A program made the translations under genes and the position numbers. The notes beneath the pieces were generated by a model. It was not told the origin of the DNA. It saw only the letters and a list, made by a program, of their open reading frames with translations, and made no database searches. From an uncultured Bacteroidales bacterium (GTDB lineage: Bacteria; Bacteroidota; Bacteroidia; Bacteroidales; Bacteroidaceae): a stretch of DNA of 47,926 bases. Positions within the stretch are counted from its first letter, which is position 1. Every line of letters begins with the position of its first letter. Shown in pieces: positions 1 to 47,926 of the stretch. Location: contig CACYHN010000026.1 of NCBI GenBank assembly GCA_902774275.1, positions 1 through 47,926 of the forward strand, read 5' to 3'.

Positions 1-1
1 C

Positions 2-169
2 ACCACCGGTGTTCCCGCCATGATCGGTACCGCAATGGTTATGACCGGCACATGGAAGGGTGCAGGCGTGTTCAACGTAGAGGAGTTTGATCCGGATCCA
101 TATATGGAGGGCCTGAACAAGTGGGGCCTGCCTTGGGTTGTGGATGAGAATCCCGTACTTGTAGACTGA
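2..169 (+). CDS. Carboxynorspermidine dehydrogenase (saccharopine dehydrogenase family), C-terminal fragment
   Basis: Only the last 55 codons are present; the gene begins outside the window. The residues match the C-terminal tail of saccharopine-dehydrogenase-like enzymes of the carboxynorspermidine dehydrogenase type, with a TTGVPAMIGTAMVMTG stretch followed by FNVEEFDPDPYMEGLNKWGLP near the end. The family condenses aspartate semialdehyde with a diamine using NADPH to give carboxy(nor)spermidine in the cytoplasm. The gene is followed after 12 bases by nspC, the enzyme for the next step, which strongly supports the assignment. The alternative, a lysine-pathway saccharopine dehydrogenase, is less likely because of this neighbour. 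Confidence 0.8.
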   Translation, partial: TTGVPAMIGTAMVMTGTWKGAGVFNVEEFDPDPYMEGLNKWGLPWVVDENPVLVD

Positions 170-181
170 TTTTTTGGCCCG

Positions 182-1333
182 ATGAACGCAGAGCAACTGC
201 ATACTCCGTGTTACGTCATTGACCGCGACCGCCTGGAGGAGAACCTCAAGGTGCTGCGCGGAGTGATGGACCGTACCGGATGCCGAATCCTACTGGCGCA
301 GAAGGCGTTCAGTTGCTATGCTGTCTATCCGCTGATATCACAATATCTCTGTGGTGCAACCGCAAGCGGACTTTTTGAGGCCCGCCTGTGCCACGAGGAG
401 ATGCCAGGGCGTGAGAATCACATATTTTCTCCTGCGTTCCGCGAGGAGGATATGCCTGAGATTCTGAGCATTTGCGACCATATCGTATTCAATTCCATCA
501 GACAACTGGAGCTCTACGGCAAGCGTGCCAAGGAGGCTGGACTGCAGGTGGGCTTGCGTATCAATCCGCAGATCTCTACCCAGCCGGCTGAGCATGCAAT
601 ATATGATCCATGCGCTAAAGGCAGCAGGCTTGGAGTTACTCTTGATGAGTTCCGTGAGTCAGTTCTTTCTAAGCTGGAGTTACTTGATTTGCTTGACGGC
701 CTGCATTTCCATACTCTCTGCGAGCAGAATTCCGATGATCTTGAAACCACACTGAACGGCTTTGAGGAGCAGTTCAGTGAGTGGCTTCCGCAAATGAAAT
801 GGGTCAACTTTGGCGGCGGACATCACATTACCCGCGCAGATTACGATATTCCGCGTTTAGAACGCTGCATAAACCGTATGTCTCAGGGATACGGCCTTAT
901 GGTCTATCTTGAGCCCGGTGAGGCGATCGCCCTCAACGCCGGTTACCTGCACACCCAGGTGCTTGAGGTGCAGCATCACGCAGGAGCAATGGATATCGCA
1001 ATCGTGGATACATCGGCCGCATGCCATATGCCTGATGTGCTTGAAATGCCGTATCGGCCCCCGCTCAGAGACAGCGGTCAGCCTGGAGAAAAAGCATACA
1101 CCTACCGTCTTGGTGGCCCTACATGCTTATCAGGCGATATAATAGGGGAGTACAGCTTTGATGAGCCATTAAAAGAGGGCCAGACCCTCATATTTGAGGA
1201 TATGGCCATCTACTCCATGGTTAAGAACAACACCTTCAATGGTATGCCCCTTCCGTCAATCTACCTGAAGCAGGGTTCAGATTACACCCTTATCAAGTCT
1301 TTCAGCTACGCCGACTTCAAGGTACGCCTTTAG
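182..1333 (+). CDS. nspC: Carboxynorspermidine decarboxylase
   Basis: A 383-residue fold-type III PLP-dependent decarboxylase related to the alanine racemase/diaminopimelate decarboxylase superfamily. It removes CO2 from carboxy(nor)spermidine to give (nor)spermidine, the last step of the alternative polyamine route. The PLP lysine is probably Lys41 in LLAQKAFSCYAVYP. The family motifs LHFHTLCEQ (about residues 175-183), WVNFGGGHHIT (about 207-217), LEPGEA (about 243-248) and GPTCLSGDI (about 312-320) are present. Length is normal for NspC. ATG 182 lies 12 bases after the dehydrogenase stop, so the two are co-transcribed, with the GNAT gene next. Confidence 0.93.
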   Translation: MNAEQLHTPCYVIDRDRLEENLKVLRGVMDRTGCRILLAQKAFSCYAVYPLISQYLCGATASGLFEARLCHEEMPGRENHIFSPAFREEDMPEILSICDHIVFNSIRQLELYGKRAKEAGLQVGLRINPQISTQPAEHAIYDPCAKGSRLGVTLDEFRESVLSKLELLDLLDGLHFHTLCEQNSDDLETTLNGFEEQFSEWLPQMKWVNFGGGHHITRADYDIPRLERCINRMSQGYGLMVYLEPGEAIALNAGYLHTQVLEVQHHAGAMDIAIVDTSAACHMPDVLEMPYRPPLRDSGQPGEKAYTYRLGGPTCLSGDIIGEYSFDEPLKEGQTLIFEDMAIYSMVKNNTFNGMPLPSIYLKQGSDYTLIKSFSYADFKVRL

Positions 1334-1339
1334 TTATTT

Positions 1340-1858
1340 ATGGAGATTATTGAAACGGAGAGATTAAGGTTCCGCATGTGGCAGGAGTCTGATGCGGAGG
1401 ATTTATTCAAGTATGCCTCTGATCCTGACGTAGGCGAGCGTGCCGGTTGGCCTCCCCATAAGACGCTGGATGACAGTCTGATGGTAATACGGGAAATCTT
1501 TTCAAACGGTCATACCTGGGCGCTGGAGCTAAAGGAGAGTGGTCATGTGATAGGGTGTATGGGGTATTACCCGTATGGTGAGAGCAATATAGAGATAGGA
1601 GAGCAGGATGTTGAGGTGGGTTATTGGATAGGTAAGCCATATTGGAACAAGGGACTTTGCACTGAGGCCCTGCGCGCCATGATTGACTATTGTTTCAAGA
1701 GGAGAGGATTCAAGAATATCTGGGCCGATTTCTTTGTGGACAACCCCGCATCGGGCCGCGTAATGGAGAAATGCGGATTCATGGACACCGGCCGTACCAA
1801 CATACTCAGCAATCTCTATCACAGCGACTCCCGTCCTGTAAAGATCATGAAACTGTAA
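1340..1858 (+). CDS. GNAT family N-acetyltransferase (RimJ/RimL-like)
   Basis: A 172-residue acetyltransferase of the RimJ/RimL subgroup. It opens with the typical IETERLRFRMWQESDAEDLF and carries the acetyl-CoA motif A region VGYWIGKPYWNKGLCTEALR (about residues 95-115) and the family end NPASGRVMEKCGF (about 138-150). It starts 6 bases after nspC, so it is the third gene of the polyamine operon. The substrate cannot be read from the sequence. A polyamine is a reasonable guess from the neighbours, but this subgroup also modifies protein N-termini and small molecules. Transcription should end at the hairpin just behind the stop. Confidence 0.85.
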   Translation: MEIIETERLRFRMWQESDAEDLFKYASDPDVGERAGWPPHKTLDDSLMVIREIFSNGHTWALELKESGHVIGCMGYYPYGESNIEIGEQDVEVGYWIGKPYWNKGLCTEALRAMIDYCFKRRGFKNIWADFFVDNPASGRVMEKCGFMDTGRTNILSNLYHSDSRPVKIMKL

Positions 1859-1860
1859 AA

Positions 1861-1893
1861 ACGTGTAATTGGGGACTGTCCCCAATTACACGT
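1861..1893. terminator. Bidirectional hairpin terminator of the GGGGAC palindrome family
   Basis: A perfect inverted repeat of 15 bp (1861-1875 with 1879-1893) around a 3-base loop. It has an A-run on its left and a T-run on its right, so it can end transcription in both directions. It sits between two convergent genes (stops at 1858 and 1897). Its core GGGGACTGTCCCC belongs to the palindrome family repeated elsewhere in the window. Confidence 0.8.
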
Positions 1894-1896
1894 TTT

Positions 1897-2223
1897 TTAG
1901 AGGCGGGGAGTACGGATGATGTAAAGGATGTTGTTGATTATGTAGGCTACGGCAGCCAGTATTATTGCTGCGGCTAATGCCCGGAAATCATCGCAGAACT
2001 CTACCTGAATTGATACGTTTCCCCATGAGATCCTATCATATAATCCCATGAGGATAATCAGGAATTGAGCTGATATTGACATCATGAAAATGGCTTCAAT
2101 CAGTTTTCCTACAGGTCTGATTTTATCTATGGCCTTCCATGCGGCAGCTATTGTTGCCAGTAACAGAACCACAAATGCTATTGCATCGAAAGTGGATATT
2201 GAGGATAAGAAAAACTTTATCAT
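1897..2223 (-). CDS. Small membrane protein, second gene of LytTR module 1
   Basis: A 108-residue hydrophobic protein with about three membrane segments (roughly residues 12-30, 42-62 and 85-103). No named family is recognised. It ends in ILYIIRTPRL, nearly the same as the end of the protein at 4686-5117 (LYIIRTPRI). It has an AAWKAIDKIRPVGK stretch resembling the WKAPRWVRPxG motif of the proteins at 2236-2601 and 5142-5456, so the four look like one family. It starts 12 bases after its partner gene and shares that gene's promoter. The role is unknown; partnering with the membrane-bound LytTR regulator transcribed divergently is an inference. Confidence 0.75.
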   Translation of the reverse strand: MIKFFLSSISTFDAIAFVVLLLATIAAAWKAIDKIRPVGKLIEAIFMMSISAQFLIILMGLYDRISWGNVSIQVEFCDDFRALAAAIILAAVAYIINNILYIIRTPRL

Positions 2224-2235
2224 AAGGCAAGGTTT

Positions 2236-2601
2236 TTAGTTTCTACTTGTTTGAATTACAATGACAATCTTTGAGATAAGGAATACCGTAAATCCCAATG
2301 TTATTATAAACAGTTCGATTTTAAAGCCATCGATCCATACCATAGGTGATAAGGCTCCGGCGTTCTTTACGTCACTCAGTGCTGTCATAATCCTCCATGT
2401 CCATGGAATAAAAGAGAAGGCCAATGCTATTGATCCTAACGGTCTTACCCATCTGGGGGCTTTCCATCCGCAGAACAGTATCGCTATCAATATAATGGTG
2501 AAAACACTAAGTATCCAAGGCGGTACAATCTGGAATAATAAGGTTAGTGGTCCAGGAGCTGAGAATTCTTCAATTACTTCTTCTATCAATTCTTCTTCCA
2601 T
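2236..2601 (-). CDS. Small membrane protein, first gene of LytTR module 1
   Basis: A 121-residue protein with an acidic N-terminus (MEEELIEEVIEE) and three or four membrane segments. The motif WKAPRWVRPLGSIALAF follows the first segment and is almost identical in the paralogue at 5142-5456. An upstream in-frame ATG at 2628 is rejected because it falls inside the likely transcription start zone of the TATCTTTG promoter at 2626-2633. ATG 2601 leaves a leader of about 20 nt. The gene is first in a two-gene operon divergent from the LytTR gene at 2811. Function unknown. A membrane partner or inhibitor of the regulator, as in streptococcal HdrRM/BrsRM LytTR systems, is a hypothesis from layout only. 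Confidence 0.75.
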   Translation of the reverse strand: MEEELIEEVIEEFSAPGPLTLLFQIVPPWILSVFTIILIAILFCGWKAPRWVRPLGSIALAFSFIPWTWRIMTALSDVKNAGALSPMVWIDGFKIELFIITLGFTVFLISKIVIVIQTSRN

Positions 2602-2625
2602 AAAGCATTTGTATTTGGTTTGATG

Positions 2626-2633
2626 CAAAGATA
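2626..2633 (-). promoter_or_regulatory. Bacteroidetes -7 promoter box for the small membrane protein operon 1
   Basis: On the minus strand this reads TATCTTTG, an exact TAnnTTTG -7 element. The same TGATGCAAAG context (plus strand) occurs at the equivalent place in module 2. Confidence 0.65.
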
Positions 2634-2665
2634 TGGAGTTTGAACACGGTCATCCAATTTTTTTC

Positions 2666-2748
2666 GATGTCATATCCCTCTGTCAAGAAATCTGGTTGAT
2701 GTCAAATCCTATTGAAAGGTATTTAAGCCATTTTGAAGGGGATTTGAC
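2666..2748. promoter_or_regulatory. Operator-like repeats between divergent promoters, module 1
   Basis: GATGTCATATCC (2666-2677) recurs as GATGTCAAATCC (2698-2709), 32 bp apart or about three helical turns. GTCAAATCC (2701-2709) also has an exact inverted copy, GGATTTGAC, at 2740-2748. The same GTCAAATCC word occurs in the matching region of module 2 (5561-5569). These are the likely binding sites of the LytTR regulator encoded next door, which would make the module self-regulated. Confidence 0.55.
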
Positions 2749-2782
2749 AGTGCTTTTTTTAGCAGAGTGTTACAGTATTCAC

Positions 2783-2790
2783 TATCTTCG
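2783..2790 (+). promoter_or_regulatory. -7-like promoter box for LytTR gene 1
   Basis: TATCTTCG is one base from TAnnTTTG. The same octamer stands before the paralogous regulator (5643-5650). It predicts a leader of roughly 15 nt before ATG 2811. Confidence 0.5.
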
Positions 2791-2810
2791 TCAGCAGAAT
2801 TCCTTTGTTT

Positions 2811-3548
2811 ATGAAAAGAACCGTTATTATTGCCTATTGGACAGTTTCAGTGATTATAGTAGCACTGATAATTATGATGCTTGTGGGAAATCTGTCTTTC
2901 TCAAGAGCATTGTTTGTGGGAATGATGTTCCTGCCTGGAGCACTCGCCGCTCAGTATATGCTGCCAAAAATATCTTATAAAAGGAGAGCAGAGGGCATAC
3001 GTAATACCATTTATCTTGTTCTGGCTATTATCATTCTGGAATACTTGCTGCTGATATGGACTTTATGCTTTCAGCCTTCGGGATCATTTAGAATGATTAA
3101 AGGGGTGAATTATAATATTCCCTTTCATTTTCCTAAAGACACAGGAGTCTTTAATCCTTTATTTATTTCAGTAATAGTATCAGCGTTGGCCATAGGAGGA
3201 TCACTGATAGACCGATGGCTTACCCGCAACCATCCGGAGATGGAGAGCCCAATAACGTTCTGCTCTGATAGAAAGCGTGTATCGCTGCTTCCCAGTCAGA
3301 TGCTGTACATTGAGTCTTGTGATACCGAGGTGTATATCCATACTACCGATGGCCGCAAACTGCGTAACAAGACCGGCATATCGCAATGGGAATCGGCCCT
3401 GGGATATCCGTTTGTCCGCATCCATCGGGCCTTCCTGGTAAACAGTAATCACGTGGAATCGTACAATCAGGATACCGTCAAGGTGGGAGAGGAGTCACTC
3501 CCCGTCTCCCGCAAATACCAGAAAGGGTTGAAAGAAATTCTTTCTTAA
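2811..3548 (+). CDS. Membrane-anchored LytTR transcriptional regulator, module 1
   Basis: A 245-residue protein with four predicted membrane segments (about 5-25, 30-50, 66-87 and 114-134). A cytoplasmic LytTR DNA-binding domain follows at about 148-245, with the family features LLPSQMLYIESCDTEVYIHT, FVRIHRAFLVNSNHV and LPVSRKYQKGLKEIL. There is no receiver domain, so it is not a standard response regulator; sensing presumably goes through the membrane part. ATG 2811 is chosen because it aligns with ATG 5659 of the paralogue (MKRTVIIAYW versus MRTLVTILYW). It is divergent from two small membrane protein genes, with repeated operator-like sites in between. It ends just before a large palindrome. 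Confidence 0.88.
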   Translation: MKRTVIIAYWTVSVIIVALIIMMLVGNLSFSRALFVGMMFLPGALAAQYMLPKISYKRRAEGIRNTIYLVLAIIILEYLLLIWTLCFQPSGSFRMIKGVNYNIPFHFPKDTGVFNPLFISVIVSALAIGGSLIDRWLTRNHPEMESPITFCSDRKRVSLLPSQMLYIESCDTEVYIHTTDGRKLRNKTGISQWESALGYPFVRIHRAFLVNSNHVESYNQDTVKVGEESLPVSRKYQKGLKEILS

Positions 3549-3551
3549 AAC

Positions 3552-3625
3552 AGTACAATTGGGGTCTGACCCCTTTTGTATCATTTTTCAAAATAGTACA
3601 AAAGGGGTCAGACCCCAATTGTACT
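3552..3625. repeat. GGGGTC-type palindrome pair acting as terminator between convergent genes
   Basis: Two 29-base arms (3552-3580 and 3597-3625) are exact reverse complements around a 16-base spacer. Each arm also contains the smaller palindrome GGGGTCTGACCCC. The element fills the gap between the convergent stops at 3548 and 3631 and can fold into one long or two short hairpins. It belongs to the palindrome family described in the findings. Confidence 0.85.
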
Positions 3626-3630
3626 ATTTA

Positions 3631-4545
3631 TCAGTTCAGGCGGAAATTGAGAGGAACGATATATTTGGTGCGGCAGGGCTTATCATCTATCTTGCCGGGC
3701 TTCCATTTGGGCATTTTTGCGACAAAACGTAGAGCCTCAGCATCAAGTGACGGATATACGCTTTTAATGATTACAGGGTTGGTTATGGAACCGTCCTCCT
3801 CAACAATGAATTGTACCAGTACGCGGCCTTGGATACCTTCTGCCTTGGCATCCTCAGGATATACAAGTGTTTCCCTGAAAGAGCTAAGCAATGCTGCAGC
3901 ACCTCCGGGATATTCAGGCATTTCAGGAACTACAAGATATACTCCATCCTGGTCCTGTAAAACTTCCGGATTTGACATACCCACAAATTCATCATCTATG
4001 AAATCCACGTAATCAACATCATTCTCCTTGGATTCCTCTTTGAATTTGATGACCTCATCCATCCAGGCTTTGTCAGGAATATCTGTAAACTCACCTGTCT
4101 GGCATTCGGCAATCTTATCCGGAATCAGGGCGTAAGCATAAAAGCCATCATAAATTTCCACCCATATATCATCATCACTGTTCTCTCCATTATCGGTCTT
4201 GGTATAAGGGACTGATGCATTCTTGAGAATGGTCTTTGCCGATGTTGCCAGCTTATCGGCCAACTCCTGCGGGATGCTCTTGGTCAGAACCTTGCCGGCA
4301 TTCTTGTAAACGAGATTGTACTGACCCTCTTCTTTTACAAGAAATATGCCATACAGAAATGAGCCGTACGGGTCTTTCATCACATATCCGCAATCATAAC
4401 CTTTAGGAGCATATTTCTGCAGTTGCTCTTCAGTGTATGGCCTGTTCTTTACAACAATATAAATAGGAGGATAGACCGATGCAGTGCACACGGCAGCAAA
4501 CATGCTGAATACAGCGAAACTGAAAACTGAAAGGACTCTTTTCAT
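3631..4545 (-). CDS. Secreted protein with TonB C-terminal domain
   Basis: A 304-residue protein starting with a signal peptide (MKRVLSVFSFAVFSMFAAVCTA). A middle part of about 190 residues has no recognised family. A C-terminal TonB-like domain (about 213-304) shows the family pattern: YPGGAAALLSSFRETLVYPEDA, then QGRVLVQFIVEEDGSI and WKPGKIDDKP. No N-terminal membrane anchor precedes a proline-rich linker as in true TonB, so it is more likely a stand-alone periplasmic TonB-C protein. The reading frame stays open upstream through a palindrome, but ATG 4545 is the start because the signal peptide begins there. It lies between the two LytTR modules. Confidence 0.82.
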   Translation of the reverse strand: MKRVLSVFSFAVFSMFAAVCTASVYPPIYIVVKNRPYTEEQLQKYAPKGYDCGYVMKDPYGSFLYGIFLVKEEGQYNLVYKNAGKVLTKSIPQELADKLATSAKTILKNASVPYTKTDNGENSDDDIWVEIYDGFYAYALIPDKIAECQTGEFTDIPDKAWMDEVIKFKEESKENDVDYVDFIDDEFVGMSNPEVLQDQDGVYLVVPEMPEYPGGAAALLSSFRETLVYPEDAKAEGIQGRVLVQFIVEEDGSITNPVIIKSVYPSLDAEALRFVAKMPKWKPGKIDDKPCRTKYIVPLNFRLN

Positions 4546-4618
4546 ACCGCTTTCTTTTAATTGTTCACTATTGAAACGGCAAGATTTTGCAAATACGTCT
4601 CGCTGCCTGGAATTTTTC

Positions 4619-4685
4619 CGCACCGGGGACGGTTCTGTTCGCGTAGGGGACGGTTCTGTTCGCGAACAGAACCGTCCCCGGTGCG
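4619..4685. repeat. Composite GGGGACGG palindrome with an extra internal copy
   Basis: Outer arms of 25 bp (4619-4643 and 4661-4685) are exact reverse complements. The 17-base spacer holds a third GGGGACGGTTCTGTT copy, which suggests a partial tandem duplication within the element. It touches the stop codon (4686-4688) of the minus-strand membrane protein gene and lies upstream of the TonB-C gene, so it may be that operon's terminator. Confidence 0.85.
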
Positions 4686-5117
4686 TTAGATGCGCGGGGT
4701 GCGGATGATGTAGAGGATGCGGGTAATCAGGTAGTTGACGGTACTCCACATTAATACCGCGAAGCCATTGGCAAGTGGTGTTGTTATGTATTTCCAGATA
4801 CTATCAATTGAGTATATCTCCTCTCTGGTAATGGGCTGGCCACTTTCAAGCTTTTGATATAGCAAATCATAAATATCTTGATGGTTTACTTGGAACTGGT
4901 CGAATACCTGGACCATAGCGACACAGAAACAAAGGAATCCGAACACCATTGTTATAGTTCCCAGTGAGTGCAGCTTGGCGGGATACTTCCAGGCAATAAA
5001 GCAGATGGCAACCAACAGAAATACGGATGTTATGGCTGTGAATGCAGTTGTGTGATACAGTATAAACCCCATGTTTGAGGCATACTGATTAATACTAAGG
5101 CTGATTAAAGTATTCAT
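4686..5117 (-). CDS. Small membrane protein, second gene of LytTR module 2
   Basis: A 143-residue protein with about three membrane segments (roughly 20-45, 52-72 and 112-135). Its end, LYIIRTPRI, nearly matches the protein at 1897-2223. The stretch AWKYPAKLHSLGTITMVFGF corresponds to the WKxP...G motif of the other family members. The hydrophilic loop between segments two and three (about 75-110) is longer than in its paralogue. It starts 24 bases after the stop of the gene at 5142-5456, so the two form an operon. Function unknown; see the module 1 entries for the proposed partnership with LytTR. Confidence 0.75.
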   Translation of the reverse strand: MNTLISLSINQYASNMGFILYHTTAFTAITSVFLLVAICFIAWKYPAKLHSLGTITMVFGFLCFCVAMVQVFDQFQVNHQDIYDLLYQKLESGQPITREEIYSIDSIWKYITTPLANGFAVLMWSTVNYLITRILYIIRTPRI

Positions 5118-5141
5118 AGCGCTTATCTTTTTAAAGGTTGA

Positions 5142-5456
5142 TTAATGTCCAGGTTTCTGGATGAAACTGATAATGTGTGATATAAGATATATGAGCAATC
5201 CATATAATAAGGTTATGGTCATTAGTTTTAATCCTCCTGCCATTACAGTGGGACTTATGTCTCCTGCTTTCTGTATATCACACAGGCCAAGCAGGAAACT
5301 GAAAAAATAGAATAGTGCGCAGAACCCTAAAGCAATTGACCCAATTGGACGGACCCAGCGTGGAGCTTTCCAGGCACTGAGGAAAATCAGCACCAGCAGA
5401 ATGGTAAGGATGGCAAGAACGCCTCCCGGTAGTTGAGAAAGGATGTAACTCATCAT
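5142..5456 (-). CDS. Small membrane protein, first gene of LytTR module 2
   Basis: A 104-residue protein with about three membrane segments and the motif AWKAPRWVRPIGSIALGF, close to the module 1 paralogue at 2236-2601 (GWKAPRWVRPLGSIALAF). An earlier in-frame start at 5540 is rejected because it would lie upstream of the TAACTTTG promoter at 5486-5493. ATG 5456 (or the adjacent ATG 5453) gives a leader of about 30 nt. It is first in an operon with the gene at 4686-5117 and divergent from LytTR gene 2. Function unknown. Confidence 0.75.
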   Translation of the reverse strand: MMSYILSQLPGGVLAILTILLVLIFLSAWKAPRWVRPIGSIALGFCALFYFFSFLLGLCDIQKAGDISPTVMAGGLKLMTITLLYGLLIYLISHIISFIQKPGH

Positions 5457-5485
5457 AGTTTTTGTTTTTAAGGTTTGAACTGATG

Positions 5486-5493
5486 CAAAGTTA
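5486..5493 (-). promoter_or_regulatory. -7 promoter box for small membrane protein operon 2
   Basis: The minus strand reads TAACTTTG, an exact TAnnTTTG match, preceded on the plus strand by the same TGATGCAAAG string found at the promoter of module 1. Confidence 0.65.
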
Positions 5494-5530
5494 CTGTCCG
5501 ATGTCCGATGCCTCCCCAAGTTTCGGCCTA

Positions 5531-5597
5531 CAAATCCCAAATGTCGGTTTGGGAAAGGGTGTCAAATCCCACGTTTTAGCCCCAAATCCCAAATGTC
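5531..5597. promoter_or_regulatory. Operator-like repeats between divergent promoters, module 2
   Basis: CAAATCCCAAATGTC occurs exactly at 5531-5545 and 5583-5597, 52 bp or about five helical turns apart. A related GTCAAATCCC lies between them at 5561-5570. The shared word with module 1 is GTCAAATCC. The position between the divergent promoters of a LytTR regulator and its neighbour operon suggests regulator binding sites. Confidence 0.6.
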
Positions 5598-5642
5598 AGT
5601 CATTTGAATGGTGTTTTACTGGGAATATCGGGAGTGATTTCA

Positions 5643-5650
5643 TATCTTCG
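5643..5650 (+). promoter_or_regulatory. -7-like promoter box for LytTR gene 2
   Basis: TATCTTCG, the same octamer as before LytTR gene 1. It ends only 9 bases before ATG 5659, so the transcript would have almost no leader. Confidence 0.5.
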
Positions 5651-5658
5651 TGGATGAT

Positions 5659-6393
5659 ATGAGAACATTGGTCACCATACTCTACTGGATACTGTCTGTA
5701 GTGATAGCGGCGCTGGTTGTTTCAAGTGCCGGATACACTTTCTTGGAGTCACTGCTTATGGGCACAATGTTCCTTCCCGGTGCACTCGGGGCCAAATATC
5801 TGCTGCCCAAGGTATCTTTCCGGAAACGCAGTGATGGCATACAGGGAGTAATTTATATAGTGTTGGCTATCCTGGTACTTGAGTATCTGCTTATCTTGGC
5901 CGCAAACACATACATTCATTACCAGCGTTTAGGCGGAAACGGAAGTGCAAGTAATTACTATCAGATGCATGAGATGCCTCTCCCGTCAATGATTGTAAAT
6001 CCTCTGTTCATTACCATATTGGTGTCAATCCTGGCCATTGGCGGTTCCCTTATAGACCGATGGCTCACCTTAAAGCACCCGGAATTGGAAACTCCCGTCA
6101 CGTTCTGCTCCATGCGCAAGAAAGTCACGCTGCTGCCCAGCGAGATTCTGTATGTGGAGTCATGTGATACTGAGGTCATTGTCCATTCCACAGATGGACG
6201 ATCCCTGAACAATCGCACCGGAATCTCCCAATGGGAGGCGTTGCTCGGTCCCGGGTTCGTGCGCATTCACAGGGCCTTCCTTGTGAACAGCAAATACGCA
6301 AAACTGGAATCACAGGATACAGTATCGGTAGGCGACACCAAGCTCCCCGTCTCCCGCAAATACCAGAAAAGTTTGAAAGATATTCTTTCCTGA
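5659..6393 (+). CDS. Membrane-anchored LytTR transcriptional regulator, module 2
   Basis: A 244-residue paralogue of the protein at 2811-3548. It has four predicted membrane segments in the first 140 residues and a LytTR domain at about 147-244 (LLPSEILYVESCDTEVIVHS, FVRIHRAFLVNSKYA, LPVSRKYQKSLKDIL). The segment just before the domain, NPLFITILVSILAIGGSLID, is highly conserved between the two copies, whereas the loop between segments three and four (about 85-112) is not; that loop may carry specificity. A GTG nine bases upstream is possible, but ATG 5659 aligns with the paralogue. Its stop is followed at once by a palindrome shared with the convergent gene. Confidence 0.88.
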   Translation: MRTLVTILYWILSVVIAALVVSSAGYTFLESLLMGTMFLPGALGAKYLLPKVSFRKRSDGIQGVIYIVLAILVLEYLLILAANTYIHYQRLGGNGSASNYYQMHEMPLPSMIVNPLFITILVSILAIGGSLIDRWLTLKHPELETPVTFCSMRKKVTLLPSEILYVESCDTEVIVHSTDGRSLNNRTGISQWEALLGPGFVRIHRAFLVNSKYAKLESQDTVSVGDTKLPVSRKYQKSLKDILS

Positions 6394-6401
6394 GCTCCGC
6401 A

Positions 6402-7652
6402 TCAGGGACGGTTCTGTTCGCGAACAGAACCGTCCCCAGTGCGATAGTGGGCAATGATGATGATGGAGTTCTCGTGGCCTTTGACCTTGCGGAAGAATTC
6501 CATTACATCGGGACTGTAGCTGCGGTCACATTCTTTTTTGTCTATCAACTCCAGCTCGTCTCTTATTTCATAAGATGGGATTTGGTATATGACATCGTTG
6601 CCATAAATCGTATAACGACTTCCTTGGAACGGTTTTATTTTCCCGGATCTATCCCGTTTCAGACGGTACATTCTGGAGGTATTTTTTTCAAAGACATACT
6701 CTGTAAGATCATTGTACAGTAGGTACAGATAGTCCTTGTACTCATCAATGGAGTAGAGATCATCGTCATCACGAAACGCCTCATATCTCAGGTGCTTTTT
6801 CTCGTAATCGGATATTTCCGGCAGACAGCTCAGGTTGGCAATGCATCTGTATCCGTCGTCGTATAGACTGAAGATATGGCTGTCCAGCGCGGGCATCAGG
6901 ACGGTGGTATCGGACTGGGCGTTGTGGATGGCATCACGTATATGAAATCCGTACCAGTCACCAGCCATAGCGATGTCATGTTTGAGATTCTCCATTTCTT
7001 CATCGCTGAGATCCATCTCATAACCATTGGGTTCCATGGGAGAGCTGAATGTACCGTCGGGATGAATGTAGAAGTATTCATATACCGGTGTGATACTCAG
7101 GTTGTTTCTGACGAGTATGCTGCCGTCAGACATACATTTGATCACTTCATCTATATGATACCGCTCGGACAGCGTGTCGGTCTCAGTCAGACTAATGAAA
7201 TTACCCTGATAATCATACCTCTTGATGGTGACGTTGCTGTAGTAGCCGTTGCGGTTAACGAGTACCACCTGATTACGGTAGGGGTCGATTACCCATTCGT
7301 CAAGAAACAGGAACTCATTCCGTGCACGCCCCATATGGCCTATGTTATTGAGGTAGTGTCCTGTGCTGTCAAACACCTTTATGGAATAATTCCTAGGGGC
7401 CTTGTTGTCCAAAAAATAGAGCCCGTCATCATATTGAACCCTGAAGTTGTTACTCACTATTCCGTCAAGATTTTCATCCTCAAGCAGGATGTAGTCCCAA
7501 CTCTCCAGAAAGTTGTCATCGAAAGAACCTTCCAGATGAATTACGTCATCTTTTGTAATCTGTAGGGAACTGTCTGTAGAGACATTACTCTTGCAGGAAC
7601 AAAGCAATAAGGCCGATAGCATGGCCGCGGAAAAGGAAATATTATGACTCAT
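6402..7652 (-). CDS. 6-bladed beta-propeller lipoprotein
   Basis: A 416-residue protein starting at ATG 7652, with a lipoprotein-type signal (SAAMLSALLLCSCKS) whose lipidated cysteine is near residue 20. The body has the repeated aromatic/aspartate pattern of the Bacteroidetes 6-bladed beta-propeller family: IKVFDSTGHYLNNIGHMGRA, then EFLFLDEWVIDPYRNQVVLV, then IKRYDYQGNFI. Such proteins are outer-membrane or periplasmic and mostly of unknown role. The last 13 or so residues (RTGDGSVREQNRP) are encoded by the palindrome at 6405-6436, so the original C-terminus was probably a little shorter. The gene runs convergently towards LytTR gene 2. Confidence 0.78.
   Translation of the reverse strand: MSHNISFSAAMLSALLLCSCKSNVSTDSSLQITKDDVIHLEGSFDDNFLESWDYILLEDENLDGIVSNNFRVQYDDGLYFLDNKAPRNYSIKVFDSTGHYLNNIGHMGRARNEFLFLDEWVIDPYRNQVVLVNRNGYYSNVTIKRYDYQGNFISLTETDTLSERYHIDEVIKCMSDGSILVRNNLSITPVYEYFYIHPDGTFSSPMEPNGYEMDLSDEEMENLKHDIAMAGDWYGFHIRDAIHNAQSDTTVLMPALDSHIFSLYDDGYRCIANLSCLPEISDYEKKHLRYEAFRDDDDLYSIDEYKDYLYLLYNDLTEYVFEKNTSRMYRLKRDRSGKIKPFQGSRYTIYGNDVIYQIPSYEIRDELELIDKKECDRSYSPDVMEFFRKVKGHENSIIIIAHYRTGDGSVREQNRP
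6405..6436. repeat. Perfect 32-bp GGGACGG palindrome
   Basis: The two 16-base halves (6405-6420 and 6421-6436) are exact reverse complements with no loop. The core is the same as in the elements at 4619-4685 and 7733-7757. It lies between convergent genes and is read through as the last codons of the propeller gene. Confidence 0.85.
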
Positions 7653-7732
7653 AAGCAAATAGGTTACAACTGCAAACTTATAAAAAAGAAGGACCAATCC
7701 AAATTTTTTCTGCATTTGGAAGTGGGCTGCTT

Positions 7733-7757
7733 GCGAACAGAACCGTCCCCAGTGTGC
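7733..7757. repeat. Single arm of the GGGGACGG palindrome
   Basis: GCGAACAGAACCGTCCCC followed by AGTGTGC is one arm of the palindrome seen at 6405-6436, without its partner arm. It is probably a decayed or half element, placed in the 175-base gap between divergent genes. The rest of that gap holds an AT-rich stretch and the -7-like TTCTTTTG at 7798-7805. Confidence 0.7.
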
Positions 7758-7827
7758 AAAAAAGAACCGTTCTCATTGTCTCTTGAATTATTATTCCTTC
7801 TTTTGCAGAACCAATTGTTTTATGTTT

Positions 7828-8133
7828 ATGAGAAAACTACTCTTTGCATTGCTTTTTTGTCCTTTAAGCATGACTGTGTTTGCGCAGACTCAGACTGATA
7901 AGGCTGCTCCTGAGGGGTTGAACATCAATCTGAATTATGATCTTGCAGAACTGAACGGGAAAAGCCTTCGCGCCATTGAGCGTGATATAGATCGTGAAGT
8001 AAGAAAACAGCTTGCCACTGTAAAAGATAAAGATCTTAAGAAGGCTCTCAAGAAAGAAAAAAGGGCATTGAAGAAAGGGTACCGCAAACTTAAGCGCCAG
8101 GTCCGTTCTTTCAAGAAATCTATCAAACTCTAA
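7828..8133 (+). CDS. Small secreted lysine/arginine-rich protein
   Basis: A 101-residue protein with a clear signal peptide (MRKLLFALLFCPLSMTVFAQ, cleavage near residue 20-21). A short acidic/neutral part is followed by a strongly basic predicted helix: about residues 48-101 are roughly 45% Lys/Arg, with little aromatic content. No family is recognised. ATG 7828 is chosen over ATG 7822 because it starts the signal peptide; both are possible. The 3' end overlaps the convergent radical SAM gene by 11 bases. It could be a nucleic-acid- or envelope-binding protein, but this cannot be decided from sequence. Confidence 0.65.
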   Translation: MRKLLFALLFCPLSMTVFAQTQTDKAAPEGLNINLNYDLAELNGKSLRAIERDIDREVRKQLATVKDKDLKKALKKEKRALKKGYRKLKRQVRSFKKSIKL

Positions 8134-9070
8134 TCATTTGATTGAAGGCTTGGGGTTTGATGCCCCAGGCGGGGGCTATGAGCATAGACTTTGGAGTCTC
8201 TGAGACAAAGCGGTCGTAGCAGAGATCCCGGCGGGCTCTCTTTATAAAGGCCGATACAACCGCGGCGTACTCCTGCGGGGTGTTGAACAGTTTTATGCCC
8301 GATGGGTCCTGCTCATACATTCGTGCCAGCGCTGTACCTTTCACCACCTGAAGCTGATGCAACTTTATTGTCTTAATGGGTAGGGCCGATATGCGTTCGG
8401 CATGAGCCATGAAATCCTGCTCTGTCTCGCCGGGAAGTCCAAGGATAAGGTGGGCTCCGGTATCTATGCCGCGCTCATTAAGGTCATTGATGCAATCCAC
8501 TGCGCATTGGTAGGTATGGTGGCGGTTTATGAGTTGCAGAGTGCGGTCCGATGTGGATTCAATGCCTATCTCCACCAGCAGATGCGGATGATCGGAAGGC
8601 GCAAGGCGGCCAAACCTATGTTCAAACCAATCGGCCAAATCGGGCTTTATACTGTCGGGACGTGTGGCAATTACCAGTCCTTTTACATCTGGAAACCTTA
8701 ACGCCTCCTCATAGAGTTCAATCAGTTTGTCAGTAGGGCCATAGGTGTTGGTATAAGACTGGAAATAAGCCAGATACCCCCAACACTCACCCTTGCGACT
8801 GTTGAACTTAACGCCTTTTTCCAACTGTGCGGTAATGCTGCCTGAGGTATCGGAAAAAGCATACGCCGGATTGAACGATAGGTTATTGCAATAAATACAT
8901 CCGTCGCGCCCCAGAGTCCCGTCACGGTTGGGGCATCCTAGTCCGGCATTCACTGCAATTTTAATCACCTTTCCCGGAAAAATCTCACTCAGGTAGTCAG
9001 CCAAATGGTACCAATGGGGTCTGTCCCCTTTGGTACATTTTGGGGAAGTGTTATCTGCTATTCTCATCAT
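8123..9070 (-). CDS. TIGR01212 family radical SAM protein (YhcC-like)
   Basis: A 315-residue radical SAM protein. The cluster cysteines lie in GCPNRDGTLGRDGCIYC (about residues 46-62), the extended spacing typical of the YhcC/TIGR01212 group. Downstream signatures are VEIGIESTSDRTLQLINRHH and GAHLILGLPGETEQDF. The family belongs with the Elp3-like radical SAM enzymes and has no firmly assigned reaction. Homologues normally begin near WYxxxxYL. Here about 20 extra residues precede it, and residues 12-22 (CTKGDRPHWYH) are encoded by one arm of a dispersed palindrome. The annotated ATG may be a replacement start; TTG just after the palindrome is the alternative. Confidence 0.85.
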   Translation of the reverse strand: MMRIADNTSPKCTKGDRPHWYHLADYLSEIFPGKVIKIAVNAGLGCPNRDGTLGRDGCIYCNNLSFNPAYAFSDTSGSITAQLEKGVKFNSRKGECWGYLAYFQSYTNTYGPTDKLIELYEEALRFPDVKGLVIATRPDSIKPDLADWFEHRFGRLAPSDHPHLLVEIGIESTSDRTLQLINRHHTYQCAVDCINDLNERGIDTGAHLILGLPGETEQDFMAHAERISALPIKTIKLHQLQVVKGTALARMYEQDPSGIKLFNTPQEYAAVVSAFIKRARRDLCYDRFVSETPKSMLIAPAWGIKPQAFNQMIRV

Positions 9071-9111
9071 AAGTAAAAAAGATACCGAAGGGGACAGACC
9101 CCATTGGTACC
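9007..9111. repeat. Inverted pair of GGGGTC-type palindromes around a gene start
   Basis: Arms of 29 bases at 9007-9035 and 9083-9111 are reverse complements with one mismatch. Each contains a near-palindromic GGGGTCTGTCCCC. The 47-base spacer contains the start codon of the radical SAM gene. The right arm ends one base before the stop codon of the Dcu transporter gene (9113-9115). Confidence 0.85.
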
Positions 9112-9112
9112 A

Positions 9113-10456
9113 TCAATAGATGAGTTTGGTGATGAGGGTGGCTACTATCGTGCTGGTTATTACGCTCACCATGCCGGGCATCATGAACGAGTGGTTAAGC
9201 AGATATTTACCTATCCTGGTGGTTCCGGAGCGGTCAAATGTAACCGTTGCGATATCGGAAGGATAGTTGGGGATGAAGAAATATCCGTAAACTGATGGTA
9301 ATACGCCCAGAAGCACCGGGCCGGGAATACCCAGCGAGTAGGCCAGAGGCAGCATGGCAACCACTACGGCTCCCTGGCTGTTGACCAGTACGGATACAGC
9401 GAAGAATACCAGAGCTATGGCCCACGGATACTTGCTTACAATCCCCTGAAGAGCGTCCTGCATCTGAGGCAGATAGTTGCCGAAGTATGTATCGGCCAGC
9501 CAGGCTATTCCGTAAATTGCCACTACGGCAACCATACCTGACTGCCATACGGCTCCGGCAATTGCCCTGCGAGGTTTGGCCTGTGCAAATATGATCATCA
9601 ATGCTGCAGCTGTAATCATCACAATCTGGATGATAATGTTCATGCCGATAGGTTTGGTGCCCACCACGGGACGGATATCATGACCAATTATCTGGAAGAA
9701 AGAGTAAAGCGTGATGACCAGAAGTGCGCCCAGAAAGATGTAAACTGACATTTTTGCACTCTTGCTTACCTCCTGGTCAAGCAGGGATTGGGTCTCACCG
9801 TACATATACTTGTACATCTTGGGATTTGCCTTGCGCTCCTGGAATACGGGATCCTTGTCAAGGTCCTTGCCGCGCTTGTATGAGCAGAGTGCGGCTGCCA
9901 TCAGTCCGCAGAGACATGCAGGAATGGTTACCGCAATTACCTGAAGGTTGTTTATGTCAAATCCGTTATCGTTGCTTATTATTACGAACGATGCCACCGC
10001 TGCAGCGATAGGCGAGCAGGTTATACCCACCTGTGATGCGATGGATGCCACACCGCAAGGGCGCTCCGGACGTATGCCTTTCTTCAGTGATATGTCACAG
10101 ATGATAGGCATCAGCGTATAGACCACATGACCCGTTCCAACCAGGACGGTCAAGAAGAATGTGCATAACGGAGCCAGGAAGGTGATATGCTCTGGGTGCT
10201 TGCGAAGCAGCTTTTCAGCCAGCTGTATGAGCCAGTCCATACCTCCTGCTGCCTGCATTATTCCGGCGCATGTTACGGCTGCGATTATGATGTAGATTAC
10301 ATCGGTGGGCGGATTGCCAGGTTTCATGCCGAAACCCAGGACCAGAATGGCAAGGCCAATTCCCGATATGGCACCTAGCGCAAGACTACCATAGCGTGAA
10401 CCCACATAAAGCGCTGCCAAAACAATAAGCAGCTGGAGAATCATTACAAAACTCAT
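9113..10456 (-). CDS. Anaerobic C4-dicarboxylate transporter, DcuA/DcuB family
   Basis: A 447-residue polytopic inner-membrane protein with about 11-12 membrane segments. Family-typical stretches are GFGMKPGNPPTDVIYIIIAA near residue 45, GTGHVVYTLMPIICDISL near 107 and ASQVGITCSPIAAAVASF near 140. The family exchanges or takes up fumarate, malate, aspartate and succinate under anaerobic conditions, which fits fumarate-respiring, succinate-producing Bacteroidales. ATG 10456 is preferred to an upstream TTG. The stop codon directly follows a palindrome arm. DcuA versus DcuB cannot be separated with certainty. Confidence 0.9.
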   Translation of the reverse strand: MSFVMILQLLIVLAALYVGSRYGSLALGAISGIGLAILVLGFGMKPGNPPTDVIYIIIAAVTCAGIMQAAGGMDWLIQLAEKLLRKHPEHITFLAPLCTFFLTVLVGTGHVVYTLMPIICDISLKKGIRPERPCGVASIASQVGITCSPIAAAVASFVIISNDNGFDINNLQVIAVTIPACLCGLMAAALCSYKRGKDLDKDPVFQERKANPKMYKYMYGETQSLLDQEVSKSAKMSVYIFLGALLVITLYSFFQIIGHDIRPVVGTKPIGMNIIIQIVMITAAALMIIFAQAKPRRAIAGAVWQSGMVAVVAIYGIAWLADTYFGNYLPQMQDALQGIVSKYPWAIALVFFAVSVLVNSQGAVVVAMLPLAYSLGIPGPVLLGVLPSVYGYFFIPNYPSDIATVTFDRSGTTRIGKYLLNHSFMMPGMVSVITSTIVATLITKLIY

Positions 10457-10490
10457 AAGCAAAAAATCAATAATTGGTCAATAATGCAGG

Positions 10491-11327
10491 TTATTTAATG
10501 CCTATCATGGCATGGACTGCGGGACGGATGGCGGGGATGGGATAGCCCATCATCTTCTCTACGCAGAGTATGCGCAAAAAGGAATACGGCAAAAGCTTTT
10601 TTTCAATCTCCTCTATGACAGCATCGGGTCCGAAATAGGCTTTTACGAACGCATGCCAGAATGCGGTCGATATTTTCTTGGTTATATGGTAGAGTTCCAT
10701 TTCCAATTCTTCAGGAATGAAACAGCTTTGCAGATATATTATTCCCAAGTCAAACATGGGGCTGCCTGTACTGAACTCGCTCAGATCTATGAGGTACTGC
10801 CGGCCACTCTCGTCAAATATCACGTTGCCTATGTGCAGGTCACCATGTACGGCAGTATTGGCATCCGGTAGGGTGCTGATAAACCGGATCAGGCCGCTAC
10901 GCTCATCGTCGGTCAGATATGGGTTATCTTTTATGTACTCAGTGTACTGGTCCTTGATGGATGGGAACAGTCCGGCAGGAGGTACGGTGGAATGCAGTTT
11001 CTTGCTCAGTTCTGCAAACTCTGCGGCGTACTGGTCCATCAGTTCCGGATGGTAACTGAGCGCGCGGGCGTATGACAGCTTGCCGTGAATACGTTTGAAC
11101 TGGATTCCGATACGTCCATCGGTGGTACGTACCACTTCACCTGGCTCAGGGCAGGGTAGCCCTATTTGATACACTTTCCTGGCCCTCTCGTGCTCATCAA
11201 GTCCCATCTTCTCCAGCTGTGTGGAGTAGAGCTTGAGCAGGATGTCAGGATTGTCCTTTTTAATATAACTCTCACCAAGCTTCCCGCCTCCGGAGAGTTC
11301 ATAGTCCTCAAGATTAATAGTATTCAT
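10491..11327 (-). CDS. Aminoglycoside phosphotransferase-fold kinase (TIGR02172-like)
   Basis: A 278-residue APH/choline-kinase-fold protein. The catalytic loop is AVHGDLHIGNVIFD (about residues 160-173) and the metal-binding motif is YLIDLSEFSTGSPMFDLG (about 179-196), where the usual D-F/L-G-like aspartate is present. The protein resembles the TIGR02172 group of putative kinases found in gut anaerobes. Substrate unknown; resistance to aminoglycosides should not be assumed. ATG 11327 lies only about 5 bases after a perfect TAnnTTTG box, so the transcript may be leaderless. Confidence 0.8.
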   Translation of the reverse strand: MNTINLEDYELSGGGKLGESYIKKDNPDILLKLYSTQLEKMGLDEHERARKVYQIGLPCPEPGEVVRTTDGRIGIQFKRIHGKLSYARALSYHPELMDQYAAEFAELSKKLHSTVPPAGLFPSIKDQYTEYIKDNPYLTDDERSGLIRFISTLPDANTAVHGDLHIGNVIFDESGRQYLIDLSEFSTGSPMFDLGIIYLQSCFIPEELEMELYHITKKISTAFWHAFVKAYFGPDAVIEEIEKKLLPYSFLRILCVEKMMGYPIPAIRPAVHAMIGIK

Positions 11328-11331
11328 ATGA

Positions 11332-11339
11332 CAAACATA
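11332..11339 (-). promoter_or_regulatory. -7 promoter box for the APH-fold kinase
   Basis: The minus strand reads TATGTTTG (TAnnTTTG). It ends five bases before ATG 11327, which places the transcription start at or next to the start codon. Confidence 0.6.
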
Positions 11340-11352
11340 CAAAATAGAATGG

Positions 11353-11383
11353 AAAAGGGACGGTTTTGACCGCCCCTTTTTTC
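11353..11383 (-). terminator. Hairpin terminator behind the GH3 gene
   Basis: On the minus strand, a GC-rich stem made of AAGGGGCGGT and ACCGTCCCTT arms (one A-C mismatch) is bounded by A- and T-runs. It lies between the GH3 stop (11387) and the promoter of the kinase gene. Its GGGACGG core is reminiscent of the dispersed palindromes. Confidence 0.6.
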
Positions 11384-11386
11384 ATG

Positions 11387-13948
11387 TTATTTCAACTCAT
11401 AGTTGATTTTTTTCAATATCGATAGGTCCGATGACGGCCCGTACAGAATCTCAAACTTGCCCGGCATTGTGGCCATGACGTTGTGGTTGGTGTCAAACCA
11501 CTCAAATGATTCTGGGGTAAGTTCAAACTCAACGTTTGCGGTCTTGCCTGCGGGTATTGAGACGCGTTTGAATGCTCGCAGTGCGTGACTGGGGCCTTCT
11601 GCATCACCTGGACGGCTCACATAGAGCTGAACCACCTCGTCACCGTCAAGTTTTGAGGTGTTCTTGACCTTTACTGATACATAAACCTTATCACCATCCT
11701 TGCGGAGTTTTGCCTTGCCGTACTTGAATGTGCTGTAACTCAGACCGTAACCGAACGGGTAGAGAGGCTTATCAGTCATATAGCGGTAGGTGCGTCCCTT
11801 CATTGAGTAGTCCTCAAAATCAGGCAGCTGGTCTGTTGAGGCATAGAAGGTAACCGGCAGACGGCCGCCCGGATTGTATGTTCCGTACAGGACCGATGCA
11901 ACCGCGTTACCGCCTTCTTCACCCGGATACCATGCCTGGAGTATTGCGTCACATGCAGGCTCAACATCAGTCAGACCCATTGCTGAGCCGCTGAAGTTTA
12001 CAAATACCACCTTTTTGCCTGCAGCCTTGATAGCCTTTACCAGTTCTGTCTGGGCAGCGGGGAGTTCAATCTTGGTGCGGTCACCGCCACGGAATCCCTC
12101 AATGCTTACGGGCATCTCCTCACCCTCAAGTGAAGGAGAGATACCGCCTGCAAATATTATTACGTCAGCATCGGCACATGCGGATACTGTCTTTTCAACG
12201 CTAACCTCCTCTTCATAACCCAGGTCGAATGAGAGCGATGCAAGACCGCTGCGGCAGCTGTAATTGATAACAATCTCATAGTCCTGACCGGCTTTAGCAT
12301 CCAGTGTATAGACCTTGCGGGCCTCTGTGCTGTTGCGTCCTGTAGCTACGCGGCGTCCGTTTACGCTGATTGAAGCCTGACCCTGGTTCTGCATGTAGAA
12401 TGCCACTTGGCCATCTTCATTTGCATGGAAGGTAGATGTGTAGCGGGCTGCAAAGTTCTCCAGGTTTACATTGGGGGCAAATACTGTTGCACCGCCTGTT
12501 GAGAAACGCAGCGGAGTGGCATTGTGACGCAGCACGTCTGGTTCACCCTCGGCACGGGAGTTGTTCCAGTACTGGGCGTCAAATCCCTGCTGCCCGCTGG
12601 CGCTGGTCTGGCTGAACAGGCTTATCAGAGCCAGGGAGTTTGAAGCGTAGTCGCAGCCGCGCATATACTGTACATCGGCACCTGTAGCCTTTACAGCCTC
12701 AAGCAGGGTTACGGTACGTGACGGCGTTCCGTTATAGTTGCCCCACTGCATAACAGAGTCATTAGCGTTTGGTCCCATCACTACCACCTTCTTAGTATTA
12801 TTGAGCGGCAGCAGGCCGTTGTTCTTGAGCAACACCATGCTCTCCTGTGCCATCTTGAGGGCCAGGGCCCTGTGCTCCTTGCTGTCAACCACGCTGTACG
12901 GGATCTTGCTCCACTCTACAAGTTCAGGGGCGTCCATCTCACCCAGCTCAAAACGGGCGGTCATGAGGCGTGTTATGGATACGTCAATATCGGACTCCTT
13001 TATGAGACCGTCCCTGACAGCCTGAACCAGCTGTGCGTATGAACTGCCGCACTCCAGGTCAGTACCCGTGAGTACAGCTTTGGCTGTGGCGTGCTTGGCA
13101 TCGGGCTCAGTGTTATGATGACCCTCGGTAAAGAAATCGTTGATGGCCCAGCAGTCTGATACCACTATTCCCTTGTAGCCCCATTCATTGCGCAGTATCT
13201 GTTGGAGCAGGCGGTTGCTACCACAGCAGGGCTCATCCTCGTAGCGGTTATAGGCACACATCACCTCCTTTACATCGGCCTCCTGGACAAGAGCCTTGAA
13301 GGCGGGCAGGTAGGTCTCACGAAGGTCACGGGCTGCAATGTTCTCGGCGTTGAACTCATGACGGTTCCACTCCGGTCCGCTGTGAACGGCAAAATGCTTG
13401 GCACAGGCATGCAGCTTGTCATACTTGGAATCGGCCGGACCCTGCAATCCGTTCACTACCGACACACCCATCCTGGATGTCAGGTAGGGGTCTTCACCGT
13501 ATGTCTCCTGACCGCGGCCCCATCGGGGATCACGGAAAATGTTCACGTTAGGGGTCCAGAAAGTAAGACCCTGATAGCGGCGCAGACCGCCGTTCTCACT
13601 GTATTGGGCTGATTTGGCGCGGGCCTCATCACTCACTGCGGTGAATACATCCAGCAGCAGGGCATCATCAAATGATGCAGCCATACCTATGGCCTGCGGG
13701 AAAACTGTAGCAATACCGGCGCGACCCACTCCGTGCAGGGCCTCGTTCCACCAGTCATAGGCCTTGATTCCAAACTCAGGGATAGCGGGTGATCCGTTCT
13801 GCATAAGAGCGACTTTCTGCTCCAGCGTAAGGCGGTTAACAAGATCAGCGGCACGCTCGGCGGCCGGAAGATCAGCATTCTTGTAAGGTTGGGCATAACA
13901 AATGACTCCCGTTAAAGCGCATAAAAGCGCGGAAAAAATTCTCTTCAT
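11387..13948 (-). CDS. GH3 glycosidase with PA14 insert (beta-xylosidase/beta-glucosidase)
   Basis: An 853-residue secreted enzyme with signal peptide (MKRIFSALLCALTGVICYAQ). The GH3 N-domain spans about 25-360, with the nucleophile Asp265 in GIVVSDCWAI and substrate-binding motifs KHFAVHSGPEWNRH and ETYGEDPYL. A GH3 C-domain begins near 390. It is interrupted by a PA14 domain (about 460-590, FDAQYWNN...) and followed by an FN3-like C-terminal domain (about 735-850). The DWWNEALHGVGRAG stretch is typical of the beta-xylosidase branch, including PA14-bearing Prevotella enzymes, so xylan-derived oligosaccharides are the likely substrate; beta-glucosidase activity cannot be excluded. Confidence 0.88.
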   Translation of the reverse strand: MKRIFSALLCALTGVICYAQPYKNADLPAAERAADLVNRLTLEQKVALMQNGSPAIPEFGIKAYDWWNEALHGVGRAGIATVFPQAIGMAASFDDALLLDVFTAVSDEARAKSAQYSENGGLRRYQGLTFWTPNVNIFRDPRWGRGQETYGEDPYLTSRMGVSVVNGLQGPADSKYDKLHACAKHFAVHSGPEWNRHEFNAENIAARDLRETYLPAFKALVQEADVKEVMCAYNRYEDEPCCGSNRLLQQILRNEWGYKGIVVSDCWAINDFFTEGHHNTEPDAKHATAKAVLTGTDLECGSSYAQLVQAVRDGLIKESDIDVSITRLMTARFELGEMDAPELVEWSKIPYSVVDSKEHRALALKMAQESMVLLKNNGLLPLNNTKKVVVMGPNANDSVMQWGNYNGTPSRTVTLLEAVKATGADVQYMRGCDYASNSLALISLFSQTSASGQQGFDAQYWNNSRAEGEPDVLRHNATPLRFSTGGATVFAPNVNLENFAARYTSTFHANEDGQVAFYMQNQGQASISVNGRRVATGRNSTEARKVYTLDAKAGQDYEIVINYSCRSGLASLSFDLGYEEEVSVEKTVSACADADVIIFAGGISPSLEGEEMPVSIEGFRGGDRTKIELPAAQTELVKAIKAAGKKVVFVNFSGSAMGLTDVEPACDAILQAWYPGEEGGNAVASVLYGTYNPGGRLPVTFYASTDQLPDFEDYSMKGRTYRYMTDKPLYPFGYGLSYSTFKYGKAKLRKDGDKVYVSVKVKNTSKLDGDEVVQLYVSRPGDAEGPSHALRAFKRVSIPAGKTANVEFELTPESFEWFDTNHNVMATMPGKFEILYGPSSDLSILKKINYELK

Positions 13949-13971
13949 GACATATTATTTGGTTATGAGCA

Positions 13972-13979
13972 CAAATATA
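13972..13979 (-). promoter_or_regulatory. -7 promoter box for the GH3 gene
   Basis: The minus strand reads TATATTTG (TAnnTTTG), 24 bases before ATG 13948. Confidence 0.6.
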
Positions 13980-13997
13980 ATAAAAAAATGGCACAGT

Positions 13998-14014
13998 AGG
14001 GACAGTCCCCTTTG
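13998..14014. repeat. Partial GGGAC palindrome
   Basis: GGGACAGTCCC, followed by CTTTGGGTCA, is a short member of the dispersed palindrome family. It lies between the GH3 promoter and the stop codon (14030) of the upstream minus-strand gene, and could act as that gene's terminator. Confidence 0.6.
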
Positions 14015-14029
14015 GGTCATTTTTGGCCA

Positions 14030-14959
14030 TCAGAGTTTGACGGCGGGCCATCCGTAGTCCTGGTAGTAGCGGTAAGGCAGGTTGTTGAAGCGGATATATT
14101 CACTCATCTGTTCGCAGCGTACAGCCTCGCGCAGATCCTGGTTGGAGTGCATATTGCAGAATATGTCATAACGGTCACGGAATATGCGTTTTGCGCTGGG
14201 GGTGTAACCGGCACCGTCGGCAACCTGCACAAATGATGTTACGTTATAAATTCCATCTTTATAATCCAGAGTCATAAGGCCCGGGTGATTACCGCCCGAT
14301 ACACACTTGAGTGTATCGCCGGCTGCGTTGTACCAGAACACCCAGAAATCTCCCCAAACCTGATCATTCTCCTCATTGACGATCATCAGGGTAGGGATGC
14401 ACAGCTCTCCATGCTTGTAATAGGGTGCAATCTCACTTATCAGATAATCACTTATGGCTTTGCGTACGGCTTGCTCCTGGCGGTTTATGGCTATATAGCG
14501 TATGCAGTCATCCTTATGTCCGTCAAAATCAGACATGAGCCACAGACCATCAACTTTCTCCATAAAGAGCTGATGCTGTTCTATGTCTGTCTCCTCATCA
14601 AATGAACCGTCCTCCCAGACTTGTCGCACGTTGATGGTAGCTATGGCATGTGTGCGGTCAGTCTTCTCAACTCCGGCCACCTCATAATCGGCAATGCTGC
14701 CACCGTTTCCGGTCACAAAGTAGTAGAGCCACTCGTGGTCCATAGCTTCATGTTCAGGCAGACGGTAGAACATGGTGTCAAGAACGGAGTAGAAATCCTT
14801 GGTCATGTAATCACGTGACTTTTCCAGTAGCTGATGGTCAGGAATATACTTGCAGAGTTCAAATGCGCGTTGCTGCAGTTGCTTTTTTGTGTCATTGCAT
14901 GCACAGGTCAGCAGCAGGGCCAATATAATCAAAGGACTGATAATGTGTCTCTTTCCCAT
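14030..14959 (-). CDS. Lipoprotein of unknown function
   Basis: A 309-residue protein with a lipoprotein signal (IILALLLTCACNDTKK; lipidated Cys near residue 20 or 22), so it is probably anchored in the inner or outer membrane. No named family is recognised. The body is rich in aromatic and acidic residues, with a repeated WxxxF/Y pattern such as DFWVFWYNAAGDTLKCVSGG and a tyrosine-rich C-terminus (YRYYQDYGWPAVKL). It has its own TATGTTTG promoter. It is divergent from another lipoprotein gene (15065) across a 105-base gap with back-to-back promoters, so the two may be co-regulated. Confidence 0.7.
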   Translation of the reverse strand: MGKRHIISPLIILALLLTCACNDTKKQLQQRAFELCKYIPDHQLLEKSRDYMTKDFYSVLDTMFYRLPEHEAMDHEWLYYFVTGNGGSIADYEVAGVEKTDRTHAIATINVRQVWEDGSFDEETDIEQHQLFMEKVDGLWLMSDFDGHKDDCIRYIAINRQEQAVRKAISDYLISEIAPYYKHGELCIPTLMIVNEENDQVWGDFWVFWYNAAGDTLKCVSGGNHPGLMTLDYKDGIYNVTSFVQVADGAGYTPSAKRIFRDRYDIFCNMHSNQDLREAVRCEQMSEYIRFNNLPYRYYQDYGWPAVKL

Positions 14960-14970
14960 ATCTTTAATAA

Positions 14971-14978
14971 TTCATGAT
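14971..14978 (-). promoter_or_regulatory. -7 promoter box for the lipoprotein at 14030-14959
   Basis: The minus strand reads TATGTTTG (TAnnTTTG), 11 bases before ATG 14959. Confidence 0.6.
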
Positions 14979-15027
14979 TACAAACATACAAAAAATAGAT
15001 AATAGTACACCACTTTAATATTTTTAC

Positions 15028-15035
15028 TATGTTTG
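15028..15035 (+). promoter_or_regulatory. -7 promoter box for the lipoprotein at 15065-17059
   Basis: TATGTTTG (TAnnTTTG), 29 bases before ATG 15065. It lies back-to-back with the promoter at 14971-14978. Confidence 0.6.
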
Positions 15036-15064
15036 CATAGTTGAACCAATTAATTTGCCTGATT

Positions 15065-17059
15065 ATGAAGCGTATTGTATTATTCTCTCTGTTGCTGACA
15101 TCTGTCATGGCTTTCTTTTCATGTGATGATAAGGATGACAAGATGGATAAAGGTGGCGGTGGTAACTATCAGTTCAATGCCTCTTTCCTTAAGGCTGATC
15201 TTACGGGTGCCAGTTCACTGGTGCTTGCTGCCGGTAAGAATGCAACCCGTGGTTCAATGACCAAGGGTGACGGTGATGATCATGGTCATGATAAAGAACC
15301 GCAAATCTCTTATGATTATTCCACACCCCTGTACAAGGTATCGGCTGATGGCTCCATGGTTGAAGTAGGTTATGATATTGAGGTGACTACAACCGGTAAG
15401 ACTGACGGTGAGTCATATGAGTATAAGGATTCCCTGCAAGCCAACCTGAGACTCAGTATAGAGTATATCTACGGCATAAATGACAAGTGGCTGATGCTCT
15501 ATAAGTGCAGCTATGACTATCCCGGTTATGATGACCTTCCGGACGGCAATTTCAAGAATGCGCTCAACCGTCTGCTGGAACAAGACAGTAACAGAGACCG
15601 TAATTATATGGTTCGTCTGGAAGACGGTGCGCTGTTCCTGCTTGAAAAAGGAGGGCATACTCCCGGTTTAGGCAGAACGCAGACTCACACCCAGGCTGAG
15701 AGTGTGGGGGCTATGGAGATGATAGGTAATGATATCTATTATCTTGACCAGGGGCCAAGGTTGTTAAGGATGGAGGATCGTGGCAGTACGCTGAATGTCG
15801 TACAGATTCTCAGTGACAATATCTATAATGATTATATCCTGAGTAATGGTTCTGTATTGGGAGTGGTTCCTAAGTATGAGACCTCAGGCAGAGAAACTCA
15901 ATTTGGAAAGCCGTCCATAGTATTCCCCGGACGTAATTCAACCGTTCAGATAAGCGGCATAGGCCTTGATGATAGGGACGTCGAGCTGTTTATGGTAGAT
16001 AATGAATACTATGTGTCAAGAAACAACGGAGCTGTAATTGATGAGATTGCCTATCCTAAGGGGAATGCATACCTTATTATTGGAGAGAATGAATACCAGA
16101 TGAATGTAATGGATACCCTATCTGAGGATAAGTCCAAATTTTCCATATATAATGTCAATGTTCCGGCAGGTTCCAAGATTTATTTTAAAAAAGAGAATGG
16201 AGAAAAGTTGGTGCTTTGCAGGGATATCTACAGCGGTTATGATGCAGAAGGTGCCATTGTAGGTGATCTGCGCAATGAGAATGGGCCTCAGATAACACAA
16301 TACGGATGGATACCATTGACTGTTGAAGAAACAGGTAACTATGAGTTTTATGTAAATAGCGATATGTTGCTGTATGCCCCTGAAGGTTGGAGCAAGGATG
16401 AACTTCCTTCGGCTATCATTACATACGATTATGACAGATACGAGCGTGGTGACGAGGCTGCTGTCTACAAGGTTGGGATATCGGGCTATACGGCATCATT
16501 AAGTGAGGAGCCTGTATTAAGGTATATAGGCAGTAGACCCCATTTTACAAGGAACGGTAGGAACGGTCAGCACGGTGAGTGGGATTATGATACAAGGCAC
16601 AGAAGGATAATTACCGGTGGAATTTTGACTTGGATAGATGAATTATCGGACTACTATGCAGTCGTTAACCGTATTGACTTTAACACCAGGACATACAGTT
16701 CAATGGAACTCACAGGCCATTTTCCTTATGATATATCAAAATATTATGACGGTACGGCTTATGTGGCCGATGGTAACAGGGGTTATTATGTATGCTCGCT
16801 TGCTGATGGCGTAGAGAGTTATGTGCCCTTTGATTTGTCGGCTTTGAGTCAATACTCAGAAGGAATGGCTACATCACCATCAGAAGCGGTCTTTATGCCT
16901 GAAATCATGGAGTTCAGGATGACTGCTTTCATGAATGACGGTACCCAGCTTGATTTTTATGTCGATATCCAGGGCGATGAGGCTGGTAAGGCTCGTGTCT
17001 TTGCAACAGAAGGCAGTGGTTCAGGTATGGTCATCTCTTCACTGGTACGTCTAAACTAG
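15065..17059 (+). CDS. Large lipoprotein of unknown function
   Basis: A 664-residue protein beginning MKRIVLFSLLLTSVMAFFSC, with the lipidated cysteine at about residue 20 followed by an acidic/glycine-rich linker (DDKDDKMDKGGGG). A His/Asp-rich patch, GDGDDHGHDKEPQ, near residue 75 might bind metal. The rest looks beta-rich, with blade-like repeats such as IGNDIYYLDQGPRLLRM and YDGTAYVADGNRGYYVC, suggesting a beta-propeller; this is an inference. ATG 15065 is chosen because it starts the lipoprotein signal. No family recognised. Divergent from the lipoprotein gene at 14030-14959. Confidence 0.72.
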   Translation: MKRIVLFSLLLTSVMAFFSCDDKDDKMDKGGGGNYQFNASFLKADLTGASSLVLAAGKNATRGSMTKGDGDDHGHDKEPQISYDYSTPLYKVSADGSMVEVGYDIEVTTTGKTDGESYEYKDSLQANLRLSIEYIYGINDKWLMLYKCSYDYPGYDDLPDGNFKNALNRLLEQDSNRDRNYMVRLEDGALFLLEKGGHTPGLGRTQTHTQAESVGAMEMIGNDIYYLDQGPRLLRMEDRGSTLNVVQILSDNIYNDYILSNGSVLGVVPKYETSGRETQFGKPSIVFPGRNSTVQISGIGLDDRDVELFMVDNEYYVSRNNGAVIDEIAYPKGNAYLIIGENEYQMNVMDTLSEDKSKFSIYNVNVPAGSKIYFKKENGEKLVLCRDIYSGYDAEGAIVGDLRNENGPQITQYGWIPLTVEETGNYEFYVNSDMLLYAPEGWSKDELPSAIITYDYDRYERGDEAAVYKVGISGYTASLSEEPVLRYIGSRPHFTRNGRNGQHGEWDYDTRHRRIITGGILTWIDELSDYYAVVNRIDFNTRTYSSMELTGHFPYDISKYYDGTAYVADGNRGYYVCSLADGVESYVPFDLSALSQYSEGMATSPSEAVFMPEIMEFRMTAFMNDGTQLDFYVDIQGDEAGKARVFATEGSGSGMVISSLVRLN

Positions 17060-17123
17060 AATCTGTTCAACAATCCTAATTCTGAATATATCAGTCATCG
17101 GCCACAGGTATAATCTTTTTTTG

Positions 17124-17131
17124 TACCTTTG
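17124..17131 (+). promoter_or_regulatory. -7 promoter box for the queuosine operon
   Basis: TACCTTTG (TAnnTTTG). The RNA would start within a few bases of 17136, at the first stem of the candidate riboswitch. Confidence 0.65.
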
Positions 17132-17136
17132 CGGCC

Positions 17137-17190
17137 GAGTGGCGGGGTGTGCCCGCTGCAAGTGTGCTTGGAACCACTATAAAAACAAGT
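17137..17190 (+). promoter_or_regulatory. Candidate preQ1 class I-like riboswitch
   Basis: An H-type pseudoknot can be drawn. P1 is AGTG (17138-17141) with CACT (17175-17178). P2 is CTTG (17167-17170) with CAAG (17186-17189). The A-rich joining strand ATAAAAAC (17179-17186) follows P1 and closely resembles the preQ1-I tail. C17174 sits where the ligand-pairing cytosine is expected. Loop 1 is enlarged by a GCGGG/CCCGC hairpin (17142-17156). A second CAAG at 17159-17162 could pair with the same CTTG as an alternative fold. P2 ends 4 bases before ATG 17194. The genes behind it are a queuosine-precursor transporter and QueF, the expected regulon. Confidence 0.5.
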
Positions 17191-17193
17191 AAA

Positions 17194-17913
17194 ATGACTG
17201 AAAAAACTAATTCTGCGGGGCAGCGTGGGCTGTCCGTCACGTTCGTGATGTTGGCAGTAACCTTCTGTGTCTGCCTTATTACATCAAATCTTTTTGTGCC
17301 AAGGCTTTGGCGGGTAGGTAACACTTGGATGCAGCTATCAGGTGCTGTAGTCATTTTCCCTATCTCTTACATCATCAATGACCTTCTGACTGAGGTTTAC
17401 GGATACCGCAAGGCCATGAAGGTTATCTGGATGGGTTTTGCCATGAGTGCATTTGTGGCTCTGGCTGCAGGTCTGGTGAGCATACTTCCGGCTCCCATCG
17501 ACCCGGAGAACCAGGTCGTGGCTGACAGCTTCAATCATCTGTTCGGACTCATTCCGCGTACCACAGCCGCATCATTGCTGGCATTCATTCTGGGATCACA
17601 CATGAATGCATGGGTGCTGTCCAGCATGAAGATTGCCACCAAGGGTAAGGGCTTTGGCTGGAGAGCTGTCGTTTCAAGTGTAGTGGGTGAGTTGTCGGAC
17701 TCCATCATCTTTTACCCGCTTGCGTTCTTGGGAGCAATGCCTTTCAAGACTATCCTGTCCATAATTGTGACTCAGGTGACAGTTAAGACTCTTTATGAGG
17801 TGGTTATCCTTCCTGTTACAGCGCTTATCTCACGCAAACTCAAGGAGAAGGAAGGAATAGACACCTTTGACTACGATATCAAGTACAATCCGTTTAAGAT
17901 TAAGACCGAATAA
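17194..17913 (+). CDS. Queuosine precursor transporter, YhhQ/VUT family
   Basis: A 239-residue inner-membrane protein with about six membrane segments. Family signatures are [11 protein letters not shown] (about 30-40), [20 protein letters not shown] (about 54-73) and [14 protein letters not shown] (about 168-181). YhhQ proteins import preQ0/preQ1 for queuosine synthesis. ATG 17194 is chosen because upstream in-frame codons lie inside the structured leader and the family begins near here. The stop is one base before the queF start, so the two are one operon, probably under the candidate preQ1 riboswitch. Confidence 0.9.
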
Positions 17914-17914
17914 T

Positions 17915-18376
17915 ATGTCTGAAGATAGAAAAAAGGAGGGCCTGACCGCCCTAGGTGGCAAGACCACATATTCAAACGAGTATAACCCCGGCCTGCTTGA
18001 GGCATTTGAGAACCTGAATCAGGAGAATGACTATTGGGTACGTTTCAACTGCCCTGAGTTCACAACCTTGTGTCCTATAACCGGTCAGCCTGACTTTGCC
18101 GAGATCCGCATCAGCTACATCCCTGATGTCAAGATGGTTGAGAGCAAGTCACTCAAGCTGTACCTGCACAGTTTCCGCAATCACGGCGGATTCCACGAGG
18201 ACTGTGTGAACCGCATCATGAAGGACCTGATCAAGCTGATGGATCCCAAGTACATTGAGGTGACCGGTTTCTTTGTACCGCGCGGCGGCATTTCAATCTA
18301 TCCGTACGCCAACTACGGCCGCAAGGGCACCAAGTATGAGGCCTTGGCCACCCAACGCATGGCAACTCACGAGTAA
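17915..18376 (+). CDS. queF: NADPH-dependent 7-cyano-7-deazaguanine reductase (preQ1 synthase)
   Basis: A 153-residue single-domain (YkvM-type) QueF of the tunnelling fold. It reduces the nitrile of preQ0 to the amine preQ1 in the queuosine pathway. The catalytic cysteine is Cys53 in [13 protein letters not shown]. The QueF motif ESKSLKLY is at 76-83, and the substrate-binding [12 protein letters not shown] segment follows at about 90-101. It starts one base after the transporter stop. Queuosine is inserted into tRNAs with GUN anticodons, including tRNA-His, a copy of which lies at 24215. Confidence 0.94.
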
Positions 18377-18418
18377 AAAGTGACGCAAAACGAAACGACC
18401 CCTTTGCGGCGTTTTTGC

Positions 18419-18426
18419 TAATTTTG
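18419..18426 (+). promoter_or_regulatory. -7 promoter box for the PrdX-type deacylase
   Basis: TAATTTTG (TAnnTTTG), ending 9 bases before ATG 18435, so the leader is very short. It separates this gene from the queuosine operon. Confidence 0.55.
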
Positions 18427-18434
18427 CCGGTGAT

Positions 18435-19022
18435 ATGACAAAGACTGAATTTGTATTGGGATGGTTAGAGGAGTACGGGATAGAGTATCAGGTGCACTAT
18501 CATCCGCCGTTGCCTACCATAGAGGAGGCGCTTGCCTATTGGAAGAACATTGACTCAACCCACTGCAAGAACCTTTTCTTTCGCAACCACAAGGGTAACC
18601 GCCACTATATGGCCAGCTTTGAGTGCCACAAGAATCTGGACATTCACGGGCTGGAGCATATCGTAAAGCAGGGTAAGCTCAGTTTTGCCAGTCCCGAGCG
18701 TATGGACCGATGCTTGGGCGTAGCACCGGGTTCAGTATGTGCATACGGTCTCATAAACGACATGAATCTGGCGGAACATCCCGCAGTCATATCGGCCGAT
18801 GGTACACGTGATTTTGGTTGGGTAAAAGAGGGTGTTAACCCTAAGGAACTGTTCGATAACGGCCATCGCGTAAAGTACTTCCTTGACGCTGACCTCAAGA
18901 ACGCAGAGCGCGTATCGTTCCATCCCTGCGAGAACACCGCCAGCGTAGTGGTCAGCAACGCCGGCTTTCTCCGTTTCCTAGACCTCTGGGGCGGAGAAGT
19001 AGAATGGATCGAGGTAAATTGA
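18435..19022 (+). CDS. Prolyl-tRNA deacylase-like YbaK/PrdX family protein
   Basis: A 195-residue free-standing trans-editing-domain protein of the YbaK/ProXp group, related to the editing domain of prolyl-tRNA synthetase. It likely hydrolyses mischarged aminoacyl-tRNA (for example alanyl-tRNA-Pro) in the cytoplasm. Family hallmarks are IEYQVHYHPPLPTIEEA at the start, CKNLFFRNHKGNRHYM (about 46-61) and the GVAPGSVCAYGLIND loop (about 95-109), with FHPCENTASVV near the end. The length fits the PrdX subgroup. It has its own promoter and is followed by a short hairpin before convergent genes. Confidence 0.85.
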   Translation: MTKTEFVLGWLEEYGIEYQVHYHPPLPTIEEALAYWKNIDSTHCKNLFFRNHKGNRHYMASFECHKNLDIHGLEHIVKQGKLSFASPERMDRCLGVAPGSVCAYGLINDMNLAEHPAVISADGTRDFGWVKEGVNPKELFDNGHRVKYFLDADLKNAERVSFHPCENTASVVVSNAGFLRFLDLWGGEVEWIEVN

Positions 19023-19042
19023 GAATTGAAAATTGAAAATTG

Positions 19043-19055
19043 AGGGCTTCGCCCT
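19043..19055. terminator. Short hairpin between convergent genes
   Basis: AGGGC-TTC-GCCCT followed by TTATT. It lies in a 39-base gap between convergent stops (19022 and 19062). The gap begins with three AATTGA-type short repeats similar to those at the borders of the 85-bp repeats near 25.2 kb. Confidence 0.5.
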
Positions 19056-19061
19056 TTATTA

Positions 19062-19424
19062 TCAATCGCTCAGATACTTCTTATACATCTCGGCAAGTTC
19101 ATCGGGAGTGATGCCAAGGGTTCGGGCGGTCTCAAAGAACTCGGCGGCCCCGGATGACATGAATGCTTCACGGCGACGGGCCAGGATAGTCTGGATGGCA
19201 TCATCGGCCACAAAATACCCAAGTCCGCGTTTCATGTCAAGTATGCCCCATGACTGTAGGGTGTCATAAGAGCGCATCACCGTATTCAGGTTAACCTCAA
19301 TCATCACAGCGTACTCACGCACAGACGGGACCCTGCCGCCGGGCGCGTATGTCCCGGCCAGGATCTCATCCGATATGCGCTCTGCAATCTGCAGATATAT
19401 GCTTAGCTTCTCCTTGAATATCAT
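19062..19424 (-). CDS. GntR family regulator, YtrA-type
   Basis: A 120-residue short GntR protein with an N-terminal winged helix-turn-helix. The recognition region is GGRVPSVREYAVMIEVNLNTVMRSYDTL (shown only in part by key residues: PSVRE and NTVMRSY, about 32-55). GILDMKRGLGYFV marks the wing (about 60-72). There is no large effector domain, as in the YtrA subfamily that controls linked ABC transporters. Its start overlaps the stop of the membrane protein gene by 4 bases, so it is the last gene of the ABC operon rather than the first, an unusual order. Confidence 0.87.
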   Translation of the reverse strand: MIFKEKLSIYLQIAERISDEILAGTYAPGGRVPSVREYAVMIEVNLNTVMRSYDTLQSWGILDMKRGLGYFVADDAIQTILARRREAFMSSGAAEFFETARTLGITPDELAEMYKKYLSD

Positions 19425-20176
19425 TTGCTACACCTGTAACTTTTGATTATCGCATAAATGAATATAGTCATATATAGAATAACAGACCCTGAGATAAGTA
19501 TTACCTGTAAAATGAACATACTTTTTTGACTGGGGGCAGTAAGCGGAGTTTGGATAAACAGTACTACTGTCAGGAAAAAGGTATAGGGTAATGCAACTTG
19601 TTTGCTCTTTCCGGTATAACCATTGGCACATAATGGAATCAATGCCATATAAAAGAATGTAGCCGTGTATCTGATCCATCCGGGTGTGTTGGAGAAAGTA
19701 TCGCCTAATGTGAATATATCTTTCAAGCCAATGTAGTAGGCGGATACATCTGTGTGAGCGTTGGACATAGCTGACCAGATTAAACGGTCAACAAGAAATT
19801 GTACTGCAAAAAACAGGATGGAGAACAATATAAATATCCTCAGGTAGTAGTAGAGAGTTTTCTCAAAAAGAGAAGCCGGAAGCATATTCCACAGTTTTAT
19901 CTTTTCATCGTCGCGTGTCAGTCCCCATAATGCAGGCGCTGCAAGCGTAAGTGCATATGAAATCTGATAAATCCTTATCAGAACGCCCCGCAATTTGCCG
20001 AGTTCTAAATCGAGTTTTTGTATGATGAGCATCAACGATAATAAAAAGAGAGTTGATGCCGCTATCCATTGCGTAATAGTTATGAAATTATTGCCTTTTA
20101 CGTTGAATCCGGATCCGATAAGAGCGCTGAATCTTTTCAGGTTGAATATGGGGTTTGGTTTCATAGTCGTGGTCAA
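19421..20176 (-). CDS. ABC transporter membrane subunit (putative)
   Basis: A 251-residue protein with about six membrane segments (roughly 35-52, 72-92, 115-135, 165-185, 195-213 and 222-245). It has no strong family signature but is coupled by 4-base overlaps to an ABC ATPase upstream and a YtrA-type GntR regulator downstream, which is the classical arrangement for an ABC-2-like exporter of the Ytr/BcrB kind. Its substrate could be a peptide or cell-wall-active compound, but nothing in the sequence shows which. Confidence 0.75.
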   Translation of the reverse strand: MTTTMKPNPIFNLKRFSALIGSGFNVKGNNFITITQWIAASTLFLLSLMLIIQKLDLELGKLRGVLIRIYQISYALTLAAPALWGLTRDDEKIKLWNMLPASLFEKTLYYYLRIFILFSILFFAVQFLVDRLIWSAMSNAHTDVSAYYIGLKDIFTLGDTFSNTPGWIRYTATFFYMALIPLCANGYTGKSKQVALPYTFFLTVVLFIQTPLTAPSQKSMFILQVILISGSVILYMTIFIYAIIKSYRCSK

Positions 20177-21063
20177 TTATTGTTTGCGAATACATTTTCT
20201 ATTGACTGGTAATCCTCAAGTACGGCCTCAAATAGCAGTTCGTAGTCAATCTCGCTGTCATTGCCGGTGGTGTTGGGCAGTATGATGCGTTTGCCGTAGG
20301 CCGATGACATTGAGTATATGGCATTGTCCAGATCTGCATCGTTGTCAGATTCCACAAAAGAGAGCCTGCAGTCTGTCTCTGCCACGGAATGGTCAAACAC
20401 AATGCGGTTCTTGTCAAGGATAAGGATATGGTCAAGCAGGTTGCTTATCTCATTTATATGGTGTGTGGAGATGATGATGGCCTTCCGGTCTGTCATCTTT
20501 GACGCCACCAGCTTGCGGAACACCCTGCGGGCCGATATATCCAGGCCATTGGTGGGCTCATCGAGTATGATGTAGGGGGTGTCGGCGGCAAAAGCCAAAC
20601 TCAGGAATGTCATTTTCTTCTGTCCGAGTGACATCTCATCAAAGAACTTGTCCTGATTCATCTGGAACTGCTCCATACAATCGTAATAACAGTCAATGCT
20701 GAAGTTGGGATACAGCTTATTGAGAGTGGAGGCGTAGGCGCGGGCCGTGACGTGAAGTGAGGGGATGGAGTCAGGCACATGGAAAAGCTTGACGGTAATG
20801 GTTGGATTGTCCACATTCACCTCATGTCCGTCAATTGAGATGGTCTTTCTGACCTTTCTGGTGCCCAGCAGTCCGCACATGCAGTTCATGAGCGTTGTCT
20901 TGCCCGCACCGTTGCGGCCTATCAGTCCGTAAACGTGCCCCGGCTCAATGGTAAGGCTCAGGTCCCGGAATACAAGGGGAGTGTCGGGAAAGACCTTGTT
21001 GATGTCATCATACATCCTTCCTATGGCAGAGAAGCCTAGTGTAAGATTATTAATTTCAATCAT
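20173..21063 (-). CDS. ABC transporter ATP-binding protein
   Basis: A 296-residue ATPase with Walker A GRNGAGKTTLMN (about 49-60), signature MSLGQKKM (about 143-150), Walker B YIILDEPTNGLD (about 163-174) and the H-loop histidine in IISTHHINE (about 195-203). It is the first gene of the ABC operon, and its stop overlaps the permease start by 4 bases. It energises the membrane subunit at 19421-20176. About 80 residues after the ABC core (220-296) are poorly conserved. The YtrB/BcrA-type exporter class is likely; the substrate is unknown. Confidence 0.9.
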   Translation of the reverse strand: MIEINNLTLGFSAIGRMYDDINKVFPDTPLVFRDLSLTIEPGHVYGLIGRNGAGKTTLMNCMCGLLGTRKVRKTISIDGHEVNVDNPTITVKLFHVPDSIPSLHVTARAYASTLNKLYPNFSIDCYYDCMEQFQMNQDKFFDEMSLGQKKMTFLSLAFAADTPYIILDEPTNGLDISARRVFRKLVASKMTDRKAIIISTHHINEISNLLDHILILDKNRIVFDHSVAETDCRLSFVESDNDADLDNAIYSMSSAYGKRIILPNTTGNDSEIDYELLFEAVLEDYQSIENVFANNN

Positions 21064-21117
21064 TTGCTATTGGTTTTGTTAGGTTGCTTAATGGTGTAAT
21101 ATTAATCTATGACACTG

Positions 21118-21125
21118 CAAATGTA
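21118..21125 (-). promoter_or_regulatory. -7 promoter box for the ABC operon
   Basis: The minus strand reads TACATTTG (TAnnTTTG), about 55 bases before ATG 21063. Confidence 0.55.
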
Positions 21126-21165
21126 AAGCATAAAAAAATACGCTCCAAATTTTTTCTGAAATTTT

Positions 21166-21951
21166 TTAGATCACATTGAGATGGAGGAGGGCATTCAGGA
21201 TGCCGTCATCATCAACAGAGGTGGTGATGTAGTCGGCGTACTGCTTAAGACTGTCAGTGGCATTGCCCATAGCTACGCCTATGCCGGCCTGCAGAATCAT
21301 AGAGAGGTCATTACCTCCGTCACCGAATGCTATGGTGCGGCTGGCATCAAAACCCTTGTGGCGTGCAATGGCCAGTATGCCTTTGCCCTTATCGGCATCG
21401 ATAGATGTGATATCAGTAAACTCCGGATGCCAGCGTCCCGATACGCAGTGGGGCATACGTGCCAGCATCTCCTGCTCATACGCGGAGTCAAAGAATGCGG
21501 TCAGCTGCAGGACATCCTGCTGCAGAATCTCTTCAAGCGGGGAGAGCGTGTCATATAACTTAACGTTCAGATACTGACAGAATATGCGGTCCACACTGCC
21601 GGTCGGGTCCAGCACGGCCGCTTTGTCACGGCCCACAACAATCAGGCCATATCCCTTGGCCTTTGAATCTTCAACACATGTCATCACATCCTCTCTGTCT
21701 ATAGGCCGATAACATATCAGTTCATCACCTATATAGCACAGCGCGCCGTTTATGGTTATGTAGCCGTCTATCAGATGCTCAATTGCTCCCAGATTGGTTA
21801 TTATCATGGGCGGGCGTCCGGTGGCAATATATACTTGAGACCCGTTTGCCTTTGCCTCAGTCAGCGCACGGATGGTTGATGCGGGAATTTTATGCGTTTT
21901 GAAACTTACCAGAGTTCCGTCAATGTCAAAGAATAATGCTGCTGATTTCAT
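21166..21951 (-). CDS. HAD superfamily hydrolase, Cof type
   Basis: A 261-residue type IIB HAD phosphatase. Motif I is FFDIDGTLVSF (about 8-18, nucleophile Asp at position 10), motif II is in IATGRPP (about 42-48), and motifs III/IV include the distant lysine DADKGKGILAI and FGDGGNDLSMI (about 213-223). Cof-type enzymes dephosphorylate sugar phosphates, FMN or other small phosphates in the cytoplasm; the substrate is not readable here. Its start overlaps the 3' end of the lipoprotein gene by 26 bases, so the two are co-transcribed and possibly translationally coupled. Confidence 0.9.
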   Translation of the reverse strand: MKSAALFFDIDGTLVSFKTHKIPASTIRALTEAKANGSQVYIATGRPPMIITNLGAIEHLIDGYITINGALCYIGDELICYRPIDREDVMTCVEDSKAKGYGLIVVGRDKAAVLDPTGSVDRIFCQYLNVKLYDTLSPLEEILQQDVLQLTAFFDSAYEQEMLARMPHCVSGRWHPEFTDITSIDADKGKGILAIARHKGFDASRTIAFGDGGNDLSMILQAGIGVAMGNATDSLKQYADYITTSVDDDGILNALLHLNVI

Positions 21952-22708
21952 CGGTGGGAACGGAGAGGGTGGTGATGCCGGTTGAGTAGGGCGCTATATC
22001 GTACTGGTTGTAAATGAAATCAATGGTATCCTGCCGAATCTCAAAGTTTTCCGATACAAACATCGGCTCATTACTGAAATATCCGTGCTCGTCAAGCTCA
22101 TCGCGGCTGCCGCATTCAGCATACTCCAGCAGCTTGCGCTCCAGAACGGGAATCAGCACCTTCTCATATCCGGGCTTGAAGTAGTTGTCAAGCGTAACCA
22201 CGCTGCCATCCTCCAGTCTATAGTTGCGGCAGGTTATGAATGTGCCTCCGTGCGCTCCGCCCGTGTATTGGTACATGTTTATGAAGTGACCTATTATATC
22301 CTTGTTGTTGCCGTAATGGATTTCAGTATTAATAATGTATTCATAATCCACATCGCGTGGTTCATACCCTTCTTCACGTGCATATCTTATCTGCTCTTCA
22401 TTATCCTCCTTGAAAACCTTAAGCACGGAGTCAATGAATGTAATCATTGCGCCACGTACATCGGTAGTGCGCTTGCCGAACAGAAAATCCGATATGTCCG
22501 CGTTAAAGGCATCGGCAAACAGGGTATCAGAGCCGTGTGCCATGAGAACGTTCAGGTCAAAACTGCATGACGGATGCTCCTTACCTTGTGAGTATGGTAC
22601 GTCATTCTTGAAAGTAACATACTGGAACGCATATTTGTCACCCTTGTTGCTGCAGGCAACCGCTGCCAGCAGGATGGTCAGTAAAATAAGTGATCTGAAT
22701 AGTTTCAT
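21926..22708 (-). CDS. DUF3298/RsiV-like lipoprotein
   Basis: A 260-residue lipoprotein (signal MKLFRSLILLTILLAAVACS, Cys at about 19). The middle and C-terminal parts match the DUF4163/DUF3298 arrangement seen in RsiV-like and lipoprotein homologues: the TEIHYGNNKDIIGHFINMYQ block, then YTGGAHGGTFITCRNYRLED (about 147-166, with the typical TGGAHG) and FYNQYDIAPYSTG-like NQYDIAPYSTGI at the end. The function of such periplasmic proteins in Bacteroidales is unknown. ATG 22708 is chosen because the signal peptide starts there and the -7-like TAACTTCG lies at 22726-22733. Confidence 0.82.
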   Translation of the reverse strand: MKLFRSLILLTILLAAVACSNKGDKYAFQYVTFKNDVPYSQGKEHPSCSFDLNVLMAHGSDTLFADAFNADISDFLFGKRTTDVRGAMITFIDSVLKVFKEDNEEQIRYAREEGYEPRDVDYEYIINTEIHYGNNKDIIGHFINMYQYTGGAHGGTFITCRNYRLEDGSVVTLDNYFKPGYEKVLIPVLERKLLEYAECGSRDELDEHGYFSNEPMFVSENFEIRQDTIDFIYNQYDIAPYSTGITTLSVPTDEISSIIL

Positions 22709-22725
22709 GATTCTTATGTTTGACG

Positions 22726-22733
22726 CGAAGTTA
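22726..22733 (-). promoter_or_regulatory. -7-like promoter box for the DUF3298-like lipoprotein
   Basis: The minus strand reads TAACTTCG, one base from TAnnTTTG, 18 bases before ATG 22708. Confidence 0.45.
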
Positions 22734-22787
22734 CATATAAAAAGTAGCGATTTATATCTGGCGGGCGTAAAATCACAGGATTTTATA

Positions 22788-22795
22788 TAAGTTTG
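22788..22795 (+). promoter_or_regulatory. -7 promoter box for the FISUMP lipoprotein
   Basis: TAAGTTTG (TAnnTTTG), 30 bases before ATG 22826. Confidence 0.6.
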
Positions 22796-22825
22796 CAATT
22801 GATAATCAGACAATATCCATAAAGT

Positions 22826-24145
22826 ATGAAACTTGCCAAAACCCTAAGTAAGGTTGTCCTTATTTCCGCATCGTTGTTATTCCTGTTTTCATGTGAAAAT
22901 AAAGAAGATGAGCCGTCACAATATGTTATTGAAGGCGTTACGCTCAATATCAGTCAGGCGGAGCTTATTCCTGGTGAGAGTGTTGTGCTGACGGCGTTGC
23001 TGCAGCCTTACAACAAGAGCGTTGATGAAGCAATCTCGTGGAGCGATGACTTGAAGGACCGTATCTTCTGGAAGACAGATAATGCTGCGGTTGCAGAGGT
23101 TGATAAAGATAAAGGTATTGTAGTGGCTAAAGGGGTGGGCTCATGCAATGTCTCTTTTGTATGCGGAACAAAATCTGCCAAGTGCAGGATCATAGTGCGC
23201 TCGTTTGATAAGGAGATTCCTTATGGATTATGGAACGTAGAGGGTACGGATGATAAGTATTACTTTACGTTTGAAAATACCGGATATCATTTTACGCCCG
23301 ATGACACCTGTTTCTTTGACTGGACCTTTGATGGTATGCGCCTTACTGTTACCAACAAGGGTTCTGAAGCAGGTCAGATTGATGAACAACTGATAATAAC
23401 GACAATAAAAGAAGGCAAGATCAAGTTCTATTATTCTGATGACAAGGATAGGAATACACATAATCTTAAGAGAGTGCCTATGGAATTCACTTATGATAAC
23501 CTGATGTTTGCAGCAACTGAAAAGCCGGGACTTGGTGACAGCCTGATTACAGTAGTAGATATGGGGCTTCCCAGTGGAACCATGTGGGCGGCATGCAATC
23601 TGGGTGCAGCAGGTCTTAATGAAGACGGTACCCGCTATGCGTGGGCAGAGACCACTACAAGGCAGTCTTATTTATTGGAAGACTACAAATGGTATGATAC
23701 CGAAAGACTCTGCATGACAAAATATGTTGATGATACTGATATCCAGCTGCTTGAGGAGGATGATCCCGTTTCAGTATGCCTGGGAGAGGAGTGGCATACT
23801 CCTACAAAGGCCGATGTACAGGAGTTGTTTGATACTTGTCATTTTATATATGCCACATATTCAGGCAAGGAAGGATTTGTTTTCATTCCCAAAAATGAGG
23901 ATTATGGTGACAGAAGGTTGTTCCTACCTTTCTCATTATCATCAGAGTATGTTGATGCCAGCAGCCTTTCATTAAGGAAATATGGTTTCTACTGGACATC
24001 AAGCCGTTCAGAAGCTGATTCGTTTGAGGCTTACTGTTTGTGTATCAATGTGAATGATGATAACGCCAAGTTGTATTCTGCAACGGGTACAACCAAACGT
24101 TTCTATGCATTGTGCATCAGACCTGTCTATGTGGAGAAAAAATAG
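22826..24145 (+). CDS. Lipoprotein with Ig-like (BIG2) and FISUMP-type domains
   Basis: A 439-residue surface lipoprotein (signal ending LLFLFSCENKEDE, Cys at about 23). Residues about 35-125 form a BIG2-like Ig domain (VTLNISQAELIPGESVVLTA ... VAKGVGSCNVSFVC). A beta-rich middle follows. From about 242 there is a FISUMP-type domain (named for Fibrobacter succinogenes paralogous proteins), with VVDMGLPSGTMWAACNLGA, RYAWAETT and the closing FYALCIRPV. Such proteins are common and variable in gut Bacteroidales and are probably exposed at the surface; ligand unknown. Confidence 0.82.
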   Translation: MKLAKTLSKVVLISASLLFLFSCENKEDEPSQYVIEGVTLNISQAELIPGESVVLTALLQPYNKSVDEAISWSDDLKDRIFWKTDNAAVAEVDKDKGIVVAKGVGSCNVSFVCGTKSAKCRIIVRSFDKEIPYGLWNVEGTDDKYYFTFENTGYHFTPDDTCFFDWTFDGMRLTVTNKGSEAGQIDEQLIITTIKEGKIKFYYSDDKDRNTHNLKRVPMEFTYDNLMFAATEKPGLGDSLITVVDMGLPSGTMWAACNLGAAGLNEDGTRYAWAETTTRQSYLLEDYKWYDTERLCMTKYVDDTDIQLLEEDDPVSVCLGEEWHTPTKADVQELFDTCHFIYATYSGKEGFVFIPKNEDYGDRRLFLPFSLSSEYVDASSLSLRKYGFYWTSSRSEADSFEAYCLCINVNDDNAKLYSATGTTKRFYALCIRPVYVEKK

Positions 24146-24155
24146 GACCTAAGGT

Positions 24156-24186
24156 TTTGTTTTATCCTGAATAGTTGCTATCTTTG
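24156..24186 (+). promoter_or_regulatory. Promoter of the tRNA-His gene
   Basis: A textbook Bacteroidetes promoter: TTTG (24156-24159), 19 bases, then TATCTTTG (24179-24186). It predicts transcription starting about 25 bases before the tRNA. Confidence 0.7.
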
Positions 24187-24214
24187 CACCGCTTTAACAG
24201 AAAAGCGGTATATG

Positions 24215-24287
24215 GTGCCCGTAGTTCAGTTGGTTAGAGCGTCAGATTGTGGTTCTGAATGTCGTGGGTTCGAGTCCCACGCTTGCA
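24215..24287 (+). tRNA. tRNA-His (GTG) lacking a matching 3' acceptor strand
   Basis: Everything up to the T stem is normal: acceptor 5' strand GTGCCCG (24215-24221), D stem GTTC/GAGC, anticodon stem TCAGA/TCTGA with anticodon GTG (24249-24251), and T arm GTGGG-TTCGAGT-CCCAC (24264-24280). The next seven bases should be CGGGCAC but are GCTTGCA, which cannot pair, and no downstream copy is seen. As written the gene cannot give a functional tRNA. The break lies exactly where the antisense reading frame of the ion-channel gene runs in. It is either a recombination remnant or an assembly error. Confidence 0.7.
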
Positions 24288-25127
24288 GTAGTTGGCGTTG
24301 AGGTCGGTCTTTTGGTTGCAGCGGGGGCATCGGCCATCCTTGCCCTTCTTTTTGGTGGTATCAATCATGGTGGCCGATACGATACCGGTGGGCACAGCTA
24401 TGATGGTGTAACCCAGGATCATGATTATTCCTGACAGGAACTTTCCGAATGCGGTTACAGGCGTTATATCACCGTAACCTACGGTGGTAAGCGTCACTAT
24501 GGCCCAGTAGATGCTGGTGGGGATATTGGTGAATCCGGAACCTGGAGTTCCGCTTTCTACTATGTACATTACGGTACCCAGAATGCACACAAGCATTACC
24601 ACGAACATGAAATAGACCAGTATTTTGTTGAGGCTGCGTCTGATACTCTCAAGCAGCAGATAACCCTCATTAAGGAACGCGAACAGCTTGAGCACCCTGA
24701 AAATGCGGAACAGACGGAAGGTACGCATCAGCGACAGATACCTGAGTGGCGGGAAGAAGATACTGAGCAACTGGGGCCACGTGGCCATAAAGTCAATAAT
24801 GCCGAAAAAACTGAGTACATACTCCCGTTTTACGCGTGAGCAATAGACTCTGAGCACGTATTCAATGGCAAACAGTATGCTCAGTACGTATTCAAGGACG
24901 ATGATGGAAGCTTTAAGGATTCCGGTACCGGTCAGTTCCATGTGAATGAGTGTCTGGAATGAAAATTCATCTACCTTAAGGACACTCTCCAAGGATGCTA
25001 TTACAATACACAGGGCAATAGCAACCATTATCACTATGTCAACGGGCTTTGAAAGCGGATCTGTTCCTTCAAACAGTATCCTGTAAAGCCTCTCCTTATC
25101 CTTAATTATATCTATCAGCTTTTTCAT
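24234..25127 (-). CDS. Voltage-gated-type potassium channel/ion transporter with disrupted C-terminus
   Basis: A 297-residue six-segment ion transport protein. Segments S1-S4 cover about 30-180, with an S4-like arginine ladder YLSLMRTFRLFRIFRVLKLF. The pore helix and selectivity filter TLTTVGYGDITP lie at about 218-229. A C-terminal zinc-ribbon starts CPRCNQKTDLNANYCK, but the expected last Cys-x-x-Cys half is missing. The final 15 residues (RGTRTHDIQNHNLTL) are encoded antisense to the tRNA-His gene. ATG 25127 is the natural start (MKKLIDIIKDKERLYRILFEG); upstream codons are repeat sequence. The filter TVGYGD indicates K+ selectivity. Confidence 0.82.
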   Translation of the reverse strand: MKKLIDIIKDKERLYRILFEGTDPLSKPVDIVIMVAIALCIVIASLESVLKVDEFSFQTLIHMELTGTGILKASIIVLEYVLSILFAIEYVLRVYCSRVKREYVLSFFGIIDFMATWPQLLSIFFPPLRYLSLMRTFRLFRIFRVLKLFAFLNEGYLLLESIRRSLNKILVYFMFVVMLVCILGTVMYIVESGTPGSGFTNIPTSIYWAIVTLTTVGYGDITPVTAFGKFLSGIIMILGYTIIAVPTGIVSATMIDTTKKKGKDGRCPRCNQKTDLNANYCKRGTRTHDIQNHNLTL

Positions 25128-25131
25128 ATTT

Positions 25132-25216
25132 TCAATTATGTCACTTCGTTCCATGATTCTTGTCGCGACTCGGGATAGAAAGTAAACTTTCTCTCCTCTC
25201 GCTGCTCCAAGAATTC
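25132..25216 (-). repeat. 85-bp dispersed repeat, copy A
   Basis: Begins TCAATTATGTCACTTCG and ends CTCCAAGAATTC on the plus strand. It contains the small palindrome AGAAAGT-AA-ACTTTCT (25177-25192) and TCGCGA. It stands directly upstream of the ion-channel start and is in the same orientation as copies C and D. Confidence 0.85.
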
Positions 25217-25244
25217 TCAATTATGTCACTTGCTCCAAGAATTC
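25217..25244 (-). repeat. 85-bp dispersed repeat, internally deleted copy B
   Basis: Only the two ends of the repeat remain (TCAATTATGTCACT joined to TGCTCCAAGAATTC, 28 bases), lying between complete copies A and C. It is best explained as an internal deletion of a tandem copy. Confidence 0.75.
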
Positions 25245-25329
25245 TCAATTATGTCACTTCGTTCCATGATTCTTGTCGCGACTCGGGATAGAAAGTAAAC
25301 TTTCTCTCCTCTCGCTACTCCAAGAATTC
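25245..25329 (-). repeat. 85-bp dispersed repeat, copy C
   Basis: Identical to copy A except for one base near the right end (GCTACTCC instead of GCTGCTCC). It abuts the stop codon (25330-25332) of the AGCS symporter gene. Confidence 0.85.
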
Positions 25330-26706
25330 TCAATTTTCAATTGTTCCCTCGTATTCCTTAAGAGCCTTGATAGCCTTCCGATATAGGAACAGGATAGGCA
25401 GTACGGTACCCCATGCCATCAGTCCTACTCCTATGTCACCCATCTGCCATACCAGGTCAGCCTCGCGGACGGCACCTATCATGACAGCTATCAGTATGAT
25501 TATCTGGAATATCAGTATGGTTATTTTCTCTTTCCTGGGACTCTTGCCTCTGAACAGATACATTATGCTTGATTCGGAGTAGAAGTAGTATGCCATGATG
25601 GTGCTGTATGAAAAGAACGCCATGGCTATGGATATGAACTTGCTTCCGAATCCCGGGAATACGGTGTCAACGGCACCCTGGGTAAAACCTGCATAGTTCA
25701 TGCCCAGTTCCGGCGCATTCTCTACCAGCATGGCGCCCGTATCGGGATCCATGATATTGTATGTGCCCGATGTGAGTATCATGATTGCAGTGCAGGTACA
25801 TACAAACAGGGTATCTACATAGACTGAGAATGATTGCGCCAGACCCTGTTGGGCCGGATAATGGACATCGGCAGCGGCCGAAACTATTGCACCGGTACCT
25901 TGTCCGGCCTCGTTTGAGAATATGCCGCGTTTGACTCCCATGGATATGGTTGAGCCTATGATGCCGCCGCACACCGGGTCAAATCCGAATGCTCCCTTGA
26001 ATATGCTGGCAAACACGGATGGGATATCATGGATATGAGTGGCTACAACTATGACAGACAGGATTATATAACCAAATGCCATGAAGGGGGTAATGATTGA
26101 TGCAACCTTGGCAATTCGTTTTACTCCTCCCATTACAACAATGCCCAGAAATGCAGTCAGCGTTATTCCCGATACCCAGGTGGGAATGGGGAAGGCATTC
26201 TGCATGGTGGTGGAGAATCCGTTTGACTGAACCATGGGCAGGCAGAATCCGCAGGCTATCACGGTTATGACAGCGAATGCCGTTCCCAGCCAACGCTTAC
26301 CCAATCCGGTCTCGATGAAACTGAAAGGACCGCCTCTGAAACCGCTGGAGTGATGGAACTTGTACATCTGCGACAGGGTTGACTCCACGAATGCTGTTGA
26401 TGCGCCAAAGAAAGCCACAACCCACATCCAGAACACAGCACCGGGACCTCCCAGCGCAATGGCTGTTGCAACGCCTACTATGTTACCTGTTCCCACTCTG
26501 CCGGAAAGGGCTATGCAGAAGGCCTCGAATGATGAGATTCCGTTGCCGCCCTTACGTTTTCCGAAAAGGGAACGGACCATAAGCCCCAACCGGCGCACTT
26601 GAACCATGCTCGTGCAGATGGAGAAATAGAGTCCTGCTGCCAGCAGTAATACTACCAGCGCGGGATTCCAGATAATCTTATTAATATACGAAACTACGTT
26701 TTCCAA
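25330..26706 (-). CDS. Sodium:alanine/glycine symporter, AGCS family
   Basis: A 458-residue inner-membrane transporter with about 11 membrane segments. It carries the AGCS signatures ALSGRVGTGNIVGVATAIALGG (key residues: GRVGTGNI, near 68-75), FFGASTAFVESTLSQMY (about 98-114) and GVKRGIFSNEAGQGTGAI (about 270-287). It couples uptake of alanine, glycine or a similar amino acid to Na+. The start codon is TTG at 26706, since no ATG occurs before the first membrane segment and family members begin MEN/MD...IWNPALV. The stop codon lies at the edge of repeat copy C and the start next to copy D, so both gene ends touch repeat sequence. Confidence 0.9.
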   Translation of the reverse strand: MENVVSYINKIIWNPALVVLLLAAGLYFSICTSMVQVRRLGLMVRSLFGKRKGGNGISSFEAFCIALSGRVGTGNIVGVATAIALGGPGAVFWMWVVAFFGASTAFVESTLSQMYKFHHSSGFRGGPFSFIETGLGKRWLGTAFAVITVIACGFCLPMVQSNGFSTTMQNAFPIPTWVSGITLTAFLGIVVMGGVKRIAKVASIITPFMAFGYIILSVIVVATHIHDIPSVFASIFKGAFGFDPVCGGIIGSTISMGVKRGIFSNEAGQGTGAIVSAAADVHYPAQQGLAQSFSVYVDTLFVCTCTAIMILTSGTYNIMDPDTGAMLVENAPELGMNYAGFTQGAVDTVFPGFGSKFISIAMAFFSYSTIMAYYFYSESSIMYLFRGKSPRKEKITILIFQIIILIAVMIGAVREADLVWQMGDIGVGLMAWGTVLPILFLYRKAIKALKEYEGTIEN

Positions 26707-26709
26707 TTC

Positions 26710-26794
26710 TCAATTATGTCACTTCGTTCCATGATTTTTGTCGCGATTCGGGATAGAAAGTAAACTTTCTCTCCTCTCACTGCTCCAAAAATTG
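26710..26794 (-). repeat. 85-bp dispersed repeat, copy D
   Basis: The fourth copy, about 93% like copies A and C and in the same orientation. It lies between the AGCS start (26706) and the GH9 stop (26806). Together with copies A-C it fills both gaps around the symporter gene. Confidence 0.85.
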
Positions 26795-26805
26795 TCAATT
26801 ATCAA

Positions 26806-28896
26806 TTATTTTAAGGGGTCTTTTGAGCCCGGCTCCCAAGTGCACCCCCCAGCCAGAATAGGATAGACCACCGACGGGAAACAGAGGCTCTGGTAAATTG
26901 TATATTCGTTATTCTGATAATTGTCAAGAATGTCAATGTAGGCACGCTCACGTGGGGTTGTGTTACGGGCAATTGCCGGGTAGCTGGGATAGTTGCGCAC
27001 GTAGTTGCCTGCGCCGAATACCAATATTCCCGGACGCGGACCCCACCCCTTCTCAATTGTGTATGCACTCTCGCGGTCATGCGGCCAGTGTACCTGGTTG
27101 AATCCCAGGGTGGTCATGTAGCACTTGCCCAGCGGGTTCAGTCCAAGGGCGTAGTCCATCATCTGGCTTACCACATCAATGTACTCCTGATTGCCGGTGA
27201 GCCTCCACATAAGAACTATGGGGAATGAGTATTGTCCCTGGGCTACGTTACTGCCCCACCAGTTCACGTTGATGGATACTCCGTTGGGGTAGGCGTTCTC
27301 TTTGAATGCAGCCATCTGGGATGCAACGGTTACGGTAAGTACATCCATGAACTTCTGTACGGTTGCCGGGTCAGTCTTGCTGGCAGGGGCAAGCAGGTAA
27401 CTGAAAAAATAGGATGTCAGCCAGCCGCGCTCGGCAAATATCTCCGATCCCTGATTATAGGTATCCTTCATTGTCATGGCGTCATAGGCATGCTCCTTTA
27501 CATACTCGTGGCAGGCCTCATCGCCGGTCATCAGGTATTTCTCCACATTGTAATACATCTGGAATGTGGCAGGCATCTGGCGGTTACGCTCGGCATAAAC
27601 CCTTTCTGATGCGCTGTGTGCAAGCTCTGCACGCTCGGCATACTCCTTGCTCTTGGCCTCGTCATAAGGTTTTATGATGCGGGCAAAATGGTAGAACAGG
27701 CCCGATGCCCAGGCCGATGTACGCGGGTCTAGCACCTCGGACCCGAACAGGTGGTCCTCAAAATCGTATGATGTGAATGGAGAGTAGCCGTTGGTCTCGG
27801 TTCCCCATGGAATCTGGCCGTCCTCCTCCTGGAAGTATTTCCAGAACATGGTGCCCCATTCAGCCTCGTCAAGGATATCGGGAATGCCGTTGCCCTTGCC
27901 CAGGATGTTGAACTGCTCATCAAACTTGTCAGGGATGTTGAACTGGTCATCAGTAAACAGCTCGGGGAATGCCTCAAAAGTGGTGAGCAGGGTGCTGGGC
28001 ACGTCCATGTGATAGGTGCGGCGGTCGGCATCGCCTGCATCGTGGTAACCGCCCCAAGCCTGGATGGTGGGCTCGTCGCCCTTTACAACCAGACTGGCCT
28101 CATTGATGCGGTAGTAGGTCTGGTAGATGGTCTCGTGGCAGCGTTTGGTGCGGTAACTGAAATCAGAGTAGGGTTCAATGATCTGAATGCCGCAACGCTG
28201 GTTGAACAGCGAACGGAAACTCACGTAAGAGAGTTTCTGTGAGAACTGTCCGCCTACACCAAAGGGATATGATGAGCCGTAACCATCAACCACAATCTTG
28301 TATGGGCCGCCCTCAGGGACCTTTGACAGGTCGATGCGATAAACATAGTCGCCCGATGAACGGTCATCGCCAATCTCCACAAGCTGGCCTGAGCAAACCT
28401 TCTTGCCAATCTTGTTTTTCTTGAACTGATATACCGTATATGAGGGCAGACCGCCTTCAATCTTCTTAACGCCGCCGTCACCCAGATAAATTGCAAAGTT
28501 TGCAAAACGCTTGGTAGACAGAGCGCTGTATGCCACCTGGTTGGTCTTTATGGCCTCACAGAACATCTCTTTGTCAGAGAACTTGAAGCTATATTTACCG
28601 TAAGGAGTATCAATGCTGTATTTCTGCCCGTTCTTGAGCGTGGGCACAGTCAGGTATATGAAATGGTCGCACTTATCGGCAGCCGCTGCGGTACGGTTTA
28701 CAGCCAGTACCTCACCGCCGTTCACTTTCCACTGTGACGCATCCGATATATCTACCTCATTAACATCAAGGGTATCACTTAAGAAATAAAGCTCAATCAC
28801 ATTGTTTGAGGCAGTGCGTATCTCCTGCAAGGTTAGTTTGGCGCTAGCGGAAACGCTCAGCAGAATTGCGCAGACAGTGGTCAGTAAGAATCTCAT
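26806..28896 (-). CDS. Glycoside hydrolase family 9 endoglucanase
   Basis: A 696-residue secreted enzyme with signal peptide (MRFLLTTVCAILLSVSASA). An N-terminal beta-domain covers about 20-110, a CelD-type Ig-like domain (KTNQVAYSALSTKRFANFAI onward) about 115-215, and the (alpha/alpha)6 GH9 catalytic domain about 222-690. Catalytic residues are the aspartates in GGYHDAGDADRR (DAGD at 286-289) and the acid Glu664 in DNYQNNEYTIYQS. The segment MTTLGFNQVHWPHDR carries the conserved His-containing subsite motif. It cleaves beta-1,4-glucans such as cellulose, lichenan or xyloglucan backbone; the exact preference is not visible. It has its own -7-like box and is near, but not clearly part of, the ffh-folD-capA operon. 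Confidence 0.9.
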   Translation of the reverse strand: MRFLLTTVCAILLSVSASAKLTLQEIRTASNNVIELYFLSDTLDVNEVDISDASQWKVNGGEVLAVNRTAAAADKCDHFIYLTVPTLKNGQKYSIDTPYGKYSFKFSDKEMFCEAIKTNQVAYSALSTKRFANFAIYLGDGGVKKIEGGLPSYTVYQFKKNKIGKKVCSGQLVEIGDDRSSGDYVYRIDLSKVPEGGPYKIVVDGYGSSYPFGVGGQFSQKLSYVSFRSLFNQRCGIQIIEPYSDFSYRTKRCHETIYQTYYRINEASLVVKGDEPTIQAWGGYHDAGDADRRTYHMDVPSTLLTTFEAFPELFTDDQFNIPDKFDEQFNILGKGNGIPDILDEAEWGTMFWKYFQEEDGQIPWGTETNGYSPFTSYDFEDHLFGSEVLDPRTSAWASGLFYHFARIIKPYDEAKSKEYAERAELAHSASERVYAERNRQMPATFQMYYNVEKYLMTGDEACHEYVKEHAYDAMTMKDTYNQGSEIFAERGWLTSYFFSYLLAPASKTDPATVQKFMDVLTVTVASQMAAFKENAYPNGVSINVNWWGSNVAQGQYSFPIVLMWRLTGNQEYIDVVSQMMDYALGLNPLGKCYMTTLGFNQVHWPHDRESAYTIEKGWGPRPGILVFGAGNYVRNYPSYPAIARNTTPRERAYIDILDNYQNNEYTIYQSLCFPSVVYPILAGGCTWEPGSKDPLK

Positions 28897-28911
28897 AAGA
28901 AATTGTTTTTG

Positions 28912-28919
28912 CGAAAATA
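28912..28919 (-). promoter_or_regulatory. -7-like promoter box for the GH9 gene
   Basis: The minus strand reads TATTTTCG, one base from TAnnTTTG, 16 bases before ATG 28896. Confidence 0.45.
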
Positions 28920-28925
28920 AAGGAT

Positions 28926-29879
28926 TTATTTGGGAATGACAACGAATTCAGGCCGTATAGTGTGGTTGGGGTGGAGGTCATAGTAGCGAAGTGTGGTTAC
29001 GGCGCCTATTTTGAGGAGGTGGAGCGTGACGGCCAGGCCGTGATCGGTGCGGGGTGCACTCATGTTTGAGATGTAGTTACCCAGGGACCATACGGTAAGA
29101 TGGCGGTCTGCGTAATACTCGTGGGGCAGGGTGCGCACGGGCTGTACCACATGGGGATGGCCTCCGATAATGTGGTGCACACCTATGCCGTAGAGCCACT
29201 CTTCAAGCTTTTTCTGCTTCCAGTCCGGCTGAGTCTTGTACTCAGTGCCCCAGTGCATGCAAGCAATGATGCAGTCAGCCTTAAGCTGTCGGGCGCGGAT
29301 GACATCGGCCTTAATCTGTGTGGTGTCAATGTAATTCACTATGCAGGGTGGTTCAACCGGGATGCCGTTAGTATCATAGGTGTAGTTGAGCAGGGCAATA
29401 CGGATGCCGCTACGTTCCAGCATATACGGGTATAGTGAGTCACGCTCAGCCTGATTGCGGTATGTACCCAGATGGCCGATGCCCAGACTGTCCAGAACAT
29501 CAAGCGTACGTACAAGCCCACGGTTACGTCGGTCCATGCAGTGGTTGTTGGCGGTCAGGAAAATGTCAAAGCCGGCATCGCTGATAGCGAGGGCGTATGC
29601 ATCGGGCGAGCAGAACTGCGGATAGCCGGAGTAGGGGGCACCGCCCAGCGTGGTCTCAAAGTTGCAGACAGCAATATCGGCTGCCTCAATCTCAGGGGTT
29701 ACCTGAGTGAAACAGCCGGTATAGTCATATGTGCCGTCTTTTTGGCGAGCGGCTTGGAGCTGGGCCTTATGCTGCATCATATCTCCGGCAAAGTATAGGG
29801 AGATACTGTCAAGGGTTTGGGCCGATGCGCCGAGCGTGCATACCAGCCATATCCCGATGAATATGGCAGACCTGGTCAC
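28926..29879 (-). CDS. CapA family (PGA_cap) metallophosphatase-like protein
   Basis: A 317-residue exported protein (signal MTRSAIFIGIWLVCTLGASAQ). It has the PGA_cap/CapA calcineurin-like fold motifs: FAGDMMQHKAQ (about 30-40), CNFETTLGG (about 72-80), LTANNHCMDR (about 107-116), CMHWGTEY (about 206-213) and IIGGHPHVVQPV (about 238-249). The family is linked to poly-gamma-glutamate capsules in Gram-positives. In Bacteroidales it is widespread without a capsule operon, and its phosphoester substrate is unknown. It starts 3 bases after folD and so is the third gene of the ffh-folD operon. Confidence 0.87.
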   Translation of the reverse strand: MTRSAIFIGIWLVCTLGASAQTLDSISLYFAGDMMQHKAQLQAARQKDGTYDYTGCFTQVTPEIEAADIAVCNFETTLGGAPYSGYPQFCSPDAYALAISDAGFDIFLTANNHCMDRRNRGLVRTLDVLDSLGIGHLGTYRNQAERDSLYPYMLERSGIRIALLNYTYDTNGIPVEPPCIVNYIDTTQIKADVIRARQLKADCIIACMHWGTEYKTQPDWKQKKLEEWLYGIGVHHIIGGHPHVVQPVRTLPHEYYADRHLTVWSLGNYISNMSAPRTDHGLAVTLHLLKIGAVTTLRYYDLHPNHTIRPEFVVIPK

Positions 29880-29882
29880 GTT

Positions 29883-30764
29883 TTACTTGTAGATGCTCTT
29901 CTGACCAGCCAGGAGGGTGTTCTTCATAAGCGAGCAGATGGTCATGGGGCCAACGCCGCCGGGAACAGGGGTTATGAAGCTGCACTTGGGAGCAACCTCA
30001 TCAAACTGAACGTCACCGCTCAGGCGGAATCCGCTCTTCTTGGTGGCATCGGGCACGCGGGTGGTGCCTACGTCGATAATCACGGCGCCCTCCTTGACCA
30101 TATCGGCCTTGACAAAGCCGGGCTGGCCCAGGGCTGCTATGATGATGTCGGCCTGGAGGCACTCCTCCTTGATGTTGGCGGTGTGGCTGTGGCAGACGGT
30201 CACGGTGCAGTCACCCGGATTGGATTTCTGCATGAGCAGGGTAGCCATGGGCTTGCCTACTATGTTGCTGCGGCCCAGTACTACGGCTTTCTTGCCGCGT
30301 GTCTCAATGTTATAGCGTTTGAGCAGTTCCATGATACCGTTGGGCGTGGCCGATATGAAGCAGGGCAGACCTATGCTCATGCGTCCCACGTTGATGGGAT
30401 GGAAACCATCCACATCCTTGCGGTAATCAATGGCCTCAATCACATGCTGCTCATTGATGTGCCTGGGCAGGGGGAGCTGGACTATGAATCCGTCCACATC
30501 AGGGTCATTATTGAGTTCTGCCACTTTAGCCAAGAGGATATCCTCTGTAATGTCACTTTCAAAACGGATAAGAGTTGACTTGAATCCGCATACCTCACAA
30601 GCCTTAACCTTGGCTGCCACGTATGTCTCAGAGCCGCCGTCATGACCTACCAGAATGGCGGCCAGATGGGGGCGTTTCTCACCTCTCTCAACCATTGCGG
30701 CCACCTGGGCTGCAATCTCCTGTTTTACCTGTTCGGCAACAGCTTTACCATCAATTAACTGCAT
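29883..30764 (-). CDS. folD: Bifunctional methylenetetrahydrofolate dehydrogenase/cyclohydrolase
   Basis: A 293-residue FolD of normal length. It interconverts 5,10-methylene-THF and 10-formyl-THF in one-carbon metabolism. Motifs present: [17 protein letters not shown] with the catalytic Lys (about 48-64), [14 protein letters not shown] (about 93-106), [13 protein letters not shown] (NADP-binding, about 165-177) and [11 protein letters not shown] (about 267-277). It starts 14 bases after ffh and is followed 3 bases later by the CapA-like gene. Confidence 0.96.
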
Positions 30765-30778
30765 ATGTTGAATGTATT

Positions 30779-32107
30779 TTACCTTCTCATCAATGAACCT
30801 AAGTTGGGCAGTTTCGCGCCGGCTACGTTCTTCATCATCTTGCGGGTCTGCTCAAACTGCTTGATCATACGGCTCACCTCCTGAATGGGCTGGCCGCTAC
30901 CCTTGGCAATGCGCTCGCGGCGTGACTGGCTCTTGTCAAGAAGTTCAGGGTTGGCGCGCTCCTTAGGAGTCATGGAGTGTATCATGGCCTCAATGCCCTT
31001 GAAAGCATCGTCTTTTATGTCTATATCCTTTATGGCCTTGCCCACGCCGGGAATCATGCCCATCAGGTCCTTCACGTTACCCATCTTCTTTATCTGGCCT
31101 ATCTGCTCCAGGAAGTCATTGTAGTCAAACTTACCCTTGCCCATCTTCTTCTGGAGACGTTTGGCCTGCTCGGCATCAAACTGTTCCTGGGCACGCTCCA
31201 CGAATGATACGATATCACCCATGCCCAGAATGCGGTCGGCCATACGGTCAGGATGGAATACATCAAAGGCATCCATCTTCTCACCCATACCCACAAACTT
31301 GATGGGCTTGTCAACTACGGTACGAATGGAGAGGGCGGCACCACCGCGGGTATCACCATCCAGCTTGGTCAGTATCACGCCGCTAAAGTCCAGACGCTCG
31401 TTAAACTCACGTGCGGTGTTCACGGCATCCTGACCGGTCATGGCGTCAACCACAAAGAGAATCTCATTGGGAGTAACGGCCTCCTTGATGGCAGTAATCT
31501 CCTGCATCATCATCTCATCAATGGCCAGACGGCCGGCGGTATCTATGATAACCACATCAAAGCCCTTGGCGCGGGCCTCCTTTATGGCGTTCTGAGCTAT
31601 CTCTACGGGTTTGTTGTTACCATCCTCAGTATATACCGTAACGCCAATCTGCTCACCCAGTACCTTGAGCTGGTCAATGGCTGCAGGACGGTAAACATCA
31701 CAGGCTGCCAGCAGAGGCTTCTTGGCGCGCTTGGTCTTGAGAAGGTTAGCCAGCTTGGCGCTGAAGGTAGTCTTACCTGAACCTTGCAGACCGGCCATCA
31801 GAATGATTGCGGGGTGTCCCTTTATGTCAATGTCAACGGCTTGGCCGCCCATGAGCGTGGCCAGCTCATCATGAACCACCTTCACCATCAGCTGTCCGGG
31901 ACGGACCGATGTAAGCACGTTCATGCCTAAGGCCTTCTCCTTAACGGTATCCGTGAACTGCTTGGCTACCTTGTAGTTGACATCGGCATCAAGCAGCGCC
32001 TTGCGCACGTCTTTAAGGGTTTCGGCAACATTGACCTCAGTGATCTTACCTTCACCTTTAAGTATCTTAAGAGACCTTTCAAGTCTTTCTGATAGATTTT
32101 CAAACAT
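30779..32107 (-). CDS. ffh: Signal recognition particle protein Ffh
   Basis: A 442-residue SRP54 GTPase. The N domain covers about 1-90, the G domain about 95-295 with the P-loop [14 protein letters not shown], then [10 protein letters not shown] and [14 protein letters not shown]. The methionine-rich M domain is at about 325-442 ([32 protein letters not shown]). It binds signal sequences and 4.5S RNA and delivers ribosomes to FtsY. It is the first gene of an operon with folD and capA. The -7-like TAATTTCG lies at 32138-32145. Confidence 0.97.
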
Positions 32108-32137
32108 ACCTGTAATATGGCTTTTTGTTTCAAGCCG

Positions 32138-32145
32138 CGAAATTA
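32138..32145 (-). promoter_or_regulatory. -7-like promoter box for the ffh operon
   Basis: The minus strand reads TAATTTCG, one base from TAnnTTTG, 31 bases before ATG 32107. Confidence 0.4.
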
Positions 32146-32180
32146 ATAAAAATACCGCAAACTTTTATCACTCATGGCCA

Positions 32181-32594
32181 TCATCTGCTGCCGTTTATGT
32201 TCAGATTGTAATCAGTCTTGAGTTCGTTCTTATTGTGGATAATCATTCCCAGAATACCTGTGGTAACCCTGGTTGTTCCATCCGTCTCATCCACAAAGTA
32301 TCCTATGCTGAAAAGACCGTAGTTCTTTACCACAAGAACATCACGTACTACAGGCTTGATCTGATCTATCAGTGATTTTTCCAACTTTGATAACACCTGT
32401 TTGCCTTCATCGGGCATACTGTTGTTATTGTGATGTTTCTCATACTCCTTTACCAGATTGTCAGCCTGCTTGTGCAGCTCATTGCTCAGATAATTCACTA
32501 TCGCGTCAGCGTGACGCTGCTTGCCGGGACATGTGGCAGCCAGAATCCCCGCCACCGCAACAGTAACCAATAATATCTTCCAGATCTTCTTCAT
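32181..32594 (-). CDS. Small DUF4359-like exported protein
   Basis: A 137-residue protein with one N-terminal membrane segment/signal (MKKIWKILLVTVAVAGILAA) followed by TCPGKQRHADAI, which resembles the CP...H..AI opening of DUF4359 proteins. The rest is amphipathic and ends with an NYGLFSIGYF segment typical of such proteins. Function unknown. It starts 11 bases after the adhesin stop, so it may be co-transcribed with it. The family call is from memory of the pattern and is moderate. Confidence 0.6.
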   Translation of the reverse strand: MKKIWKILLVTVAVAGILAATCPGKQRHADAIVNYLSNELHKQADNLVKEYEKHHNNNSMPDEGKQVLSKLEKSLIDQIKPVVRDVLVVKNYGLFSIGYFVDETDGTTRVTTGILGMIIHNKNELKTDYNLNINGSR

Positions 32595-32605
32595 AATGGA
32601 AAAGG

Positions 32606-35600
32606 TTATTTTAGGAGTATGGTCTCACCGTTGTACATGTAGAGTCCCGGAGCGGTGGGCGCCTGCTCCAGCAAGCGGCCGTCAATGGTGTACCAGGAGC
32701 CATCCTGCTTATCCTCTGCCTTAGCCGGGTAGGGGATTAAAGGCACATCGGTGGGGGATGTCGTGGAGTTGCCGTTATCGTCCTGGGAAATTTCGATGAG
32801 GATATCGTCCAGGAATAAGGAGTGCCCTTTCACCCATTTGAAGGCTACATACTTCGTACCTTTGGGACAGTAGGTGAAGAGTTGTTTCCATTCCGTATTG
32901 TCCACTGTGATGACTTCGTCCCACGTGAAAGCCGCAATGTCATTGGTCGTCGTGGAGTAGCCCACTTGCATCCAAGAAGGATACCCTGGTTCGTCTCCAG
33001 AGTAGTAGTAGAGCGAGACCTTCATACTCTCCTTGCCGTCGAACTGAGGCGATATCAGATATTGCGGATTTGGATTCATGATGATGGTTCCCTGCTCATC
33101 GGGCATAGTGGGATAGAAGAAGAAACAATTTGCTCCGTTGTGCCATCTGTAGGGATGTATTCTTGTACGGGCAAGCCCTTTTTTGAGGCGCCACCCGCCC
33201 ATTCCGTTTTCAAAATCCTGGGCACAAGGCAGCTGTTCCACGCCACCGTCGGAAATGAAGTATGCCATGACGTAATTGCTGGATTCGTTGTTGGCATAGA
33301 GCGCCTTCACACGGAACTGGTATTCTGTGTTCAGTGGCAGTCCGCTCAGTGTCACCGTGGTGGCATCGGTCACGATTGCTGCGGGCCACGTGTTTTCGCC
33401 AGATGTCTTGTACTGGTAGGCATAGCCTGCAGGCGTTTCTTGGGGAACACTCCATGTCAGGCGTGTAGCCCCTTCGGCAGGCAGGTCTGTCACTGTCAGG
33501 TTTCTGGGTTTAGCGTGTGTCGAATACTCCTCGATGGAGACATCGTCAAAGAAAAGTTCGAATCCATTGCTACTTGTTTGTCTGATGGCGATGTATCTGC
33601 AACCCTCTGGGAATATCCTTTCCCCCTTTGTCCAGGAACTAGAATTATAGGTGGTTATTTCATCGTCCCACAGGAAGGCTTCGGGGTCTCGGGTAGTGGT
33701 GGAATAGCCCACTTGGAAACGTTCCAGATACCCCAGGCCGTTACCCCTATAATAGTAGACAAACTGCTTGATGGCGTCATCGGTCAGGGGAGGGGAAATC
33801 AAGTATTGTGGTCTGTTCGCCCTATCGCTGTCCGTGGCAAATCTGAAGCAATAGGTTCCATTTTGCGAACCTCTGGTGCTGATTCCAGATACGGTTAAGG
33901 AACCCATGTTACGTGGATTCACCACATCCCATCCGTCCATGCCGTTCTCAAATCCGCAGCCGAAAGGCAGTGGTTTTGCCGTGACGAAGCTGAAAGGCAA
34001 GAAGTCGCTTTGCTGGTTACCACTAAACTGTGCTCTTACGCGGAACAGGTATTCTGTATCGGCCTCGAGCCCGCTGAGGGTGGCAGATGTGGTGTTCGAC
34101 GTACCGCCTGTCCATTCCGTGTCATCGGTCTTCTTGTACTCATAGTCGTAACGGAGGATGGGGTCGTCCGCATTGGGGGTTTCCCAAGTCAGCATAACGG
34201 TAGTCTCTGCCATATGTGTTAGGCTAACATTGACAGGAGGAGGTGTGAGACAATACTGGAAGGAGAAATCGTCCAGGTGCATCACAACTGATCCTGCTTC
34301 GCATCGGACGGCAATGTACCTGATTCCCCTGGGAAAGATATGTTCGTATTGTCTCATGGTCAATTCGGAACCGATCTCTTCGTCCCACGTGAACGATTCG
34401 GGCGATGTGTCCGTAGTGGAATAACCCACAGAAAAACGCCTCACAATGCCTTCAGTAACCGCCTTATGTCTGAATGACACCCTTATGGCGACGCTGCCAT
34501 CCAACTTTGCTGAAATCAGGTATTGGCGAGTATCGGCGTAGTTAAACGTGAACGCATTTGAGTTCCAATTGTTGTGATAAGCGATACCCGTTCCGTCTGC
34601 ATTGTCATACATGCGCCACCCTTCTTCTTCCAATGAGTTGTCGAAGCCATAGACGTATGGCATGGCTTTCAAGGCGACGTTGGTTGCATAATAGGTCAGT
34701 CCGTCGGCAGCCACAACGGGTTCGTCCCACTCGCCCTCGATCAGAGTTGTCTTCACCGGGGAACCTTGCGGTGTTCCCAGCGTCTGAGTATAATAGCTTT
34801 GGTCAAAGGTGGCACAGTCCGCATTATTCTCGATGCGGACGTATGTGCTGCTGGGTCTGGAGTCCTTCGACGTCGCCACGATAGCGGTCGGCGCGAACAG
34901 ACAATTATTGAACGTCACGTACGGAGAGCCTCCTGTCGTGGGTTCCCATCCGATGAACCCGCCGAGCGCGTATGCGTTCGGGCAGTTGAAAGCGCCTTTG
35001 AAGACGCTGTTCGCGATCGTGAGGCTAACGTTTTTATCAATATGAGCCGCCATGCCGCCTATGGACGAGTCACCTTTGTAGGATGAACTGATGGTAGCCG
35101 TGATGCTGCAATCTGAAATGGACGTGGTGCCGCTGACTCTTCCGGCCAGACCCGCTGCCTGCCGGTGGCCTGCGCTGTTGACGGTGCCGCTGACCGCGAG
35201 GTTGCTGATACTTGCGTTGTTGAGATAACGGAAAAGCGCACACAAGTCTTCGGAAGCGCAGAGGTTGAGTCCGAGTGTGTAGCCACAGCCATCAAAGTGC
35301 CCGCTGAAGGAATAATCTGCCGTACCAGCCATGGTAGTGATGCCGTCTATATCGTTTGCCAGGCGGACATACTCACCGTCGAAGGTTCTGCCACCTGCAA
35401 TGCTGGCAGTGAACTCATCCCAGCCTGCCTTGTTACGGAGCATCAAGGGGTCATCCGCCGTGGCCTGTCCCCAGGAATTAGGAACCGTCCAATTTGCGAG
35501 ATGTAAGTAGAGCTGTTCGCTTCCTGAGCAGCCCGTGTTCAGGTCATAGCCTTCAGCGCCACCATTCACGCCCAGTGCATTAATGTTGTAATTGTTGACC

Positions 35601-36607
35601 TCAATGTCAAAGACGGCGCGGTTGTCCGGGAAAGGGTCTGTGGTATAAAACAGGTGGATGTCTGCGCCGCCAGCATTGCTGTTCAGGTCTCCGGCTAGAG
35701 CCACGAAGTGGTCACTGCCGTCGTAGGGCACCCTGGTATAGTGGCGATTGTCGTGCTCCACAGATGTCTGATACTTAATGTTGCTGATATAGAGGTCTGT
35801 GATGAACTGGCCATCGTTGGCGTTGTCTGTGGTCTTATACATCAGGTAGATGTAATCACTTCCCGAGCCGCAACCGGCGTTCAAGTCCTTGTCAATGATG
35901 GTCCATCCTTGGTTCCTATATGTAGCCTTTAGACTGTTCACTTTGTCCTTGGAGCCTCCGATGACCTTCACTTCGCCAATCAGATGTTCGGCTTTCCGTT
36001 GCGTTATGAAGTGCATATAAAAAGTTTCACTTAATGCTACGCCGGCATTGAGGTCAAAGCCATCGGAGTCGCTGTTGCCATTTTGGTCTATAGCCCCATG
36101 AAAATTTGAATCAAAGGAGACGCTGGTGACGGCACGGTTGTCAGGGAACTCATCCTTAGTATAATAGAGATGAAGGAAGTCTCCACCGGCGTTGCTGTTT
36201 AGGTTGCCTTTTGAACTCTTGAAGTCCGAGCCGCCTTCGTACGGCACTAGATAGTAGGTGCGGCCATTGTGTTCCAGGCTCTCGGGGCAACTGACATTAT
36301 TGAGGCGGTCATTGCGGAGGTAGAAGTCCGTGACAAACTGGTCCGTGTCAGAGAGGCGTGCCGGATAGTAGAGCAGGTAGATATAGTCGCTCTCCGAGCC
36401 ACAGCCTTTGTTCAGGTCGTAGTCAATGAGCTTCCAGCCTTTGGACGTGAGCGACTCTTTCAGCGCGTTCACCTCGCTCTTGGTACCGCCAATGAGCTTC
36501 ACGTTATAAAAGAACTCCGTGGCTCCAGCTGTAAATGTGAAGAGCATAACACCTGCCAGCATCAAAGCCCGGCGTAAGATTCTAAATCTATGAGCAACTT
36601 TTTCCAT
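32606..36607 (-). CDS. Large secreted adhesin-like protein: beta-prism-like repeats, cleaved-adhesin domains, FN3
   Basis: A 1333-residue exported protein (signal to about residue 29). Six DLN-type motifs occur at about 64-81, 135-150, 185-202, 241-258, 307-322 and 355-372 (for example DLNKGCGSESDYIYLLYY and DLNSNAGGADIHLFYT). Two groups of three suggest two beta-prism domains resembling MABP. Then comes a GLUG-like beta-helical region (about 410-610) and three cleaved-adhesin/MAM-like domains (about 650-785, 880-1027, 1127-1273) alternating with two FN3 domains (about 788-877, 1033-1120). The end (WYTIDGRLLEQAPTAPGLYM) resembles a C-terminal secretion tail. ATG 36607 starts the signal peptide. 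Likely surface-bound and glycan- or host-binding; the ligand is unknown. Confidence 0.8.
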   Translation of the reverse strand: MEKVAHRFRILRRALMLAGVMLFTFTAGATEFFYNVKLIGGTKSEVNALKESLTSKGWKLIDYDLNKGCGSESDYIYLLYYPARLSDTDQFVTDFYLRNDRLNNVSCPESLEHNGRTYYLVPYEGGSDFKSSKGNLNSNAGGDFLHLYYTKDEFPDNRAVTSVSFDSNFHGAIDQNGNSDSDGFDLNAGVALSETFYMHFITQRKAEHLIGEVKVIGGSKDKVNSLKATYRNQGWTIIDKDLNAGCGSGSDYIYLMYKTTDNANDGQFITDLYISNIKYQTSVEHDNRHYTRVPYDGSDHFVALAGDLNSNAGGADIHLFYTTDPFPDNRAVFDIEVNNYNINALGVNGGAEGYDLNTGCSGSEQLYLHLANWTVPNSWGQATADDPLMLRNKAGWDEFTASIAGGRTFDGEYVRLANDIDGITTMAGTADYSFSGHFDGCGYTLGLNLCASEDLCALFRYLNNASISNLAVSGTVNSAGHRQAAGLAGRVSGTTSISDCSITATISSSYKGDSSIGGMAAHIDKNVSLTIANSVFKGAFNCPNAYALGGFIGWEPTTGGSPYVTFNNCLFAPTAIVATSKDSRPSSTYVRIENNADCATFDQSYYTQTLGTPQGSPVKTTLIEGEWDEPVVAADGLTYYATNVALKAMPYVYGFDNSLEEEGWRMYDNADGTGIAYHNNWNSNAFTFNYADTRQYLISAKLDGSVAIRVSFRHKAVTEGIVRRFSVGYSTTDTSPESFTWDEEIGSELTMRQYEHIFPRGIRYIAVRCEAGSVVMHLDDFSFQYCLTPPPVNVSLTHMAETTVMLTWETPNADDPILRYDYEYKKTDDTEWTGGTSNTTSATLSGLEADTEYLFRVRAQFSGNQQSDFLPFSFVTAKPLPFGCGFENGMDGWDVVNPRNMGSLTVSGISTRGSQNGTYCFRFATDSDRANRPQYLISPPLTDDAIKQFVYYYRGNGLGYLERFQVGYSTTTRDPEAFLWDDEITTYNSSSWTKGERIFPEGCRYIAIRQTSSNGFELFFDDVSIEEYSTHAKPRNLTVTDLPAEGATRLTWSVPQETPAGYAYQYKTSGENTWPAAIVTDATTVTLSGLPLNTEYQFRVKALYANNESSNYVMAYFISDGGVEQLPCAQDFENGMGGWRLKKGLARTRIHPYRWHNGANCFFFYPTMPDEQGTIIMNPNPQYLISPQFDGKESMKVSLYYYSGDEPGYPSWMQVGYSTTTNDIAAFTWDEVITVDNTEWKQLFTYCPKGTKYVAFKWVKGHSLFLDDILIEISQDDNGNSTTSPTDVPLIPYPAKAEDKQDGSWYTIDGRLLEQAPTAPGLYMYNGETILLK

Positions 36608-36636
36608 ATTGAGAACTATTTTATTCAATTAACAGC

Positions 36637-36682
36637 CGCAAAGGGGACGGTTCTGTTTGCGAACATAACCGTCCCCTTTGCG
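36637..36682. repeat. GGGGACGG palindrome upstream of the adhesin gene
   Basis: Arms of about 22 bases, beginning CGCAAAGGGGACGGTT and ending AACCGTCCCCTTTGCG, pair around a TTTGCGAAC centre with one mismatch. It belongs to the same family as the elements at 4.6, 6.4 and 9 kb but has its own outer stem (CGCAAA/TTTGCG). Located 30 bases upstream of the adhesin start. Confidence 0.8.
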
Positions 36683-36729
36683 TTAAAAGGACCTATTGCA
36701 AGGATAATACATAATGCATTTAATTGTCA

Positions 36730-36764
36730 GCCAGCAAATTTCGGTAAAATTTGCATACGCTGGC
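36730..36764 (-). terminator. Possible hairpin behind malQ
   Basis: GCCAGC and GCTGGC ends with an inner GCAAATTT/AAATTTGC pair can form an interrupted stem, 23 bases past the malQ stop on the minus strand, next to an A/T-run at the gene end. The gap 36683-36786 shows nothing else. Confidence 0.35.
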
Positions 36765-36786
36765 ACATTAATGCGCATTTTTTTTC

Positions 36787-38904
36787 TTAGCGGCCGGAGA
36801 GGTAGAGCATCTGGCGGATCTCCTCGTTGAACTTGCGGGCTGAGCAGAGTTTCTCAAGCGTCAGGTGCATGCGGTAGCGCCAGTAGTTGTTGGGGTCTGC
36901 CGGTACGTTGATGCGTTCTGCTGCGGGGTTCTTGGCTCTAAGCGAGCTGTTCATGGAGAGCCAGTCCTGCAATGGGAAGATGGCCAGCATGGATGGTGAG
37001 GCCAGGTGTGCTGAGATGACGCTGGTGCAGGCTGCGGTGGTGGCTTTCTTTACGGCTATTACGTGGTTGGGTTCCATCTCATCCTCAATCCAGGTGCGCA
37101 GCACGCTCATATCATGCGTGGATGTGGTGCATACTGACATGTATGGGTAGGTGGATGGGTCTGATACACTTACGCCCATGTTCTTGGGCATGCGCTGGAC
37201 CTCAAGGGCCAATATGCGCAGGCGGTCCATGACCTCTGGTACGCAGGCCGGTATCATACCCAGGTCTTCACCGCACACTATCATATCAGTGGCTTCAATG
37301 AGGGCTGGCAGCTTGGACATGGCCACATCACTCCAGAAGGTGTTGTTGCGGCTGTAGTAGAAGTCATCATGGATGCTGCGGAAGGCGTTCTGCTCATCTT
37401 CTGGCAACTGCTTGAACATATCGGTGTCAAAGCCGTTGATGCGTGGATGGTAGGTGCCGGGACGGTGGGTGTCCTCAAGGAACAGCACGTTCGTCTCCGG
37501 TGAGCCTGCGGGGGCTTGGGAATGCAGCGCGGGGTTGAAGGGGAACCCACGGTCCCAGAGCTCCTGCGGGGTGTAGGTGAGGGCGGGGTTGAACCTGCCC
37601 ATAAGACCGCTGCCGTATTCAAGGGGCACCTCCCAGATGCGGAAGAATCCTAACAGGTGGTCTATGCGGTAGGCGTCAAAGTAATCAGCCATCTTGCGGA
37701 AACGGGCTACGAACCAGGCGTATCCGTCACGGGCCATATTCTCCCAGTTGTATGTGGGCATTCCCCATTTCTGGCCGTCGGTGGCAAAGGCATCGGGCGG
37801 AGCACCGGCCTGGCAGTCTGTATGGAACAGCTCAGGGTGTATCCACACATCGGCACTGTGGCGGTTTACGCCTATGGGTATGTCACCCTTGAGCAGGATG
37901 CCTTTGCGGTTGGCATATTGCTTTACATCTGTGAGCTGACGGTCAAGATGGTATTGTATGAAATAGTGCTTGCGGATCTCGCGGTAGCGTGGATTGCCGG
38001 GAGTGCAGAAGCGGTTGAGCAGAGTGGGGCTGTAGTCTGATTCTTTCCACTGGTGGAAATCAGCCGTGCCGTATTTGTCACGCAGGTAGCAGTAGAGGGC
38101 GTAAGGCTCAAGCCAGTTGCGGTTTGCGTTAAAGAACTTCTGATACTCGCGGCTTCTGCAGCACTGGTCACCGTACTGTGCATACAGGCGGTCCAGGTAC
38201 TCGCTCTTGAGCCTGAACACACGCTCGTAGTCAATGGCCGGGAGTGCGTTGAGCTCCTTACGCTGTTTTTCTGCCCGCTTAAGGAACTCCTTGTCATCAA
38301 TGCTGCCTACAAGCTCCAGGTCTATGTATATGGGATTGAGTGCGAATGATGAGTTGGCGCTGTAGGGGTATGAGTCACGCCACGTTCCGGTCATGGTGGT
38401 GTCATTGACGGGCAGCGTCTGTATTACGCTTTGTCCGGTGGCGGCGGCCCAATCTACAAGCTGCTTGAGGTCAGTGAACTGGCCTATGCCGAAATCCCTC
38501 TCGCTGCGGAGTGAGAATACGGGTATGGCGGTTCCGGCGCCTTTCCAGCGCGGACGGTTATTATGATGTACGTAAGGGAGTGCTATGGTACGCTGCTCAA
38601 TGCTTTCACTGCCTACGTCTTTCCATCGGTCTGACAAGACCAGACGTTTGGCACGGGTGTAAGGTATGGAGTGGAGCGATCCCTCTTCACGGCGTGTTAT
38701 GTTGCCGTCAAGCTGGACCATGTAGCAGTAGGTTATGTCACCTGCGGCCATCTCATCATCATTGAAGTCATAATCAGCAAACCAGGTACCCTGGCCGTTG
38801 TTGTACATGTCAATGCACAGCTGGGTTCCGTCAGGCATGTTAAGGCATAGGAACAGGTTCTCACCCCATTTTGTAAGGTATTCTATCTGGAAATGTATTT
38901 GCAT
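36787..38904 (-). CDS. malQ: 4-alpha-glucanotransferase (GH77) with one CBM20-like domain
   Basis: A 705-residue amylomaltase that disproportionates malto-oligosaccharides in glycogen/starch metabolism. An N-terminal CBM20-like domain covers about 1-100 (FQIEYLTKWGENLFLCL). The GH77 catalytic domain begins near 118 (WKGAGTAIPVFSLRSERDFG). The nucleophile Asp is in DAYRIDHLLGFFR, the acid/base Glu in VCGEDLGMIP and the third Asp in TSTHDMS. Bacteroides homologues usually have two CBM20 domains and near 890 residues, so this is a shorter version. It has no signal peptide (cytoplasmic). Its promoter is divergent from the nucleobase transport operon. Confidence 0.92.
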   Translation of the reverse strand: MQIHFQIEYLTKWGENLFLCLNMPDGTQLCIDMYNNGQGTWFADYDFNDDEMAAGDITYCYMVQLDGNITRREEGSLHSIPYTRAKRLVLSDRWKDVGSESIEQRTIALPYVHHNNRPRWKGAGTAIPVFSLRSERDFGIGQFTDLKQLVDWAAATGQSVIQTLPVNDTTMTGTWRDSYPYSANSSFALNPIYIDLELVGSIDDKEFLKRAEKQRKELNALPAIDYERVFRLKSEYLDRLYAQYGDQCCRSREYQKFFNANRNWLEPYALYCYLRDKYGTADFHQWKESDYSPTLLNRFCTPGNPRYREIRKHYFIQYHLDRQLTDVKQYANRKGILLKGDIPIGVNRHSADVWIHPELFHTDCQAGAPPDAFATDGQKWGMPTYNWENMARDGYAWFVARFRKMADYFDAYRIDHLLGFFRIWEVPLEYGSGLMGRFNPALTYTPQELWDRGFPFNPALHSQAPAGSPETNVLFLEDTHRPGTYHPRINGFDTDMFKQLPEDEQNAFRSIHDDFYYSRNNTFWSDVAMSKLPALIEATDMIVCGEDLGMIPACVPEVMDRLRILALEVQRMPKNMGVSVSDPSTYPYMSVCTTSTHDMSVLRTWIEDEMEPNHVIAVKKATTAACTSVISAHLASPSMLAIFPLQDWLSMNSSLRAKNPAAERINVPADPNNYWRYRMHLTLEKLCSARKFNEEIRQMLYLSGR

Positions 38905-38923
38905 ATGTCCTTTCTAGCGACTA

Positions 38924-38931
38924 CAAAAGTA
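38924..38931 (-). promoter_or_regulatory. -7 promoter box for malQ
   Basis: The minus strand reads TACTTTTG (TAnnTTTG), 20 bases before ATG 38904. The 199-base gap to the next gene is otherwise very AT-rich with A- and T-runs. Confidence 0.6.
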
Positions 38932-39033
38932 CACCTTTTTTTTACTTAAACAAGGTTTTCAACCAAATTCAAAAAGTTATCAACAATTATCAAAAAAGAA
39001 CGACAATTTTTTTTCCTTTTTTTTACCCCCGAT

Positions 39034-39041
39034 TAATTTTG
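39034..39041 (+). promoter_or_regulatory. -7 promoter box for the nucleobase uptake operon
   Basis: TAATTTTG (TAnnTTTG). It predicts a leader of about 58 nt before ATG 39104. No clear riboswitch or hairpin is seen in that leader. Confidence 0.6.
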
Positions 39042-39103
39042 CTAACACGATTCAACATATCTCAACAAATTGTAACTAAATCGTAATTAAATAGTTTACA
39101 GTC

Positions 39104-40561
39104 ATGGAGTTAAAGCAGGATGGCATCTATGATGCCAGTACCCTTGGAGGGGGAAAGATGTTTGTGCTTGGATGTCAGCACATGTTCGCAATGTTTGGTG
39201 CTACGGTTCTCGTGCCGCTTCTTACAGGCCTGTCTGTATCAGCTACACTGCTGTTTGCAGGTATAGGCACTTTGATTTTCCACTTTTTTACAAAGATGAA
39301 GGTTCCCGCATTCCTGGGTTCATCATTTGCATTCCTGGGTGGTTATACTGCTGTTAAAAGTATGGGCCCCAAGTTCCTTGACCCCAACTTCAGTCAAACG
39401 GCGTTTGACGCAATGTCAGAGTTTGATAAATCAGAGTATATAGCAAGTTTTGCTCCGGTTTCATTGACATACGCCTGCATAGGCGTGTTCTGTGCCGGTC
39501 TGCTTTACTTTGTGCTGTCTGCTCTGTTCAAGTTCTACGGCGTGCGCCGCACCATGCGTTTCTTCCCGCCTGTAGTAACCGGTCCTATCATCATCTCCAT
39601 TGGTCTTATCCTATCATCAAGCGCCATAAACAACTGCCAGAACAACTGGTGGATTGCACTGCTTGCCATCCTGATTATTGTCATCTGCAATATATTCGGT
39701 AAGGGTATGATTAAGATTATTCCTATCATTCTGGGTGTTATAGGTTCATACATCGTGGCTGCATGTTTTGGCCAGGTTGATTTCACTGCCGTTAAGGAAG
39801 CTGCATGGTTTGGCCTGCCCATTGAGTGGAGCAGGACAGGTCTAAGTACTGTGGTAAATCATCCTGACGGTGCATTCCTTACCACAGCTATCATAACAAT
39901 CATGCCTATTGCCATTGCTACCATGATTGAGCATATAGGTGATATTGCTGCTATCTCATCAACCTGTAACCGTAACTTCATTGCCGATCCCGGTCTGCAC
40001 CGTACTCTTTTGGGTGACGGCTGCGCTACTGCTGTGGCTGCCCTGTTTGGTGCTCCCGCCAACACTACATACGGTGAGAATACCGGCGTGCTCAACCTGA
40101 CCAAGGTGTTTGACCCCAAGGTGGTACGCATTGCTGCATTACTGGCTATCGTGTTCTCATTCTGCCCCAAGTTTTCACAGATTATCTACGCTATGCCTAC
40201 CGCAACTGTAGGTGGTGTATCGCTGGTGCTTTACGGTATGATATCGGCAGTAGGTGTACGTAACCTGGTTGAGAACAAGGTTGACTTTACAAATAACCGT
40301 AACGTGCTTATTGCTGCTCTGATCCTGGTGTTGGCTATCGGTATCAGCTTCGGTCCCGGCAACATATCATTCGGAAGGATTTCTCTGTCAGGTCTGGCAG
40401 TTGCCGCTCTGGTAGGTATAATCATGAACGCGGTACTTCCCGGCAACGACTTCCACTTTACCGGTGATTACGCAAGCGGTAAGCGTGCTACTGCCGAGGG
40501 TCAGGATCTGCCTGAGGAGTTCAAGGTTCCGCTGCATAGCGATCCCAAGTACAACGGATAA
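39104..40561 (+). CDS. uraA: Uracil permease, NCS2 family
   Basis: A 485-residue inner-membrane nucleobase:cation symporter with about 14 segments. It opens with the UraA-like LGCQHMFAMFGATVLVPLLTG (key: QHMFAMFGATVLVP, about 25-38). The substrate-contacting regions include EHIGDIAAISS (about 281-291) and FGAPANTTYGENTGVL (about 312-327). These match the uracil rather than xanthine branch. It is the first gene of a three-gene operon with a Tsx-like barrel and an AzgA-type permease. Confidence 0.9.
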   Translation: MELKQDGIYDASTLGGGKMFVLGCQHMFAMFGATVLVPLLTGLSVSATLLFAGIGTLIFHFFTKMKVPAFLGSSFAFLGGYTAVKSMGPKFLDPNFSQTAFDAMSEFDKSEYIASFAPVSLTYACIGVFCAGLLYFVLSALFKFYGVRRTMRFFPPVVTGPIIISIGLILSSSAINNCQNNWWIALLAILIIVICNIFGKGMIKIIPIILGVIGSYIVAACFGQVDFTAVKEAAWFGLPIEWSRTGLSTVVNHPDGAFLTTAIITIMPIAIATMIEHIGDIAAISSTCNRNFIADPGLHRTLLGDGCATAVAALFGAPANTTYGENTGVLNLTKVFDPKVVRIAALLAIVFSFCPKFSQIIYAMPTATVGGVSLVLYGMISAVGVRNLVENKVDFTNNRNVLIAALILVLAIGISFGPGNISFGRISLSGLAVAALVGIIMNAVLPGNDFHFTGDYASGKRATAEGQDLPEEFKVPLHSDPKYNG

Positions 40562-40606
40562 TCAATTACACATAATTATATTCTTATAACTCTAAAAAGT
40601 TTTGAT

Positions 40607-41359
40607 ATGAAAAAAATCGTGGCTTTTGCAGGTTTTGCCCTGCTGTCAGTAGGTGCTTTTGCACAGACCAACCTCCAGGTATTCTATGATTTAGGTAAGG
40701 ACCGTAAGATGGTTACCACTACCCTTGAGATGTTCAAGAGCGATAATTGGGGTAGTACATTCTTCTTTGTGGATTATGATTATTACAATCAGGATTTTCG
40801 TGATCAGAAAGATCCGTTAGGTGGAAAGCCTTATAAGGATGTGTATGGTGCAAGAGGCAGCTACTTTGAGATTGCACGTGCCCTGAATTTCTGGCAGGAT
40901 TCAAGTCTTGGCGCACTGAGCGCACATGTTGAGTTCAATGCTGGCGTAGGTTTCGGCAACCGCAACTGGCTGTTTGGTGTGGAGTATTTCCTGCATAATG
41001 CTGATTTCTCAAATACCTTCACATTTGAACTTCTGTACAAGACATTCAAGGGTTCAGAGAGCCATCTTCCTCTGCAGTTCACATTTGTATGGGGTATGAA
41101 TAACCTGTTTGGCGTAGAGGGTCTCAAGTTCTCAGGTTTTGCCGATGTATGGGGTGAGGATGCTAACCTTTGGGACGATAAGGATAAGTGCGAGAAGAAC
41201 CTTACCTTCATCTCAGAGCCTCAGCTCTGGTATAATGTGGGTTCACTTTTTGGCTGCCCCAATTTCAATATCGGTACTGAGATTGAGCTGAGCAACAACT
41301 TTGCCGGTAACAAGGGTTTCATGTGCAATCCCTGCCTTGGTGTAAAGTGGGATTTCTGA
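40607..41359 (+). CDS. DUF5020 family outer-membrane protein (Tsx-like barrel)
   Basis: A 250-residue protein with signal peptide (MKKIVAFAGFALLSVGAFAQ). The body alternates aromatic and polar residues as in a beta-barrel (NWGSTFFFVDYDYYN, YFEIARALNFWQ, LSAHVEFNAGVGFGN) and ends on phenylalanine (GVKWDF), the usual signature of outer-membrane barrels. It matches DUF5020, which is related to the Tsx nucleoside channel group. Placed between an uracil permease and a purine permease gene (gaps 45 and 36 bases), it is likely the outer-membrane pore for nucleobases or nucleosides; this role is inferred. Confidence 0.8.
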   Translation: MKKIVAFAGFALLSVGAFAQTNLQVFYDLGKDRKMVTTTLEMFKSDNWGSTFFFVDYDYYNQDFRDQKDPLGGKPYKDVYGARGSYFEIARALNFWQDSSLGALSAHVEFNAGVGFGNRNWLFGVEYFLHNADFSNTFTFELLYKTFKGSESHLPLQFTFVWGMNNLFGVEGLKFSGFADVWGEDANLWDDKDKCEKNLTFISEPQLWYNVGSLFGCPNFNIGTEIELSNNFAGNKGFMCNPCLGVKWDF

Positions 41360-41395
41360 TCTGTAGCAAAGTGTAAAATTTAATCAGGTATTATT

Positions 41396-42739
41396 ATGTC
41401 ATTCCTGAAAATTCTAGGATTTGATCCAGCCAAGCACAGCGTAAAGACTGAGATTCTGGCCGGTATCACCACATTCCTTACAATGGCTTATATCCTTGCC
41501 GTAAACCCGGGTATTTTCAGTAGTCTGGAGGGTATGGGTATGCCTAAGGATGCTGTGTTTACAGCTACTGCATTGGCAGCCATTGTGGGTACTCTGATTA
41601 TGGCTATATATGCAAAGAAGCCATATGCTCTGGCTCCGGGCTTGGGTCTGAACGCATTCTTTGTATATACGGTATGCCTGACTATGGGATACAGCTGGCA
41701 GTTTGCATTGACTGCTGTGCTGATTGAGGGTATCATCTTTGTGATCCTGACTGTCACTAATGTACGTGAGGCTATCATCAATGCCATCCCGCAGGCTATG
41801 AAGAGTGCAGTGAGCGCCGGTATAGGCCTGTTCATAGCATTTATCGGTCTTTACAATGCCCATATCGTTGTAGGCGGCGGTGGAACGGTTGTCAGCCTTG
41901 GTGATATTATGCACGGTACTGCCGCTGTTGCTCTCATCGGTCTGGTAATCACATCAGTACTGATGATCCTTAAGATTCGTGGCGCCATGCTGATAGGTAT
42001 CATTTTAACTTCAATAGTCGGCATGTTCTTCCAGGAGCCTGTTGATTATGATAACCTTGACAAGGGTATGAAGGCTGTTACCGTATTCACCGGTATAGTT
42101 GACAAGGTTCCGTCAGTAACACCTATCTTATGTAAGTTTGAGTGGCACAACATCTTCACTACTGATATGCTGATTGTGGTGTTCACATTCCTGTTCATTG
42201 ATATGTTTGATACCATAGGTACGGTTATTGGCGTATCAAAGAAGGCTAATGCCATAAATCCGGACGGCACCATTCCCGGTGTAAAGAAGGTTCTTATGGC
42301 CGATGCCTGGGCTACCATTGCCGGCGCCATATTCGGAACCAGCACCACTACCACTTATGTGGAGAGTGCATCGGGTGTGGCAGAAGGCGGCCGTACAGGT
42401 CTGACATCATTTACGGTTGCTGTCTGCTTTGCAATAGCTCTGTTCTTTGCTCCGCTGTTCACTGCTATTCCGTCAGCTGCCACAGCTCCTGCTTTGATTG
42501 TAGTAGGTGTGATGATGATGTCATCAATACTTGATGTTGATTTCAATGATTTCTCAGAGAGTATTCCTGCTTACATCTGCATGATCATGATGCCTCTGGC
42601 ATACAGCATTTCTGATGGTATCATGATGGGTATGATTTCATACGTGGTCCTGAACGCTATCTGCGGTAAGTTCAAGAAGATTAACCTGATGACGTGGATT
42701 CTTGCAATCCTCTTCATACTGCGTTATGCCTTGCTGTAG
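41396..42739 (+). CDS. Adenine/guanine/hypoxanthine permease, AzgA-type NCS2 family
   Basis: A 447-residue inner-membrane transporter with about 12-14 segments. It has the AzgA-branch hallmarks TEILAGITTFLTMAYILAVNPG (key: GITTFLTMAYILAVNP, about 24-39), APGLGLNAFFVYTV (about 79-92), DMFDTIGTVIGV (about 265-276) and TSTTTTYVESASGVAEGGRTG (about 308-328, the TTTTYVESASGV motif). The substrate is a purine base. It is the last gene of the uptake operon and is followed by a strong terminator. Confidence 0.9.
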   Translation: MSFLKILGFDPAKHSVKTEILAGITTFLTMAYILAVNPGIFSSLEGMGMPKDAVFTATALAAIVGTLIMAIYAKKPYALAPGLGLNAFFVYTVCLTMGYSWQFALTAVLIEGIIFVILTVTNVREAIINAIPQAMKSAVSAGIGLFIAFIGLYNAHIVVGGGGTVVSLGDIMHGTAAVALIGLVITSVLMILKIRGAMLIGIILTSIVGMFFQEPVDYDNLDKGMKAVTVFTGIVDKVPSVTPILCKFEWHNIFTTDMLIVVFTFLFIDMFDTIGTVIGVSKKANAINPDGTIPGVKKVLMADAWATIAGAIFGTSTTTTYVESASGVAEGGRTGLTSFTVAVCFAIALFFAPLFTAIPSAATAPALIVVGVMMMSSILDVDFNDFSESIPAYICMIMMPLAYSISDGIMMGMISYVVLNAICGKFKKINLMTWILAILFILRYALL

Positions 42740-42770
42740 ACTGAAAGGATAACATTACGGAGTTAAATAG

Positions 42771-42803
42771 TCAGGGCGGTTCCAAGATATGGAGCCGCCC
42801 TGA
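42771..42803. terminator. Strong hairpin terminator behind the nucleobase operon
   Basis: TCAGGGCGGTTCC (42771-42783) pairs with GGAGCCGCCCTGA (42791-42803), a 13-bp stem with one G-U pair and a 7-base loop, followed by TGCTTTTTAT. It lies between convergent stops at 42739 and 42828. Confidence 0.85.
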
Positions 42804-42827
42804 TGCTTTTTATGAGTGTGATTGGCG

Positions 42828-43913
42828 TTACTCGTTGATGCTTTTTACGTTTCCTGTGGTGGTGTCAAAAACAATCCTGGCATCGGCATTCCTGCCCATG
42901 ATGGTTGATGAGATAACCTCTACATTGCCGAACTGTGCTATCTGGACGTCCTGCTCGGTAAAACTTAGGCGGTTGTTATAGACGTTTATGGTGGCGCGTC
43001 CGGGGATACGGTAGTAGAGGAACTGGGCGCTGCTCTTTACGGTTTTGCCGTTGCCTGCAGGAGCCTGATAGCTGTCAAACATTTTCTTGTCAGTGATGTC
43101 TATCCATACGGGTTCTCCTGCCAGGTTATCTACCGGTAATACGCCCAGTTTGCTTGAGAACCGGAACAGTAGCAGTTTGGTGACGGGTGCATCAGGGGTG
43201 ACATCAATGGTGAATGTATGCTCCTCTGTATCGGATGTGCCGCTAAAGAGCGTAAGCAGGGCTGATTCCTGCTCGTTGAGTGACTCCAGCATGAACTTGA
43301 GTGACTCTCCGTCAGTGGGCACAAAGTCGGCCTGGCCGCGGGTGATGGCGTTGCGGCTCTCACGTATGTTGTAGATCTCCTTGGCTACCAGCTCTGCCAT
43401 CTTGGCGCTAGAGCCGGCCATGAGGATTTCCTCAGTCATATAGTCCTGCGGGTTTACCTTTTTCAGGGCAGGCTGGGCGGGAACAGGTTTGGCGACACTG
43501 GGTGTGGGCTCTTTTTGAGCCTGTGTGTTTACGGCTGCAAGGATACCCTGGTCAGTGAGTTCAAAATAGGGCCTCTTGCCTTTGGCGGAGAAGTTTAGGG
43601 TGTAAAGCCTTTCCTTATCAGGGATGCCTGATGGCGTGATGTCAACGGAGGTTATTTCCCATATCTCCTCTGCTTTGTCCTTTACATTGTTCATCCTGAG
43701 ATAGCGCTCCGCATAACGTGAGAACTCACCGGGCTTGAAGGTGCTCTTGCGTGTGGTTACGGTGACGGTGAGTTTGGTCTTGGGGAGCCAGTATGACACT
43801 GCGTCCTGGGTTATACCCGGGCTGTACGGGGCCGATGTCCCTTGCGCGGCGATAGGCGTGTAGCTTAAAGCCAGGCCCATGAGAAGGGTTGATTTGATGA
43901 TATTCATTTTCAT
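42828..43913 (-). CDS. DUF4831 family exported protein
   Basis: A 361-residue protein with signal peptide (MKMNIIKSTLLMGLALSYTPIAAQ) followed by the DUF4831 pattern: TQDAVSYWLPKTKLTVTVT, YAERYLRMNNV, then IYNIRESRNAITRGQADFVPTDG and FSGTSDTEEHTF. The family is restricted to Bacteroidetes, periplasmic and uncharacterised. Its ATG overlaps the nnrD stop (ATGA), so the two genes are translationally coupled. A linker of low complexity rich in Pro/Ala/Lys lies at about 138-155. Confidence 0.88.
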   Translation of the reverse strand: MKMNIIKSTLLMGLALSYTPIAAQGTSAPYSPGITQDAVSYWLPKTKLTVTVTTRKSTFKPGEFSRYAERYLRMNNVKDKAEEIWEITSVDITPSGIPDKERLYTLNFSAKGKRPYFELTDQGILAAVNTQAQKEPTPSVAKPVPAQPALKKVNPQDYMTEEILMAGSSAKMAELVAKEIYNIRESRNAITRGQADFVPTDGESLKFMLESLNEQESALLTLFSGTSDTEEHTFTIDVTPDAPVTKLLLFRFSSKLGVLPVDNLAGEPVWIDITDKKMFDSYQAPAGNGKTVKSSAQFLYYRIPGRATINVYNNRLSFTEQDVQIAQFGNVEVISSTIMGRNADARIVFDTTTGNVKSINE

Positions 43914-44812
43914 AGTTGTTCCAATTTAAGCCAAGCGTTTGGCAGGTTGGATATTATATCGGCCGATGTCATGGCGGTCTGGCTCAGTGCCATAGTGGCG
44001 GTGTCACCGGCTGATCCGTGTACATATACTGCAATGACAGCGGCGTGGGCGGCACTGTATCCTTGGGCGAGCAGAGCCAGGACTATTCCGGTAAGTACAT
44101 CACCGGAGCCTGCGGTTGCCATTCCTGCATTGCCCGTGGTGTTGATGAAGGCGGTGCAATCAGGCAATACAGTCACTGTGGGTGCCCCTTTCACTACCAC
44201 TGTGATGCCTGTGTGGCGTGCCAGTTCTATGGCCTTGCCTGCCATCTGTACCCAGTCATCAGTCTTGCCTGTAAGACGGGCCAGCTCGCCCGGGTGGGGC
44301 GTGATGACTGAGCCTGACGGTACGTAATCAAGCAGATAACATTTCTGTGAGATGATGTTCAGGGCATCGGCATCAAGCACCATAGGGCAGGTGGCGTTTT
44401 TGAGCATCTTGTCCAAAAGCGCAGTCTGAGACTCTCCCGTGCCCAATCCGGGGCCGGCGCCAATGGCTGTGTATCGGCCCAGGTCTGATGATGCGTACAT
44501 ATCATCAGTATGGGTGACCATTGCCTCCGGGACGGATATCTGGAGTATGTCATTGTTGGCGGCTGGGGTGCATACCGTAAGCAGACCTACGCCTGAACGC
44601 ATGCAAGCCTTGGATGAGAGGACGGCGGCTCCGGCCATACCCGGGCTGCCTGCATAAAGCAGGGCATGACCAAAAATCCCTTTGTGGGCTTTAGGATCAC
44701 GGCTTTTGAGCAGCCCCTTTATGTAGTCCTCATTGACAGTCTTGATTTTCTCTGCCGGAAGCAGTTTTTCAAGCATCTGCCTGGTCTCATCTATGTATGA
44801 TTGGTTAGTCAT
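43910..44812 (-). CDS. nnrD: ADP-dependent (S)-NAD(P)H-hydrate dehydratase, stand-alone
   Basis: A 300-residue ribokinase-fold enzyme that repairs hydrated NAD(P)H using ADP. Motifs: HKGIFGHALLYAGSPGMAGAA (key: GHALLYAGSPGM, about 48-59), GPGLGTGE (about 117-124), LDADALN (about 142-148), TPHPGELARLTG (about 167-178) and NAGMATAGSGDVLTGI (about 228-243, catalytic Asp in GSGDVL). Most Bacteroidetes carry it fused behind a NnrE epimerase domain in a protein of about 500 residues. Here the epimerase half is absent and not seen nearby. It is the first gene of an operon with the DUF4831 gene. Confidence 0.92.
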   Translation of the reverse strand: MTNQSYIDETRQMLEKLLPAEKIKTVNEDYIKGLLKSRDPKAHKGIFGHALLYAGSPGMAGAAVLSSKACMRSGVGLLTVCTPAANNDILQISVPEAMVTHTDDMYASSDLGRYTAIGAGPGLGTGESQTALLDKMLKNATCPMVLDADALNIISQKCYLLDYVPSGSVITPHPGELARLTGKTDDWVQMAGKAIELARHTGITVVVKGAPTVTVLPDCTAFINTTGNAGMATAGSGDVLTGIVLALLAQGYSAAHAAVIAVYVHGSAGDTATMALSQTAMTSADIISNLPNAWLKLEQL

Positions 44813-44829
44813 TTGGCAATTGTACTTGG

Positions 44830-44837
44830 CAAATGTA
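44830..44837 (-). promoter_or_regulatory. -7 promoter box for the nnrD operon
   Basis: The minus strand reads TACATTTG (TAnnTTTG), 18 bases before ATG 44812. Confidence 0.6.
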
Positions 44838-44923
44838 CGTTTATTTTGTTAAAAAACGGCTATTCTTGCAAGAGTCACTTATAAAAATGGGATGATGCTC
44901 CTTTATACCTCACATTTTTTAAG

Positions 44924-44931
44924 TATATTCG
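44924..44931 (+). promoter_or_regulatory. -7-like promoter box for the hpt-adk-obgE operon
   Basis: TATATTCG, one base from TAnnTTTG, 21 bases before ATG 44952. Confidence 0.5.
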
Positions 44932-44951
44932 CATAATTTAAGTACTCATTT

Positions 44952-45491
44952 ATGGAAACCATTCAGGTTAAGGACAGAATATTCACTCCTTTCATCAGGG
45001 AAGAGGAGATTCAGAAGGAAATCAAGAGAATTGCATCAGATATTAACCGTGATTATGAGGGTAAGACACCTCTGTTTCTGTGCATCCTGAACGGATCTTT
45101 CATGTTTGCGGCAGATCTGCTCAAGAACGTGGCAGTACCTTGTAACGTATCATTCGTAAAGGTGGCATCGTACTCAGGTACAGATACTACCGGAAAGATT
45201 AAGGAGCTTATGGGGCTGCAGGAGTCTGTTGAGGGCCGCCATGTGATAATAGTTGAGGATATCGTGGATACCGGCTATACCATGCGTGACGTACTGGATT
45301 CTCTGGCAGAGAAAGGTGCAGTTTCAGTAGAGGTGTGCGCTTTGCTGTGCAAGCCGGACAAACTCAAGGTTGACCTTAGGCTCAAATATCTGGCATTGAA
45401 CATACCCAACGGCTTTATTGTGGGATATGGTCTTGACTATGACGGATTTGGCAGAAACTCACGTGATATTTATCAGATTGTGAAACAATAA
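44952..45491 (+). CDS. hpt: Hypoxanthine phosphoribosyltransferase
   Basis: A 179-residue purine salvage enzyme that joins PRPP with hypoxanthine or guanine to give IMP or GMP. The PRPP-binding motif is HVIIVEDIVDTGYTM (about 97-111). The flexible loop VASYSGTDTTGKIKEL lies at about 74-89, and the purine-contacting KVDLRLKYLALNIPNGFIVGYGLDYD (key: FIVGYGLDYDG) is near 155-165. It is first in an operon with adk (11 bases apart) and obgE, and lies close to the purine permease operon, consistent with uptake followed by salvage. Confidence 0.94.
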   Translation: METIQVKDRIFTPFIREEEIQKEIKRIASDINRDYEGKTPLFLCILNGSFMFAADLLKNVAVPCNVSFVKVASYSGTDTTGKIKELMGLQESVEGRHVIIVEDIVDTGYTMRDVLDSLAEKGAVSVEVCALLCKPDKLKVDLRLKYLALNIPNGFIVGYGLDYDGFGRNSRDIYQIVKQ

Positions 45492-45502
45492 CAAGGTTTA
45501 TA

Positions 45503-46072
45503 ATGGACAACATAGTAATATTTGGTGCTCCTGGTTCAGGAAAAGGGACTTACAGTGCAGCCCTGGTTGAGAAATTCGGTTATAACCATATCTCTACCGG
45601 CGATGTGCTGCGTGCTGAGATAAGAGAGGGCACAGAGCTTGGCAAGGTGGCCGAGAGATATATTGAGAAAGGACAGCTTATACCAGATGACCTTATTATT
45701 GATATGCTTGCCGATGTATATGATACCTTGCGTGAAGGTCCGGGTGTGATATTTGACGGATTTCCCCGTACCATAGTTCAGGCTAAGGCACTTAAGGAGA
45801 TGCTTCAGGAACGTGGAGAGAAGATATCGGTTACCCTTAACCTTATTGTAAGTGAGGATGTGCTGATGGAGCGCCTCCTCAACCGCGCCAAGATTGAAGG
45901 CCGTTCTGATGACAACGAGGAGACAATAAAGAAGCGTTTCAATGTTTACTACACCCAGACTCATCCTCTTATAGAATGGTTCAAGAAGGAAGGGGTGCTG
46001 TCCGAGTTTACCTTTAAGGGTGACAAGGACAAGATGATTCAGGAAATTATAGATAAGGTGGCCTCTTTATAA
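45503..46072 (+). CDS. adk: Adenylate kinase
   Basis: A 189-residue short-form adenylate kinase (2 ADP to ATP + AMP). P-loop GAPGSGKGTYSAALVEKF (about 6-23), AMP-binding ISTGDVLRAEI (about 31-41), FDGFPRTIVQA (about 82-92), and the short LID region RAKIEGRSDDNEETIKKRF (about 127-145), lacking a zinc knuckle as usual for Bacteroidetes Adk. The gene is 18 bases before obgE. Confidence 0.96.
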   Translation: MDNIVIFGAPGSGKGTYSAALVEKFGYNHISTGDVLRAEIREGTELGKVAERYIEKGQLIPDDLIIDMLADVYDTLREGPGVIFDGFPRTIVQAKALKEMLQERGEKISVTLNLIVSEDVLMERLLNRAKIEGRSDDNEETIKKRFNVYYTQTHPLIEWFKKEGVLSEFTFKGDKDKMIQEIIDKVASL

Positions 46073-46090
46073 GCCACCTTTCAGTTTAAT

Positions 46091-47260
46091 ATGGCAGAAA
46101 GCAATTTTGTAGATTACGTTAAGATATTCTGCCGCTCAGGCAAGGGCGGTAGGGGATCGGCACATCTGCGTCACGACAAATATATTCCCAACGGCGGTCC
46201 TGACGGCGGTGACGGCGGCAAGGGCGGCAGCGTTATCCTTAAGGGTAACCGCAACTACTGGACTCTGCTGCATCTGCGTTATGAGCGCCATGCGTTTGCT
46301 GAGAACGGCGGGAACGGCGGCAGCAACAAATGTTTTGGCAAGGACGGCAAGGATGTCATCATTGAGGTTCCCTGCGGTACTGTGGCTTATGATGCTGAGA
46401 CCGGAGAGTATCTCTGTGACATAACCGATGACGGCCAGGAGATTGTGCTGCTCAAGGGCGGTCGCGGCGGCTTGGGTAACTGGCATTTCCGTACTGCTAC
46501 GCGTCAGGCTCCCAGGTTTGCCCAGCCGGGAGAACCTGCCCAGGAGCAGATGGTGGTTCTGGAACTTAAGCTGCTGGCTGATGTGGGCCTGGTGGGATTC
46601 CCCAATGCTGGTAAGTCCACGTTGCTTTCAGCCATATCGGCAGCTAAACCCAAGATTGCAAACTATCCGTTCACTACACTGGAGCCTAACCTGGGTATAG
46701 TATCATACCGTGAAGGCAAGTCTTTCGTAATGGCCGATATACCCGGTATCATTGAGGGAGCAAGTGAAGGCAAGGGGCTTGGGCTCCGTTTTCTGCGTCA
46801 TATAGAGCGCAACTCATTGCTGCTGTTCATGGTTCCCGGTGATACCGATGACATTAAGCGTGAATATGATATCCTGCTCAATGAGCTTGCACAGTTCAAT
46901 CCTGAGATGCTGGATAAGCAGCGTGTGCTGGCCATAACCAAATGTGACCTTATAGATGAGGAGCTTATGTCCATGCTGGAGCCTAATCTTCCGGCCGATA
47001 TTCCGCATGTGTTCATATCGGGAGTAAGCGGACTGGGGCTACAGCAACTCAAGGATGTACTCTGGAAGGAGCTGAACAGTGAGAGCAACAAACTTGACGC
47101 TACCTGGAAGACTGAGCATATAGTACACCGCTCAAAGGATGCAGGTGAACTCCATAATGAACTTGTTGCGGCGGGTGCTGACTTTGAATTTGACTTTGAT
47201 GACCTGCCAGAAGACGATATGGATGATGATCTGGAAGAGGTAGAGGTTGAGCTGGATTAA
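46091..47260 (+). CDS. obgE: GTPase ObgE/CgtA
   Basis: A 389-residue Obg GTPase involved in 50S ribosome assembly and stress signalling. The glycine-rich Obg fold covers about 1-158 ([20 protein letters not shown], then [12 protein letters not shown]). The G domain is at about 160-335 ([33 protein letters not shown]). The C-terminal tail is strongly acidic ([22 protein letters not shown]; key: the run of Asp/Glu after 370), typical of Bacteroidetes Obg. Last gene of the hpt-adk-obgE operon. Confidence 0.96.
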
Positions 47261-47303
47261 AGAATCTGTAATAATCCTTATGGAACAAGTGTAAACAGAT
47301 TCT
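47261..47303 (+). terminator. Possible hairpin behind obgE
   Basis: AGAATCTGT (47261-47269) is an exact inverted match of ACAGATTCT (47295-47303) with a 25-base loop, followed by a long A/T-rich stretch. The gap 47304-47437 is AT-rich; no perfect -7 box was found for the next gene. Confidence 0.5.
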
Positions 47304-47437
47304 AATGCCTCAAAAAAATTTTTTATAAAAAAATACTCTTTCCTTTTTAACTTTCGTTTTTACGGTTTATATGATAGTAGAATGAATTTGTTTTGACAAT
47401 TCACCTTTTACTAATTAATAACTTAAAACAAACGAAA

Positions 47438-47926
47438 ATGAAAAAGATGTTTTTGGCAGCTGCCCTTCTGGCAGTAGTTTCTCTGGCTAACGCTCAGGCT
47501 CCGGCCGATGCTCCTTACGGAGTAAAATCAGGTGTTATCACCATGTCTATGGATATGATGGGTAACGAGATGATTACTGAGACCTATTTTGACAACTACG
47601 GTCTTAAGACCGCTCAGGTATCAGAAGGCGGTTTCATGGGTGGCGAAGGCAAGACCCGCACAATCACAGATAAGGACGGTTCTCAGATCCGCATCAACGA
47701 TGAGGCTAAGACCGCTACCAAGATGCCGTCATTCGGTGGCATGGGTGGTTTCGGCGGTGGCCGTGCCCAGATCAACTGGAACAAGCTGACCGATGAGGTT
47801 AAGAAAGAGAACAACATCAAGGAGGTAGGTAAGGAGACCATCGCCGGTAAGGAGTGCACCAAGTACACCATGACCGTTGACATGATGGGCAACCAGTCAG
47901 AGCAGACCGTATGGATCTACAAAGGC
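47438..47926 (+). CDS. Secreted DUF4412-like protein, 3' end outside the window
   Basis: The first 163 codons are present. There is a signal peptide (MKKMFLAAALLAVVSLANAQ), followed by a beta-rich stretch with GVKSGVITMSMDMMGNEMIT, where the gene repeats MDMMGN twice (about 37 and 150), and a glycine/methionine-rich loop (MPSFGGMGGFGGG, about 100). The arrangement GKETIAGKECTKYTM resembles DUF4412-type proteins that may bind an unknown ligand in the periplasm. Partial; function unknown. Confidence 0.65.
   Translation, partial: MKKMFLAAALLAVVSLANAQAPADAPYGVKSGVITMSMDMMGNEMITETYFDNYGLKTAQVSEGGFMGGEGKTRTITDKDGSQIRINDEAKTATKMPSFGGMGGFGGGRAQINWNKLTDEVKKENNIKEVGKETIAGKECTKYTMTVDMMGNQSEQTVWIYKG

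Follow-up and report, generated by a model that had tools for sequence, protein, structure and literature searches.

Among the systems closest to the locus described here, the LytTR regulatory systems (LRS) of the Streptococcus mutans type, such as HdrRM and BrsRM, combine a LytTR regulator that lacks a receiver domain with a membrane protein partner, and direct repeats lie upstream of their own promoter. According to the available text of the source, the regulator is soluble and is encoded upstream of its inhibitor in one operon, the repeats are 9 bp long with 12 bp between them (21 bp from start to start), and, among the five S. mutans partners, DUF3021 or DUF2154 is present in four and neither in one (PMC6193735). 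The same source, published in 2018, describes LRS-like operons in Bacteroides thetaiotaomicron and B. ovatus. There, several transmembrane (TM) segments precede the LytTR DNA-binding domain, the membrane partner is an NfeD-like protein with DUF2154 that is encoded upstream in the same operon, the repeats are 11 bp long with 11 bp between them, and the promoter contains TATCTTTG; the available part of that text reports no relation of the partner to ExbB (PMC6193735). A further related group couples a LytS/YehU-type kinase to a LytTR protein (BtsSR, YpdAB). We know of no ExbB-like partner described for BtsSR or YpdAB, and few signals are known, to our knowledge, for membrane-bound LytTR regulators.

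Here, we analyzed a 47,926-nt stretch of DNA, referred to as the window (contig CACYHN010000026.1 of an uncultured Bacteroidales bacterium, GCA_902774275.1). It contains two modules in which a LytTR regulator faces two small membrane genes whose products we call mini-ExbBs. Like the S. mutans-type LRS, each module combines a LytTR regulator without a receiver (by Pfam) with a membrane partner, and predicted direct repeats lie between its -7-like boxes. Unlike in the LRS, however, the regulator is in the membrane, the genes are mostly divergent (with the mini-ExbB upstream in same-strand relatives), and the partner is a mini-ExbB; neither DUF3021 nor DUF2154 was listed for the four small proteins (Pfam, E up to 1). 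The multi-TM regulator and membrane partner recall the Bacteroides operons, from which the modules differ in having a mini-ExbB instead of an NfeD-like DUF2154 protein. The first-pass annotation of this DNA had proposed that a membrane LytTR regulator with a membrane partner could be a distinct form. That combination already has a precedent in Bacteroides, as far as the available text goes (PMC6193735), whereas an ExbB-type partner for LytTR regulators is unreported in the open-licence PMC literature that we searched.

Two paralogous modules

The genes of the two modules are as follows, and all six are open at these coordinates.

1897 to 2223, minus strand: module 1 mini-ExbB B (second gene), C terminus LYIIRTPRL (profile, tree)
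2236 to 2601, minus strand: module 1 mini-ExbB A (first gene) (grouped by profile with relatives in the genus)
2811 to 3548, plus strand: regulator 1, four TM segments and LytTR, no receiver (Pfam LytTR E = 1.2e-15; alignment)
4686 to 5117, minus strand: module 2 mini-ExbB B, larger TM2-TM3 loop, C terminus LYIIRTPRI (profile, alignment, tree)
5142 to 5456, minus strand: module 2 mini-ExbB A (match to the genome's true ExbB; model pLDDT 85)
5659 to 6393, plus strand: regulator 2, paralogue of regulator 1 (Pfam LytTR E = 1.5e-13; model pLDDT 87)

The regulators are 57% identical to each other; LytTR is the sole Pfam family above the cut-off in each, and Pfam found no receiver or kinase domain in either. 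The first-pass description of two paralogous modules, each with a four-TM (4TM) LytTR regulator divergent from two small membrane genes, is thus borne out. Both regulators are predicted by alignment and model to be membrane bound through four TM segments and hence are not of the soluble type. The model of regulator 2 (mean pLDDT 87) places helices at residues 2 to 22, 28 to 36 plus 39 to 51, 57 to 90, and 115 to 139, followed by the LytTR fold. The loop that joins segment 3 to segment 4, previously singled out as divergent, is indeed where the two regulators differ most in the alignment, and the model has its lowest confidence there (residues 91 to 110, pLDDT 58 to 61). A fold search with the regulator returned LytTR-domain proteins alone at E values up to 0.001, with no match for the 4TM part.

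Both B genes end in LYIIRTPR(L/I), as had been noted. A WKxP motif had been assigned to all four small proteins; it is exact in three of them, and the B protein of module 1 has WKAI at this site. Between modules, the A genes are 43% identical over 70 amino acids (E = 1e-20) and the B genes 28% over 126 columns (E = 9e-9), and the pairwise match of A to B inside one module is weak (E = 1e-4 and 1e-3). Since a single iterated profile nevertheless gathers all four small proteins together with their genus relatives, the suggestion that the gene pair arose by tandem duplication is reasonable. In a tree that has few columns and flagged long branches, the B proteins form one group (support 56/33) and the A proteins come out at two separate positions, which leaves the duplication order likely but not proven. 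In this genus, a mini-ExbB gene would have doubled into A and B. The two modules tentatively look like duplicates of a whole module, which would later have doubled into types I and II, and this may keep the two systems specific. The gene pair is a local elaboration, with a single small gene at most loci outside the genus.

A TonB_C gene (3631 to 4545) lies between the modules. We considered it as a sign of an ExbB-TonB connection and rejected this, taking the gene to be an insertion. The gap between modules is below 140 bp, or the modules overlap, in seven of eight other double modules; L033, the nearest relative, is alone among them in having a gap of ~1.1 kb. TonB was absent from the shared neighbors of module loci when neighbors were clustered over 57 loci.

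Divergent promoters and a proposed membrane switch

The intergenic regions contain the following predicted elements.

2602 to 2810, no strand: divergent promoter region 1, with -7-like boxes at 2625 (minus) and 2783 (plus) and repeats between them
2668 to 2677, plus strand: repeat copy TGTCATATCC, candidate LytTR site (direct repeat, next copy 32 bp on)
2700 to 2709, plus strand: repeat copy TGTCAAATCC (repeat search)
2740 to 2749, minus strand: inverted copy of TGTCAAATCC (repeat search)
5457 to 5658, no strand: divergent promoter region 2, with -7-like boxes at 5485 (minus) and 5643 (plus)
5531 to 5548, plus strand: promoter 2 repeat copy 1 (repeat search, D1)
5563 to 5580, plus strand: promoter 2 repeat copy 2; TGTCAAATCC starts at 5560 (repeat search)
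5583 to 5600, plus strand: promoter 2 repeat copy 3 (repeat search)

In both window promoters, the -7-like boxes, judged by what we take to be the Bacteroidetes -7 consensus, are 158 bp apart and the repeats stand in one register. Across 35 promoters of the genus, which come from related species and are not independent, a box spacing of 157 to 158 bp was found in 20 and was missing from the other 15, and the 8-mer TGTCAAAT occurs in 27. The repeats in the window are spaced by 32 and 20 bp, compared to the 21 bp typical of LytTR. This LRS spacing is instead found at single-mini promoters, 16 of 44 of which have direct repeats 21 bp apart (shuffled mean, 0.7). Given the common promoter geometry and the 21-bp spacing at single-mini promoters, the regulator likely autoregulates through the repeats of the divergent promoter. 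TGTCAAATCC is found 18 times in the genome, compared to 2 matches for a crude reversed-pattern control, and 3 of the 18 lie in module promoters. Of the remaining 15 sites, 14 (L147 was left out) are each in an open frame of at least 96 codons, and no second copy was present within 120 bp of these 14. We also considered a wider regulon, but claim no further target.

We propose that each module is a self-contained membrane switch in which the mini-ExbB restrains a self-activating regulator, a reading to which we give an even chance. The regulator would act as a one-component transcription factor that is anchored in the inner membrane, with its 4TM input domain placed directly on LytTR. The repeats and gene geometry suggest that it binds the direct repeats and controls the mini-ExbB genes as well as the gene that encodes it. 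By analogy with the LRS, the mini-ExbB most likely assembles with the 4TM domain in the membrane and keeps the regulator inactive. A change in the membrane would free the regulator; our favored guess is envelope stress or an altered proton-motive force. The freed regulator would then activate its own promoter, with positive feedback until newly made mini-ExbB restored the block. This direction, in which the mini-ExbB restrains and release activates, is the most likely one on the LRS analogy. A constant partner of ion-channel descent would offer a concrete and testable idea of what the regulator senses.

Alternatively, the mini-ExbB may be a regulated membrane effector only, with the 4TM regulator or kinase doing the sensing and switching on the divergent gene. 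BtsSR, for example, a system of the LytS type, turns on a single transporter. A target gene would fit the divergent orientation seen at 30 of 30 LytTR loci in the phylum, the position of the repeats between both promoters, and the clustering of repeat copies at the two modules alone among the genome matches examined. However, the partner remains a mini-ExbB in one-component and two-component versions of the system, five same-strand loci exist, and the window type has lost almost every residue that ExbB needs for its known activity. We regard an effector role alone as possible but unlikely.

Small proteins probably related to ExbB

Two threonines, T148 and T181, line the ExbB pore. Position 148 (ExbB numbering) is a threonine in 15 of 15 true ExbB proteins but in only 2 of 31 distant minis, 1 of 33 A proteins, and 0 of 33 B proteins. 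T181, in TM3, is likewise present in 15/15 true ExbB proteins and in 1/33 A and 0/33 B proteins, and 18/31 distant minis retain it. The true ExbB proteins were first picked by a pattern that contains T148; a pattern-free pick again gave 15 of 15 loci with threonine in all 15. Among single-gene minis, where the alignment is unsure at this site and those of L250 to L260 (n = 11) were left out, T148 is a threonine in 18 of 51. No ExbD match was found on the window contig (the genome is 78% complete), and three ExbD genes are found on contigs C1 and C2. Because the pore threonines are almost all lost and the contig has no ExbD match, the window minis probably have a gating or sensing role and do not conduct ions; the threonines kept in distant and single-gene minis suggest that some of these may still conduct. 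The ExbD genes and the retained threonines would also suit minis that are working ion channels or stators, served by an ExbD encoded elsewhere, whose amount the LytTR system tunes to the proton-motive force. This is improbable, as T148 and T181 are nearly absent from the window type, two of the three ExbD genes adjoin true ExbB on C2, no ExbD-like cluster occurs among the neighbors shared by mini loci, and the cytoplasmic domain is missing.

The first-pass annotation had missed the family of the small proteins. By their profiles, they are most probably truncated relatives of MotA/TolQ/ExbB, with three predicted TM segments. They share the family's TM2-TM3 sequence signature, and TM1 of the distant minis starts with GGP-FM or similar; unlike family members of roughly 250 to 300 residues, they are ~100 to 150 residues long and lack the large cytoplasmic domain. 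The assignment is based on sequence profiles of distant members, to which profiles link the window proteins, and on a consistent predicted fold. Outside the genus, 7 of 10 minis pass the PF01618 cut-off (L119, L128, L123, L127, L117, L225, and L244; E = 1.3e-9 to 1.6e-6), and those of L190, L183, and L197 fall under it. Of eight A proteins in the genus, one is above the cut-off (L053:6624-7034) and three more are listed below it. In a single-sequence search, the A protein of module 2 matched the genome's true ExbB (E = 4.1e-9, 44%), and it retains the ExbB stretch DIQKAGDISPTV-AGG-K. Profile matches of the mini in the PDB were TolQ, ExbB, or MotA in 11 of 12 cases (best E = 4.2e-4). When the model of the module 2 A protein (pLDDT 85) was searched with Foldseek, rows 1 to 11 were ExbB, no E value was better than 0.75, and the matches also included ATP-synthase c subunits.

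The Foldseek E values are not significant, PF01618 was unlisted for all four window minis at E up to 1, and DUF2975 weakly matched one mini (1.3e-4, under the cut-off). These results would be expected if the small proteins were an unrelated family that resembles ExbB in membrane-helix composition only. The PF01618 matches outside the genus, the PDB profile matches, and the specificity of the common DIQKAGDISPTV-AGG-K stretch make this highly improbable. The relationship to ExbB would suggest how to interpret short proteins otherwise labeled at most as members of a proton-channel family.

Pairing across genomes and the origin of the membrane domain

The first-pass annotation had anticipated a conserved system of regulator and small proteins. 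Among the best 80 of 151 regulator relatives, which make up 77 loci (23 of them assigned to the window's own genus from their contig and module type), a mini-ExbB is present at 76, so the contrary case, regulator relatives that lack the small proteins, was not borne out for this subfamily. A rule-based count found an opposite-strand mini for 82 of 86 regulator ORFs; L179 has none and L193 has one on the same strand. In a family search outside the genus, all 13 of 13 true regulator loci had a mini; the weak matches L106 to L108 (E about 5e-4) were rejected as not being window-type regulators. An order-wide search with the A profile was discarded as a count of minis, because true ExbB dominated its matches (224 of 295 genomes matched). 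From the A-profile matches listed, 13 short-ORF places were picked by eye; two of them, L126 and L129, turned out to be pieces of true ExbB, and L124 has a mini but no LytTR gene. A contig-edge fragment (G017:C80) was left out of the single-sequence matches to the A protein of module 2.

When loci were instead chosen by the mini in 31 genomes of the phylum, 30 were divergent from a LytTR system. By profile, 15 of the 31 have a one-component 4TM-LytTR regulator and 15 have a 4TM kinase with a LytTR response regulator, as in LytS/YehU-type systems; Pfam confirmed His_kinase at L123, L128, and L230, and L128 carries both a kinase domain and a receiver. At the remaining locus, L244, the mini is paired with a PadR-like regulator. 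The form is not confined to Bacteroidales, the order for which it had been suggested. Regulator and mini share a strand at L058, L060, L103, L105, and L193, with the mini upstream; the two can thus stay together without a common promoter region. Apart from the pairing, no neighbor cluster occurs in more than 4 of 57 loci. The recurrence in relatives places the arrangement beyond chance: although the genus loci are related to one another, a chance neighborhood or slow gene shuffling has a negligible probability, as the pairing holds in 30 of 31 phylum genomes whose other neighbors hardly overlap.

The window regulators differ from LytS/YehU-type systems in having no kinase and no receiver. The distant one-component regulators, however, carry the membrane domain of the LytS-like kinase, as sequence comparison showed: their 4TM part aligns with the kinase 4TM domain at 99.7% (hhalign, E = 3e-25), and the kinase profile scores 66 to 94 bits in 8 of 10 one-component loci (28.5 at L236 and none at L243). 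A mid-set of 4TM domains matches the kinase-domain profiles A8 (E = 1e-4, 58%) and A7 (E = 1.3e-3, 18%), and the window-clade domain (A5) matches them weakly (A7, E = 0.09, 0.6%; A8, E = 9e-4, 23%), which points to a weak relationship. One-component and two-component versions with one partner would form a natural experiment that shows how a single membrane transcription factor can replace a longer kinase cascade.

The recurrent pairing in distant relatives suggests that the state of the cell membrane is sensed by a mechanism of which little is known. More broadly, and only tentatively, ion-driven stator subunits (ExbB/TolQ/MotA) may have been stripped to their membrane core across the phylum to serve membrane transcription factors as sensors of proton-motive force or the envelope, with one-component LytTR, LytS-LytTR, and possibly PadR regulators. 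At L244, a PadR-like regulator (Pfam E = 1.8e-24), a membrane protein, and the mini lie in this order on one strand. This resembles the HAAS-PadR membrane-stress systems, as described in the available part of the source (PMC11237479), but it is a single case in which the HAAS label of the middle protein was given from the sequence by eye, with no Pfam match.

The window's genome, at 78% completeness, has five LytTR matches, all of which look membrane bound (three judged by eye). The three beyond the window regulators have no mini partner within ~1.5 kb on each side, so the association is limited to one regulator subfamily. By eye, these three proteins are multi-TM and of another kind than the window regulators.

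Two modules of LytTR regulator and small membrane genes

The host genome (2.10 Mb, 78% complete) carries two paralogous modules on contig C26, the window. A check of the open reading frames (ORFs) bore out the coordinates that the first-pass annotation had proposed for all six genes:

2811-3548, plus strand: module 1 regulator, LytTR (ORF, Pfam)
2236-2601, minus strand: module 1 small gene A (ORF)
1897-2223, minus strand: module 1 small gene B (ORF)
5659-6393, plus strand: module 2 regulator, LytTR (ORF, Pfam)
5142-5456, minus strand: module 2 small gene A (ORF)
4686-5117, minus strand: module 2 small gene B (ORF)

The two regulators align with 57% identity, and LytTR is the sole Pfam family above the cut-off in both. 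The predicted structure of regulator 2 contains four membrane-type helices (the second kinked) followed by a LytTR fold, and a fold search with this model returned 13 matching rows of solved LytTR domains (E ≤0.001). Among the matches listed, the closest named-genome regulator was from uncultured Bacteroidales bacterium RUG10916 (98% identity); the titles of many further close records in this search name rumen or other gut samples.

A TonB_C-domain protein (3631-4545, minus strand; Pfam E 6e-20) sits between the modules, at a position where 7 of 8 other double modules have nearly no gap, and a DUF5128-type 6-bladed beta-propeller protein (6402-7652, minus strand; Pfam E 3e-7) lies 3' of module 2. 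Perfect or near-perfect palindromes with stems of 16-20 are found at gene ends (1857-1897, 4646-4679, and 6405-6436). The sequence GGGACGGTTCTGTTCGCG has 19 exact matches in the genome versus 0 with the reversed control, and 18 of the 19 form 9 palindrome pairs; no Y1 transposase was found in this incomplete assembly.

Family and history of the small proteins

When the genus was searched with the module 2 A protein, 36 of 37 genomes matched. Besides its own family, this query also matched, in most genus genomes, a protein from an ORF of ~250-350 codons (44% over 54 aa, E usually about 4e-9). In this genome, that protein (C2:76104, on another contig) is a true ExbB (PF01618, E 6.3e-26) directly adjoined by two ExbD genes (C2:76916 and 77527), and the stretch common to it and module 2 A is DIQKAGDISPTV-AGG-K. 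Pfam did not list PF01618 for any of the four window proteins at E up to 1. One of eight genus A proteins exceeded the cut-off (L053; 25.8 versus 22.9 bits) and a further three listed the family below it, while 7/10 small proteins from outside the genus exceeded it (E 1.3e-9 to 1.6e-6) and the other three (L190, L183, and L197) had PF01618 as top match, yet below cut-off. Where the cut-off was exceeded, the matched part of the 127-position profile lay between positions 31 and 122. Comparison of a distant-protein profile with the PDB gave TolQ (best 4.2e-4), ExbB (0.026), and MotA (0.15) as 11 of 12 matches. The AlphaFold model of module 2 A (pLDDT 85) retrieved ExbB in Foldseek rows 1-11 (best probability 0.97, 1.6 Å over 70 columns), with E values of 0.75 and worse and with unrelated helical proteins after the ExbB rows. 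In the distant proteins, TM1 begins with GGP-FM or similar, followed by TM2 and TM3; the large cytoplasmic domain of ExbB is missing. These comparisons place the partner in the ExbB family, and we named the small proteins mini-ExbB (minis). The mini at L225:4603-4992 has a weak DUF2975 match (E 1.3e-4, below cut-off). DUF2975 proteins adjoin small HTH regulators in Firmicutes, to which this match is a possible distant parallel.

Two published accounts (PMC12965293 and PMC6677748) name ExbB T148 and T181 (TolQ T145 and T178) as proton-transport residues. True ExbBs from the loci examined retain both (15/15 each), and a recount with a motif-free choice of ExbB sequences had the same outcome. T148 is a threonine in 2/31 distant minis (Q in 21/31) and T181 in 18/31; the corresponding counts are 18/51 and 10/51 for single-gene minis, whose alignment is unsure, 1/33 and 1/33 for A, and 0/33 and 0/33 for B. 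No ExbD was found on the window contig, all three ExbD genes found in this incomplete genome being on contigs C1 and C2. From the loss of pore threonines and the lack of ExbD on the window contig, ion conduction by the window's minis appears unlikely.

In a tree of 117 minis (long branches flagged), single-gene minis fall on one side of a branch (support 87/82). For both A and B, the genes of window modules 1 and 2 group with type I and type II counterparts of other genomes. Most simply, though with limited support, an ancestral mini would have given rise to A and B before the whole module doubled. The tandem duplication suggested earlier for the gene pair agrees with this simplest reading; against it, B is only possibly one group (56/33) and A falls in two places.

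A conserved partnership of mini-ExbB and LytTR systems

Minis and LytTR systems form a conserved partnership. Across 29 genus loci fetched from module 2 A matches, plus the window, small genes (usually two) adjoin each regulator observed, and nine double modules occur, window included; one locus has a single small gene cut by the contig end (L060), and at another (L055) the A/B pair sits where the contig ends and no regulator is present. Because these loci were selected by the small gene, they are not an independent test of association. Selection by the regulator membrane part matched 28 of 301 family genomes; among 16 places fetched outside the genus, a mini was present at 13/13 true regulators, and three weak matches, which proved not to be this regulator, were dropped. 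Named genomes, also selected by regulator, yielded 151 relatives, from whose best matches 77 loci were retained (23 counted as own genus). A mini is present at 76 of these 77, including loci of Alistipes montrealensis, a Petrimonas assembly, and Cryptobacteroides; the conserved co-occurrence with small proteins that had been put forward as a check in other genomes is borne out for regulators of this type. The one locus without a mini, L179, has, directly upstream of its regulator, two genes (L179:675-3061) that resemble tyrosine recombinases.

Selection by the A profile in the order gave 13 short-ORF places among the matches listed, 10 of them in divergent orientation to a LytTR system, which is one-component at five and kinase plus response regulator at five. 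Two others proved to be fragments of true ExbB, and L124 is a mini without a LytTR gene. At phylum level, with 395 genomes considered, we took from the matches listed every place in another genome whose mini-profile match was full-length (starting at query position about 10 or lower and reaching at least 113), 31 in all. The first-pass annotation had suggested a possible form distinctive of Bacteroidales; the module is real, but it is not confined to the order. At 30 of these 31 places the mini is oriented divergently to a LytTR system, of which 15 are one-component and 15 consist of kinase plus response regulator (mini and kinase are about 1.9 kb apart in L255, and in L229 the regulator spans two ORFs). 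At the odd locus, L244, the mini follows a PadR-like gene and a gene for a membrane protein, all on one strand (L244:4340-5858), possibly a third kind of regulator partner. When neighbors of 57 loci were clustered, every other cluster spanned ≤4 loci. At L240:4189-7366, beside a kinase plus LytTR pair, a MacB/FtsX-type permease gene has a mini gene on each side. This genome also encodes three further LytTR proteins (L246, L248, and L249) that by eye look multi-TM but of a different kind, with no mini within the about 1.5 kb fetched each side.

Kinases at mini loci consist of 4TM and His_kinase PF06580 (L123, L128, and L230; Pfam), and the one partner tested, that of L128, is receiver plus LytTR. 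The kinase 4TM aligns with the distant one-component 4TM (hhalign 99.7%, E 3e-25). Of 10 one-component loci scored with the kinase profile, eight reach 66-94 bits, L236 reaches 28.5 bits, and L243 has no match. Given this common domain, the distant one-component protein looks like a kinase sensor domain set directly on a response-regulator output domain. The membrane domain of the window clade is connected to the kinase 4TM indirectly. It aligns strongly with that of 60 intermediate regulators, the mid-set (E 1.7e-46); from the mid-set, matches to the distant one-component set (E 1e-4, 58%) and to the kinases (E 1.3e-3, 18%) are much weaker, and direct comparisons of the window clade with these two groups gave E 9e-4 (23%) and 0.09, respectively. 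The relationship is supported by a common topology, output domain, and neighbor.

Promoter geometry and proposed mechanism

Boxes resembling the Bacteroidetes -7 consensus lie at 2625 (minus strand, small operon) and 2783 (regulator, TATCTTCG) in module 1 and at 5485 (minus strand, small operon) and 5643 (regulator, TATCTTCG) in module 2. The modules have the same geometry: in each, exactly 158 bp separate the two boxes, and copies of the repeat lie at distances of 43 bp and 75 bp from the first one. Among 35 genus promoters, 20 have a box pair 157 or 158 bp apart, two have one at 148 bp, and the remainder lack such a pair; TGTCAAAT is common to 27. Direct repeats with at least 8 of 9 bases identical were counted, with 12 shuffles as control. 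Of 30 promoters, 14 have such repeats at a distance of 32 bp (shuffled mean, 0.8); of 44 promoters of single-mini relatives, 16 have them at 21 bp (shuffled mean, 0.7). The shuffles overstate significance because related promoters are not independent. The published arrangement in LytTR Regulatory Systems (LRS; PMC6193735) is 9-bp repeats with a 12-bp spacer. Among 17 of 18 genome matches examined, clustered copies occur only at the two module promoters. The repeats, box geometry, and clustering point to probable autoregulation, in which the regulator would control its own module promoter via predicted LytTR sites.

We propose that the LytTR domain would bind the promoter repeats, that the regulator would thereby autoregulate, and that mini-ExbB may inhibit it, the putative signal being membrane state. 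In the strongest alternative, the LytTR system merely regulates the mini as its product, and the mini has no part in sensing. The mini stays the partner in one- and two-component forms, occasional loci carry mini and regulator on the same strand, and pore residues are lost; these observations speak for a signaling role but do not settle the matter.

Both LRS and the LRS-like operons of Bacteroides are described in PMC6193735; the latter have multi-TM LytTR regulators, and the pairing of a membrane-bound LytTR regulator with a membrane partner was thus already known. The partner in the LRS-like operons is NfeD/DUF2154, whereas that of the window modules is ExbB-type. Searches of open-licence PMC papers found no report of a partner of the ExbB type, of the divergent module or its spread across the phylum, or of the kinase counterpart; this is a real, conserved, and little-described signaling module. 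With three features of the S. mutans-type LRS absent in the window, the module is no LRS of that type; by analogy, it probably works like one.
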